From assembly GCA_027923505.1 (NCBI GenBank), contig BROI01000018.1:434001-498000 (forward strand): a DNA stretch of 64,000 nucleotides, in the 5' to 3' direction. This document shows positions 1-64,000 of this stretch, piece by piece. How positions within the stretch are numbered: the stretch's first letter is position 1; each line of letters begins with the position of its first letter. Below the pieces are notes generated by a model, which saw only the letters and a list, made by a program, of their open reading frames with translations, was not told the origin of the DNA and searched no databases. Made by a program: the position numbers and the translations under genes. Origin of the DNA: Mayamaea pseudoterrestris (Eukaryota; Bacillariophyta; Bacillariophyceae; Sellaphorales; Sellaphoraceae).

Positions 1-3000
1 TAAATTGAAGTCGCATCTTCAAGTAGCTCTCCCAAACCTAATGACATTGCTAAACCTGACCAGATACTGCTGCCATCATTAGAAGGAGGACTAGAAGCTG
101 TTGCTTCCTGACCTGCAAGGTAACCTTCTGACTGAAACTGAAGATCAAGCCCCGTGGAATCGATCACCCAATAGGGAACATAAAAACTAACAACTCGTGG
201 AGCCACGGGGAGGCTGTCCGAGAATGTATGCACATTATCTTTATAATTTCTTTTGGGTGTCGGATGGTTTCGAGTCAACCACACCGCAATGCACAATGGC
301 AAACCGACTGCGTCATGGAGCTGCACGTCGTCTAGAACAATGTTTGCAACACTCGTTGCTGAGCTACCAGCATCTTCGATCGGCACGAATGTGGACGTGC
401 TCCAGTTTGGAAATCGACTGGTTTTCCCATCGTATGATGCAAGCCGGACTCGTAGCTCGATACTTGAGCCAGCTGCAGCTCCACTCCATTTCATCCCGCT
501 GCCACATTCTAATACACCAATATCTACCCAAGCAAAGTTCATCGTAGTCTCATGCCGCTTGAAATTGTCCATTACTAAGTGTGAACTGGATGACTCCGGT
601 AATTTGACTTGTACATGGAGCGGCGACGCAAGATGGTTATAAAACGCCACCGTCGACCTAATAAATAGCATGCGACTTTCGGGGATTGTCGGATCGCTCA
701 CACCTAACGCATTGATTCTAGCTGGTTGCTCGTGATCATAGGACCCTATGCGCACTGAGCACATGTTCAAAAAGATTGGTCCGGCCATGTCTGACGATGA
801 ATGCACTATGACTCGGAATTTCTTACTCTGCATTCCAATCACACCTTGTGATAAAGACGTCGAAGAGAAGGGAGGCGGTGGGACAAGTGGTGTAAATTGA
901 GTTCGGTCAACACCCATTACTTCAGATTCATCCTTTGCCAGTGAATCTCTTGGTAAAGCCATCGCCGAAAACAGGTACAAATCACTGTTTAGGTACGACA
1001 CCAGATCCACTGGAACCGATAATAAACCCGTGCAGGAAAGCGACTGTTTTTGTATGAGACTCCTCCAAACCACTGATAAGCCGTCGTGATCACGCACTTC
1101 GCACAACAAGTCAACATCAGAGATATTTCTTAGCACAAGGGGCGATTCAATTGTTACGAGCTTTATGCCTCCGTGAAGCGCGATTCTGACAATCACCCAG
1201 CCAAGTAGACCGCTCGTTGCGTCGTCAGCTCCCGTTTGCAGATGACGTCTGTCGCTATTCCATTCTAACGGAAATCGGTGCAAGCCTACTGTGTCAACAG
1301 GTATTTTGGATAGGATTTTGTATGAAAACGTCGCTGAGAGCAAGCTGGTCCTAGTCTTGAGGCCATCGAAGCTCACTCGATCGATCGTGTCCTCGAAACT
1401 ACCGAGCTCGACGGTTATGTACGCTGTATGGGGATCACACGATTGAGATAAAGAACGCTTGAGCGAAATAGGCACTTGACTGTTACTCGACAAAGTGACC
1501 TGTGCCGCTTTTTCTCCCAGCGCTTGCCTTTCTAAATCTAACACTTCCATAAAACGGAGAGACTTCGCGAATTGATGAGCAAAACATTTTTGGCGAAAAC
1601 AAGATACTAGCACAAGCGCAGGCGCAGACACTTACTAATCCAGTGTCGTTTCGAATCCAATGAGGAGCTTTTCGACGTAATTCTCCGTCATGAGCATCGC
1701 TGAGATATCCAGACAAGTTTTCAATAAATGCACCGGTGATATTAACATTCAGAGGTTTTGTATCAGAAATATGGCACACAACAGTTGGTCGAGTTGAGCC
1801 CTTAGCCGAATCATGCTCCATTTCAGATGGGAAACCAAATTGTTTCAACCATTTGACAGGGAGTTCGCCGGGAAGCAGAGACAATGGACGGTAATCACTA
1901 GGAGGCATCAGCGGATACATTGCATTCGCGATTGTGTCCTCGGCACAAGAAGCGAGCGATAAATAACAAAAATCAATATCACGAGTTAAGACACCGGGAA
2001 TGCGAGAGTCGAGGGCAGCTTCAGCTGCATCAGGTTGAAAAGGGGATCGCAATAATCGGCTTATACCGCGAAACCGGCCAACTCCGATTACTTCTGCAGG
2101 CGAAGGATGCAACGGTATGGGCTGAAAATTTGCCTCTTCCAAAGCTCCAGCAACCTCGTTAAAAATTGGCGACAACCCAAAAGTTGTCGTTAAATCAGTT
2201 CCCACAACAACATCTGCTCCCCAGGCTTCGATAAGTGGCTCCCATGCCACTAGTCGGCGATTGTGATAGCTTGCAGCCAGCTGAAAGTTCAACCATCCTC
2301 CGGCGAAATTTTGCTTGCTTTGCAATGGCGTACGACTTCCATTAAGGCCTGACATCCTTGTTAATGGAGCGGCGACAGCAGCCGCACCAATGCGAAGTTG
2401 TTGCAGCGTTAATTTGAGTATTGGTGCTTCGGTCAATCTCGAAGCCCCTCCTGGAACGCATGTGATTCGAACGCCCTCGACTCTTATCGAGCAGATGATT
2501 GGCGCGCGACGCAGCATTTCTTTTAACTTTTGGAGATTTGATGACGATTTTGTTCCTTTACGTTCAGATGTTGGTGCACCTTTTATCGCCTGTATAATTG
2601 GGTTGAGTGTAGCACGTATTGCATCGTTGATGCCACCAGAGCTTTGAGAAATGTATACAAGTACGTCAACAGGGTCAGCTTTGAGCCCTACGGCATGAGC
2701 GGCACTTAATGTGTATAATCGCATGTCTTCCGGTCCCGTTGGGAAGAATGTACTAGAGAGATGGTATTTCAGAGTAAAATCTGTTGGGTTTGTGATTCTC
2801 TGCTCCTTGCCTTCGCAAGCATTGAAATAACCTGGCGACGACAACATCTGATTGAGCGTCGTTCGTAGTACTTCAAATTTCATTACCTGGGCTTCGACCT
2901 CCGACGACACAGCAGTCGATGGACCGATGGTGCGCTTGTTAATAAAAGTCCGAAATGCTTCCTCCACAACCATTCGATCGTCTACGCGAGCATATAGATT

Positions 3001-6000
3001 TTCCGTAGGAGTAAGCTGATCCAGCAAAGAAACATTAACAAAAACGCGAGCTTCAAGTTTCAATCTGAAAATAACCGCGTTCAAAGGCCTCTTTGCTGCA
3101 TTTTCCTGGACATACCGGGCAATGTCCTTAGACGGAAGGATACACGTTAGCTCACCAGAGCGCAATGAACATGATACTCTCCGTATTTCTCTTGCCAAAG
3201 TGTGCATGTTCTTTATTTCCTCAGTGTCAGCACGTGTTGAATGTTTCGCTTCGCTGGCAGACAGAGCCTTACAAGCTCGAACGAACGTCATCATACTGAA
3301 AGCGAACGACGGCAAAGGCATGCATTCAACATCACCAACGACGAAATCAATGGCGACATCCGCTCGTTCTGCACCAGACGACTTCTTTGTAATGGTAATT
3401 GCAAGTAGATCCGACCCGGGCAAAAACAACCCTCGAGCGCCGTTATCGTCACTTGCATTTCCGCCGGAAAGGGTACAAATTCCTGGCTGACACGACATGT
3501 CGGTCGCAACCAGCCTTGACACGCCACCAGAATACGAAGTCAGTAAGCTAGTCCGACTGACAGATAGACGGATATTATCGATGTCAAAAGACAGGCTTTT
3601 GTGTGTCCCGGTCATGGCGCCAGGTGACTGTCCATTTCGAAAAAGAGTGAGCACCACTCTTCGGATGACTAGTACCACCTTCATATCCTTCGGTCGCGTG
3701 TCATCATATTTGGCAGGAAGTTCACCCTTTGCAGTTGCTTTTTTGGTTTTTATCATATTAACAATATCCTTTAAAACCGCAAGACCTTGTTTCAGCTGGC
3801 CAACGGTTGACGCGAGAACATTCGATCGAAGCGAGGATAAATTAATTCCAATAGTAAGTGTGTCAGTTTTGCCTTGAAGCGACGGCTCAATCGCCCGATC
3901 GATAGCCACAATCCAAGGACTGCTCATTTGATAATCTAAAGGCGCCGTACTATTAAAAAAAGAAACCGCAGGGCTTTGAACAGATATGTTGGCCAAAAAC
4001 GGTTCGACTACCTGCCAATCGCCAGGCAGCCGGGTAACGACTACGTCTTCCAATGCGATACGTGCCAAGCTTCCCGGAAAAGCTGCCGATCCTGGTTGAA
4101 GTGAAGCGCGTCCGGTCAACGACAAAATAATACTAGAAGTCGACGTTTCTGGCTCTCCTGGTAATGGGTCGATCAATAGAATCGCAGATGATCGCTTTAA
4201 GTTAAATTCGAGTCGCCAGCGCACCAGACGAGTTACCCTTATCGATTTGACCGAGCTTGTTTGATGCTTTGCACTTTCCTTTATCTTCATTATGGAATCA
4301 TTAATTTGCCGCACCCCCTTGACGAGTCGCGAGAGCTCGGGGTTTAATGACATCAGGACACCGTTGACGCGTACTCCCATATGCGTATTCCAACATGTTG
4401 TATCTTCAGCGTCAGCTAATGTATTAACTGGCACGGTTTCACCAATCACCCACCCGCCCTTTACGGCTGGTGGGACAAGTTGTCGTCTCCATCGCAAGTG
4501 GACCAGTGCTACGGCGACGTCACGCCGGCCAAAAACCTCGGCGGCTTTTTCATAGCAGCCGTCGTCAAAATATACGGCCTGAATGTTATTACACGTTGCA
4601 TCCAGCTGTGAGCGAAGTTTTAATACCTGTTGGCAGTCTGTCGCAACAAAGCGAACCCTAAGCTCGTTGACAGCGCAAGCGCCCACCAGACGACCGTCAA
4701 AAAGGTGCAAGCGCATCGCCGAGAACCGTACGGAGATATCCGAGTGTGACAGGCTGCTGACTGGTGATTTGGCAGACAATTTGCTGGGAGATAACTCATC
4801 TAGGGCTTGAGTTGCACTAGCATTTACTGTTAATCCTGATCTGAGGCGCCTTAGCACCAAAAGAAATGAGCCCAAGATACGTTCGTGAGGCATAGCTTCC
4901 ATGTCACCGAACGATGCGTTCACTTTATTCAGCCTTGTCATTTGCGCCTGCAATGATGAACTATGTTGAATTTCCACCGATAACCTCAGCAGTTTATCTT
5001 CCATAGACTCCGCAGAGAAGAATTGCGGATATCGGATTGGTAAGACATTGCTGAAAATGGCATCGCTCGCTCCCCCAACAAGGAAAGTCGTTTCACCCAC
5101 AGCACTGCGATCATCAGAACGAAACACTCCATCAATGCTCTCGATGCTGGCCAGATATTTCGTCTCCCCGTGGTATTTTTGCATGACCAAAATTACTTCA
5201 GAGACACTGACGACAAACACATTCCCTTCAGCATTATTTGCATGCTGTAACTCAGGCTCTTGCGTCCTAAATTGCAATATGGTGCGCTGAAGCGCAAATG
5301 ACATTTCCAATATATTTCTCTTAAGTCCATATGTCAGGTTGTGATCGGACGGAGCCAAGGATGCAATCTCTAGAGTTCTCTTTGGGCGTTCCAGCAGGGT
5401 TGCTGCTCGTTTGACCGACAGTTTGGCGTAGTACGAAGTTGATACATCATCCGATACCCTATCTGACTCCATCAATTCCAGCTGAGTTATTATATCCCGA
5501 TGAGCCGCGCGCAACGTTTTCAATTCTGCTAAAGCCCTGTCAATCTCGAGCCTGATAGCTGGCTTTAAATTCTCATCGGTTTCAAGATTGCCCGAATTAC
5601 CGCTAGTATTATTTCTTCTCATATGAGATAACCGAGAGCGCAGTTCATCCAGCACTCGTTCGGCATCTTTGATGTCATGTGAAAGATCTGTCTCAAGTAC
5701 AAGGAGCTGATTGAGTGACAAAACCGAATGGAATGATTCAATAGCGCTTTCGCCTTCTGCGCTTGAGCCATCCGCCATATCCTCTTCAACCAGTTTCGCT
5801 AGATTTTCAGCACTTAAATAGGACGGGCCGACTGGACCTCTACTTCTCCCGAACGAGGATTCGGATATTGACGACACATCGGAGAAAGCTGAATTGGACC
5901 TGTTGCGACGACGAGTAGCTTTAATAAGCCTCGAGTCTTCATCAATAATGCTACTTGAGTCCGCTGTAACCCAATTATTTCGACAGTTTGCCTCAGGAGA

Positions 6001-9000
6001 GGTTATCGGATCAGATTCTGCAAACTTGCTCTCGTGCGTGTCGAAGAATTCGTCCTCGTCTATTGCGCTGGAGAGACAAGATTCTGTATCTTCCCATAGA
6101 GAGTTCAAAACATGCAGACTCGGAAGGCGTCTACGAAGGTTAAAATTAATTGCGGTAGTGGAAGGAGTGATGGGAACCGAACATAAAAGAACTTGCGTCC
6201 ACGTCTTAAAGATCTGGGCGAAGAGGAGAACTTGAGCTTCCGCCAGACAAAGTACCACTTCTTCAACTGTGCACCGAAGCTTCATCTTGGTCAGTGTATG
6301 ATCAGCAGGAAGAATTGACCTGTGGATCGTGATGCGCACATCCATAGGCAGCAGAATGTCGTCGCGACTTCCATTTACTTTGACGGCTGCAACGCCGCCA
6401 GGTTTGTATCCAATTTCGTAGGTGTCGTAAAAGAACGCATTGCTTTCGTCAGCTTCATCATTAAAAAAATCCGTCTCCTGCATGTATTGTCCGTAAGAAT
6501 CTAAATTCACTGTCTCATCAAATTTCACAGAGCCCATGAGGCTACGAGATGTTGATCGCGTGCTGGCTAGCGCACGGCTACGCGGAAGGCGCACTGACAT
6601 GCCAATGGAGCTTTCGTCTCGGCTCTGTGCTGTGGATGCCTCGTCAAATCTTACCGAGCGACCAGTAGAATGCTTGGCAGAATTATTGTCAGAGTTTGCT
6701 AGCACCATCATTGCGTCAGCAACCGAAGCCAGCTTTTTTGTCCTTAGAAACGCTCGGCCAAGATCAACAAAAAGTATCGATCCTTCACCGTCTTCAATAG
6801 CGATTACAGGACAATCGATGTCAATCAATACGTCAATATTGTTATGATCCAACGCGGAGGTAGCTTTTGCGAAATGGGTGAGACGAGCTGACGCCCATGA
6901 GTTGATGCGGGCCATGTTCATATCGTTCCAAAAATTCGATGCCTTTTTGTATTGCGGAAGCGGCCTTATCAGAAACTTGGTTCGTCGAATCCATTCACAC
7001 TCCGGAACAAGACTGACGCGGAGAGGGTACAATCGAGCTTGAAGACCCATATCAAAATCGCCATCGGAAGGTGGATTTTTTGTAAACAAAATCGACAAGA
7101 GTGGCTGTCGCGCTTGATGCTCTGAGTCAAGCTCATTAAGATGATCTGGCGATCGCTCAGTGTCTTGACCGATAACGCGATATACTAATTGATCTGATCT
7201 CGTCTCAGTGGCGATAAAATCATGCAAAGTGACGCGGATGGCAATGGATTTAAAGTCGCGCTTGAGTTCAAAGTTTACAGCGAAGCGCTCATAGTGGAAA
7301 ACCAGATAGCGCTGCTGCAAACGTCGGAGTTCCGTCTGGTCGCTGGTGGACTTTAAAGGTGAAAAAAGTGCAAGCTTTCCACTGTCGACTTCGAGTATCC
7401 AGGCAACAACGACAATTGATCGTGCTTCTTGCGCTTCCGCTGTAATATCGCGCGCTGTCAGTTCCTTCCAATACGCAACCAGCCGTTCATACTCTTCAAC
7501 GTCCTCTTCATCAAATATCGTATCATTGCCAATCAGACTTTGCGCCGACGTGGTTCTGCTGAACCAACTTGTTCGCCGCGCCGACGCCGGGACCACTGGC
7601 GTGAAACCAATTCGTCGCTCGACGAGAATGCGATACAGAGTGATATCTTCAATCGACAGGTCACCGACAAGCCCATCCTCAATCTTCTGGAGCTCGGTGC
7701 GTTCTTCTTCCGTCAGCGGCATCAAATCTCGTATAAGTTCATCGTTCGGTCGCACTCCAGCCGCATCATCCGGCGAAACCGCCCTCAATTTGCGCTCATA
7801 CAAGTCGCAGTATTGACGCCGAACTGCCAGTCCACGCTCCAAGCGTCCTCGGCACCAGCGCAGCCGATGGTCCTTCAGCTGGTATCTAATGACGTTACAA
7901 GCGTAGTGCCAATACGCGCTCGGATCCTCCAAGGCAGTTACCGTTGGTCGAAGATGGCGATACTGTAATCCATACTTGTATTCCTTGTAGCAGTGCCACA
8001 GCCGAAGTATTTGCAGGCACTGAAAGTCTCGCAGTTGAACATGCACATTTTGAATCTTGCAGTGAAAGACCACTGCCGGTTGGTCGCTCTCGCGCTGCAC
8101 TTTGGAGCTCCCAGCCAATGTGGCGTGCAGCGTCCCATCCATTGGCAGCAGCAGGTACGTGTGCGTGGGTGCCGGCGCCACCATTGCTTCACCCACCGCT
8201 GCTGCCCCGCTCGCCGCAGCGCGATCATCATCCACATGGCTCATTCGTCGTCCCACAGTCATGGCTCGTCGTGCAATGGAACGATCCAACGCCGCCGTAA
8301 TTTCCTGCGGCGTCAAATGCTGTAGTATCGCATGCTCCAAATCACCTTGTCGCCGCAACCCATGCTCCTCCACGGCGTTCCAATACATGGCAAAGTGGTT
8401 CAAGTGGGACACCTTGCGAATGAGTCCATCCAGTGGATTGCTATCATCAACTTGCGTCGTGTAGTCGTTTTGAATGTGCATACTTTCCAAAACAATTCCA
8501 GTCGCATACGGACTCGATGGATCCGTCTCCAAGTCTTCCAACCTTACGTGCAAGTCGCGTATATGAATCTGCACTCGATCGGCTAATGCTGGCAGCAGTC
8601 CATCTCGGAGTCGCTCCTTGATGTAGTCCTTCCATGACGCCTTTTCCGTGGCAGCTGCTGCATCGGACGCCGACGGATCCTTGGCAGCGGCGGCCGCCAG
8701 TTTCATGGTAGCCTTTTGCAGTTCGTTGCGCCGCTGCTTGACGCGCTTGTTGCGAATGGCAGAGTCATGGTAAGTTTCATCGACTTTTAGCAATATCGAT
8801 ATTCCATCCAGTACAATGACAATGTCGGCCCGACTGCTGTCAGTTCGCTGTTGCTTGTTTCGTCCACGAACAAGATCAATGAGACTCGACGGCTGCAGCT
8901 TGCTCCAGGGAACAGTGACTTGAACGCTTCTCACACTTCCATGCACGAGTTGCACTGGCAATCCCAGCAAGAGCTTTTCGTTAATCACGTCAGTCTTGAG

Positions 9001-9144
9001 ACTCAATCGATGCCACTGCACAAAGCCAGACCAAACGCCCAAAGAGGCAAACGCCGTGTCGCTGCCGTTGTTTTGGGTGGTGTCCATGACAAAGTAGTCC
9101 TTGAGAAAGCGCTGGGCGAGCTTGGCGGCAAGGTTTTCAAACAT
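1..9144 (-). CDS. VPS13: VPS13-family bridge-like lipid transfer protein (C-terminus cut by window edge)
   Basis: VPS13 proteins form long hydrophobic grooves that move lipids in bulk between membranes at contact sites. The start at 9144 opens with MFENLAAKLAQRFLKDYF, a chorein N-terminal signature, and the chorein region covers about residues 1-120. Exon 1 runs 9144-1636 (2503 codons) and ends in WIRNDTGL, a conserved VPS13 motif. A 73-bp intron (1635-1563, GTAAGT...AG, phase 0) follows. Reading through it would meet a stop at 1483, so the uninterrupted frame ending in HFVE is not the true end. Exon 2 continues in another frame from 1562 to base 1 and carries HGGIKLVTIESPLVL and YVPYWVIDSTGLDL, both typical of the VPS13 adaptor-binding/SHR-BD region. 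A helical segment near residues 1150-1230 could be coiled coil. At least 3020 residues are present; the APT1 and PH-like C-terminus lies outside. It is divergent from the HA-repeat gene. The family call is secure; the exon 2 acceptor is inferred. Confidence 0.93.
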
Positions 9145-9484
9145 GTTGAGTTATAGTTATAAATGAACAAAAATTTGAAAGCGTCGTGTATCGTAGATTG
9201 CTGCTATTCTGATAAACGCTAATGGCGGATGGCGGTCAAGGATCAAGGAGCAAGGAGTGATGGAGATTGGAGATGGATGATGGATCGTCGGAGTCAATGC
9301 TTTTAACTTGCTGCTCCTTTCTGGCATTTACTTTGTCTCATGTACAGACATGTATAGCCTCGCTACCCACTGGTGTAGCTTTGCATATCATTTCATGTAA
9401 GTAGAGTAGGTAGCGATGATTTTGATTGCTGCTGTGATGGATTCAATTTAAAAAACGGACCGAGGCCATTCGTCGTCACTCGTC
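9145..9484. promoter_or_regulatory. Shared divergent intergenic region
   Basis: These 340 bp separate two divergent start codons (VPS13 on minus, HA-repeat protein on plus), so they must hold both 5' UTRs and promoters. A purine-rich run with repeated GGAGATGGA-like words lies near 9260-9290. I see no TATA box, RNA gene or open frame. Confidence 0.5.
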
Positions 9485-11077
9485 ATGTCGCACTGGTCCA
9501 ACGCTGTCGCACTGGTTTACGACGCAAGTTGCAAGCGTATCCACTCGCAAAACAGATCCCGCAAGAAGCTTCGCCTCGCAACCTTTGCCACCATGTCGAC
9601 TGCAGATAGCATTGACGGTAACAATGATAACAAGACTAACAATGAAAATGACGATGACGACGAACCCGAGTGGCTGAACAAGGATCTATGGGACGACATG
9701 TTTGACGGCTTGTGTTTGTTTCAAAAGCAACATGGCCACTTGGATCCGCCGCTCGACTACCAGTACCACGACGAGTACTTGGCCATTTGGCTCGACCAGC
9801 AGCGCAAGCAGGAGCGCCTCAAAAGCAAGGGACGGAGACTCAGTCAGGAAAAGATTGATCGACTCAAGAGTATTGGCATTGACTTTGAGAATGGAAATGA
9901 TCATGTTCCAGTAGAAACGACAATGCTTACGACGACGAAGCAAGGCGAGCATCAGCAGCTGTTAAAGTATACTCGTAACGATGACGAGCCAATGGATGAA
10001 AACAATGAAGATGACGAGGAACAAGAAAAAGAAGACGAAGATGAAGACGTCGACGAGGAACAAGACGAGCACTGGGAGTTCATGTTCAAAGGCCTAACTG
10101 AACTCAAGAAAACCTTGCAACACACGGAACCGCCCAAGGGCTGCGAATACTTTGGAATTAGCCTCTACGACTGGGCCAAGGAGCAGCGCGACAGATACAA
10201 GAACTATCGCAAACGCAACACGTGGCGGACCAAGATTGCTCGTCTGCGCAACCTTGGATTTGAACTTCATCCAGGCAACGCCGAAAAACGCAAGCATGCA
10301 AGCACAACTACTGCTAGTAGTAGTCATGCCGCCGCTGCCAAGGCAAGCATGTCTCCATACAAGCGTTTCGTCAATGGCGACATGGAAGGCCACTGGTCCA
10401 TGATGCTTTCCGGTCTCGCCGAGTACCAAAAGCTGCGCCACGGCAAGGACTTGGACGTTCCCCCAGGATGCGAGTACAATGGCTTTTCACTCTACGACTG
10501 GGTCCGCAAGCAAAAGAAGCACTATCGCAACACGCTCCTGAACCAGAAACCCTTCATGCCAATGCACCGCATGCAGCAGTTGGCTACGTTTGGTTTCGAC
10601 GAGGCGATTGGGAACATTCCCAAGCATTTCGCCATGACGCTACACGATGCGCGCTACGAAGTCATGGTGGAGGCACTCAAGGACTTTTATCAAACGGCTG
10701 GAAGCACTCAAGCCAAAGTGCCAAGTACGTATATTGTCGATGGTCGGTCGCTCCAAAAGTGGGTGACCAAGCAGCGATCCAACTACCAGAACCGCTTGGA
10801 AGGAAGAACGAAAATGGCACTGTCGGACGACCGGATAGAAAAGCTCCTGGCAATTGGATTCGAGTTTACACCAGTCCGCCGACGCGTCGATGCAATTGAA
10901 AACTCGCAAAAAGATCCATTGGAGGAAGGGCGATCGGATCAGGATGATGTTGGTCACGAAGATGGCGAAGATGATGGAGGTGGTGGCGATGAAGTTGATG
11001 ACAATTCCGAGGCAGCATCCGACGAGCCAAACGAGCAGGATCTGCCACCACTCAAAAAGCCAAAGCTGGATCCTTAG
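9485..11077 (+). CDS. Helicase-associated (HA) domain repeat protein, four repeats
   Basis: The 530-residue protein carries four HA-like repeats at about residues 60-136, 197-266, 303-378 and 390-465. Each follows the pattern W..M..GL..(F/Y)......VPP....Y.G..L..W...QR..Y.......(K/R)I..L...GF. Examples are YFGISLYDWAKEQRDRY and YNGFSLYDWVRKQKKHY. HA domains occur singly or in arrays in many diatom nuclear proteins; a DNA-binding or transcription-related role is presumed for the family but not shown. The linkers are very acidic (Asp/Glu runs near 50-60, 165-195 and 480-520) and the tail PPLKKPKL looks like a nuclear localisation signal. No helicase motifs are present. The first ATG is at 9485; an in-frame ATG at 9593 (GCCACCATGTCG, MSTADS) has a stronger context and could be the true start, giving 494 residues. 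Confidence 0.85.
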   Translation: MSHWSNAVALVYDASCKRIHSQNRSRKKLRLATFATMSTADSIDGNNDNKTNNENDDDDEPEWLNKDLWDDMFDGLCLFQKQHGHLDPPLDYQYHDEYLAIWLDQQRKQERLKSKGRRLSQEKIDRLKSIGIDFENGNDHVPVETTMLTTTKQGEHQQLLKYTRNDDEPMDENNEDDEEQEKEDEDEDVDEEQDEHWEFMFKGLTELKKTLQHTEPPKGCEYFGISLYDWAKEQRDRYKNYRKRNTWRTKIARLRNLGFELHPGNAEKRKHASTTTASSSHAAAAKASMSPYKRFVNGDMEGHWSMMLSGLAEYQKLRHGKDLDVPPGCEYNGFSLYDWVRKQKKHYRNTLLNQKPFMPMHRMQQLATFGFDEAIGNIPKHFAMTLHDARYEVMVEALKDFYQTAGSTQAKVPSTYIVDGRSLQKWVTKQRSNYQNRLEGRTKMALSDDRIEKLLAIGFEFTPVRRRVDAIENSQKDPLEEGRSDQDDVGHEDGEDDGGGGDEVDDNSEAASDEPNEQDLPPLKKPKLDP

Positions 11078-11509
11078 TCGAAAGATATAGTTGGACTGAT
11101 GCAGCAGAAGCGAGAAATGTTAAATTACTCGATAGTTAACATGAGTTGTTTTTGTTTAGTGGTACAGCGCCGAGATGCAATAGAAAGGCGGCACGGGATC
11201 AACACTGAATGCGAATGCTGAGCTTCAATTTCTCGTCTATGCAAACATCATTTACACACATAGACAAAGAAATTTCCTACCGTGCTGTAGGTACATGGAG
11301 AGATGATTGTGGAGCAACAACTAAAGTTGCTTTGGGCGGGTAGACGCGTGTCGCATCGGTTAAAATGTCACACTGGTGCTGCCAGTGGACCTCTCGTTTC
11401 GCCGCTTCCACCATGACGATCAAGCTGCACCTTGCGGTTGACGACGGAGGCTTTGAAAGCAATTCTTTCGAGTTAAATTGAATTAGAGACTCTATCATCG
11501 ACCTTTATT
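11078..11509. other. Intergenic, nothing recognised
   Basis: This 432-bp gap lies between two plus-strand genes. It must contain the 3' UTR of the HA-repeat gene and the promoter of the Leo1 gene. A 73-codon minus-strand open frame here has no recognisable features. No repeat or RNA gene is seen. Confidence 0.5.
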
Positions 11510-12994
11510 ATGTCAGAGAGTAATATGAACGTTCATCAGGCTGCAGCGCAGAGTTTATTTGGAGATTCATCCGACGACGAGGAGATGAAGGATCCGCAGC
11601 CGGAAACGGAATCCACAGACGCAGCGGCATCAGATGCAGCTCCAGCCGCCGCGACAAACAAGGAACTCTTTGGAGATTCCGACTCGGATGATGACGACGA
11701 CGAAAATCTTGGAGCAAAGGAATCTGCTGCAGCCGTGACGACGTCTCACATGAAGCAATCCAACCACGACAACAGCGACGATGACGACGAAGGTGACGTG
11801 GAGTTTGACGACGCTGGAGCCATTGTAGGATTAGCGTCCTCCACCATTGCCGGACAAGTCTCCAATCGCAGCAGCAACGAACGGAACGAGGAGTCGACCA
11901 AAAAGTCTGCACCACCCAAACTCTTACACTGGACCATTGCCGGCAATGCCACTCGTCCATCCGCTTCGACCAAACTCATCATGACGAAACTACCAAACTT
12001 GGTTGGCATTCAGACGCAGCCCTTTGACGCGAATCGCTACGACCCCGACGAAGAGGAAGCCATCTTTGGCGGCGCCGTGCACAATCTAATGCGCTGGCGC
12101 TACAAGCGCGACGAAAATAAGCAACTCCTGCGCAATTCTGACGACGAGTTGATGCGCGAGTCAAACACGCGACTCGTCGAGTGGGAGGATGGATCATGGA
12201 CCATGCACGTGGGAGCGGAAGCCTTTGAAGTCGAACCCATTCGCTCCGCGGCGAATGCCAGCGCCAATCCGGGATTTGCGAATGGCTTTTTGTTTTTGAG
12301 TCACGCCAACACGACGCAACAAAGTGAACAAGCTGCTGAACATGACGACGACGAAACAACACCAGCATTACCAAAAGAATCAGCCGGCACTATATTGGAA
12401 GGCATGGGCAACATGCACCAGCGCTGGAAGATCAAACCGGCCGGCCTGCAGTCGCAGGCGCACAAGGCACTCACGCTGGCCGTCCGCCGCAAAACGATTC
12501 AGACGGGTCGCATGGCCACCGTCATGACGCAGAACGATCCGGAAAAGTTAAAGGCGGATCGCATCAAGATTCAGACGGAACTGGCGCGCGCCAAGGAACG
12601 AAGCAAGCGGCCGTTTGCCAGTGGTGGTGCAGGTGGAGGTGGTGGTAACGTGAGTCGACGACCCCGCATGTCAAGGTCGTACCTGGAGGGTGGTGAGGAT
12701 GACGCGCGGTACGACTCGGTGAATATTCGTGCCATGAAGAAGGGAGCGCGCGACTATGGCGATGATGATCAGGATGACGACGATTTTGGAGATGACTTTA
12801 TTGACAATGATGAGGAGGATGACGAGATTTTCAATCGACAAAAGCCAAGCAAGCAAGCCAAGGGTGCTGCTGCTAGCAAGACTGACATGGCCATGGATGT
12901 GGATGATGATGATGACGAGGAGGAAGAAACGTTTGTCAAAAAATCAGCGACGAAGAAGAAGGCGTCCGTCTTTGATGACGATGATAGTGATTAA
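11510..12994 (+). CDS. LEO1: Leo1-like subunit of the Paf1 transcription elongation complex
   Basis: Leo1 works with Paf1, Ctr9, Cdc73 and Rtf1 on elongating RNA polymerase II and supports co-transcriptional histone modification. The 494-residue protein has an acidic N-terminus (residues 15-105) containing two SLFGDS/ELFGDSDSD motifs. The conserved Leo1 region spans about residues 155-360: KLIMTKLPNLVGIQTQPFD, then NTRLVEWEDGSWTMHVG, matching the NSRIVRWSDGS..LHVG.E.F signature, then QRWKIKPAGLQSQAHKALTL followed by VMTQNDPEKLKADRIKIQTE. The C-terminus is a Gly-rich linker, then acidic and Lys-rich tracts ending in DDDDSD, also usual for Leo1. The start at 11510 is the first ATG of the frame and precedes the conserved FGDS motif closely. 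It converges with the aminotransferase fusion, whose stop is only 82 bp away. Confidence 0.92.
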   Translation: MSESNMNVHQAAAQSLFGDSSDDEEMKDPQPETESTDAAASDAAPAAATNKELFGDSDSDDDDDENLGAKESAAAVTTSHMKQSNHDNSDDDDEGDVEFDDAGAIVGLASSTIAGQVSNRSSNERNEESTKKSAPPKLLHWTIAGNATRPSASTKLIMTKLPNLVGIQTQPFDANRYDPDEEEAIFGGAVHNLMRWRYKRDENKQLLRNSDDELMRESNTRLVEWEDGSWTMHVGAEAFEVEPIRSAANASANPGFANGFLFLSHANTTQQSEQAAEHDDDETTPALPKESAGTILEGMGNMHQRWKIKPAGLQSQAHKALTLAVRRKTIQTGRMATVMTQNDPEKLKADRIKIQTELARAKERSKRPFASGGAGGGGGNVSRRPRMSRSYLEGGEDDARYDSVNIRAMKKGARDYGDDDQDDDDFGDDFIDNDEEDDEIFNRQKPSKQAKGAAASKTDMAMDVDDDDDEEEETFVKKSATKKKASVFDDDDSD

Positions 12995-13076
12995 GACGAA
13001 GCAGAAGTACAACGTCTTTCAATTACTATGTATTGTGTTTGCATAGCGAGACTACGTGCTTGTAATTAATGTACAG

Positions 13077-14987
13077 CTACTCGGCCGACGCATCTTCAAA
13101 CTCGGGCAAGGGCGTTGCGTATCCATCTCGTTCCGGAAGCGTCTTGTACACCTCCTGCAGCTTGGTCGTGATTGGACCTCGTTTGCCATTTCCAATGACT
13201 CGTCCATCAATCATTGTCACGGGAGTGAGCTCACCCATGGTACCAGTCGTAAAGACTTCGTCCGCCGCATGAAACTCGGCCAAGGAAATGCGCCGCTCCA
13301 CGCAAGGAATTCCAAGCTCCTTGGCAAGATTAATGACAGTTGCACGCGTAATGCCGGGGAGACAATAATCAGCGTGTGGCGTCAGCAAAACGCCATCTTC
13401 ATCCACCATGAACAAGTTGGTGGCATTCGTCTCGGAAACAAAGCCTTCCAAATCCAGCATGATGGCGTCAGCGGCTCCGGCTAAATTGGCCTGAATCTTT
13501 GGCAGTATATTGTTGATCAAGTTGTTGTGATGAATCTTGGAATCGACAGTCTGCGGCGAATTGCGTCGCTGCGAGGCAGAAATGAGTGTAATGCCTGCTT
13601 CATTGTCATAAGTCGTGGCACCCTCGGTGGGTTTCCACTCGGCCAAAACAATCAAGGTGGTTCCGTAAACGTTGAAAAGTGGATTCATACTTGACGTGTA
13701 CTTTTCGCCGCGCGTCAGTGTGAGACGAATATGTGCACCGTCCCGCATGTTGTTGGCAGCCACTGTTCTAAAAATGGCGTCAACAACTTGCTCCTTGGTA
13801 TGCACGTTTTCAAATCCCAGCGCCTTGGCGGAACGAAAGAGTCGCTTCAAGTGCTTGTCCAAGTGCAAAATCTTGTTGCGATACACTCTCAAGCCTTCCC
13901 ACGCCGCGTCTCCTCCTTGCACTGCCGAGTCCCACGGACTCACGCCCGCCATTTCGCGTGGCACCAACTGTCCGCGTCCCGGTGCTCCAACGTGTACGAG
14001 CAAGTGCTCGTTGCGCGCATCTTCATACGTGGTGGCTGCTGGAGGTCCGCGTGTTTGGTATCCGCGCGTCAGCGTTTTGAGAAACTGGTAGGCTGGCATG
14101 GACGCTCTCAAGGCATCCATGAGGCCTGGGTTCATGGTGCGGTAGCGAGTGTTTGTTGGCGCTACAGCTACTGCCGCATCAGCCTGTTGATTACTCGATA
14201 ATTGCTGCTGCAGCTTCCATCCAGTGCTTTTCCAAACATCGGCATACCACCATTCGGCCCATGGCCCGTCGCAAGCATGCGGACCAGCCTTCCACTCCAT
14301 CATGCTTGGCGTGTAGTCAATGCCAAGACTTTGACAGGTTGCTTGCAGAACATGTTGTGGATCCTGTACCAATTCGTCCGAATCCAATATAGTAACTGAG
14401 GTAGCTGTACTGTTCTTATTGCCATTATCATTCTTGCGACTCTGCATTTGCGAGTAAATGGCCAACAGTGGTACAATGCCAACTTCATCGGGCGTGGGAT
14501 TGTTGCCGTGCACATTGGCCGAGCAGCTCCAGCTGCTCAAGACGGACACTGGATCGCGAATGAGGAGCAAATGCTTGTGACTGTATTCAATGTCTTTGTC
14601 TTTCGATTCGACTTCCGCTTCAAAGTCATAGAGGAATGAGTGTTTCGCCATGTGCTTGCAAAAGATGACTCCGTTCGGCGACAACTCGGTTGCTGCCTTG
14701 TGCAGTCGCTCCTCCAGCGAAAGTTGCTCTCGCTGCCACGTTGAAGCGTTTGCACTACGTTCATGTCCAAGAGGCGGACATCCTGTAATCATCGCCTCTG
14801 TGTATGGTCGTTCCACGGCATCGCCCTTGCGCTCAAGCCACGAACGATAGAGTGGTTCATCCACTGCCACGCAATTGTCACTTCCTCGCGCTTCAAAGCT
14901 GTACAGCAGAGCGGTAGATCGACTGCGAGGTGCACTCCAGCAGTGAATGATTGTAATCTGTTTCTTGCCGCCGCTGCTGTTGGACAT
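13077..14987 (-). CDS. Sulfotransferase-like P-loop domain fused to a class IV (branched-chain type) aminotransferase
   Basis: The 636-residue two-domain protein matches the layout of plant branched-chain-amino-acid aminotransferase-like proteins. Residues 11-300 form a P-loop/sulfotransferase-like domain: ITIIHCWSAPRSRSTALLYS, then VDEPLYRSWL, HLLLIRDPVSVLSSW and MEWKAGPHACDGPWAEWWY. Residues 300-630 are a PLP fold-type IV transaminase: VSPWDSAVQGGDAAWEGLRV, then DSKIHHNNLINNIL, where Lys484 is the expected Schiff-base lysine, then EGFVSETNATNLFMV and TPHADYCLPGITRATV. The family is presumed to act on branched-chain or related 2-oxo acids; the role of the P-loop half is unknown. I chose the ATG at 14987 (MSNSSGGKK), just before the first conserved strand. 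The same frame stays open to 15236, but that stretch is Arg-rich, GC-rich promoter sequence reaching to within 15 bp of the divergent start. No organelle presequence is obvious from this start. Confidence 0.9.
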   Translation of the reverse strand: MSNSSGGKKQITIIHCWSAPRSRSTALLYSFEARGSDNCVAVDEPLYRSWLERKGDAVERPYTEAMITGCPPLGHERSANASTWQREQLSLEERLHKAATELSPNGVIFCKHMAKHSFLYDFEAEVESKDKDIEYSHKHLLLIRDPVSVLSSWSCSANVHGNNPTPDEVGIVPLLAIYSQMQSRKNDNGNKNSTATSVTILDSDELVQDPQHVLQATCQSLGIDYTPSMMEWKAGPHACDGPWAEWWYADVWKSTGWKLQQQLSSNQQADAAVAVAPTNTRYRTMNPGLMDALRASMPAYQFLKTLTRGYQTRGPPAATTYEDARNEHLLVHVGAPGRGQLVPREMAGVSPWDSAVQGGDAAWEGLRVYRNKILHLDKHLKRLFRSAKALGFENVHTKEQVVDAIFRTVAANNMRDGAHIRLTLTRGEKYTSSMNPLFNVYGTTLIVLAEWKPTEGATTYDNEAGITLISASQRRNSPQTVDSKIHHNNLINNILPKIQANLAGAADAIMLDLEGFVSETNATNLFMVDEDGVLLTPHADYCLPGITRATVINLAKELGIPCVERRISLAEFHAADEVFTTGTMGELTPVTMIDGRVIGNGKRGPITTKLQEVYKTLPERDGYATPLPEFEDASAE

Positions 14988-15250
14988 GCTTAAGTTCAAT
15001 TGTTTGGCTGTAAAGTTGGAGATCTTGGAACAAAAGTCGGCGCGAGCGGCGCGGCGCGGCGAAGTGTCACAGTCAGTCACGCTAAACTCGCAACGGTACC
15101 CCCTTAGTCGTAACGGTACTCGAAAGCATTCTTCGCCGCGCCGCGACGATTCACGGAACAAAAACACCAGATTTGCTTGTAGACGAGCACGAATTAGATT
15201 ATAGAGTACTTGTTTCCCATCCAGCAAACAAGACAATTACTAAGAGCACC
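14988..15250. promoter_or_regulatory. Divergent promoter with a 15-bp inverted repeat
   Basis: The 263 bp lie between divergent ATGs at 14987 and 15251. A GC-rich 15-bp word, CGCGGCGCGGCGAAG (15050-15064), recurs as its exact reverse complement at 15131-15145, about 66 bp away, so the repeat is centred near 15097. The arrangement is symmetrical with respect to the two genes and suggests a shared site read from both sides. Function is inferred only. Confidence 0.55.
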
Positions 15251-17257
15251 ATGAACGATACAAGCATTGATCCATTCAGCTTGATTGAGCGCTCCATTGC
15301 CGCCAGATCGCCAGACGTTCAACCGAAACCACGCGTTGCATCAAGCGTGACACGGAAGAAGAAGACAAATACAAAGAAGCGCGACGATGCTAGCACCGTC
15401 TCAACGAGCGAAACGACCCGGCCGTTGGGAGACGATGGAGACGAAAGTATCAAGCTGGAGCTGCAGTCCTTCTTTCATGCTTCGCCAAAGTCAAACAAGG
15501 GGAAGCGAACGCAGCACGTCGTTGCTGCGACAAAATCATCATCCACGTCTCCTGCTTCGGCAAGATCTACTGTCACCACAACAATTTCGACAGATGGAAC
15601 AAGCAGCAATACTTCCGATTTATCAGAACTTGCCAAACAACTCCGTCTACTCCAAACCAAGAATGACGCGCAAACGATTGAAATGACTCGACTCGAACGT
15701 CAGTTGCAAATCATGGCCGATGTATCCAACGTTTCCGTCCACGACTTGCGGGCGGCTTTGTTGTCCGCCTGCGCGGCGCAAGCACCCAGCGAACTGCAGG
15801 CGAGTCTAGCGTCACTGCGCAACCAGTTGCAGCTGGCGCAGTTGCAGTTGCAACAACAACAGCAACAGCAACAGGGTGATGGATTTGTTCGCCGGCACAA
15901 TGAAGCGGCCGACTATCAGTTGCGCATTGGTGAATTGGAGGAGATTGAAGAGGAGCAACGACAGGAACTCAAAGTTTTATACAATGATTTGAGGGAGCAG
16001 TCGGCCTCGTGGATTCGACTCCGGGCGCAGTATGAGGAGCAGCAAGCTTTGTTGGAGGAGTACAAACGACGCGAAGAAGAAGGGGCAAGCTTAAAAGAAA
16101 AGGATGGGCAAATTACCAAAAACGACGATCCAGAGAATGACGACGATATGCAACAAGAGGAGGAACGACTCGAGGCGTCGGAGCAGCTACTGCGCGAAGA
16201 ACTGGAACTCGCATCTGATCTTGGTGGACTTTTGTCGTCACCACGATCGACAGAAGACCAAACTGCGACGGCGACTGTCGAGGAACAAGTCGAGCAAGGG
16301 CAGCTAGTTATTGTCCAAAAGCAATTGGCGGAAAGTGAAAAGAATTATAAACTAAAGCAAGAGCAACTCAAGGCACGAAACTTTGTGCTTGAAGAACACG
16401 TGCAAGATTTGGAGCAGCAACTTTCGTCACTTTACATGGCCTTTAACATTACGTCGCAGGATTTGGAGCAGGAGCAACAGGCTCGGCGAGCATTGGAACT
16501 CAACCTGCATGCCGCAGATGAACGTGTCGCGCAATATCTCGATACAACCACAAAGTCGGAGAATGCAAAGAAAGTGTCAAAGTCACATTCGGTCGCTCAA
16601 GCAGGTGACGACGAATCATCCGAAAGGTTCGGCCCAGCGCAGCATAGTCCACAAAGGCTACCTACGCCGCAGCGTCATGGCACGTCTCAGAGGCAGCTTG
16701 TGTCGCCCCCGCTCACATCTTCGCCGTCACCAGTACCAAGATTGGAGCAGCCAGGTGATTTCTCGCCCACACAGTCTACCCGAGAGTTGCTATTGGAAGG
16801 AAATCTCTTACTTCGTACGACTGGCATGCGGAGGACGTGGAAGGAAAAGCATGCGGCGCTCTACCTTTCGTCGACGCAATTTTATCTGGTCTTGTCTAAT
16901 CCTGGTGAGCGATGGAACGCCAAGACTTTTAAGGCAGCAACTGGCAGCGCGGAGCTGCAAACGTATCGCAAGCAGCCCTTTGCATTTACTCTGCTGATAG
17001 CGCCTGGCGATAACTCCGCGGTTGTCTTGTATCTGGGCGCGACGAGCGAAACAGATTTCACGAATTGGATGAATGCGTTGGGTAGCGTGTCGAGCCACCC
17101 CGACCCATTGTCTGGAGATCACATGGATGATGCAACTAGCGTTAGTCGGGAAACAAGTCCAGAGATGACACCAGATGTTGCGAGCCAGGAGGCTGCTGAT
17201 TTGGAACGTGCCATTTTGCTTTCTACTCGTGAACAGCATGTCCATAGTTATTGCTAA
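15251..17257 (+). CDS. Coiled-coil protein with C-terminal PH domain and UIM-like motif
   Basis: The 668-residue protein has a disordered Ser/Thr/Lys-rich N-terminus (1-120), then long heptad-rich helices (about 130-440) with a Gln run and several QEL/EEQ repeats. A PH domain follows at 513-613: LLLEGNLLLRTTGMRRTWKE begins with the usual first strand and basic turn, and DFTNWMNALGSV has the conserved Trp of the closing helix. The last 20 residues contain DLERAILLSTRE (650-661), which fits the ubiquitin-interacting motif pattern hydrophobic-x-x-Ala-x-x-x-Ser-x-x-acidic. A peripheral membrane scaffold that binds phosphoinositide and ubiquitin is a reasonable inference; no exact family is recognised. 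The start at 15251 (AGCACCATGAAC) is the first ATG of the frame; the upstream open stretch has no ATG. It is divergent from the aminotransferase fusion and convergent with the SPX gene, 166 bp apart. Confidence 0.82.
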   Translation: MNDTSIDPFSLIERSIAARSPDVQPKPRVASSVTRKKKTNTKKRDDASTVSTSETTRPLGDDGDESIKLELQSFFHASPKSNKGKRTQHVVAATKSSSTSPASARSTVTTTISTDGTSSNTSDLSELAKQLRLLQTKNDAQTIEMTRLERQLQIMADVSNVSVHDLRAALLSACAAQAPSELQASLASLRNQLQLAQLQLQQQQQQQQGDGFVRRHNEAADYQLRIGELEEIEEEQRQELKVLYNDLREQSASWIRLRAQYEEQQALLEEYKRREEEGASLKEKDGQITKNDDPENDDDMQQEEERLEASEQLLREELELASDLGGLLSSPRSTEDQTATATVEEQVEQGQLVIVQKQLAESEKNYKLKQEQLKARNFVLEEHVQDLEQQLSSLYMAFNITSQDLEQEQQARRALELNLHAADERVAQYLDTTTKSENAKKVSKSHSVAQAGDDESSERFGPAQHSPQRLPTPQRHGTSQRQLVSPPLTSSPSPVPRLEQPGDFSPTQSTRELLLEGNLLLRTTGMRRTWKEKHAALYLSSTQFYLVLSNPGERWNAKTFKAATGSAELQTYRKQPFAFTLLIAPGDNSAVVLYLGATSETDFTNWMNALGSVSSHPDPLSGDHMDDATSVSRETSPEMTPDVASQEAADLERAILLSTREQHVHSYC

Positions 17258-17423
17258 CAGTAAATTTGTTAGGCTGACGAACTATTCTAGTGCCAAGCGT
17301 AATACAGTAGCACAACAAGTACAGTCAACAGAAGGTTTATAATGGTGATCTACGTAGGAAAGGTTAATTAGACAAGCTCATAATGGGTCGGAACAGATAC
17401 ACAGAGGTTTGACAGTCGTCAAA

Positions 17424-18689
17424 TCACGCGGACGCAGTGAGTTTGAGAACGTTTCCGTCCTCATCAATCGGCTTGCCATCGTACCGAGTCTTGGCAAACG
17501 CAGCCTTTGCGCGGATGCCCTCATCCTCGGCATGATAAATGGTACGAATAAGTGTCGAACTGCAAGCTTCCGTGCGAGGGACAAAGTGCACCGGCATGAC
17601 CGACTCGACCCAATCTCGACCTGGAAACTCCAACATATCGTCACCGCGTGCGTAGCAGCACGATCCTGCAACAATGTCCTGTCGACTAACCATGGCTTTC
17701 ACAAAGGGCATTGGATCGGTGGAAGGAATCACAAAGATCTGATCCACGTACGGTCTAATGTTTTCCATGCGGTCCTCGAGCTTGTCAATGGGTGCCTTGC
17801 TCTTGAGCTGATAGTACGAAGCATCGTCATGTATGCCAGCAACGATGAAGCAACCAAATTCGCGGAGTGAGTTAAGCACATTTTGGTGGCCTCGATGGAA
17901 AAGGTCAAAGCATCCAATAGTGTAGACCTTGCGGTTCTCCCAGCCTTCTGGAAGCTGAGGCTTGAGAGCATGAACTTCGTCGATCAACCTGCCAACATGC
18001 TTCTTCATTTCGCAAAGCGCCTGTCCATTAAGGTAGGGACTAGCTGCCAGAATTTCATCAACTTTGTTGTCGCGAATTGACGTGCCAGCTCGCTTGTCAT
18101 ATTTCTTAAAAATCTTCGACATAGCCGTCTTGTTGAGGTCGAGGAATTCAAGCAGCAAGTCAAGCTCGCGGTCAAAAGTAACCAAGGACTTTTTGGCGTA
18201 GATGAACGCATTGAAATGTTTGCTGGAACCCATGCGACGGTACTCCTCCTTGAGGTAGGCTTGATGGGTACCGAACGATTGACGCTTCGAGGTGAGTGTC
18301 AAGAATCCACTCTCAAGCTCTGGCACATAGATAATATCGCTTCCTTCAGCGACTTCGACGTTTCCATCCTCCGTTTCATCATCCGACGAGAGAGACTGCG
18401 CATCAGAATCCGAGGACGGTTCAGTAATGCTTCCCGATCGTGGCGAACTAGGTGCAGTCGCCCGCAATTGAGCGACGCGCTCTTCCAGTACGTTCATATA
18501 TTCCTTGGCCCACTGCTCCTTGTCATGGTAAAATTTGGAAAGCTTATGTTCGTTCGCAGCCATACTGGCGGAGAAATCATCAACATTGGGCGTGTCATCT
18601 TTCAATGATCGCTTGAGAGCTTTGTAGTCCACAGCATAGAAGCGCCATTCTTTAAGAGTCTTCTCACGCAAGAGTTTGCCGAATTTCAT
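17424..18689 (-). CDS. SPX domain fused to a cytidylyltransferase
   Basis: The 421-residue protein joins two recognisable domains. Residues 1-205 are SPX: MKFGKLLREKTLKEWRFYAV is the classic opening, and SKIFKKYDKR (191-200) is the Lys-rich helix that binds inositol pyrophosphates in this family. An acidic low-complexity insert lies at 80-120. Residues 254-390 are a nucleotidyltransferase: TIGCFDLFHRGHQNVL carries the HxGH motif (His265, His268) and PRTEACSSTLIR (371-382) stands for the usual RTxGxSTT motif. SPX domains report phosphate status; cytidylyltransferases of this type make CDP-choline, CDP-ethanolamine or CDP-glycerol. The fusion therefore suggests control of phospholipid head-group activation by phosphate supply. 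Only one catalytic domain is present, unlike the two-domain ethanolamine enzyme. The substrate cannot be told from sequence. The start is the family-typical MKFGK. A 20-bp perfect palindrome lies about 48 bp upstream. Confidence 0.92.
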   Translation of the reverse strand: MKFGKLLREKTLKEWRFYAVDYKALKRSLKDDTPNVDDFSASMAANEHKLSKFYHDKEQWAKEYMNVLEERVAQLRATAPSSPRSGSITEPSSDSDAQSLSSDDETEDGNVEVAEGSDIIYVPELESGFLTLTSKRQSFGTHQAYLKEEYRRMGSSKHFNAFIYAKKSLVTFDRELDLLLEFLDLNKTAMSKIFKKYDKRAGTSIRDNKVDEILAASPYLNGQALCEMKKHVGRLIDEVHALKPQLPEGWENRKVYTIGCFDLFHRGHQNVLNSLREFGCFIVAGIHDDASYYQLKSKAPIDKLEDRMENIRPYVDQIFVIPSTDPMPFVKAMVSRQDIVAGSCCYARGDDMLEFPGRDWVESVMPVHFVPRTEACSSTLIRTIYHAEDEGIRAKAAFAKTRYDGKPIDEDGNVLKLTASA

Positions 18690-18736
18690 GCCTTGTGATC
18701 GAAACGCAATGCTCTTCTGTTACAGTAAAAGGGAAA

Positions 18737-18756
18737 AACATGTTAGCTAACATGTT
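18737..18756. promoter_or_regulatory. 20-bp perfect palindrome upstream of the SPX gene
   Basis: AACATGTTAGCTAACATGTT equals its own reverse complement over all 20 bases. It sits 48-67 bp before the ATG of the SPX-cytidylyltransferase gene, in its promoter or 5' UTR. It is not the plant/algal P1BS phosphate-response site (GNATATNC). A dimeric regulator site is possible; nothing proves it. Confidence 0.5.
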
Positions 18757-19718
18757 GGGGCAGTGGTTGAAGTTAAGTGCCACGTAGGCACGAACGCGTC
18801 AATAAGTGACTCATGCATCGTCACGGGCATGGCTGGCTCTCAGACGATTTCACGGCCATGAACAAACGATGAAAACACCTCCGTTGATGGTCCGTGCGAA
18901 AAAGGGTTCCAGCTGTCGTCCATGGGCATGGCGTAATGCACGCGCCAATGGTTTGAACAGTGAACTCCTGCGACCCACCATGGACAACGTGAACAACATG
19001 GACGAGTCAAATTACCGAGGACCAGCAATACTCATAACTTCCAAAGTTCGACATCCAAGGTGCGTTTAAAACCTTGCGACGACGAACAATGATCATCATC
19101 GCGTCGTCTTCCGCCGGAAGTCGGAACTTGAAGAGCATCAAACGAGATGGACGGCGCAAAAAGCACGACAAAGCCAAGCAAGCAAGTCAGCATGACTTGA
19201 ATACAAGAAACCAAACTTAATCATTGATGGATAAGCTGGAGATATCCGATAACCAACTATATCGTTCTCTCCAGTCTCCCTTGGACGGTCGTCTGCACTT
19301 TGGACAGCAAGCAGCATGTATCTGAATTCAGCGCGTCGACGAACGAGTCGCAACAAAAAGGATGGCACCATGACGTAAAACACGATAAAACCAATGCCAC
19401 CGCATTCTCGCTTAACAATTCTCACATGTGATGGGTCGGCTTCCTGCCTCCATGCGCGACGGATGTTCACTCACCTCTTTCTCGAATTGTGGAGGAGCCG
19501 AATGTTTGGTTCACGTCAGCGTGACGAGCTTGGCCGAACGCTATGGAGTACACAATGAGGCGCGGCTGGCGCGGACAGACACTGCGGGTGGAAACGTCCT
19601 CTTGTCGGATTGTGACAAAAAAGTCCCCGGCGCAGTTTGCAGCGAGCCTGGGCCCCGCGCTATGGTGGACTTACTTACAAAAATTGCATTATAGGCCCTT
19701 TGTCAAAGCTGTATAATA

Positions 19719-19997
19719 ATGTCTTGTGTCTACTGGAAGATGCTGTTGAGAGTTCCTTGCTTTGACCTGCATCCATTTGTTGGTGCGAAATGGGTAGTTG
19801 ATCTTTTATTTATTGTAGACAGCCCTAACAAACTACCCATCTCTGTATTTGACAATATTAGTTCTCTTCTCAAGGAAGGCATTATTTGTGCACCTTCACC
19901 TGCTTCCCAACTCCATTGGCCTGATAAGTTTGGCCAACAGATGGACAAATGGACACTAGTGATATTTGAAAATCATCTCCCAGCAGGGCATAATTGA
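19719..19997 (+). CDS. Unrecognised 92-codon open frame at the satellite border
   Basis: The frame begins ATGTCTTGTGTCTACTGG and ends about 25 bp before the first satellite monomer. Its composition is protein-like, with hydrophobic stretches such as AKWVVDLLFIVDSPNKLPIS and a tail DKWTLVIFENHLPAGHN, but I recognise no family. It could be the remnant of a gene or element invaded by the satellite, or chance. Low confidence. Confidence 0.2.
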   Translation: MSCVYWKMLLRVPCFDLHPFVGAKWVVDLLFIVDSPNKLPISVFDNISSLLKEGIICAPSPASQLHWPDKFGQQMDKWTLVIFENHLPAGHN

Positions 19998-20036
19998 TGA
20001 TGGACAAGATTTAATATTCACATTGCAGTCTACTAT

Positions 20037-21886
20037 GACACCAGCCAGGCATACCATCTTGTAGCGCAGCCTGACAAATATTGTTGGCACCATTCTAGTG
20101 TAATTTGGGCAACTACAGGGCTTGCTGTAGGGGCGTTTGAACGTCATGGCATCTGCGGGCTGAGACTGGTGACAAGTTGTCACCATATACATTGCCATCC
20201 CCGGAGACACCAGCCAAGCCTCCCATCTTGTAGCGCAGCCTGAATAATGATGTTGGCACCATTCTGGTGTAAATGGGCAACTACAGGTCTTGCTGTAGGG
20301 GCGTTTGCATGTCTTGGCATCTGCGGGCTGAGACTGGTGACAAGTTGTCACCAAATACATTGCCATCCCCTGAGACGCCAGCCAAGCCTACCATCCTGTA
20401 GCGCAGCCTGAATAATGATGTTGGCACCATTCTGGTGTAATTTGGGCACCTACAGGGCTTGCTGTAGGGGCGTTTGAATGTCATGGCATCTGCGGGCTGA
20501 GACTGGTGACAAGTTGTCACCAAATACATTGCCATCCCCTGAGACACCAGCTAGGCCTACCATCTTGTAGCGCAGCCTGAATAATGATGTTGGCACCATT
20601 CTGGTGTCATTTGGGCAACTACATGGCTTGCTGTAGGGGCGTTTGAATGGCATGGCACCTGTGGGCTGAGACTGGTGACAAGTTGTCACCAAATACATTG
20701 CCATCCCCTGAGACACCAGCCAAGCCTACCATCTTGTAGCGCAGCCTGAATAATGATGTTGGCACCATTCTGATGTAATTTGGGCACCTACAGGGCTTGC
20801 TGTAGGGGCGTTTGAATGTCATGGCATCTGCGGGCTGAGACTGGTGACAAGTTGTCACCAAATACATTGCCATCCCCTGAGACACCAGCTAGGCCTACCA
20901 TCTTGTAGCGCAGCCTGAATAATGATGTTGGCACCATTCTGGTGTCATTTGGGCAACTACAGACACCAGCCAGGCCTACCATCTTGTAGCGCAGCCTGAC
21001 AAATATTGTTGGCACCATTCTAGTGTAATTTGGGCAACTACAGGGCTTGCTGTAGGGGCGTTTGAACGTCATGGCATCTGCGGGCTGAGACTGGTGACAA
21101 GTTGTCACCATATACATTGCCATCCCCGGAGACACCAGCCAAGCCTCCCATCTTGTAGCGCAGCCTGAATAATGATGTTGGCACCATTCTGGTGTAAATG
21201 GGCAACTACAGGTCTTGCTGTAGGGGCGTTTGCATGTCTTGGCATCTGCGGGCTGAGACTGGTGACAAGTTGTCACCAAATACATTGCCATCCCCTGAGA
21301 CGCCAGCCAAGCCTACCATCCTGTAGCGCAGCCTGAATAATGATGTTGGCACCATTCTGGTGTAATTTGGGCACCTACAGGGCTTGCTGTAGGGGCGTTT
21401 GAATGTCATGGCATCTGCGGGCTGAGACTGGTGACAAGTTGTCACCAAATACATTGCCATCCCCTGAGACACCAGCTAGGCCTACCATCTTGTAGCGCAG
21501 CCTGAATAATGATGTTGGCACCATTCTGGTGTCATTTGGGCAACTACATGGCTTGCTGTAGGGGCGTTTGAATGGCATGGCACCTGTGGGCTGAGACTGG
21601 TGACAAGTTGTCACCAAATACATTGCCATCCCCTGAGACACCAGCCAAGCCTACCATCTTGTAGCGCAGCCTGAATAATGATGTTGGCACCATTCTGATG
21701 TAATTTGGGCACCTACAGGGCTTGCTGTAGGGGCGTTTGAATGTCATGGCATCTGCGGGCTGAGACTGGTGACAAGTTGTCACCAAATACATTGCCATCC
21801 CCTGAGACACCAGCTAGGCCTACCATCTTGTAGCGCAGCCTGAATAATGATGTTGGCACCATTCTGGTGTCATTTGGGCAACTACA
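20037..21886. repeat. 925-bp direct duplication inside the satellite
   Basis: Segment 20,037-20,961 is repeated almost unchanged at 20,962-21,886. The unit is 5.47 monomers long, so the junction at 20,961/20,962 falls inside a monomer: CAACTACA runs straight into GACACCAGCCAGGC. The repeated segment includes the rare edge-type monomer, so this edge monomer was copied inward. The junction is a visible recombination or replication-slippage scar. Confidence 0.9.
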
Positions 21887-24800
21887 TGGCTTGCTGTAGG
21901 GGCGTTTGAATGGCATGGCCCCTGTGGGCTGAGACTGGTGACAAGTTGTCACCAAATACATTGCCATCCCCTGAGACACCAGCCAAGCCTACCATCTTGT
22001 AGCGCAGCCTGAATAATGATGTTGGCACCATTCTGATGTAATTTGGGCACCTACAGGGCTTGCTGTAGGGGCGTTTGAATGTCATGGCATCTGCAGGCTG
22101 AGACTGGTGACAAGTTGTCACCAAATACATTGCCATACCCTGAGACACCAGCCAAGCCTACCATCTTGTAGCACAGGCACAAAAATGTTGTTGGCACCAT
22201 TCTGGTGTAATCTGGGCAACTACAGGGCTTGCTGTAGGGGCGTTTGCATGTCATGGCATCTGCGGGCTGAGACTGGTGACAAGTTGTCACCAAATACATT
22301 GCTATCCCCTGAGACACCAGCTAGGCCTACCATCCTGTAGCGCAGCCTGAATATTGATGTCGGCACCATTCTGGTGTCATTTTGGCAACTACATGGCTTG
22401 CTGTAGGGGCGTTTGAATGTCATGGCATCTGCGGGCTGAGACTGGTGACAAGTTGTCACCAAATACATTGCCATCCCCTGAGACGCCAGCCAAGCTTACC
22501 ATCCTGTAGCGCAGCCAAAACAATGATGTTGGCACCATTCTGGTGTCATTTGGGCAACTACAGGGCTTGCTGTAGGGGCATTTGAATGTCATGGCATCTG
22601 CGGGCTGAGACTGGTGACAAGTTGTCACCAAATACATTGCCATCCCCTGAGACACCAGCTAGGCCTACCATCTTGTAGCGCAGCCACAAAAATGATGTTG
22701 GCACCATTCTGGTGTAATCTGGGCACCTACAGGGCTTGCTGTAGGGGCGTTTGAATGTCATGGCATCTGCAGGCTGAGACTGGTGACAAGTTGTCACCAA
22801 ATACATTGCCATCCCCTGAGACACCAGCTAGGCCTACCATCTTGTAGCGCAGCCTGAATAATGATGTTGGCACCATTCTGGTGTAATTTGGGCACCTACA
22901 GGGCTTGCTGTAGGGGCGTTTGAATGTCATGGCACCTGCGGGCTGAGACTGGTGACAAGTTGTCACCAAATACATTGCCATCCCCTGAGACACCAGCCAA
23001 GCCTACCATCTTGTAGCGCAGCCTGAATAATGATGTTGGCACCATTCTGGTGTAATTTGGGCACCTACAGGGCTTGCTGTAGGGGCGTTTGAATGTCATG
23101 GCACCTGTGGGCTGAGACTGGTGACAAGTTGTCACCAAATACATTGCCATCCCCTGAGACACCAGCCAAGCCTACCATCTTGTAGCGCAGCCTGAATAAT
23201 GATGTTGGCACCATTCTGGTGTAATTTGGGCACCTACAGGGCTTGCTGTAGGGGCGTTTGAATGTCATGGCACCTGTGGGCTGAGACTGGTGACAAGTTG
23301 TCACCAAATACATTGCCATCCCCTGAGACACCAGCCAAGCCTACCATCTTGTAGCGCAGCCTGAATAATGATGTTGGCACCATTCTGGTGTAATTTGGGC
23401 ACCTACAGGGCTTGCTGTAGGGGCGTTTGAATGTCATGGCACCTGTGGGCTGAGACTGGTGACAAGTTGTCACCAAATACATTGCCATCCCCTGAGACAC
23501 CAGCCAAGCCTACCATCTTGTAGCGCAGCCTGAATAATGATGTTGGCACCATTCTGGTGTAATTTGGGCACCTACAGGGCTTGCTGTAGGGGCGTTTGAA
23601 TGTCATGGCATCTGCGGGCTGAGACTGGTGACAAGTTGTCACCAAATACATTGCCATACCCTGAGACACCAGCCAAGCCTACCATCTTGTAACGCAGCCA
23701 CATAAATGATGTTGGCACCATTCTGGTGTAATCCGGGCAACTACAGGGCTTGCTGTAGGGGCGTTTGAATGGCATGGCACCTGTGGGCTGAGACTGGTGA
23801 CAAGTTGTCACCAAATACATTGCCATCCCCTGAGACACCAGCCAAGCCTACCATCTTGTAGCGCAGCCTGAATAATGATGTTGGCACCATTCTGGTGTCA
23901 TTTGGGCAACTACATGGCTTGCTGTAGGGGCGTTTGAATGTCATGGCATCTGCGGGCTGAGACTGGTGACAAGTTGTCACCAAATACATTGCCATCCCCT
24001 GAGACACCAGCCAAGCCTACCATCTTGTAGCGCAGCCTGAATAATGATGTTGGCACCATTCTGGTGTAATTTGGGCACCTACAGGGCTTGCTGTAGGGGC
24101 GTTTGAATGTCATGGCATCTGCGGGCTGAGACTGGTGACAAGTTGTCACCAAATACATTGCCATCCCCTGAGACACCAGCCAAGCCTACCATCTTGTAGC
24201 GCAGCCACAAAAATGATGTTGGCACCATTCTGGTGTCATTTGGGCAACTACAGGGCTTGCTGTAGGGGCGTTTGAATGTCATGGCATCTGCGGGCTGAGA
24301 CTGGTGACAAGTTGTCACCAAATACATTGCCATCCCCTGAGACGCCAGCCAAGCCTACCATCCTGTAGCGCAGCCTGAATAATGATGTTGGCACCATTCT
24401 GGTGTCATTTGAGCACCTACAGGGCTTGCTGTAGGGGCGTTTGAATGGCATGGCACCTGTGGGCTGAGACTGGTGACAAGTTGTCACCAAATACATTGCC
24501 ATCCCCTGAGACACCAGCCAAGCCTACTATCTTGTAGCGCAGCCTGAATAATGATGTTGGCACCATTCTGGTGTAATTTGGGCACCTACAGGGCTTGCTG
24601 TAGGGGCGTTTGAATGTCATGGCATCTGTGGGCTGAGACTGGTGACAAGTTGTCACCAAATACATTGCCATCCCCTGAGACACCAGCCAAGCCTACCATC
24701 TTGTAGCGCAGCCACAAAAATGATGTTGGCACCATTCTGGTGTAATTTGGGCACCTACAGGGCTTGCTGTAGGGGCGTTTGAATGTCATGGCATCTGCAG

Positions 24801-26385
24801 GCTGAGACTGGTGACAAGTTGTCACCAAATACATTGCCATACCCTGAGACACCAGCCAAACCTACCATCTTGTAGCGCAGCCACAAAAATGATGTTGGCA
24901 CCATTCTGGTGTAATCTGGGCAACTACAGGGCTTGATGTAGGGGCGTTTGAATGTCATGGCATCTGCGGGCTGAGACTGGTGACAAGTTGTCACCAAATA
25001 CATTGCCATCCCCTGAGACACCAGCTAGGCCTACCATCTTGTAGCGCAGCCTGAATAATGATGTTGGCACCATTCTGGTGTAATTTGGGCAACTACAGGG
25101 CTTGCTGTAGGGGCGTTTGAATGTCATGGCATCTGCGGGCTGAGACTGGTGACAAGTTGTCACCAAATACATTGCCATCCCCTGAGACACCAGCTAGGCC
25201 TACCATCTTGTAGCGCAGCCTGAATAATGATGTTGGCACCATTCTGGTGTAATTTGGGCACCTACAGGGCTTGCTGTAGGGGCGTTTGAATGTCATGGCA
25301 CCTGTGGGCTGAGACTGGTGACAAGTTGTCACCAAATACATTGCCATCCCCTGAGACACCAGCCAAGCCTACCATCTTGTAGCGCAGCCTGAATAATGAT
25401 GTTGGCACCATTCTGGTGTAATTTGGGCACCTACAGGGCTTGCTGTAGGGGCGTTTGAATGTCATGGCATCTGCGGGCTGAGACTGGTGACAAGTTGTCA
25501 CCAAATACATTGCCATCCCCTGAGACACCAGCCAAGCCTACCATCTTGTAGCGCAGCCTGAATAATGATGTTGGCACCATTCTGGTGTAATTTGGGCACC
25601 TACAGGGCTTGCTGTAGGGGCGTTTGAATGGCATGGCACCTGTGGGCTGAGACTGGTGACAAGTTGTCACCAAATACATTGCCATCCCCTGAGACACCAG
25701 CCAAGCCTACCATCTTGTAGCGCAGCCTGAATAATGATGTTGGCACCATTCTGGTGTAATTTGGGCACCTACAGGGCTTGCTGTAGGGGCGTTTGAATGT
25801 CATGGCACCTGTGGGCTGAGACTGGTGACAAGTTGTCACCAAATACATTGCCATCCCCTGAGACACCAGCCAAGCCTACCATCTTGTAGCGCAGCCTGAA
25901 TAATGATGTTGGCACCATTCTGGTGTAATTTGGGCTCCTACAGGGCTTGCTGTAGGGGCGTTTTGATGGCATGGCACCTGTGGGCTGACTGAGACTGGTG
26001 ACAAGTTGTCACGAAATACATTGCCATCCCCTGAGACACCAGCCAAGCCTACCATCTTGTAGCGCAGCCTGAATAATGATGTTGGCACCATTCTGGTGTA
26101 ATTTGGGCACCTACAGGGCTTGCTGTAGGGGCGTTTGAATGTCATGGCACCTGTGGGCTGAGACTGGTGACAAGTTGTCACCAAATACATTGCCATCCCC
26201 TGAGACACCAGCTAGGCCTACCATCCTGTAGCGCAGCCAAAATAATGATGTTGGCACCATTCTGATGTAATTTGGGCACCTACAGGGCTTGCTGTAGGGG
26301 CGTTTGAATGTCATGGCATCTGCGGGCTGAGACTGGTGACAAGTTGTCACCAAATACATTGCCATCCCCTGAGACGCCAGCCAAG

Positions 26386-26714
26386 TGACACGATAATATC
26401 AGACGAACCTTTATTCCAGCGACTACAATGGACTAGGAGCGATCAACCTCTTCGTCCAGCGTAAAGCAAACAAACAAACTCAATTGCTAGAATAGTGCAT
26501 GTTACTCGCTACTCTACTCGTGCGCTTCTTTCTCATTCTCACTGGGTTCACGGTCGAGGTTCACGCCTCGATCGTCAGCGATTTCACTCATGTATGTGAG
26601 GATTCGGTCACAAGTGTGACTCAACCCTGCACAGGATTAAATGCATACAAAACACAGGTAGCTAACCGTCTTGTCATAAGACGCAGGTCAACTCAACTCA
26701 ATAATATTGTGTCA
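26386..26714 (-). repeat. Long terminal repeat, left copy (329 bp)
   Basis: The repeat runs TGACAC...GTGTCA, so it has the TG...CA ends and short inverted termini of an LTR. It nearly matches the copy at 29,086-29,412, with about three substitutions and a few one-base indels. CCAAG immediately precedes it. On the minus strand this is the 3' LTR, preceded by a polypurine tract (AAGGGGGA) at 26,715-26,722. Confidence 0.93.
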
Positions 26715-27039
26715 TCCCCCTTGATCTAGGCTTGTGACAACGATCGGTTTGCCGTATCACCCTTCCAGAAAAGAATCGGAATGATCAGGGGTCGGAACGT
26801 GGCATGCGGCAAGAACTTGGTAAGAACGTCGGCGACGTTCTGCTTGCCGAAGATGTGCTCAAAGTACAGAACATTGCTTGCAATGGCCTCGCGAACTCGG
26901 TGGTAGGCGAGCGCATTGTGTCGCTTAGAAAGTGTGGAGTGTGGGATCGTTGACGACTTCTTGACACTTTCGTTGTCGCCGGAAATCCAGGCTGGTCCAC
27001 TCAAAGGAACTCCCAACATGCGTGGGAGTATCGGAAATC

Positions 27040-28770
27040 CATAATCTGTTCAAGCGGTCTTGGCTCAGCCTGAATAATGGATCTTCGGAACCAATCTGAA
27101 GACAATTTTAGGCACCTACAGGCTTGCTGTAGGGGTGTTTTGAATGTCACATCTGCTCGCTGAAACTGGTGACAATTGTCACCAAAACGTGCCATCTGAT
27201 ACACCAGCTAGGCATACTTTCATCCTGTAGCGCAGCTGAAATAATGATTTGGCACAAGTTGAAACTACAGCTTGCTGTAGGGACGTTGATCCATCTGCGG
27301 GCTGAGACTGGTGACAAGTTGTCACCAAATACATTGCCATCCCCTGAAACACCAGCTAGGCATACCATCTTGTAGCGCAGCCGGAATAATGATGTTGGCA
27401 CCATTCTTGTGTAATTGGGGCGCCTACAGGGCTTGCTGAGCGTTTGAGATATCACGGCATCTGCGGGCTGAGACTGGTGACAAGTTGTCACTGGCATCTG
27501 CAGACTGAGTGATAAGTTGTCACCAAATGCCATGAGACACCAACCAAGCCTACCATCTTGCAGCGCAGCGTCGGAATTATGATGTTGGCACCATTCTGAG
27601 TATAATTTGAGCACCTACAGGGCTTGCTGTGGGGGCATTTGAATGTCATAGCATCGAGCTGAACTGGTGACAAGTTGTCACCAAATACATTGCCATCCAT
27701 GAACATCAATAAGCCCTACCATCTTACCTTGGCGCAGCCCTAAGTAGTCTTGGGACCATGACGAACACGTGAATCTCGTACACGCAACTGGTGACAGAGA
27801 TTGTCACCAAATGCATTTGCCATCCCCTGAGACACCAACCAAGACCTACCATCCTGTAAGCACCAGCAATATAATAATAATCTTGCTTCCATGCTGGTAT
27901 AATTTGAGGCACCACAGCTTGCTGTAAGGGCGTTTGAATATCATGGCATCCTACGGCTGAGACTGGTGACAAGTTGTCACCAATACATTGCCATCTAAGA
28001 GACACCAAACAAAGCCTACCATCTTATGGCGCAGCCCAAAAATGATGTTGTCACCAACTGTGTGTAATCATTTCTACAGGCTTGCTGTATAGGCGTTTGA
28101 GATATCTGGCATCTGCAGCTGAGACTGAAGTGACAAGTTTCACCAAATACTTGCCACCTCCTGAGACCTGCCACCCTGTTTTCATTGTCTGGGTTTTTTG
28201 GGTCAGAAGTTCGGCTTACTCACACACTTTTGGCTTTTTTACCTCAAACGCATTGCCTTGGCGTCTCGGGCTTCGGACTGGTAGTTGTCACCAACTACAT
28301 TGCTCCTTAAACAGCCGCCTACCTCTTGTAGCAGCTAGAATTAATGGATGTTGGCACGTTTTGTATCTATTTTGGTTCGGGGGGGCATGTTATTGCTGGG
28401 GCATTTGAATGTCATGGGGCATCCTGCGGGGCTTTGGATTGGTGATGAAGTTGTCACCAAACTATTGCCATCCTGAGACACCAGCCAAGCCTACCATCCT
28501 GTAGCGCCGCTGGAATAATGATGTTGTCCCATTCTGGTGTACTTTGGGCTTCTCAGAGGGCTTGGCTGTAGGGGCGTTGGAATGTCATAACGGCATCTGC
28601 GCTGAGACTGGTGACAAGTTGTCACCAAAACATTGCCATCCCCTGAGGACACCAGCCAAGCCATACCTCCTGTAGTGTGCTCGGGAATAAAGAGTGTTGG
28701 CACCATTCTGGTGTAATTTGGGCACCTGCAGGGCTTGCATGTAGGGGCGTTTGCCAATCTCAAGCATCTG
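27040..28770. repeat. Strongly diverged satellite monomers between the two LTRs
   Basis: About ten satellite-like units are recognisable by words such as ACTGGTGACAAGTTGTCACC, GTAGCGCAG and GGCTTGCTGTAG. They are broken by frequent small insertions and deletions and by foreign patches (for example around 28,180-28,300). They run in the same orientation as the outer array. The indel-rich pattern resembles either old decayed repeats or unpolished long-read sequence. Confidence 0.8.
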
Positions 28771-29085
28771 GGTGAGAGTGGTGGTTACATTCCAAAACAA
28801 GAACGCTTCTTGGATGTCTCGTCCAAAACGTTCGTGCAGAGAAGCTGCAAAGCTTCCGCATAATTCGAACCATGATATGAATACCTCGCTTCCGCAAGTC
28901 CTCTCACACAACAACCGCTCTCAATGCAGTCGAGCCTTATACGATCCTGTTCTCGCGCTCGTGCCAAGTATTCGGATTGCGACGCCGCCAAGGAATCTGC
29001 TCTTTCTCTCTCAATTTCTCGATTCTTTCACTCTCTCTTTCGCACAGCTCTCTCGGGTCAAGACAAGCTAGCAAGACTGTTAATC

Positions 29086-29412
29086 TGACACGATAATTCA
29101 GACAAACCTTTATTCCAGCGACTACATGGACTCCGGAGCGATCAACCTCTTCGTCCGCGTAAAGCAAACAAACAAACTCAATTGCTAGAATAGTGCATGT
29201 TACTCGCTACTCTACTCGTGCGCTTCTTTCTCGTTCTCACTGGGTTCACGGTCGAGGTTCACGCCTCGATCGTCAGCGATTTCACTCATGTATGTGAGGA
29301 TTCGGTCACAAGTGTGACTCAACCCTGCACAGGATTAAATGCATACAAAACACAGGTAGCTAACCGTCTTGTCATAAGACGCAGGTCAACTCAACTCAAT
29401 AATATTGTGTCA
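29086..29412 (-). repeat. Long terminal repeat, right copy (327 bp)
   Basis: This is the partner of the repeat at 26,386-26,714, with the same TGACAC...GTGTCA ends, and is the 5' LTR on the minus strand. It is followed directly by CCAAG, the second copy of the 5-bp target duplication, after which regular satellite resumes in phase. Confidence 0.93.
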
Positions 29413-32400
29413 CCAAGCCTACCATCCTATAGCGCAGCCTGAATAATGATGTTGGCACCATTCTGGTGTAATTTGGGCACCTACAGGGCTTGCTGTAGGG
29501 GCATTTGAATGTCATGGCATCTGCGGGCTGAGACTGGTGACAAGTTGTCACCAAATACATTGCCATCCCCTGAGACACCAGCCAAGCTTACCATCTTGTA
29601 GCGCAGCCTAAATAATGATGTTGGCACCATTCTGGTGTAATTTGGGCACCTACAGGGCTTGCTGTAGGTGTGTCTGAATGTCATGGCATCTGTGGGCTGA
29701 GACTGGTGACAAGTTGTCACCAAATACATTGCCATCCCCTGAGACACCAGCCAAGCTTACCATCTTGTAGCGCAGCCTGAATAATGATGTTGGCACCATT
29801 CTGGTGTATTTGGGCACCTACAGGGCTTGCTGTAGGGGTGTTTGAATGTCATGGCATCTGCGGGCTGAGACTGGTGACAAGTTGTCACCAAATACATTGC
29901 CATCCCCTGAGACACCAGCCAAGCTTACCATCTTGTAGCGCAGCCTCAAAAATGATGTTGGCACCATTCTGGTGTAATTTGGGCACCTACAGGGCTTGCT
30001 GTAGGTGTGTCTGAATGTCATGGCATCTGCGGGCTGAGACTGGTGACAAGTTGTCACCAAATACATTGCCATCCCCTGAGACACCAGCCAAGCTTACCAT
30101 CTTGTAGCGCAGCCTAAATAATGATGTTGGCACCATTCTGGTGTAATTTGGGCACCTACAGGGCTTGCTGTAGGGGCGTTTGAATGTCATGGCATCTGCG
30201 GGCTGAGACTGGTGACAAGTTGTCACCAAATACATTGCCATCCCCTGAGACACCAGCCCAGCCTCTTCGCAGCCTGAATAATGATGTTGGCACCATTCTG
30301 GTGTAATTTGGGCACCTAGGGCTTGTGTAGGGCGTTTGAATGTCATCATGCGTGGGCTGAGACTGGTGACAAGTTGTCACCAAATACATTGCCATCCCCT
30401 GAGACACCAGCCAAGCTTACCGTCTTGTAGCGCAGCCTGAATAATGATGTTGGCACCATTCTGCTGTAATTTGGGCACCTACAGGGCTTGTGGTGTGATT
30501 TGAATGTCATGGCATCTGCGGGCTGAGACTGGTGACAAGTTGTCACCAAATACATTGCCATCCCCTGAGACACCAGCCAAGCTTACCATCTTGTAGCGCA
30601 GCCTCAATAATGATGTTGGCACCATTCTGGTGTAATTTGGGCACCTACAGGGCCTGCTGTAGGGGCGTTTGAATGTCATGGCATCTGTGGGCTGAGACTG
30701 GTGACAAGTTGTCACCAAATACATTGCCATCCCCTGAGACACCAGCTAGGCCTACCATCTTGTAGCGCAGCCTGAATAATGATGTTGGCACCATTCTGAT
30801 GTAATTTGGGCACCTACAGGGCTTGCTGTAGGGGTGTTTAAATGTCATGGCATCTGCGGGCTGAGACTGGTAACAAGTTGTCACCAAATACATTGCCATC
30901 CCCTGAGACGCCAGCCAAACTTACCATTTTGCAGCGCAGCCAATACAATGATGTTGGCACCATTCTGGTGTCATTTTGGCAACTACAGGGCTTGCTGTCG
31001 GGGCATTTGAATGTCATGGCATCTGCAGGCTGAGACTGGTGACAAGTTGTCACCAAATACATTGCCATCCCCTAAGACACCAGCCAAGCCTACCATCTTG
31101 TAGCGCAGCCTCAAGAATATGTTGGCACCATTCTGGTGTAATTTGGGCACCTACAGGGCTTGCTGTAGGGGTGTTTGAATGTCATGGCATCTGCGGGCTG
31201 AGACTGGTGACAAGTTGTCACCAAATACATTGCCATCCCCTGAGACACCAGCCAAGCCTACCATCTTGTAGCGCAGCCTGAATAATGATGTTGGCACCAT
31301 TCTGATGTAATTTGGGCACCTACAGGGCTTGCTGTAGGGGCGTTTGCATGTCATGGCATCTGCGGGCTGAGACTGGTGACAAGTTGTCACCAAATACATT
31401 GCCATCCCCTGAGACACCAGCCAAGCCAACCATCTTGTAGCGCAGCCTGAATAATGATGTTGGCACCATTCTGGTGTCATTTGGGCAACTACAGGTCTTG
31501 CTGTAGGGGCGTTTGCATGTCTTGGCATCTGCGGGCTGAGACTGGTGACAAGTTGTCACCAAATACATTGCCATCCCCTGAGACACCAGCCAAGCCTACC
31601 ATCTTGTAGCGCAGCCTGAATAATGATGTTGGCACCATTCTGGTGTAATTTGGGCACCTACAGGGCTTGCTGTAGGGGCGTTTGAATGTCATGGCATCTG
31701 CGGGCTGAGACTGGTGACAAGTTGTCACCAAATACATTGCCATCCCCTGAGACACCAGCCAAGCCTACCATCTTGTAGCGCAGCCTGAATAATGATGTTG
31801 GCACCATTCTGGTGTAATTTGGGCACCTACAGGGCTTGCTGTAGGGGCGTTTGAATGTCGTGGCATCTGCGGGCTGAGACTGGTGACAAGTTGTCACCAA
31901 ATACATTGCCATCCCCTGAGACACCAGCCAAGCCTACCATCTTGTAGCGCAGCCTGAATAATGATGTTGGCACCATTCTGGTGTAATTTGGGCACCTACA
32001 GGGCCTGCTGTAGGGCGTTTGAATGTCATGGCATCTGCGGGCTGAGACTGGTGACAAGTTGTCACCAAATACATTGCCATCCCCTGAGACACCAGCCAAG
32101 CTTACCATCTTGTAGCGCAGCCTGAATAATGATGTTGGCACCATTCTGGTGTGTTTGGGTTGGGCTTGCTGTAGGGGCGTTTGAATGTCATGGCACCTGT
32201 GGGCTGAGACTGGTGACAAGTTGTCACCAAATACATTGCCATCCCCTGAGACACCAGCCAAGCCTACCATCCTGTAGCGCAGCCTGAATAATGATGTTGG
32301 CACCATTCTGGTGTAATTTGGGCAACTACAGGGCTTGCTGTAGGGGCGTTTGAATGTCATGGCATCTGCGGGCTGAGACTGGTGACAAGTTGTCACCAAA

Positions 32401-35400
32401 TACATTGCCATCCCCTGAGACACCAGCCAAGCCTACCATCTTGTAGCGCAGCCTGAATAATGATGTTGGCACCATTCTGGTGTAATTTGGGCACCTACAG
32501 GGCTTGCTGTAGGGGCGTTTGAATGTCACGGCATCTGTGGGCTGAGACTGGTGACAAGTTGTCACCAAATACATTGCCATCCCCTGAGACACCAGCCAAG
32601 CCTACCATCTTGTAGCGCAGCCTGAATAATGATGTTGGCACCATTCTGGTGTAATTTGGGCACCTACAGGGCTTGCTGTAGGGGCGTTTGAATGTCATGG
32701 CATCTGTGGGCTGAGACTGGTGACAAGTTGTCACCAAATACATTGCCATCCCCTGAGACACCAGCCAAGCCTACCATCTTGTAGCGCAGCCTGAATAATG
32801 ATGTTGGCACCATTCTGGTGTAATTTGGGCACCTACAGGGCCTGCTGTAGGGGCGTTTGAATGTCATGGCATCCGCGGGCTGAGACTGGTGACAAGTTGT
32901 CACCAAATACATTGCCATCCCCTGAGACACCAGCCAAGCCTACCATCTTGTAGCGCAGCCTGAATAGAGATGTTGGCACCATTCTGGTGATAATTTGGGC
33001 ACCTACAGGGCTTGCTGTGGGGCGTTTGAATGTCATGGCATCTGCGGGCGGAGACTGGTGACAAGTTGTCACCAAATACATTGCCATCCCCTGAGACACC
33101 AGCCAAGCTTACCATCTTGTAGCGCAGCCTGAATAATGATGTTGGCACCATTCTGGTGTAATTTGGGCACCTACAGGGCTTGCTGTAGGGGCGTTTGAAT
33201 GTCATGGCATCTGCGGGCTGAGACTGGTGACAAGTTGTCACCAAATACATTGCCATCCCCTGAGACACCAGCCAAGCCTACCATCTTGTAGCGCAGCCTC
33301 AATAATGATGTTGGCACCATTCTGGTGTAATTTGGGCACCTACAGGGCTTGCTGTAGGGGCGTTTGAATGTCATGGCATCTGCGGGCTGAGACTGGTGAC
33401 AAGTTGTCACCAAATACATTGCCATCCCCTGAGACGCCAGCCAAGCTTACCATCCTGTAGCGCCGCCTGAATAATGATGTTGGCACCATTCTGGTGTAAT
33501 TTGGGCACCTACAGGGCTTGCTGTAGGGGTGTTTGAATGTCATGGCATCTGCGGGCTGAGACTGGTGACAAGTTGTCCAAATACATTGCCATCCCCTGAG
33601 ACACCAGCCAAGCACCACTTGTAGCGCAGCCTGAATAATGATGTTGGCACCATTCTGGTGTAATTTGGGCACCTACAGGGCTTGCTGTAGGGGCGTTTGA
33701 ATGTCATGGCAACTGTCGGCTGAGACTGGTGACAAGTTGTCACCAAATACATTGCCATCCCCTTAGACACCAGCCAAGCCTACCATCTTGTAGCGCAGCC
33801 TGAATAATGATGTTGGCACCATTCTGGTGTAATTTGGGCACCTACAGGGCTTGCTGTAGGGGCGTTTGAATGGCATGGCACGTGTGGGCTGAGACTGGTG
33901 ACAAGTTGTCACCAAATACATTGCCATCCCCTGAGACACCAGCCAAGCCTACCATCTTGTAGCGCAGCCTGAATAATGATGTTGGCACCATTCTGGTGTA
34001 TTTTGGGCACCTACAGGGCTTGCTGTAGGGGCGTTTGAGTGTCATGGCATCTGCGGGCTGAGACTGGTGACAAGTTGTCACCAAATACATTGCCATCCCC
34101 TGAGACACCCGCCAAGTCTACCATCTTGTAGCGCAGCCTGAATAATGATGTTGGCACTATTCTGGTGTAATTTGGGCACCTACAGGGGGTGTTTGGATGT
34201 CATGGCATCTGCGGGCTGAGATTGGTGACAAGTTGTCACCAAATACATTGCCATCCCCTGAGACACCAGCCAAGCCTACCATCTTGTAGCGCAGCCTGAA
34301 TAATGATGTTGGCACCATTCTGGTGTAATTTGGGCACCTACAAGGCTTGCTATAGGGCGTTTGAATGTCATGGCATCTGTGGGCTGAGACTGGTGACAAG
34401 TTGTCACCAAATACATTGCCATCCCCTGAGACACCAGCCAAGCTTACCATCTTGTAGCGCAGCCTGAAAAATGATGTTGGCACCATTCTGGTGTAATTTG
34501 GGCACCTACAGGGCTTGCTGTAGGGGCGTTTGAATGTCATGGCATCTGCGGGCTGAGACTGGTGACAAGTTGTCACCAAATACATTGCCATCCCCTGAGA
34601 CACCAGCCAAGCCTACCATCTTGTAGCGCAGCCTAAATAATGATGTTGGCACCATTCTGGTGTAATTTGGGCACCTACAGGGCCTGCTGTAGGGGGGTTG
34701 AATGTCATGGCATCTGCGGCTGAGACTGGTGACAAGTTGTCACCAAATACATTGCCATCCCCTGAGACACCAGCCAAGCTTACCATCTTGTAGCGCAGCC
34801 TAAATAATGATGTTGGCACCATTCTGGTGTCATTTGGGCACCTACAGGGCTTGCTGTAGGGGCATTTGAATGTCATGGCATCTGTGGGCTGAGACTGGTG
34901 ACAAGTTGTCACCAAATACATTGCCATCCCCTGAGACACCAGCCAAGCCTTCCATCTTGTAGCGCAGCCAGAATAATGATGTTGGTACCATTCTGTTGTA
35001 ATTTGGGCAACTACAGGGCTTGCTGTAGGGGCGTTTGAATGTCATGGCATCTGCGGGCTGAGACTGGTGACAAGTTGTCACCAAATACATTGCCATCCCC
35101 TGAGACACCAGCCAAGCCTACCATCTTGTAGCGCAGCGTGAATAATGATGTTGGCACCATTCTGATGTAATTTGGGCACCTACAGGGCCTGCTGTAGGGG
35201 GGTTGAATGTCATGGCATCTGCGGGCTGAGACTGGTGACAAGTTGTCACCAAATACATTGCCATCCCCTGAGACACCAGCCAAGCTTACCATCTTGTAGC
35301 GCAGCCTGAATAATGATGTTGGCACCATTCTGGTGTAATTTGGGCACCTACAGGGCTTGCTGTAGGGGTGTTTGAATGTCATGGCATCTGCGGGCTGAGA

Positions 35401-36245
35401 CTGGTGACAAGTTGTCACCAAATACATTGCCATCCCCTGAGACACCAGCCAAGCTTACCATCTTGTAGCGCAGCCTGAATAATGATGTTGGCACCATTCT
35501 GGTGTAATTTGGGCAACTACAGGGCTTGCTGTAGGGGCGTTTGAATGTCATGGCATCTGCGGGCTTAGACTGGTGACAAGTTGTCACCAAATACATTGCC
35601 ATCCCCTGAGACACCAGCCAAGCCTACCATCTTGTAGCGCAGCCTGAATAATGATGTTGGCACCATTCTGATGTAATTTGGGCACCTACAGGGCTTGCTG
35701 TAGGGGCGTTTGAATGTCATGGCATCTGCGGGCTGAGACTGGTGACAAGTTGTCACCAAATACATTGCCATCCCCTGAGACGCCAGCCAAGCCTACCATC
35801 TTGTAGCGCAGCCTGAATAATGATGTTGGCACCATTCTGGTGTAATTTGGGCACCTACAGGGCTTGCTGTAGGGCGTTTGAATGTCATGGCATCTGCGGG
35901 CTGAGACTGGTGACAAGTTGTCACCAAATACATTGCCATCCCCTGAGACACCAGCCAAGCTTACCATCTTGTAGCGCAGCCTGAATAATGATGTTGGCAC
36001 CATTCTGGTGTAATTTGGGCACCTACAGGGCTTGCTGTAGGGGCGTTTGAATGGCATGGCACCGTTGGGCTGATGCTGAGACTGGTGAAAAGTTGTCACC
36101 AAATACATTGCCATACCCTGAGACACCAGCCAAGCCTACCATCTTGTAGCGCAGACTAAATAATGATGTTGGCACCATTCTGGTGTAATTTGGGCACCTA
36201 CAGGGGTTGTGGGGCGGGCTGAGACCTTAAAGTTGGCAGCTTCGG

Positions 36246-36269
36246 GGTTCGTCTGATATTATCGTGTCA
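36246..36269 (+). mobile_element. 24-bp LTR end fragment in opposite orientation
   Basis: The 24 bases ending in GATATTATCGTGTCA are the exact reverse complement of the outer end of the LTR at 26,386. They sit between an atypical patch (about 36,205-36,245) and a satellite monomer that resumes mid-unit at GCGTTTGAATG. This is a fossil trace of a second insertion of the same LTR family, or of a rearrangement involving it. Confidence 0.8.
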
Positions 36270-39200
36270 GCGTTTGAATGGATGGCACCTGTGGGCTGAG
36301 ACTGGTGACAAGTTGTCACCAAATACATTGCCATCCCCTGAGACACCAGCCAAGCCTACCATCTTGTAGCGCAGCCTGAATAATGATGTTGGCACCATTC
36401 TGATGTAATTTGGGCACCTACAGGGCTTGCTGTAGGGGCGTTTGAATGTCATGGCATCTGCGGGCTGAGACTGGTGACAAGTTGTCACCAAATACATTGC
36501 CATCCCCTGAGACACCAGCCAAGCCTACCATCTTGTAGCGCAGCCTGAATAATGATGTTGGCACCATTCTGGTGTAATTTGGGCAACTACAGGGCTTGCT
36601 GTAGGGGCGTTGGAATGTCATGGCATCTGCGGGCTGAGACTGGTGACAAGTTGTCACCAAATACATTGCCATCCCCTGAGACACCAGCCAGGCCTACCAT
36701 CTTGTCGCGCAGCCTGAATAATGATGTTGGCACCATTCTAGTGTAATTTGGGCACCTACAGGGCTTGCTGTAGGGGCGTTTGAATGGCATGGCACCTATA
36801 GGCTGAGACTGGTGACAAGTTGTCACCAAATACATTGCCATACCCTGAGAAACCAGTCAAGCCTACCATCTTGTAGTGCAGCCTGAATAATGATGTTGGC
36901 ACCATTCTGGTGTAATTTGGGCACCTACAGGGCTTGCTGTAGGGGCGTTTGAATTGCACCTGTGGGCTGAGACTGGTAACAAGTTGTCACCAAATACATT
37001 GCCATCCCCTGAGATGCCAGCCAAGCTTACCATCCTGTACCGCAGCCAAAACAATGATGTTGGCACCATTCTGGTGTAATTTGGGCACCTACAGGGCTTG
37101 CTGTAGGGGCGTTTGAATGGCATGGCACCTGTGGGCTGAGACTGGTGACAAGTTGTCACCAAATACATTGCCATCCCCTGAGACACCAGCCAAGCCTACC
37201 ATCTTGTAGCGCAGCCACAAAAATGATGTTGGCACCATTCTGGTGTAATCTGGGCACCTACAGGGCTTGCTGTAGGGGCGTTTGAATGTCATGGCATCTG
37301 CGGGCTGAGACTGGTGACAAGTTGTCACCAAATACATTGCCATCCCCTGAGACGCCAGCCAAGCCTACCATCTTGTAGCGCAGCCTGAATAATGATGTTG
37401 GCACCATTCTGGTGTCATTTGGGCACCTACAGGGCTTGCTGTAGGGGCGTTTGAATGTCATGGCATCTGCGGGCTGAGACTGGTGACAAGTTGTCACCAA
37501 ATACATTGCCATCCCCTGAGACGCCAGCCAAGCCTACCATCTTGTAGCGCAGCCTGAATAATGATGTTGGCACCATTCTGGTGTAATTTGGGCACCTACA
37601 GGGCTTGCTGTAGGGGCGTTTGAATGTCATGGCATCTGCGGGCTGAGACTGGTGACAAGTTGTCACCAAATACATTGCCATACCCTGAGACACCAGCCAA
37701 GCCTACCATCTTGTAGCGCAGCCTGAATAATGATGTTGGCACCATTCTGATGTAATTTGGGCACCTACAGGGCTTGCTGTAGGGGCGTTTGAATGTCATG
37801 GCATCTGCGGGCTGAGACTGGTGACAAGTTGTCACCAAATACATTGCCATCCCCTGAGACACCAGCCAAGCTTACCATCTTGTAGTGCAGCGTGAAAATG
37901 ATGTTGGCACCATTCTGATGTAATTTGGGCACCTACAGGGCTTGCTGTAGGGGCGTTTGAATGGCATGGCACCTGTGGGCTGAGACTGGTGACAAGTTGT
38001 CACCAAATACATTGCCATCCCCTGAGACACCAGCCAAGCCTACCATCTTGTAGCGCAGCCTGAATAATGATGTTGGCACCATTCTGGTGTAATTTGGGCA
38101 CCTACAGGGCTTGCTGTAGGGGCGTTTGAATGTCATGGCATCTGCGGGCTGAGACTGGTGACAAGTTGTCACCAAATACATTGCCATCCCCTGAGATGCC
38201 AGCCAAGCTCACCATCCTGTAGCTCAGCCAAAAAAATGATGTTGGCACCATTCTGGTGTCATTTGGGCACCTACAGGGCTTGCTGTAGGGGCGTTTGAAT
38301 GTCATGGCATCTGCGGGCTGAGACTGGTGACAAGTTGTCACCAAATACATTGCCATCCCCTGAGACACCAGCCAAGCCTACCATCTTGTAGCGCAGCCTG
38401 AATAATGATGTTGGCACCATTCTGGTGTAATTTGGGCACCTACAGGGCTTGCTGTAGGGGCGTTTGAATGTCATGGCATCTGCGGGCTGAGACTGGTGAC
38501 AAGTTGTCACCAAATACATTGCCATCCCCTGAGACACCAGCCAAGCTTACCATCTTGTAGCGCAGTAAAAACAATGATGTTGGCACCATTCTGGTGTCAT
38601 TTGAGCAACTACAGGGCTTGCTGTAGGGGCATTTGAATGTCATGGCATCTGCGGGCTGAGACTGGTGACAAGTTGTCACCAAATACATTGTCATCCCCTG
38701 AGATGCCAGCCAAGCTTACCATCCTGTAGCGCAGCCTGAATAATGAGGTTTGCACCATTCTGATGTCATTTGGGCAACTACAGGGCTTGCTGTAGGGGCG
38801 TTTGAATGTCATGGCACCTGTGGGCTGAGACTGGTGACAAGTTGTCACCAAATACATTGCCATCCCCTGAGACGCCAGCCAAGCTTACCATCCTGTAGCG
38901 CAGCCAAAACAATGATGTTGGCACCATTCTGGTGTAATTTGGGCACCTACAGGGCTTGCTGTAGGGGCGTTTGAATGTCATGGCATCTGTGGGCTGAGAC
39001 TGGTGACAAGTTGTCACCAAATACATTGCCATCCCCTGAGACGCCAGCCAAGCCTACCATCCTGTAGCGCAGCCTGGATAATGATGTTGGCACCATTCTG
39101 GTGTAATTTGGGCACCTACAGGGCTTGCTGTAGGGGCGTTTGAATGGCATGGCACCTGTGGGCTGAGACTGGTGACAAGTTGTCACCAAATACATTGCCA

Positions 39201-41192
39201 TCCCCTGAGACACCAGCCAAGCTTACCATCTTGTAGCGCAGCCTGAATAATGATGTTGGCACCATTCTGGTGTCATTTGGGCACCTACAGGGCTTGCTGT
39301 AGGGGCGTTTGAATGTCATGGCATCTGCGGGCTGAGACTGGTGACAAGTTGTCACCAAATACATTGCCATCCCCTGAGACACCAGCCAAGCTTACCATCC
39401 TGTAGCACAGCCCAAATAATGTTGTTGGCACCATTCTGGTGTAAATTGGGCAACTACAGGGCTTGCTGTAAGGGCATTTGAATGTCATGGCATCTGCGGG
39501 CTGAGACTGGTGACAAGTTGTCACCAAATACATTGTCATCCCCTGAGATGCCAGCCAAGCTTACCATCCTGTAGCGCAGCCTGAATAATGAGGTTTGCAC
39601 CATTCTTGTGTGATTTGGGCACCTACAGGGCTTGCTGTAGGGGCGTTTGAATGGCATGGCACCAGTGGAAAGACTGGTGACAAGTTGTCACCAAATACAT
39701 TGCCATCCCCTGAGACACCAGCCAAGCTTACCATCTTGTAGCGCAGCCTGAATAATGATGTTGGCACCATTCTGGTGTCATTTGGGCACCTACAGGGCTT
39801 GCTGTAGGGGCGTTTGAATGTCATGGCATCTGCGGGCTGAGACTGGTGACAAGTTGTCACCAAATACATTGCCATCCCCTGAGACGCCAGCCAAGCCTAC
39901 CATCCTGTAGCGCAGCCTGAATAATGATGTTGGCACCATTCTGGTGTCATTTGGGCACCTACAGGGCTTGCTGTAGGGGCGTTTGAATGTCATGGCATCT
40001 GCGTGCTGAGACTGGTGACAAGTTGTCACCAAATACATTGCCATCCCCTGAGACACCAGCCAAGCCTACCATCTTGTAGCGCAGCCTGAATAATGATGTT
40101 GGCACCATTCTGGTGTATTTTGGGCACCTACAGGGCTTGCTGTAGGGGCGTTTGAATGTCATGGCATCTGCGGGCTGAGACTGGTGACAAGTTGTCATTA
40201 AATACATTGCCATACCCTGAGACACCAGCCAAGCTTACCATCCTGTAGCACAGCCCAAATAATGTTGTTGGCACCATTCTGGTGTAAATTGGGCAACTAC
40301 AGGGCTTGCTGTAAGGGCATTTGAATGTCATGGCATCTGCGGGCTGAGACTGGTGACAAGTTGTCACCAAATACATTGTCATCCCCTGAGATGCCAGCCA
40401 AGCTTACCATCCTGTAGCGCAGCCTGAATAATGAGGTTTGCACCATTCTTGTGTGATTTGGGCACCTACAGGGCTTGCTGTAGGGGCGTTTGAATGGCAT
40501 GGCACCTGTGGGCTGAGACTGGTGACAAGTTGTCACCAAATACATTGCCATCCCCTGAGACACCAGCCAAGCCTACCATCTTGTAGCGCAGCCTGAATAA
40601 TGATGTTGGCACCATTCTGGTGTCATTTGGGCAACTACAGGGCTTGCTGTAGGGGCGTTTGAATGTCATGGCATCTGCGGGCTGAGACTGGTGACAAGTT
40701 GTCATTAAATACATTGCCATACCCTGAGACGCCAGCCAAGCCTACCATCCTGTAGCGCAGCCTGAATAATGATGTTGGCACCATTCTGGTGTCATTTGGG
40801 CAACTACAGGGCTTGCTGTAGGGGCATTTGAATGTCATGGCATCTGCGTGCTGAGACTGGTGACAAGTTGTCACCAAATACATTGCCATCCCCTGAGACA
40901 CCATCCAAGCCTACCATCTTGTAGCGCAGCCTGAATAATGATGTTGGCACCATTCTGATGTATTTTGGGCACCTACAGGGCTTGCTGTAGGGGCGTTTGA
41001 ATGTCACAGCATCTGCAGGCTGAGACTGGTGACAAGTTGTCAACAAATACATTGCCATCCCCTGAGACTCCAGCCAAGCATACCATCTTGTAGCGCCACC
41101 TAAAATATGGAGTTGGCACCATTCTGGTGTAATTTGGGCACCTACAGGGCCTGCTGTAGGGGCATTTGAATGTCATGGCATCTGCAGGCTGA

Positions 41193-41217
41193 GACTGGTG
41201 AGAACTTCTCACCAGTC
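41193..41217. repeat. Edge-monomer palindrome with paired changes
   Basis: In this right-edge monomer the central dyad reads GACTGGTGAGAA, one base, then its exact reverse complement: 12-bp arms over 25 bp. Ordinary monomers have GTGACAA/TTGTCAC at the same place, so both arms changed (C to G on one side, G to C on the other) and symmetry was kept. The next monomer (41,364-41,388) keeps the outer arms GACTGGT/ACCAGTC. Confidence 0.8.
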
Positions 41218-41399
41218 ACATTGCAGTTATCGATGACACCAGCCAGGCAAACCATCTTGTAGCGCAGCCTGAAGAATGATGTTGGCACCATTCTTGTGTG
41301 ATTTGGGCACCTACAGGGCTTGCTGTAGGGGCAATATTGAATGTCACCGCATCTGTGGGCTGTGACTGGTGAGTAGTTCTTACCAGTCACATCGCAGTC

Positions 41400-42130
41400 T
41401 TTTACCATGTAGTTGGTAAGCTAGCATTGTTCATCATGCTGCCTCACTTATACCTTGTCTAAAGGTGGCAATGGTTAAAAGACAATCATGGCGTAGTTTG
41501 ATTTGTTTTAATTCTTAAACAGATTATTTTCTATTTGGCACATTTACTCCCACAACTTTTCAATCAATTGAGCTTGCCAAGTTTGTTTGGGTCAGTTGGC
41601 CTTATTAATATCTTGTCCCATGGTGGCAATGTCTGTAATTGATAGGGATGTCCAGAGGACCTGTTGGTGTGGCGTGGCGCCATGATGCTTAGCTATGTGG
41701 AAGCTAGCAGGTTTATTCCTACAATTTGAAGAATGTGCAAGACCGCCAAGTTTCTTGAGGTTTATTCCGCTTGCTTAAAATGATGGGAATGGCCAAAGTT
41801 CTGCGCGTGCTGCCACTGCTGCTGCATAACATACAGTTGCATGGAATACAGCATAATAATATATACTCCTGTTTCACCGGAAAATCATGAGCTGGCCAAA
41901 ATTGTTTGTGTCATAGTATGTTTATACCTTGCCAAATAGTGGATATGTCTAAAAGACAATTAGAGCCAGAGTCTGATTGGTTTGAATCTTCAACAGAGCT
42001 TTCCTCTATTTAGCACATCTACTCCCACAACTTTTTAAAAACTTGAGCTTGCCAGGTTTGTTTGGTTAGTTGGCCTCATTGATATCTTGGCCTATGGTGA
42101 CAATGTTTATAACTTATGGCACCACTGTGA
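41400..42130. repeat. Second, diverged tandem repeat of about 158 bp
   Basis: Five diverged units can be aligned on a GGTGGCAAT-like word at 41,464, 41,622, 41,782, 41,938 and 42,096, giving spacings of 158, 160, 156 and 158 bp. A second anchor, GAGCTTGCCAAG-like, recurs with the same period. Units 1 and 4 are the closest pair (both have AAAAGACAAT and then CTATTT.GCACAT.TACTCCCACAACTT), and units 2 and 5 also pair, so the higher-order period is three units, about 474 bp. The repeat is AT-rich and much older-looking than the 169-bp satellite it borders. The rest of the gap to 42,277 holds nothing recognised. Confidence 0.75.
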
Positions 42131-42277
42131 ATAAACATATGTTGGACTGTAAATTTTGATTCATAGCTTACAATACGTTAACATAAGCTATCGATAGGTT
42201 TGTTGCTTTGATCCATTAGCGACAGACTGCCACAGAACGTAGCGTACATCATCACATGTCATATCGCTGCGCCTTTT

Positions 42278-43163
42278 TTACTTCTTTCGTTGGTACGGTC
42301 CCGCCTCGCGCACATTGGCCATGACCTTGGCTGCGTTTTGCGCAATCTGGTCCCAGTTTCCTTCCGCCACGGCGGTTGGGTCAAACAATGGAGCCACCAA
42401 GCCAACCGAAGCGGCACCCATTTTCAAAAAGTCACCTGCATTGTCCAAGTCAACGCCCGAAGTTGGGTTAATGGCCAAAAAGGGAAGGGCCGAGCTGACT
42501 GCCTTGACCCACATTGGACCTCCAGCGACTCCAGGAAAGAGCTTTTGCAAGGGTGCTCCACATCTGTATGCATTGACAAGTTCTGCAGTGTAATGGAGTG
42601 AACAAGAGGCGAGGTTGAGTTGTAAGTATAAACGAGCTGTCAGGGCCTAGTTGGCGAACATGAGAGCTTCAACACCGCCGTTTCAATGAGCAGCATTCAT
42701 CGTACGTACCAGTGGGAGTCTGACATCCAGGAACGCAAACAATGTTGCGCTCCTTGCACCATTCAATGACATCGGGAAGCATGACGGGTGTGATAATAAA
42801 TTCAGCACCCGCATCAATTGCATCTTCCGCATCCTTGGTCGTCAAAATGGTTCCACATCCTACCATGACATCGCCATCATACTTTTGACGAAAGTCAGTC
42901 AAGTGATTGAGGCAATTAGGAGTCGTAAGTGTAAACTCCACAATCTTGAATCCTCCGTCAATCGCCGCTTGCATGGCCTTTGGACATGCCTCGCTCGTTG
43001 CAGTCCGAAGCACGGCACAGGCGCGAATCTGAGCAAACTTGTCCAGCACCTTTTCAAACGTTTCCGTCGACTGCAAGCGATCCAAGCTGCCGGATGCGGC
43101 AGCGGCAGATGCGAACCGGCGGCTCGTGGAGCGAAGCATGGAGGAGGAGAGTTGGAGCGCCAT
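42278..43163 (-). CDS. EDA: KDPG aldolase (2-dehydro-3-deoxy-phosphogluconate aldolase), probably mitochondrial
   Basis: KDPG aldolase splits 2-keto-3-deoxy-6-phosphogluconate into pyruvate and glyceraldehyde-3-phosphate, the last step of the Entner-Doudoroff pathway. There are two exons: 43163-42710 and 42582-42278, with a 127-bp intron (GTACGT...GCAG, phase 1). Joining them restores TPTE, the conserved PG..TPTE motif, and gives 252 residues. Residues 1-26 (MALQLSSSMLRSTSRRFASA...) form a basic, Ser/Ala-rich presequence without acidic residues, typical of mitochondrial import. Glu76 in IVEFTLTTPN and Lys164 in APLQKLFPG sit where the catalytic Glu and Schiff-base Lys lie in bacterial KDPG aldolases. 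Diatoms are reported to have an Entner-Doudoroff route. KDPGal or 4-hydroxy-2-oxoglutarate substrates are possible for the same fold. It is divergent from the VOC gene. Confidence 0.92.
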
Positions 43164-43591
43164 GGTTTTTATTGCAAAGGAACTGTTTTTTCTTCCTCTC
43201 GTGCTTCTTGTTCGAGGATGTTTGTGGCCTTGAAACCGATGGAGCGCGACGGCGCGGGTTGAAGTTCGCGACCGAAGTTGAATGACGTGAGTACACTTTG
43301 ATGCACACTGGCGGATATGTCAAGTAACGATGCGACGTTTTTCGATTGGTCAATCGACGAAACGAATTGTCGAGAGCAAGCCTGCTTGACATCATACATC
43401 ATACAACATCCCTTTTAGAGCAGCGACAAAGCTTGTTGCTGTAAAGGTGTTTAGAAACAAGCGATTCTTGCCATGGTTTTTTAGGCGGCACTGCAGCAAG
43501 TCGTGGTGCGACGCAGTCTTGAACCCGAAGCTTCCGCTTCGAACGCGCGTGCAGCGTGCAGCAAAATCGTCAAGCAAAAGCTGTCCTCACC
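43164..43591. promoter_or_regulatory. Shared divergent intergenic region
   Basis: These 428 bp separate the KDPG aldolase start (minus) from the VOC protein start (plus) and so hold both promoters and 5' UTRs. Short open frames on both strands look like chance. No obvious TATA box, dyad or RNA gene is visible. Confidence 0.5.
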
Positions 43592-44231
43592 ATGATGCTT
43601 TACAGCCGCCATGTCCTCCGAGCAACAAATCGTTATTATCTGACGACTCGTTTACTCTCGACTAGTCGTCCATTTACGATTCTCGGAGTGCAGCAAATTG
43701 CCATTGGTTGTGAATCTCGAGGACCACTCCGAGCACTTTGGCAAGACATCTTTAACCTCCAACCAGTTGATTCCGTCACTCTACCGTCGGAAAATGTTCA
43801 AGAAGATATTCTGCAGCTAGGTCCAAAGCCGTTTCATGTGGAGATTGACTTAATGACTCCCATTGACGCAGCAAAGAGTCCAAAGGTATGCATGGATATG
43901 GATACGAGTGAATGGAAATGTTGACGCGAACGAACAAGAACAAACCAATGCTTACGACTCTTAATCATTCACGTTGCCACCTTTTAAATAGGTCCACATT
44001 CCTCCACTGAATCATATTGGCTTGTGGGTTGACGATTTGCCGTCAGCTGTATCGTGGATGGAAGCGCAAGGCGTCCGCTTCACGCCAGGAGGCATTCGAA
44101 AGGGAGCAGCTGGCCATAATGTAACCTTTATCCACCCCAAAGGCAATGAGCAAGCTCCAATATGTGGAAACGGAGTCTTGATTGAGTTGGTGCAAGCGCC
44201 AAAGGAAGTCATTGATGCGTTTACAAAGTGA
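43592..44231 (+). CDS. VOC/glyoxalase-fold protein (lactoylglutathione lyase or methylmalonyl-CoA epimerase-like)
   Basis: There are two exons, 43592-43885 and 43992-44231, with a 106-bp phase-0 intron (GTATGC...TAG), giving 177 residues. The N-terminus [20 protein letters not shown] is basic and Arg/Ser/Thr-rich, suggesting mitochondrial import. The body has two beta-alpha-beta-beta-beta VOC modules: [20 protein letters not shown], then [40 protein letters not shown] and [10 protein letters not shown]. The second-module His and the final Glu fit metal ligands of this superfamily; the first-module position that is often His reads Gln here. Bacterial VOC proteins with the same [16 protein letters not shown] signature are usually labelled lactoylglutathione lyase. 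The exact substrate cannot be assigned. Neighbours are the KDPG aldolase (divergent) and a kinase-like gene (convergent, 94 bp apart). Confidence 0.8.
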
Positions 44232-44325
44232 GGCTGTAAAAGGCAATCAACTCGCACCAACAATCAATAATTGAGCAACGACATACCATGGATATAAAAA
44301 ATGCATACAGAAGTATTATTATTCT

Positions 44326-45351
44326 CTATGTTTGTAGTATCTCGCGCTGAGATGTCAGCACTTGATACAAATCGTTGTCCAATGAGTGTGCTGCTAATGC
44401 TTGCGTCAATGCTTTTTCGGCGACGAAGTGCATGGATCGCGGCACCAACGCCAGCATCTCGGAGCAGAATGAATTTGCCAGAGCCATATCGATTGCTGCT
44501 AAAGGCATATATGATGATAGTTTTTTGGCTTCCGTCAAGTCGATTAAAAGTATGTCGCCCGACTGCGAAACAAGTAACTGCACGTCAGTGGTAACCACTC
44601 GTGCTGCCATCATCTCTACTAGTGTCTCCATCAATTGGTTCATTGCTCTGGATCGTGCAGCCAAGTCGCGTATATCGTCTATACTATTCGCGTCATCAAC
44701 AACGACAGGTTCCAAAACCATCATGACTCGTCGCGAGTCACTGGGATACGGCGCCGTGGCCAAGCATCGTTCCACTCCATGGACCGATTGTTGCTCCAGT
44801 TTCTGCAGAATCTTGCACTCCTTGGATATGCTTGCAGCACTTGCAGTCCAGCTAATCTTGACGGCGACTAGCGGTGGCTGTAATGTCGCTTCCTCCTTGT
44901 CATTTTGCATGGAAAAGACGGCTCCGCCACTGCCAGCACCCAACAAAACCGGATGAGTCAGTCGCATTCCACCGTTAACGTCAAGAGGCGTCACAAGCTC
45001 CACAATCTTGTCGTTGCCAAAGTTCCATTGGTAGCTTTCCTGGCCATATGCCGCCGAAGATGATGAAACTGCCATGATGAATAACAAGGCAACCAGACGT
45101 CGGCCAAGCATTCTACGAACATTTTGAGCCACCTCAGCTGGCTGCATGACGATTGAAGCATGTTGAAGGTGGCTCGGGACGTGAGTCTCATGAGAGTTGC
45201 TTGTTATTTCCGGTGATTCCGTTGGACAATGATAAGATACTCGTCTACATAACGAGTCAGATGACGTTGCATACAGCGGCAAGAACGCACATACTCGAGC
45301 ATTCGACAATGACAGAACCAAGATTGTCAGCTTGCTGAGACAATGCGCCAT
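44326..45351 (-). CDS. Kinase-like protein with apparent tripartite thylakoid-lumen targeting
   Basis: From the ATG at 45351 the protein has 341 residues. Residues 1-22 (LTILVLSLSNARVCA) look like an ER signal peptide, and the next residues FLPLYATSSDS put Phe at +1, as in the ASAFAP motif of heterokont plastid proteins. Residues 79-103 (RRMLGRRLVALLFIMAVSSS then SAAYG) form a second, twin-Arg-like signal, as in thylakoid-lumen proteins. The rest resembles a protein kinase core: LLGAGSGGAVFSM (Gly loop), LVAVKISW (Lys165), SKECKIL (Glu178), a catalytic-loop remnant TTDVQLLVSQSGDILLIDLT (Asp256, Asp271). HRD reads TTD and DFG reads DLT, so it may be a divergent kinase or pseudokinase. The frame stays open to 45660 with other ATGs; the signal-peptide logic favours 45351. 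Compartment and activity are inference. Confidence 0.7.
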   Translation of the reverse strand: MAHCLSKLTILVLSLSNARVCAFLPLYATSSDSLCRRVSYHCPTESPEITSNSHETHVPSHLQHASIVMQPAEVAQNVRRMLGRRLVALLFIMAVSSSSAAYGQESYQWNFGNDKIVELVTPLDVNGGMRLTHPVLLGAGSGGAVFSMQNDKEEATLQPPLVAVKISWTASAASISKECKILQKLEQQSVHGVERCLATAPYPSDSRRVMMVLEPVVVDDANSIDDIRDLAARSRAMNQLMETLVEMMAARVVTTDVQLLVSQSGDILLIDLTEAKKLSSYMPLAAIDMALANSFCSEMLALVPRSMHFVAEKALTQALAAHSLDNDLYQVLTSQREILQT

Positions 45352-45992
45352 TAGTTTCTTGGGTGAGCCACGCTGAGTGTGAATTGCTGTTGCTTTTTCT
45401 TTCTTCGGCTGCTCGCTTGGAGACGAGTGGTCGACTCGACGCAGACACGCGCGATGATTGAATCTACAACGGTAGTTGATCATGACCTGAGTAGAATCTG
45501 TCACTGAAATAGTTCCTTCTACATTCTCATACTCTTCATCAGATGATATATTGATGGCATTCAGGGCGAGGGTCGAGATGAGGCGACAGCTTCCGTGTTG
45601 TGTGGCATTGATGCAATCATCGATCACAGCAATCATTTCGCACGAATGAAAAGAATGCAAGGAATGGAATTATCTTACTGTTAGCTATGCGACCGACGCT
45701 CGCACCAATGTTGTGTTTGTTATCCTCGTCGACCCGATGTCATGTTTACCAAACACCGCTTGCATAACAGGTTTGAACAATCGCATGACCCCTCGTTAAA
45801 AAATTGAGCGGTTGTGATTCGCTGGGAACGATCTTAATTGAAGTGCTTTCCGTCAGCAGGAAGTGTGCTTCAGAGTCGGCATCCAGCACTAAAAGTCTGT
45901 ACAATCCTATATCAAAGAGGTTTTTTATTCTTAGTATGCTTACGTATTTAGAAACTACGCTTACTGAGACGGCAATGCGCAGTTGTCATGTT
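45352..45992. other. Intergenic/upstream region of the kinase-like gene
   Basis: The gap between the kinase-like gene and RRP1 (both minus strand) is 641 bp. Its first 309 bp are an in-frame open extension of the kinase-like frame to 45660, which could be translated if an upstream ATG is used but has no conserved features. The rest holds the RRP1 3' UTR and nothing recognised. Confidence 0.45.
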
Positions 45993-48059
45993 TTAGAAAT
46001 AGTCTACAGCCTTCTTGCGCTTGCCTTTGGCAATCGGAATGGGTGTGTGCTTGTTCAACAAGATACCCTTTTCCGGCGTCGCAACCTTGTGTGCCTGCGG
46101 TTCATTGTCGCGCAATCCTCGCATACTCGCCGTCCACGACCGGGCTCGATTCAACTCGCCAAACTTGACGCGACGCTTTCCATCGCACTCTGTGTCGGAG
46201 CTAGCCTTGTCATCGTCGAGTTTCTTCGATTTCTTTTTCTTTTCCTCGGACATGGCCTTTTTAGCTAGCTTTTGGTCCTTGAGAGAAATCATAATCTCTT
46301 CCTCCGCTTTAACTGTGGTCTCTTCCTCCGCTTTCACTGGTGCTTCGGGCTGGCGCTCCCCGTCATCTCCGACAGACTTGCGCTTCTTTTTCTTCTTCTT
46401 CTTGGACTTCTTCTCCGATTTCTTTTCATCGACATCATCATCGTGTGAATCGTCAACTGGCGCGCTAGCTACCGCTTCCTTTTCAACCTTAATAGGTAGT
46501 AGCGGAGCCAACTCTTTTGGAGAAGTCGATTCGACCTCCTTGTTCTTCTTTCGCTTCTTTTTCTTGCTAGACTTTGCATGTTCCTCCACCTCCTCGACGA
46601 CCGTGACGACTTTGTCATTCTCATCGAGGTCAGCATCAGTTTCGTCCGATCCAGCCTCAATATCATCAGTATCATCAACCGCATTTAGCTCAACATCTCG
46701 TCCAACCTCTTTTAAGCGACGCATATACTGCTTGTGAACATCGTAAAGCGTCTTGCGATATTTGTCCTTGGTGGTTCCATCGCTTGCAAGCTCAAATATA
46801 AACTGCGCAATGGTTTCAACGTGAACTTGGTCAAATATTGGCACGTCATCGCCTTGCTCCTCGGCAACGAAGCTGTACTTTTTCAAAAACTTGATCAGCA
46901 CCTTTTCAACTGCTCGCTGGTGCAGCGAATCGTCTCCACCTGCTCCCGTTTGTGCTATGGAAAAGTACGGCTCAAGAACGTCCAAAAACGTGGGTTCCGT
47001 CAACGGCATGGGCGCCGAGGCGTTCGCCGCCGCTAGCTCGTCAACGCAAATGTCAATGAAATGGAGTCGCATGCCGTTGGGTGTCTGACTAAGAACTTCA
47101 TCAATGATAACGTCATTGAAGAGTCGAATAATGCCAAGGTTCCAGTGCCGCTGAGCCATGTACTCGTAGACTTGGCGAAGAACCAGTCGCAGCAAAGTGT
47201 AGAACTTGTCAATGCGATACTTGTCCATGTTGCCCCACTCGCGCTGGACCGTCGATAATAGACATTTGAGAAACAAATGGGCCAAATGAGCGCCTCGACG
47301 ATGCGGAACCTCAGATAGGTCAGTCTCGCTAGAAACGCTTTCTTCGTCGTCTTCTTCTACCTCATAGCTGTCATTCCACTCGTCCTCATCGCTAGAGACT
47401 TCATCGTCATCTTTATCCATCTTGTTGTAAACCTCCTGCATGGCAACCTCTTCATCACTAGCATCATCATCATCTTCTTCTTCATCATCGTCGTCATACA
47501 ATGCTTCCTCCTCTTCCTCCATGGCCTCCTGCTGCATGCACATGTCCAAGTATATTTGCGCCGCGTACTCATCCTCCTCCTCGGTGCCAGCGACGCACCA
47601 AATGAGTTTGCTCAAATGATTCGCCAGCTCTTGCTGCACTGGAACTTGATCCGCCATGTAGAGTGTATGCCAAAGACACTTCCAGAGTTTCAGCAACTCG
47701 AGTTGACTCAAGCCAGATGAAACATTGTCATGGTTTCCTCCGCAACGCTGCTTCAGATACGCGCGCAGCTGCAACACCGCTTGATGCCGAATCCTCTGAT
47801 CCGTTCCTCCCAACAATCGTCCAAACTTTTGTACCGGCGAGTCTGGATCGAGCGTAATGGATTTGGTTTTGTCAATGCTGCTTGGATGCAAACCAGCGAC
47901 GCGAAGGTAGTTGGCCGCGCGTGCGTTCGACGACTGAATCTTTGGGGCATTGGCCACCCAAAGGTTCTTGGTGTTGGGCTGCTTGCGCTTGGCGCGCTTG
48001 GTCAATGGCTCCTCTTCTGCTGTCATTGTACTAATAGTAGTATCAGCTGATTTCGTCAT
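45993..48059 (-). CDS. RRP1: RRP1/Nop52-family ribosomal RNA processing protein
   Basis: RRP1 (Nop52) is a nucleolar factor for 27S pre-rRNA processing in the large ribosomal subunit. The 688-residue protein carries the Nop52 domain from about residue 75: VQKFGRLLGGTDQRIRHQAV, then LSQLELLKLWKCLWHTLYMA and DQVPVQQELANHLSKL, matching the family LxKLWKGLxYxMWMxDxxLxQ pattern. A long acidic insert (about 190-260) splits the domain, which resumes with AHLFLKCLLSTVQREW and the YRIDKFYTLLRLVLRQ segment. The C-terminus has several Lys-rich nucleolar-type tracts (KKKRKKNKE, KKSKKKKKKKRK) and ends ATPEKGILLNKHTPIPIAKG, KRKKAVDYF. The chosen ATG at 48059 (CCACCATGACG) has the best context; an in-frame ATG at 48110 would add 17 residues. 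No intron is needed. Confidence 0.88.
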   Translation of the reverse strand: MTKSADTTISTMTAEEEPLTKRAKRKQPNTKNLWVANAPKIQSSNARAANYLRVAGLHPSSIDKTKSITLDPDSPVQKFGRLLGGTDQRIRHQAVLQLRAYLKQRCGGNHDNVSSGLSQLELLKLWKCLWHTLYMADQVPVQQELANHLSKLIWCVAGTEEEDEYAAQIYLDMCMQQEAMEEEEEALYDDDDEEEDDDDASDEEVAMQEVYNKMDKDDDEVSSDEDEWNDSYEVEEDDEESVSSETDLSEVPHRRGAHLAHLFLKCLLSTVQREWGNMDKYRIDKFYTLLRLVLRQVYEYMAQRHWNLGIIRLFNDVIIDEVLSQTPNGMRLHFIDICVDELAAANASAPMPLTEPTFLDVLEPYFSIAQTGAGGDDSLHQRAVEKVLIKFLKKYSFVAEEQGDDVPIFDQVHVETIAQFIFELASDGTTKDKYRKTLYDVHKQYMRRLKEVGRDVELNAVDDTDDIEAGSDETDADLDENDKVVTVVEEVEEHAKSSKKKKRKKNKEVESTSPKELAPLLPIKVEKEAVASAPVDDSHDDDVDEKKSEKKSKKKKKKKRKSVGDDGERQPEAPVKAEEETTVKAEEEIMISLKDQKLAKKAMSEEKKKKSKKLDDDKASSDTECDGKRRVKFGELNRARSWTASMRGLRDNEPQAHKVATPEKGILLNKHTPIPIAKGKRKKAVDYF

Positions 48060-48312
48060 GGTGGATTGGATCAAGGCTCGTTGAATGGAACGAGTGAAAT
48101 TGTGAGGCAAACGTTTCGGTGGCTTGAAATAAGTCCCGAGTAAAAAGGAGTCCCCTTTGACGCAGCTGTTCTCGGTGCGACAATGACAGTTTCTGTTCGC
48201 CTCTCCTCATCACAATCGCATGATCGCGCATGGACTTTGATCATCAAGTCTGCAGCCTTGAGTAACATTCAAAAGTCTTCTTCCGTTACGAAATAATTGA
48301 TTATCAAGCAGA

Positions 48313-49468
48313 ATGAATTTGGAATTTCCTTGTCGACGACGAGTCTCACTGCTGCTGCGTTTCTTAGCCTCCGTCACGCTCTCCCAGCACGTTCATTTCT
48401 GCCACGCCATGGCCGTTACGCCAAATCCATCCACCAAAACATCCAACTGCGCCATTGTCGGAGTCGGAGTGCTAGGAACAAATCTTTGTCAGCAGTTACT
48501 GGAGTCAACGGACGCCAAGGTTTGCGACTGGCGCATCACTGGCGTGACGAAATCGACGACTCGTCACGAACAAATTCAAAGCAAGGTTGCCGCGACACTG
48601 CAACATCGACTGCAGTTAACGACCATGAGTGACTTGCTGGACCAGCAAGCGCAGGAGGAAGCAGCAACACGCAAGTTTGACAATGTCGTCTTTTGCGCAC
48701 CGCCCAGCGGATTCGACGACTACGCCGGAGCCGTTCGAGAGGCAGCCGACAAACTATGGAACGGTCGAGGAACCTTTGTCTTTACGTCGAGTGGAGGAGT
48801 GTAAGTTTATGCGTCGTGGATTAAGAATGTACAAAGGTGGCGCAGACTGGAGGAAGGAATGCTTGCGATGGACAGCCACCATTTGCATTTTCCACCATTC
48901 CCTCATAAATTCACTCTTCGTCTTTCCTCATCTTATTCGCAGATACGCCAGCGAACATGGCATTGTCATGGAAACATCACCAACAGCCGATCCAACCACT
49001 AATCCCCGCGTGGCGCGCTTGGTCAACGCCGAAGCGGCAGCGTTGCAGTTTGGTGGTTGCGTGCTGCGACTGGCTGGCTTGTACGATTTGCATCGCGGCG
49101 CACATAACTACTGGTTCACGACGAAGAACGTTATTGCGGGTAACGCGGATGCACTCGTCAATCTACTGCACTATGAGGATGCGGCAAATGCTTGTCTGGC
49201 GGCGCTACTGGCCGATAAGGACCGAGTGGAGAAGCAAGTGTTTTTGTTTAGCGATGGGAATCCCACGACGCGTCGAGGCATTTGCGAGTCGGCGCTCAAG
49301 GCCGCGCCCTATCGAGGAATGCAAATGCCAGCCTTTGGAGACGATGCCGTCAGTAACAATGCCAGGGACAACAAGAGCAAGGTGTACGACGCATCGTGGA
49401 CCAACGCGCAACTGTCGTGGCAACCAAAGTATGAGTCGTTTGACACGTTCATGGCGAGTCATGCATAG
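48313..49468 (+). CDS. NAD(P)-binding extended SDR/epimerase-like protein (YeeZ-like)
   Basis: There are two exons, 48313-48800 and 48943-49468, split by a 142-bp phase-2 intron (GTAAGT...CGCAG). Joining gives SSGGVYASEHG and 337 residues. NCAIVGVGVLGTNLCQQLLE (near residues 45-64) is a Rossmann GxGxxG dinucleotide site. NVVFCAPPSGFDDYAG and FVFTSSGGVY are the NAD-domain strands usual for epimerase-like extended SDRs, and VNLLHYEDAANACLAAL is the conserved late motif of this group. No clear YxxxK catalytic pair is seen, as in atypical SDRs of the YeeZ type. The N-terminus (MNLEFPCRRRVSLLLRFLASV) is hydrophobic and basic, so organelle or ER targeting is likely. The substrate is unknown. It shares a 253-bp divergent region with RRP1. 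Confidence 0.82.
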
Positions 49469-49663
49469 ATGGAATTGGTGCAGTTGCTTTATAGTAAATA
49501 GATGCTAGTATAATGATGTACAATTGGTTTACGCTCCAGGTGAAGAGTGTAATCTCCGTTTCAATGATGGCTTCTGACCGAACCGAGCCAGAAGGAATGT
49601 TCGCCTTTGCCGCTCGATCCGCACGCAGCAACGCATATATCTATTCTTCGTCGTTTGTATCAT

Positions 49664-49997
<334 letters not shown>

Positions 49998-50295
49998 GTT
50001 TACAGTCTAGTTGCAGTAGCAAGATTGCCAATGAATAGGGATTGTATGACTTGTAAGTGCAAATAGTAAGCAACGACGAGCGACGGATTTGCAGCAGGGC
50101 GCGCCGTCGCGGTGAGGCGCGCCCGTCTGTTCGTCGTCCGCGACAGCCTGAGAGCCAACCAAACGTCTAAAAACGCTTCATCGTTCATCGTTTGGCATTT
50201 CGACGCTGCCCATCTTTCTCTCTACTCTCATATTGCATCGTTTCACCTACAGTCGCTTCATCGCTCGCATTTCACTGTAGCATTGACAAAACATC

Positions 50296-50622
50296 ATGCC
50301 GCAAGGAACAGGAAAACTATCAGGCGCCGCCAACAAGAAATCATCCGTCAGTCAAAAGCGCAGCATCCAAAAAACCAAGACGGTCATCAAGCGCAACAAT
50401 GCCCACTCCAAGCACACCAAGGTGGAAGTTACCAAAGCCATTAACAAGAGGATTCACTCTGAAGTAGCGGCCAAGGCGACGAGTGCCGGTGTCAACTTTA
50501 ACTTTACGGATCTCAAGACCAAGGGCGAGCAAACGGTGCAGCGACAATTGGCCATTCGCAACAAGAAGCAACGAGTCAACAAGCGACGGACGCAGGGACC
50601 GGATGGACAGTATAGTAGGTAG
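50296..50622 (+). CDS. Small basic UPF0390 (DUF2462)-like protein
   Basis: The 108-residue protein is strongly basic throughout, with Lys/Arg-rich N- and C-termini (KKSSVSQKRSIQKTKTVIKR and IRNKKQRVNKRRTQGP). The middle, NAHSKHTKVEVTKAINKRIH then SEVAAKATSAG, resembles the HTK..EVTK.IN..IE..VA.KA pattern of the UPF0390/C19orf53 family, small nuclear or nucleolar proteins of unsettled function. The start is the first ATG of the frame, in CATCATGCCGCAA. The match is partial; a different small RNA-binding or ribosome-assembly protein is possible. It is divergent from RPB10. Confidence 0.65.
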   Translation: MPQGTGKLSGAANKKSSVSQKRSIQKTKTVIKRNNAHSKHTKVEVTKAINKRIHSEVAAKATSAGVNFNFTDLKTKGEQTVQRQLAIRNKKQRVNKRRTQGPDGQYSR

Positions 50623-51292
50623 ACTTTGTATTGCATATGCAAGTCTACTTGGATTCTGTGGAAAGAAGGCAGTGACTGCTTCGTGTCGAACTTTTTGGCG
50701 CTTGATTGTGACCATGATCGACTCGTCGTTTCAGTTAGCAGTGCATTTGTTAGACGGCATTGCTGCCTGGACTACTGGAATGAAAATGACGGACGGGTGA
50801 TAACTTTAAAGTGCTCCGCTTTTTGACTCTCTCAATGACGAAATACCGGATCACCTGCTGCTGGGCAAAAGAAAAGGGTGGAAGTGCTGCTGATGCTGCT
50901 GCTGCTGTACGATAACTTTTACGTTTGATGTTGATTTTAGATTTCCAACCATGGCATATGGCATACATCAATGACAAGTTTTACGATCGATTTGAATAAA
51001 GATTAATGCTTCGTACGAAAATACGATCAAGCGCATTATATTATGTTGTACGTCGTAAAATACTACTACGGGAGATATCGCATCCGTCGCCGTCCCGACG
51101 CTAATCAAGAGCACTCTATTCTGCAATCCAGGCTCTATGCTTGTCATATAATCATCATTATCACAATCAACAAGTTCGCCGCCGTCTTCGTCGTCTTCGA
51201 AATTCGAAACGACTCAATTTAGTTGCGGCGCAAGATCAGACTCAAATCATAATCATCATCGTCGGTGTCGTCGTCGTCGTCGTCGTCATCAA
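50623..51292. other. Intergenic, nothing recognised
   Basis: About 670 bp after the UPF0390-like gene contain its 3' UTR, a short CTG-rich run near 50,890-50,905 and, from 51,150, imperfect CAT/CGT triplets that lead into the microsatellite. Short open frames on both strands look like chance. Confidence 0.5.
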
Positions 51293-51695
<403 letters not shown>

Positions 51696-51756
51696 GCCGT
51701 CGTCGTCGACATCATCATCTTCGTCGTCGTCGTCGTCATCGTCGTCATTCAAAAGG

Positions 51757-52491
51757 TCACGATGATGATTCAAATCTTGAGGGCAAGTCCAGTAACGACT
51801 CACGTCTGTGTTGGTCGTTCACTCCATCCGCAATCTTTGTGAGAGAGTAGTCAATGATGGCTTCCACCAAACCGGGCTCTCCATCGACCACTTCACAGAA
51901 CCAATAGAAGAAGTGGTAACGCTTAATAGTAATCTCGTTGAAAAAGGGTTTGTCAATCAATCCCAAGTACGAACGAAAAAAGTGCATGTCATCTGGATGG
52001 GTTTCGACAACCCCCACCAGATCCCCAACGAGACGTTCAATTCCGCGAGCGTTATGAAAAGGCGGAAGCTCCACCATCTTGCCCAAATAGTCGCAACACA
52101 AGGCGAGCGATACGCGATCATTGTCCCCAACAAAGTAGTCGACGTAATTCGCAAGCTCCTGATAAATAGCGGAGCTTAGTCGGCGATTGGTATGGTGTTG
52201 ATTGGCACATGCTTTGACGATGCGCTCCAAGCGCTGGAAAATGTCATCCGGTAGCCATAGTTTCTTATAATACCCTACAGTATTCTGCAAAATTCCAGAA
52301 ACTTCAACTCCTTTGTCTTTAAAAACGCGATGGAGAAGGAGGGTACGCGTCCAAATTTGCTGTTGGATGTTAATTGGACCGCCGTCGCTGCTGCCGTTCA
52401 AGACGATGACACCGTCGTCGAAGAAATCTGCGTCCGTTACTTCCTCCAACGTTTCGGCATCGGAGGTCTCGTAAGAATCAGCGTCAGACAT
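51757..52491 (-). CDS. Unrecognised 244-residue protein with acidic N-terminus
   Basis: The single open frame starts at an ATG with an acidic leader (MSDADSYETSDAETLEEVTD) and continues with a globular, helix-rich body: INIQQQIWTRTLLLHRVFKD, VGYYKKLWLPDDIFQRLERI, NYVDYFVGDNDRVSLALCCD and KRYHFFYWFCEVVDGEPGLV. Composition and lack of stops make it a likely real gene. I do not recognise the family; there is no signal peptide, membrane segment or catalytic motif. The 3' end lies 61 bp from the microsatellite. Confidence 0.7.
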   Translation of the reverse strand: MSDADSYETSDAETLEEVTDADFFDDGVIVLNGSSDGGPINIQQQIWTRTLLLHRVFKDKGVEVSGILQNTVGYYKKLWLPDDIFQRLERIVKACANQHHTNRRLSSAIYQELANYVDYFVGDNDRVSLALCCDYLGKMVELPPFHNARGIERLVGDLVGVVETHPDDMHFFRSYLGLIDKPFFNEITIKRYHFFYWFCEVVDGEPGLVEAIIDYSLTKIADGVNDQHRRESLLDLPSRFESSS

Positions 52492-52898
52492 GATTGAGTT
52501 TTATTTCTATCCAGACGTAGTGCGATGTAATGGTCAAGAATGGCGCGATGGAGGTGAAATGCTTTTCGCTTCAATGCGCCACGGTTTGGCGGATCAAAGA
52601 TCCATTCAGTACCGAAGCGACATATCAATTTATGACTTTGATTGCGCACATCATCTCTTTCTCTCGTCACATCGCGTCATCACCGTCACCACATAACATC
52701 GTGCTTCCTCCTCATCGTCATACATATATCAATCATCAAGATCACATATCGCATCTTATCCGTCGTCTTCACTCATCACACACACACGCACATCGGCATC
52801 GGCCTCTTCCACCAAGTCGCTCACAAATTGCAAATACTGCTGCAAAGTTGCTGCGATTTAAACGAATTGAAAATAATCTAACCTAATACTTGAACATC
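52492..52898. other. Intergenic, nothing recognised
   Basis: These 407 bp lie between the minus-strand gene start at 52491 and the plus-strand ATG at 52899. Runs of CATCAT and CACACACAC give short low-complexity frames. The region presumably holds both promoters; no clear element is seen. Confidence 0.45.
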
Positions 52899-53017
52899 AT
52901 GTCACTTACCAAGGAGCAACGTGTAGAGGCGTTTCGCAAGGCGCAAAAGTGGTCGGCCGCTCAACAAGCCTGCAACAAGCATCCGTCGACAACTGCCGTT
53001 GCTTACCAGGCAACTCC

Positions 53018-53036
53018 TAATGGTCTCAACAGGAAT
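53018..53036 (+). repeat. 19-bp direct repeat, left copy
   Basis: TAATGGTCTCAACAGGAAT is identical to 54,447-54,465, 1429 bp downstream, and the match stops exactly at 19 bases on both sides. It looks like a target-site duplication around the segment 53,037-54,446. Confidence 0.85.
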
Positions 53037-54446
53037 GGTTAAGAAATGTTTATATTTATACTGCTATCCCGTAAACCGTCTCCCCACCCGTAGTGACAAG
53101 CGATAAATAGATTCACAGTGGCGCCGCTGCGCCTCATATTGTGGGCCCCGCCGTCCCAATTATTTGCCTTTGCACTCAGCTCGTCTTTACCCCACACCTA
53201 CCCTAGGTTTAAATGTTGGTCTATGCTCCTGATACTCTTCCGCTTCGTGCTTGTCATGAGAGCCTTTGGCCTGTGTTACTGCTGCTTGTCGTCTTTTGTT
53301 TTGCGTGTTTTGTAGTTTCGTGTGTGTTGTTTGTCGCATTGTCATGCCACCGCCTTGCATGAATCTGGTGGTTTTGCGCTTGCTTCTTTTGCGTTGCTTG
53401 TTTCTCTTGCGTTGCTTGGTTTGCTTGATGCGTTGTCTGGTCTGCTTGTTGCGTTGCTGTACGCTCTTGGTCTTTGTCGCCCATGTGTGGCGTTCTTTCA
53501 AGTTCGTATTCAGTGTCTTGGTGCTGTCTTCGTGTGTCGTTTGTCGGTCGTTGGTATCGTCTTCATGTGTCGTTTGTTGGTCCTTGGTGCTGTCTTCGTG
53601 TGTCTTTTGTCCGTTGTTGGTACCGTCTCCATGTGTTATTCGTCCATTGTTGGTTTCCTCTTTGTGTGTCGTTTGTCTGTCGCCTTTATGTGTCATTTGC
53701 TGGTCTTCATTGCCTCTCTGAATCTTTGTGCTGGCTAATGAGCCTCCAAAGTGAAAATTTTTCTTGCAATATTCGTCCTCGTAGTGGCCGTATGCGTGGT
53801 CATCAAAGTTGTAATCATCGTATAGGTAATCATCGTCGTCGGAATCGTCGTCGTGCGGTGTCTGAAATTTCCCTTCAGCCTGCTTTTCCATTACAAATTC
53901 GTAAAAGGAATCATATTGATCATCCATTATTGTTGGTTCAGGTTTGTTTGTAAGCCACTTGTCATTAACATAATCATATCGATAATTGTCATACATGTGG
54001 TTGTCCAATGTGTCGTCGTCGTCGTCGTCCGTGTCGTTGGCATCGTACGCGCTATCTTCCTCGTCTGCATCGTTGTAGAATTGATACGCTTGGAATCTTT
54101 CTTTGCATGCCTTTTCATTTGTTTCCCTTTGTCGTTCGTTTGCTATTATTATTGCAAGAAGTTGGTCATGCTTGTCGTTGCTGTCGCCGTGACACGGCAT
54201 GCGGAGCAAGTGAATGGTTGTAGCGTCTCCGGCTATTTCTTGTGCATTTTTATTGTTGTAAGTCCCGTTTTTCCTGGCAAGTTCTGCCTCTCCACTATTG
54301 TTTACGTCCTCTGCCATAGTGGCCGTGTCCAGTTGATCCCGCCGGGATTATTTGCTGATCGAGTTTAAGAACTCTCTACGTGAAAAGCTACGTGTATTTA
54401 GTACTGCGGTTGTTAGGGTCCAATTCCAAGTACGATCGTGAAATTG
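53037..54446. mobile_element. 1410-bp segment between 19-bp direct repeats, type unknown
   Basis: The segment starts GGTTAAGAAATG and ends CGTGAAATTG. It has no terminal inverted repeats, no poly-A tail on either strand and no transposase, reverse transcriptase or integrase signature. Its only long frame is the minus-strand Asp/Lys-rich protein at 53,187-54,317. The flanking repeats make insertion the simplest reading; a duplication-mediated rearrangement is the alternative. Confidence 0.5.
53187..54317 (-). CDS. Low-complexity 376-residue protein with TTHED-type repeats, function unknown
   Basis: The frame starts at an ATG (MAEDVNNSGEAELARKNGTY). Residues 1-90 are mixed composition; 90-185 are very acidic and Tyr-rich (runs of Asp with DNHMYDNYRYDYVNDKW and YLYDDYNFDDHAYGHYEDEY); about 205-270 hold imperfect tandem units of about ten residues such as TTHEDSTKDQ and TTHEDDTNDR; about 285-320 are Lys/Arg/Gln-rich (RNKQTRQRIKQTKQRKRNKQ). 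There is no signal peptide or known domain. The charge blocks suggest a disordered protein. It fills most of the segment bounded by the 19-bp repeats and could be that segment's own gene. The length without stops supports translation, but low-complexity composition weakens this. Confidence 0.5.
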   Translation of the reverse strand: MAEDVNNSGEAELARKNGTYNNKNAQEIAGDATTIHLLRMPCHGDSNDKHDQLLAIIIANERQRETNEKACKERFQAYQFYNDADEEDSAYDANDTDDDDDDTLDNHMYDNYRYDYVNDKWLTNKPEPTIMDDQYDSFYEFVMEKQAEGKFQTPHDDDSDDDDYLYDDYNFDDHAYGHYEDEYCKKNFHFGGSLASTKIQRGNEDQQMTHKGDRQTTHKEETNNGRITHGDGTNNGQKTHEDSTKDQQTTHEDDTNDRQTTHEDSTKTLNTNLKERHTWATKTKSVQQRNKQTRQRIKQTKQRKRNKQRKRSKRKTTRFMQGGGMTMRQTTHTKLQNTQNKRRQAAVTQAKGSHDKHEAEEYQEHRPTFKPRVGVG

Positions 54447-54465
54447 TAATGGTCTCAACAGGAAT
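54447..54465 (+). repeat. 19-bp direct repeat, right copy
   Basis: This is identical to the copy at 53,018-53,036. It is followed by AAGACGACT and the resumed open frame of the split gene. Confidence 0.85.
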
Positions 54466-55404
54466 AAGACGACTAATAAAAGGATGGCGACGAAGCGTTA
54501 CATTGGTGTCTCCGCGTTGTCGAGTTCGCGAGCTGTGGCATATTCTGCTCCAGCAATTTGCATCGAGTAGAAGCAACAGCCAGCCACGACACGAATGGCT
54601 CGCCAGCAGCCAATGGCGCGCGTCGCGTGGCAGGTTGCGACTGCTTTCGAAGATGACGGCTACGAAACTGGCGACTCTGCTTGTAGCTTGCATGACGTAC
54701 GCCTGGCCGGGCCAATGCGAGCTTTACGTGGTGGATTCTTTGCAGGTGTGCTGCAGACAGTCAAGCTTGCGATATGGCGAATTATAATGCTCTTCAAGAT
54801 GATCTTTCTTGCTTGTGCGGCAATCTTGGTCTTGGCCGTGACTGCTAGTGTCGTGATGAGTGAGCCGACGAGTCGATCATCAATGGCGGCGATGGCAAGG
54901 GCGCCGACAAGCCGGCCAGCTTTGACAGCGGCGTAGCCAATCAAGTCGAGCCTTTGGTGGACGATCACCAAGTGGTCGCTCAAGCTAGTTTGGTATGCGT
55001 TTCGTCACAAGACCTCCTACTGCGTGGCCATCGCTGCTGCTGGCCGCCTTCGTCGCTTCTTGAAGACTGCCTATTACTTCCGTCTCGTCTACAACATGTA
55101 CAAGGACGTTACAAGGCCCACTGCAAAGAATCAAACGCAAGTCGTGTCTTCGAATGCGACGAAGGAAGAGCTGAGTCGCATCAAGGGCTACGTTTACTTT
55201 TGCCTCCAAGGTTTTGCTTCCAGTTGGCACAAACCAAACGATCTACGAGACTGCATCAAGACGCAACTTTGTTCTGGCGATGACGAGGCACAGAATCGCT
55301 TCCTGAACGTTCTTTGGCCAATCGTTTGCGACAAAATTGACGGAGGCGGTGATCATCACGTTCGAGTTCGTTCCAAGCCTTGCCAGCTCTGGCGCTGGCA
55401 GTGA

Positions 55405-56102
55405 GTTGCTTCGTAAATGTCGAGCGGCATTGCTGTCAGCTTTGGGTTATCGTCAAATCATCGACATCGTAAAACATTTGCGTGTGGGAGCTATGTGTGC
55501 TGCATGAGATGGTGCTTGTGTCTGAGGCGTACCTGCGTGAGTTTCGTGTGTGTGACAGAGAGGTGTGTGTCAGTGTCTGATAATCGATGAGGTACATAAT
55601 GATATTATGTACCGTAGTACATACCGGTATCCCTCAATTAAAAAGGTAAAACCAGAGCTCTATGTTATACTAATCTTGGAAATATAATACTGGCTACTAT
55701 GGTGTGTATGGATACACAGTCACCGTATCGTTGCGCATGGCCATTACAATTACCGCTGACCTGCGCTAATCTCTGACAATATAGTTCAAAAGGCCTGCGT
55801 ATGTTATCGGCGCGCTCGAAATGAAGTGATTAATGTACACTGCCTGCCTGAGAGCGTCCGACGATGCAATAGTCTCTCTGAGTCGTTGTTACTAGCTGAA
55901 AGCTATGCGCCATTGAGATCGGACGCAGCATCTAGCACGGATCTCATCAATGGACGCGATGCTTTGCTCCTTGATTCAATATGGGCCAACGAGAGCAAAC
56001 GATACAGATTTCTATTTTGGGTGATATTATACATTCTCAATCTAAGTCGCGCTCATTCCGGGTCGGTCAAGGTACGCCATGCCTTTAAACGCATGTTGGC
56101 AA
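55405..56102. other. Intergenic with a 23-bp palindrome
   Basis: These 698 bp contain GT-rich microsatellite-like stretches near 55,480-55,580 and a palindrome at 55,591-55,613 with 10-bp arms (GGTACATAAT and its reverse complement) around GAT. Open frames near 55,830-56,200 overlap the antisense of the sulfotransferase and are not convincing. Confidence 0.55.
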
Positions 56103-57305
56103 TCATTCGGTGCTCACTTCAAGACGCCCTCTCAAACATGGATCCTTCTTCCAGTCATTCAAGTAGCCTGCAAAGACACTCTTTTCGCTCATGGTGACAC
56201 CTGGCGCGTCCATCAAGTATTGTTTTATCCACTTTGCCGCATTTTTACCATTCGCCAACAACTCGCGTCGCACCAAGCGGTACCTTGGGTCGCAAATGTC
56301 GACATTGACGTGATCGTAAACGTTACTTGCGACTGGATCGATGTCAGGCTTTCCAAGTGGCTGGTGCAGACCAAGAAAGTTGGTCAAGTCGTTGCGAAAG
56401 GTTGCTGATGAATTAGCTAATTGTCGGATTTCATAGACAAAAATTGGATTGGGAACGTCAATATCTGGTCGTTGCCGAAGGCTGCTTTTCCCTAGTAGCT
56501 CTTTATACTTTGTCTCATTCTCATACTGCCTCGTCTTTTGTAGATGAGACAAGTTCACATGAAAGTCTGTGACATCCGTGCAAACCCCTTGGTCTCTCAA
56601 GCCTCCAAGTTCCTCTACCCGCATTATCTTCTCGTGGTCCGTCTTCATGGAGTACATGCAGCGTCCAATGAGCGATTCAGGTGGCGGCATGGTCCAGTTG
56701 CGTGCGACGCGGTAGTTGTAGAATGATTCAAACAGGTCGATCGGATGTCGCAGTCCAATGATGAGTTTGGCCGACGAAAAGTACTTGGCCAAGGATTCGA
56801 CAACAACTGAATGACAAACGTCGCGAGGAGCCTTGTATGCCCGTAATTGATTCTTCGGCTGCGCATGTAAATACTTCACCATTTTTGCAGGTTGTCGTTT
56901 AGTTAAGTAGTGTCGCTCTGCTCCCGTCAAATTGCTGTTTATTTCAGTGTGCGCTCCGAGCCACTGAGCGAGAAAGGTTGTTCCAGTCTTGGGGTGCCCA
57001 ATAATTGCAAAATCAAGTAGAAAACTAACATCAGCAATGATTTTGCTTTCGTTTATTAAGGTTGATAGTGGAGGAAATGATTGTTCTGTGCGGCCTGATG
57101 AAGACGAGTAAATGATGGTGGTGGTCGATCGTGCTACCGATGATGGAAGCTGCTGCTTTATAATTTCTTTGTCATTGAAAAGAAGACAAAGCAGCAAGGT
57201 TGATATGATTAGGATAGATCCGCATAGCGCCCATCGCCCTGAGATGCTACGTTGCTTCGTCATTTGTGGTACTTGTACGAAGTGCAAAGGTGCATTTCTG
57301 GTCAT
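56103..57305 (-). CDS. Golgi-type (type II membrane) PAPS-dependent sulfotransferase
   Basis: The 400-residue protein has a short cytosolic N-terminus, a single membrane anchor at about residues 25-44 (ALCGSILIISTLLLCLLF) and a lumenal Ser/Thr-rich stem, the layout of carbohydrate sulfotransferases. The catalytic domain has the 5'-phosphosulfate loop FAIIGHPKTGTTFLAQWL (residues 99-116) and the 3'-phosphate-binding motif KLIIGLRHPIDLFESFYNYR (180-199) with the usual Arg and Ser. Several NxT/NxS sites (NLT, NWT, NLS) fit lumenal glycosylation. It probably transfers sulfate from PAPS to a glycan; the acceptor is unknown, and distant sulfotransferase families share these motifs. The start at 57305 is used; an in-frame ATG 14 codons later is possible. 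Confidence 0.85.
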   Translation of the reverse strand: MTRNAPLHFVQVPQMTKQRSISGRWALCGSILIISTLLLCLLFNDKEIIKQQLPSSVARSTTTIIYSSSSGRTEQSFPPLSTLINESKIIADVSFLLDFAIIGHPKTGTTFLAQWLGAHTEINSNLTGAERHYLTKRQPAKMVKYLHAQPKNQLRAYKAPRDVCHSVVVESLAKYFSSAKLIIGLRHPIDLFESFYNYRVARNWTMPPPESLIGRCMYSMKTDHEKIMRVEELGGLRDQGVCTDVTDFHVNLSHLQKTRQYENETKYKELLGKSSLRQRPDIDVPNPIFVYEIRQLANSSATFRNDLTNFLGLHQPLGKPDIDPVASNVYDHVNVDICDPRYRLVRRELLANGKNAAKWIKQYLMDAPGVTMSEKSVFAGYLNDWKKDPCLRGRLEVSTE

Positions 57306-57606
57306 GGTAAAATAACGTCGCCAAAGTTAATGCTTATCGTACCGGTACTGAATGTGTTTTTGAACCGTTGATCCGGCACTCAAAAGTGACTTGCCACGTC
57401 CGTTATTTGCGCCCGTCGGCCTTGGCGATGACATCCACAACTTCGCACTGTCAAAGCGACGATGGACACCACTGCCCTCATTGCTTCAGGTTTACTTGAT
57501 GAGTGAGTTTCAACGCAGCCTGCCGTTGACGTTGTAACAGCTGCAGCAGCATAAACTTGATTGATCTTTTGCGTCGTTGCCGTTTCTCGACGAGCAAACT
57601 TTCGCC
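57306..57606. promoter_or_regulatory. Divergent intergenic region
   Basis: These 301 bp separate the sulfotransferase start (minus) from the next start (plus). A purely open stretch upstream of 57607 lacks an ATG. No defined promoter element or RNA gene is recognised. Confidence 0.4.
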
Positions 57607-58554
57607 ATGGAGATTATCCGAACGATGCACGACGACGACCCAACCATGGAAAATGGCGCTACTGAGACACTTTCTCCAGTTGCGTCTCGCAAGCAGCACT
57701 TTGAAACCATTTTCCAAAAGCCTGCTCCATCCTTGACGAGTCCAAGCGTATTCAAGCGCTACGAACCAGGTTCGCTTGTTAAAAAGCGCCACTCGTGGAT
57801 CAAGGATGAAATCATTGACCAAAACCGTACCAAGCCGATTGCCAAACAAGCCTACAAAAGTCCTCTTTTGCGTCGCCTACTGACGCATTCGGGAGAGACG
57901 CAAGAATTTGAAGGACGCGACGAAAAGAATGACGACAAGCTCTCGGAGGCGAGTCGAGAAGAGTGCAACGACAAGGAAGGAGTAGATCAGAGCCCCATGA
58001 AGGATTCGGCTGCGGCCGTTGCCTCGCAATGGACACACAAGAAGTATATGAAAGACGGAGATGAGTTGCAGGAGAGTAGAGGCGAGACCGCGCTTGTGCA
58101 AGGAGCGGGTGACAAATCGCTGAATGCCAGCCACAATTTAACATCGGCAGCAACTCTACAATCCACTTGCATTGAAGGAGTTGAGATCACAGTTTCATCC
58201 AGTTCGAGCAAGGACATGATGGACGCCATTCTAAATGTGAGTGATTTGGAGACAGACGACCGCGGCGAAAATGTTGCGTTCGCGGGGTTTCGCCCCAAGT
58301 TTGGTCGACAAATGGAGCAGGAAAAGCTCAAGGTGGCACAGCGACGACGCACTGCGCTCGAGCAGCAAAATCAAGAAGATCACGTTTCTGATACTACCAC
58401 ATCCAAGCCAGCAATGGTTTCAGCATTGCAAAAGCCTATGCTCGCCAACACGCCGAGCGTTTCCAACGAATACGACGAATTGCATCTTGCCCGCGTCGAC
58501 TCGCAGTCATGCGAGACGCACTGCTTTGACGCGATGCCTTGCAATATACTTTAG
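57607..58554 (+). CDS. Disordered 315-residue protein, function unknown
   Basis: The ATG at 57607 lies in a good context (TTCGCCATGGAG). The protein is rich in Ser, Glu, Lys and Thr. Conserved-looking islands are FETIFQKPAPSLTSPSVFKR then YEPGSLVKKRHSWIKDEI near residues 30-70 and FAGFRPKFGRQMEQEKLKVA near 245-265. The Phe-Lys-Arg-Tyr and His-Ser-Trp-Ile islands look like short linear binding motifs. No domain, signal peptide or membrane segment is seen, and I recognise no family. The long uninterrupted frame and start context support a real gene. Confidence 0.65.
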   Translation: MEIIRTMHDDDPTMENGATETLSPVASRKQHFETIFQKPAPSLTSPSVFKRYEPGSLVKKRHSWIKDEIIDQNRTKPIAKQAYKSPLLRRLLTHSGETQEFEGRDEKNDDKLSEASREECNDKEGVDQSPMKDSAAAVASQWTHKKYMKDGDELQESRGETALVQGAGDKSLNASHNLTSAATLQSTCIEGVEITVSSSSSKDMMDAILNVSDLETDDRGENVAFAGFRPKFGRQMEQEKLKVAQRRRTALEQQNQEDHVSDTTTSKPAMVSALQKPMLANTPSVSNEYDELHLARVDSQSCETHCFDAMPCNIL

Positions 58555-59202
58555 TACTTGTACTGCAAATGAAGGCGGCTTGCGTTTTGGGGTTTGGGAT
58601 TCATGGTACAGTATGGTGATAATCTTCGATGTGTTTTAGCTAGGATGACTATTACAATATGCTCCCTAGTCGCCGCAGGTGAACTATTTTATGGAAAGAC
58701 CATGTCTACAAATTTCGATTTTTATTCGATGTTAGTTGCAAGCTACTAAGCTTCATGACTTGCAATCACACCCTAGCTAAAATACCGCCAGCATGGTTTT
58801 GCGCGCGTGCCTACCGTAGTTTAGTGCTTGACTCAAAACCTGGCACACAATCTGTGCAGCAGCGGCGGCAACAACCGTGGAGCTCAGTTTTGAGAGTCAG
58901 CACAAGTAAAGACTTTACTATTTGCAACAATTTTACCCTTATATAGTCTCCATATACTTGGTATATTTATTGGTGGTAAAACGTGGCTGACTAGTAAGTA
59001 ATGCGGTGTTAAAATGGATTGGTTCTTCCCAGTGTGTTGCTGCATTAGTGCTCGGGTTACTAGGTTGGAGCAGCAGTAAAAAAAGAGCCAAGAATAAGTA
59101 GAGAAATTTATATTCTAAATACCTTAATTGATGCATATTACTTACACCTTTTGTAATTTTGTCCGCTTAAGAAGCACATATTTTTCAGAACCTTGTTTGA
59201 TC
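58555..59202. other. Intergenic, nothing recognised
   Basis: This 648-bp, AT-rich gap lies between two plus-strand genes. The frame of the downstream gene is open back to 59,128, but the conserved-looking N-terminus starts at 59,203. Only short chance frames are present; no repeat or RNA gene is recognised. Confidence 0.45.
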
Positions 59203-62200
59203 ATGCCGCGAACCAATCCAGCGCAGGCTGGTAGTGGACAAAAGAGAGGAGCTGCCGATATCTCCGCGGATAGTGAGGCGATTCCTCGGCGCGGTCGCGC
59301 TTCCAAAAGCAATATAAATAAGAAAGTGGACACTATTGGTGAAAGTGCTCTTGGCCAAGCGCAACCGTCGGTCGACGCTTCGGAGGCAGACGAAATCATT
59401 TCGCAGCTTGTTGACATTTCCCCTCTGCCACGCCAATCTCAGAGCTTTGAGATTTTGAGTAAAGCAGAGCTTAAAGAGCTTGAAAGAGTTCTGGAATTTG
59501 AAGCGACGGGCGAATCCTGGCGCGATGATTGGACTGGAAATTTGGCGCTCATCGACAAGGAAATTCGCAACCCCAAAGATAAGAGTCGTGAGAAGAGTCC
59601 ATTTCGACAAACTCTTCTTGAATGGGCTTACAAAGATCCCGACAATGCCAAATATATTCTACACGTCATTCGCTTCGTTCTGGCAAAGGAAGAAACTCCC
59701 ATTGCGGTGAAGAGGATACTGACTAACGTTTACTCAAGAGAGCCTGCTTACCTCGAGAAGCAGATACGCCTGACATCATACCACCCGCAAGTACTGCGGG
59801 ATGATGGCTGGACGACTAAAAAATCTACGGATTCTCAGCCTCCAATCGGAGGTCCTTATCTCATTGGCGATCGCGTTCGTTGGGAGCACAGCGACGGAGT
59901 CGTTATTGCGTATGTGCGAGACCCTGACATTGGCGATCTTTGGAAAGCCTTATCCGTCGATCGTGATGATCTTCACACATTTGATCTTGAGGCAGAGGAA
60001 GTGCTGGACGCGAAGCAGAAATTTGAACGTCGCCAACAGCAGACGTACCAGTCTCGCCGGTCGACACGATTCGCAGGAAGCAGCGATTTTTGCGTTGACG
60101 GCCTTGGACTTGGCATAGTTCTTGCAGCCAGCTACAGCAAGGGTGCCCGTCCCGGCGTATACTGGCCTGCGCGAGTAGTGCACGCATCTGAGACGAACTT
60201 TACAGCAGGAAAGCGCAGTAGCTCAAAACAGAAAGTGGACGTTATATTTCTGTCTCCTTATTGGAATGCGGATGATTCAACACGTAAAAACCGCGTCGAA
60301 TCATTATCGGAAAACGCTCAGTCGTCATTTGATGCCTCACCCTTGCTGCAAATCGAGACAATTGATGCGTCGGAGGAAATGATTCGTCCGTATAACTACG
60401 AGGGGCTTGAATCGATTGACATGGACGTGCTGCGAACATTCTTTGGATTCACTGGTCTTCCAAAAGCGGTGTTTGGAAGATTTGTCAATAGCCATAGACT
60501 CGCACTTGCGCTGCGCAAGGTATGTATCTACTACGCATGTTTAGTTGTCATTCGAATCTTCCTAACAAACTCATTGTCCTCTCCTTCAGTATGCCATGAA
60601 TTATATAGATACTGAAGTGACTGCGACTGAGCGCGCGACTGCCGGACTTTTTGAGGTAATTTTTAAGCGTCTGATCAATGTTGTTTCACGTTATGGTCTG
60701 TAAGCTCAGCCCTTCTTCATTATTACCCAACTTAGTGTCACCCGATGACGGTTCAAGCACCTGTCTTCCCCCGCATAGTTCTGGAACTTCCTTTGGCATT
60801 TATAGTTGCGCAGCTTCCGCACCCTCGAGTAGATTCGCACTCTATCTTTTCAGACAATCCATCAAGCCCTGAGCCGATTGTTGACTTGAACTTCATTGTG
60901 GAGTCAATGATGCCACCAGCGTGCTTCGGACTACCTCGAAATGGGAACGGGAACATTACTCCGCCACAGAAAGTCGCTCGTGCGGAAAGGATTCAAACAA
61001 CACCTGGCACGTGGATGGCATGCATGCAGGGTGATGGAGCAACAAAGACTGCAGAAATTAGCTCCGAAGACTTTTTCCAAGGGCTCTGGAGTCTGAATGA
61101 GTTTTTTGCGCGCAACACTGATATGCCGGCCATTGCAAGTCTCCAGCGCACCGTGTTCGATCTGATTGAAACGGTTCGTAAATATAAAGAACATGAGTCA
61201 AACTCGATCGAAAAACGCGATAACGTCTTGAAAAAGGATGACAATGCCGTGACAATTTACGAAAATTGGGTTTTGCTTAAAACGTATGGCGAAGAAGTTA
61301 TAGGATCAATCGCATTGGATTTAAAATTGACAGCAAGTGCTGATTGGCGCCGAGCACTCGAGCGTTTGTACAAGTACCTCGTCAGCAAGAGTCCGGGTCG
61401 AAATGCGACTGTGGTGCTGTCCGATCTACGGTGCAACGGACACCTCACCGGAGAGGCCTGTTTTGAGCGCTCAGTGAGGCTGCCTGCTGCCCTCAAGGCA
61501 GCGAGACTCGCCGGCGCTACAGCTGATGGCCCGCTCAGGCTCATTTTAGGAGTTGAGGACGAGCACATCAAACTCGCTGAATGGCGTATTCTCCCGAAAG
61601 CGCACACGACTTCTTACTTAAAACGAATGAAAAGTCGATGCGAGTCGGCCCCATCCCCAGAGTCTATCATTATGCTTACGGATGACAGCGATGAGAAGGG
61701 TGGCGAGGATACGAGTAAGTCTGTTATCATATGAGAGTGATGCTGCTTCAACAAATAATATGTATACTTACAGTTCTTAAATATCGTTCATGCTTATGCA
61801 GTGGGCTCGAAAGGCACATGGTCGGCCGCCGTTTGTGGAGTTGCAGCTGCATTGAAAGTTACGAAAATGGTCGTCCACGGTGAAACTGTCAACGGATTCT
61901 GCGTCTCGCGCCCTCCAGGTCACCATGCCGGACGATCTTTGCATCCGATGAAGGCCATCTCGAATGGCTTCTGCATTCTCAACACAGCAGCTTGCGCAGC
62001 AATCTATGCGACTAGCCCTATAAGCGAAGGAGGACTTGGCCTAAGCCGCGTATGCGTCATCGATGCGGACGCCCATCACGGTAATGGAACTCAGGACATC
62101 TTATGTTCTACATATGATCCCCGCTTCCTCTATATTTCCATGCACGCAGGAGGAGCAGAGGTAAACGGTGCACCCAGTCTGGACCAAGATGACCCCAACA

Positions 62201-62826
62201 ATGAGCTGCATAATCTACCGAGCAATCCAAAGTCGGGCGGCATTTATCCTGGACGATGTGGTGACACGTCTCCGCACAAGGGTGTGTTAAATATTCCACT
62301 TGGTGCGAGAGTGACTCCGCATGATGTCGGAACTGCATTGGTCCAGCACGTGACACCCGCTGTTGACAATTTTTCGCCCGACTTGATCATTCTTTCGGCT
62401 GGCTTTGACGCGCATAAGAATGATCCCATGGGTCTTGGAGCGTTGTCCGCTAAAGATTTTGGACACATTACAGAGGTTGTGTGCGCGTTGGCGTTCAAGT
62501 CATGCAGCGGTCGCGTTGTGAGCGTTTTAGAAGGCGGGTATGGCGTTCCATGCTGTCGGCCCCAGCGAGCTGAAGTCTACTGCTTGCCTGTTGTAGCACC
62601 AACTGCTGATGCCGCATCTGCTAGTGGAACGGCTTTGGAACCGACTCAGCAGTCACGAGATAGACCACAGCCTGCTTCACTATTGGACCTTGGTGAGGAT
62701 CTGCCAGACTCTATGGACGACCAAGTTCCATATGCCTTGCAACGGCGGTTGGAGAAATGCCATGCCGAGGGCTTTGTTGAATGTGTTAAGGAGCATGTCG
62801 CTGCTCTAGCCAAGTGCGCCGAGTAG
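59203..62826 (+). CDS. Class II-type histone deacetylase with tudor/PWWP-like N-terminal segments, four exons
   Basis: Exons are 59203-60519, 60590-60655, 60736-61714 and 61802-62826, with introns of 70, 80 and 87 bp (all GT-AG), giving 1128 residues. The deacetylase domain spans about 690-1045: CFERSVRLPAALKAARLAG, then across intron 3 GGEDTMGSKGTWSAAVCGVA (the DT..S.GS..AA pattern), SRPPGHHAG (His828, His829), VIDADAHHGNGTQ (zinc ligands Asp877 and His879), SAGFDAHKNDPMG (Asp990) and LEGGYG (Tyr1034). All catalytic residues look intact. Upstream, GPYLIGDRVRWEHSDGVVIA (217-236) resembles a tudor strand pair, and GVYWPARVVHASE (318-330) resembles a PWWP core. So a chromatin reader and an eraser may be joined. 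The start MPRTNPAQAG is followed by a basic, nuclear-type leader. The HDAC call is secure; the reader domains are tentative. Confidence 0.9.
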
Positions 62827-62987
62827 ATTGGCTCTCGAGATCGACGTTAACTGTAAAATGTATGCGACGCGATATGCTATATACCCATATCTCCGTGACA
62901 AGTATACAAAACAAAGACTAGTATAATCCTTTGCTCGCGAGGTTGATTCGTTTATAATGTGATATTTAGTCTGACGTTCTTTACAGT

Positions 62988-63290
62988 TTACATCATTTCT
63001 TGCCCATGCGGTTTACCATGCTCGAGCATGTACTGCACAATTTCATCATGGCTTCGCTCTGAGCCAAAGACGTGCTCCAATTCCCTCTTGGATGGCTGCA
63101 GCAAAGTTCCTGAAGTGCCAGTATCATAGCGAAAGACGGTAAAGTCATCTAATACTTGGGCGAGCGGAATGGAAGGATCCTTCTTCCACTTTTTGTAGGC
63201 CTCATTGTCGACGAGCACGACAAACGAATGCGGATGATCCGACGATGTACTCTTTTCATGAGGAGTGTAGACGAGCTTGGTGAGTGTCAT
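62988..63290 (-). CDS. RTC3/SBDS N-terminal-domain protein
   Basis: The 100-residue protein MTLTKLVYTPHEKSTSSDHP has the small SBDS-like fold seen alone in yeast Rtc3 (YHR087W): SFVVLVDNEAYKKWKKDPSI, then LAQVLDDFTVFRYDTGTSGT, SKRELEHVFGSERSHDEIVQ and YMLEHGKPHGQ. The last part matches the family pattern F G......I...IL..GK. Rtc3-type proteins are linked to RNA metabolism and stress; their exact role is unsettled. The start at 63290 was chosen because the family begins just before the first strand. The upstream in-frame extension to 63452 is Arg-rich and unconserved. It converges with the deacetylase gene, 161 bp apart. Confidence 0.85.
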   Translation of the reverse strand: MTLTKLVYTPHEKSTSSDHPHSFVVLVDNEAYKKWKKDPSIPLAQVLDDFTVFRYDTGTSGTLLQPSKRELEHVFGSERSHDEIVQYMLEHGKPHGQEMM

Positions 63291-63629
63291 GGTTGATTTA
63301 TATATTGTAGCAGCAATTGTTTGAAGGTCTATAGTCAAATTGGATGCGCAAATGCAAATTGTGGGAAGAATCGCGAGCAATCGAAGAAACTCCAGCGACC
63401 GGCTTGCGCGCAGCTGTTTCGAACGCCTGAGCGCACCTCGGCGCGCATCCATGAAGATCCAAATCGTTTCTCATTGGCCAAAAGGCTTCCCTTGCGGAGA
63501 GCCTCTTGCTTGTTTGCCTTCCAATGATCGACGGACATTGCTGCGACCATCCACCTTTGCTGTCCATCCTTGTTGTCTGTATCTTTCCTATTCGCTTAGA
63601 TTTAAACTAGCGATTTAAATATATATATC
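63291..63629. promoter_or_regulatory. Divergent intergenic region
   Basis: These 339 bp lie between the RTC3-like start (minus) and the start at 63630 (plus). ATATATAT lies directly before the plus-strand ATG (63,619-63,628). Overlapping open frames on both strands are low-quality and are taken as chance. Confidence 0.45.
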
Positions 63630-64000
63630 ATGAAAAGACCCATTAAAATGTTTTCAGGTCTGTGGTGCCTCCTCTTCTGCTTGTCATTCAGCAGCATTTC
63701 AGCCGACGAGGATGTTGCTAATGTTCGCAGCAGCCTTGATGAGGCGACGCAATTGGGATCTTGCGATGATGCCGTCACCTCAAAGTACGCGGAAATGATG
63801 CAAGACATGGAGATTCAGCATGCGCAGCAATTGGAGGAATCTCAAGCGACTTGCTCGTCAGACATGCAGCGCCACCTTTCCGCTTCGCAAGAGTCGGTTC
63901 AGGAATACAAGGAATTGGCCGAGCAAGCGCAAACGCAGCAGCAAGAGTTGCAGAATCAACTGGAAGCTGCGAATAGACAAGCGGAGGAGCAAAAGAATCA
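63630..64000 (+). CDS. Secreted or ER coiled-coil protein, cut by the window end
   Basis: The ATG at 63630 opens a frame that runs to the last base without a stop: MKRPIKMFSGLWCLLFCLSF, then SSISADEDVANVRSSLDEAT. Residues 1-26 form a clear signal peptide with a likely cut after SISA. From about residue 50 the chain is Gln/Glu-rich with heptad-like spacing (MEIQHAQQLEESQATCSSDM, ESVQEYKELAEQAQTQQQEL), so a long coiled coil is expected. Two Cys residues could form disulfides. No family is recognised. At least 123 residues are present; the C-terminus is outside the window. Confidence 0.75.
   Translation, partial: MKRPIKMFSGLWCLLFCLSFSSISADEDVANVRSSLDEATQLGSCDDAVTSKYAEMMQDMEIQHAQQLEESQATCSSDMQRHLSASQESVQEYKELAEQAQTQQQELQNQLEAANRQAEEQKN

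Follow-up and report, generated by a model that had tools for sequence, protein, structure and literature searches.

The SPX effectors known so far transport, polymerise or release phosphate, or act on regulators by tagging or sequestering them. Two yeast proteins are the nearest described systems in layout: Vtc4, in which an SPX domain precedes a polyphosphate polymerase, and Gde1, in which it precedes a glycerophosphocholine phosphodiesterase acting on a phospholipid headgroup product (PMC7381174). The activity of yeast VTC is turned on by inositol pyrophosphates via SPX, which relieves an inhibitory SPX interaction (PMC10167327). In the literature we consulted, the partners named for SPX are EXS, MFS, RING, VTC, DUF202, CitMHS, SLC and glycerophosphodiesterase. 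The diatom Phaeodactylum tricornutum has six SPX genes, five of them with a further domain; among those named are SPX, Vpt1 (MFS) and Vtc4 (PMC8233357).

Here we describe a gene in a 64,000-nucleotide stretch of DNA (the window) whose product has the same order as Vtc4 and Gde1, with SPX at the N-terminus followed by a catalytic domain in a single chain, but whose catalytic partner is an HxGH cytidylyltransferase domain. As a possible lipid enzyme it would resemble Gde1 in particular. It is this partner that appears to be new, SPX-gated enzymes as such being already known. In the titles and abstract openings of the papers listed by a literature search on SPX, and in those of the papers that we consulted, no SPX-cytidylyltransferase fusion is described. 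An orthologue may already be among the multidomain SPX genes of Phaeodactylum tricornutum (PMC8233357), and the fusion may be annotated somewhere, though unstudied.

An SPX domain and a nucleotidyltransferase domain in one reading frame

The frame comprises 421 codons and begins with ATG (Table 1). A first-pass annotation of this DNA had described an SPX domain and an HxGH nucleotidyltransferase in one frame and had suggested a domain search of the 421-residue protein. That search bears the description out, with both domains above their curated cut-offs; in addition, no GTR...YAG intron fits the junction. SPX (PF03105) scored 69.7 bits (cut-off 27.8, E 6e-19, best stretch 37-208) and CTP_transf_like (PF01467) scored 42.8 bits (cut-off 21, E 7.5e-11, residues 256-383). 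At E 0.01 the only further Pfam match was a sub-cut-off FAD_syn overlap.

Table 1. Features of the fusion gene, in window coordinates
Feature	Position	Strand	Basis
Single-frame gene, 421-residue SPX-cytidylyltransferase fusion	17424..18689, stop codon included	minus	Pfam, own-genome match, codon-usage scan
SPX domain, residues 1-240, start MKFGKLL	17970..18689	minus	Pfam PF03105, PDB alignments, low-confidence model
Stretch with Y22 and K26, putative phosphate-binding-cluster residues (AtSPX1 Y25, K29)	18612..18626	minus	alignment
KIFKKYDK with K192, K195, K196, K199 (AtSPX1 K136, K139, K140, K143)	18093..18116	minus	alignments
HxGH nucleotidyltransferase domain and C-terminal tail, residues 252-421	17427..17936	minus	Pfam PF01467, model of 244-421, Foldseek of weaker model
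HRGH motif (HxGH), residues 265-268	17886..17897	minus	alignments
K296, counterpart of PfCCT K663 and rat CCT K122 (PMC6060094)	17802..17804	minus	alignment
RTEACSST, residues 372-379, counterpart of RTEG(I/V)ST(S/T)	17553..17576	minus	alignment

The SPX half keeps the MKFGK start, and its residues 132-239 align to a PDB chain named 'SPX domain-containing protein 1' (phmmer against PDB sequences). In AtSPX1 the putative ligand residues are Y25, K29 and K139 of the phosphate-binding cluster (PBC) and K136, K140 and K143 of the lysine surface cluster (KSC) (PMC7810988). Alignment to solved SPX chains showed all six of these inositol-pyrophosphate contacts to be kept, as Y22, K26 and K195 for the PBC and K192, K196 and K199 for the KSC. 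The intact-looking SPX with a Lys-rich inositol-pyrophosphate surface noted in the first pass is supported by this complete set of listed contacts. A low-confidence model places SPX helices at residues 2-30, 36-78, 140-152, 157-201, 207-216 and 223-241. Given a profile score above the curated cut-off and the full set of listed contacts, we assign the fusion to the SPX domain proteins (PF03105) and predict that it binds the ligand. Scans of viral contigs, from which records of this genome were possibly left out, confirmed no relatives of the SPX half.

The enzyme half and its acceptor

The enzyme half was aligned to Plasmodium CCT (PfCCT). Its HxGH at 265-268 coincides with the HxGH histidines, Lys296 with K663 and Arg372 with R755, while Ser378 and Thr379 correspond to T761 and T762. 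The Arg of the CCT signature stacks on the cytosine ring, and the same movement occurs in ECT and GCT (PMC6060094). Compared with RTEG(I/V)ST(S/T), the fusion's RTEACSST keeps R, T, E, the first S and the last T, with G replaced by A and T by S. Retention of HxGH, Lys296 and the CTP-stacking Arg372 makes it likely that the fusion enzyme is a CTP-dependent transferase. From its family, the predicted reaction would convert CTP and a phosphorylated small molecule to a CDP-compound and pyrophosphate.

Profiles and models agree on the superfamily. Against PDB sequences, phmmer aligned the enzyme half to ECT from residue 254 and to TagD from residue 253, the best match being human ECT (E 9.1e-14), and the NCBIfam profile TIGR00125 scored 39.3 bits against a cut-off of 27.7. 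A model of residues 244-421 reached a mean pLDDT of 82.2 and a pTM of 0.73, with the alternating strand/helix order of a Rossmann fold. It was built with 72 relatives, drawn from 100 loci tried (80 genome loci and 20 of 80 viral loci) after short domains and those more than 75% alike by position were dropped. The genome loci are 80 of 386 relatives of the enzyme domain, and these 80 are 26-43% identical to it in their best segments. The full-length model, built from the window protein and 24 of the 80 viral loci, was poor (mean pLDDT 52.4); the first Foldseek matches for this weaker model were HldC, Fom1 CyTase, CCT and TagD. On the profile, the HxGH motif and the Rossmann-type fold, the enzyme half belongs to the HxGH cytidylyltransferase-like superfamily (PF01467), and it models as a cytidylyltransferase fold.

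Within this superfamily the fusion resembles bacterial TagD and HldE/HldC in being a single compact domain, in its NCBIfam matches (rfaE_dom_II, g3p_cytidyltrns) and in the Foldseek matches of the weaker model. Unlike them, it misses both equivalog cut-offs by far: the heptose-1-phosphate adenylyltransferase profile TIGR02199 (rfaE_dom_II) scored 43.6 bits against 181.5, over profile positions 10-94 of 144, and the glycerol-3-phosphate profile TIGR01518 (g3p_cytidyltrns) 26.9 bits against 165.4.

Residues at the acceptor site were compared with those of PfCCT, in which W692, Y714 and Y741 lie at the choline and D623 is one of the residues that shift to make room for ligands (PMC6060094). Y714 and Y741 fall opposite gaps, within a loop whose alignment is uncertain, and Trp360 is near Y741. 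At the other two positions the CCT residues are absent from the fusion: D623, which we take to be the charged member of the PfCCT choline site, is aligned with Ile258, and W692 with Met327. Where the fusion has Ile258, 63 of 72 prokaryotic and phage relatives have Asn, 8 have Tyr and one has Thr.

These residues bear on the reading of the protein as a Kennedy-pathway enzyme, that is, an SPX-gated CTP:phosphoethanolamine (or phosphocholine) cytidylyltransferase that switches phospholipid headgroup synthesis with phosphate status. The fusion shares with ECT and CCT the fold, HxGH, the Lys and the CTP-stacking Arg, and the human ECT match speaks for this reading. So do seven matches to CDP-alcohol phosphotransferases in the genome, two of which (L034 and L035) we read from their sequences as choline/ethanolamine type, and the replacement of phospholipids by betaine lipids and sulfolipid in diatoms under P limitation (PMC7283521, PMC8301168). 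Unlike CCT and ECT, however, the fusion has Ile258, Met327, RTEACSST and an SPX in front, and the D623 position is Asp both in the genome's own ECT (first exon, second domain) and in its CCT-like gene. ECT has two tandem cytidylyltransferase domains, whereas the fusion has a single PF01467 stretch. Moreover, the genome carries a separate tandem ECT gene with two such domains (contig C3) and a separate CCT-like domain behind a membrane-protein exon (contig C15).

A free tree was built from 30 rows, made up of 18 genome loci and 3 viral loci (each out of 80), five PDB domains, three own-genome domains and the fusion's own domain. In it the enzyme domain lay outside the ECT/CCT branch, with a 100/99 branch parting it and the bacterial rows from ECT/CCT, and its own branch was long (1.87). 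It is not rejected from the ECT/CCT branch, though, as an AU test left standing both a clade with ECT/CCT (p 0.157) and a clade with TagD-like rows (p 0.383). On this balance we regard a Kennedy-type enzyme as unlikely.

Of the CDP-alcohol-forming enzyme put forward by the first-pass annotation, the HxGH/Lys/Arg set in a cytidylyltransferase-like model is the supported part, while CDP-choline and CDP-ethanolamine as products are not supported in view of Ile258, Met327 and RTEACSST. As acceptor we favour a non-amine phosphate, of polyol or sugar type, or else an unusual headgroup over phosphocholine, which is the least likely of the candidate acceptors named at that stage. Glycerol-3-phosphate, also named there, did not gain from the NCBIfam equivalog, which the protein falls well short of. 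In addition, PF04464 (CDP-glycerol glycerophosphotransferase) had no match in the genome, which weakens the CDP-glycerol hypothesis without eliminating glycerol-3-phosphate as acceptor.

It is also possible to read the C-terminal domain as catalytically weak or dead, and the protein as a sensor or scaffold that reads CTP and inositol pyrophosphate together. The altered signature RTEACSST and the long branch are in keeping with this, as are a degenerate cytidylyltransferase-like stretch without HxGH elsewhere in the genome (L036; read by eye) and the possible loss of a conserved Asp. One alignment sets Cys345 at a position that is Asp in 72 of 72 prokaryotic and phage relatives. The PfCCT alignment puts an insertion before Arg348-Gly-Asp-Asp, so that GDD 349-351 would supply the Asp, and it sets PfCCT H709, which contacts the acceptor phosphate, opposite Arg348. 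In the model of residues 244-421, residues 339-343 form a strand and 347-357 a loop, which is compatible with either placement. Retention of HxGH, Lys and Arg and the good model of the enzyme domain argue against a dead enzyme, which we judge to be quite improbable.

Genome context and proposed mechanism

The genome searched is an assembly of 30.6 Mb in 41 contigs. It gave 10 silicon-transporter matches, 9 of them over cut-off, and, with each exon counted separately, 53 light-harvesting-protein matches; from these the host looks like a diatom. The phytoplankton host supposed at first is consistent with these matches and with a gene that combines DUF3419 and a methyltransferase, the layout of betaine-lipid synthase. 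The RuBisCO large subunit had no match in the assembly, presumably because the plastid genome is absent from it.

Other SPX frames in the genome are of the SPX-EXS, SPX-only and SPX-MFS types, and there are two VTC-domain matches, both in frames with internal stop codons. Among 14 control prokaryotes, DUF3419 was matched in 1 and VTC in 3; therefore neither family name alone is proof of function. The genome also encodes a PPIP5K, in a frame that matches both the kinase N-terminal and the histidine-phosphatase profiles, and has an inositol-polyphosphate kinase (IPK) match. With these two encoded, the host could plausibly make inositol pyrophosphates, the signalling molecules read by SPX domains.

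The sequence itself shows the two domains in a single frame, with the residues for ligand contact and the core of the catalytic site in place. We think it probable that the protein is a diatom enzyme, likely cytosolic, in which SPX acts at the N-terminus as a receptor that controls one HxGH cytidylyltransferase domain, whose acceptor is more likely a non-amine phosphate or an unusual headgroup. When phosphate is plentiful, IP7/IP8 would bind the surface formed by Y22/K26/K195 and K192/K196/K199. Binding would move helix alpha-1 and lift the restraint of SPX on the catalytic domain, and the released enzyme would then move CMP from CTP onto a small phosphorylated acceptor; the products would be a CDP-activated precursor and pyrophosphate. 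As phosphate falls, inositol pyrophosphates would fall as well and synthesis of the CDP-precursor would stop. This direction, on at high phosphate and off in shortage, is expected by analogy with yeast VTC.

Because the SPX receptor is joined directly to a CTP-using domain, synthesis of a CDP-activated building block, perhaps one for lipids, may be under the control of phosphate supply. If so, a direct wire from SPX to cytidylyltransferase would make the rate of a CDP-precursor step depend on phosphate status, and would offer a testable molecular basis for the diatom balance of phosphorus-containing and phosphorus-free membrane lipids, which is important in phosphorus-poor waters. More tentatively, the fusion could be an SPX effector of a new class, a cytidylyltransferase gated by inositol pyrophosphates and making a CDP-precursor outside the classical choline and ethanolamine branches. 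Through it the diatom phosphate signal would act allosterically, without transcription, on a pathway for lipid or glycan headgroups at its committed step; we consider this wider proposal possible, with the odds somewhat against it. Since the protein is encoded by one short gene without apparent intron, both binding and activity can be assayed directly.

Integrity of the gene and its surroundings

SPX and enzyme are separated by a linker of about a dozen residues, as the SPX alignment to PDB ends at 239 and the enzyme alignments start at 253/254. Codons 201-260 contain no sequence of 40-150 nt with the form GT[AG]...[CT]AG. Trained on eight other long frames within the window, a codon-usage score was positive for the fusion frame in all 26 sliding windows of 40 codons, and another frame (antisense or forward) outscored it in 4 of the 26 (those starting at codons 121, 136, 151 and 256). 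That two neighbouring genes, or an assembly or gene-model artefact, are read here as one is thus hardly credible: the four windows are in its favour, but the short linker, the single frame and the missing candidate intron rule out a junction artefact at the sequence level. In the own-genome search the fusion matched only itself and the second domain of the ECT gene (residues 254-320, 34%); no paralogue was seen there, and the gene therefore looks single-copy.

About 1.35 kb upstream of the gene begins a tandem satellite of 169 bp, which makes up most of some 21 kb of the window (20037-41372) with 90-95% matches in 169-bp rows and is possibly centromeric or heterochromatic. Near the fusion gene lies another unusual fusion, with Sulfotransfer_5 and aminotransferase class IV matches in one frame (13080-15014, minus strand). 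The window further contains a 2553-residue frame with a VPS13 N-terminal match (1483-9144, minus strand) and a TCA microsatellite of about 154 copies inside several overlapping open frames (51286-51748).

Elsewhere in the genome, the CCT-like domain on contig C15 (L025 2679-4373, minus strand) is accompanied by a membrane-protein-like frame of about 400 residues without Pfam match. An apparent GT-AG intron joins the two, with the spliced motif NVYCDGVYDLCHIGH. L036 (about 551-1830; contig C18 near 215.5 kb, minus strand) has a CDP-alcohol phosphatidyltransferase-like stretch followed by the apparently degenerate cytidylyltransferase-like stretch; the 270-residue frame at this locus had no Pfam match. 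Two CDP-alcohol phosphatidyltransferase loci 20 kb apart, L030 and L031 (C1:1844087 and C1:1864032), are identical in DNA over the whole fetched stretch and represent either a recent duplication or an assembly duplicate. Finally, one open frame of 1445 residues on contig C1 (C1:2970661-2974680) carries three silicon-transporter domains.
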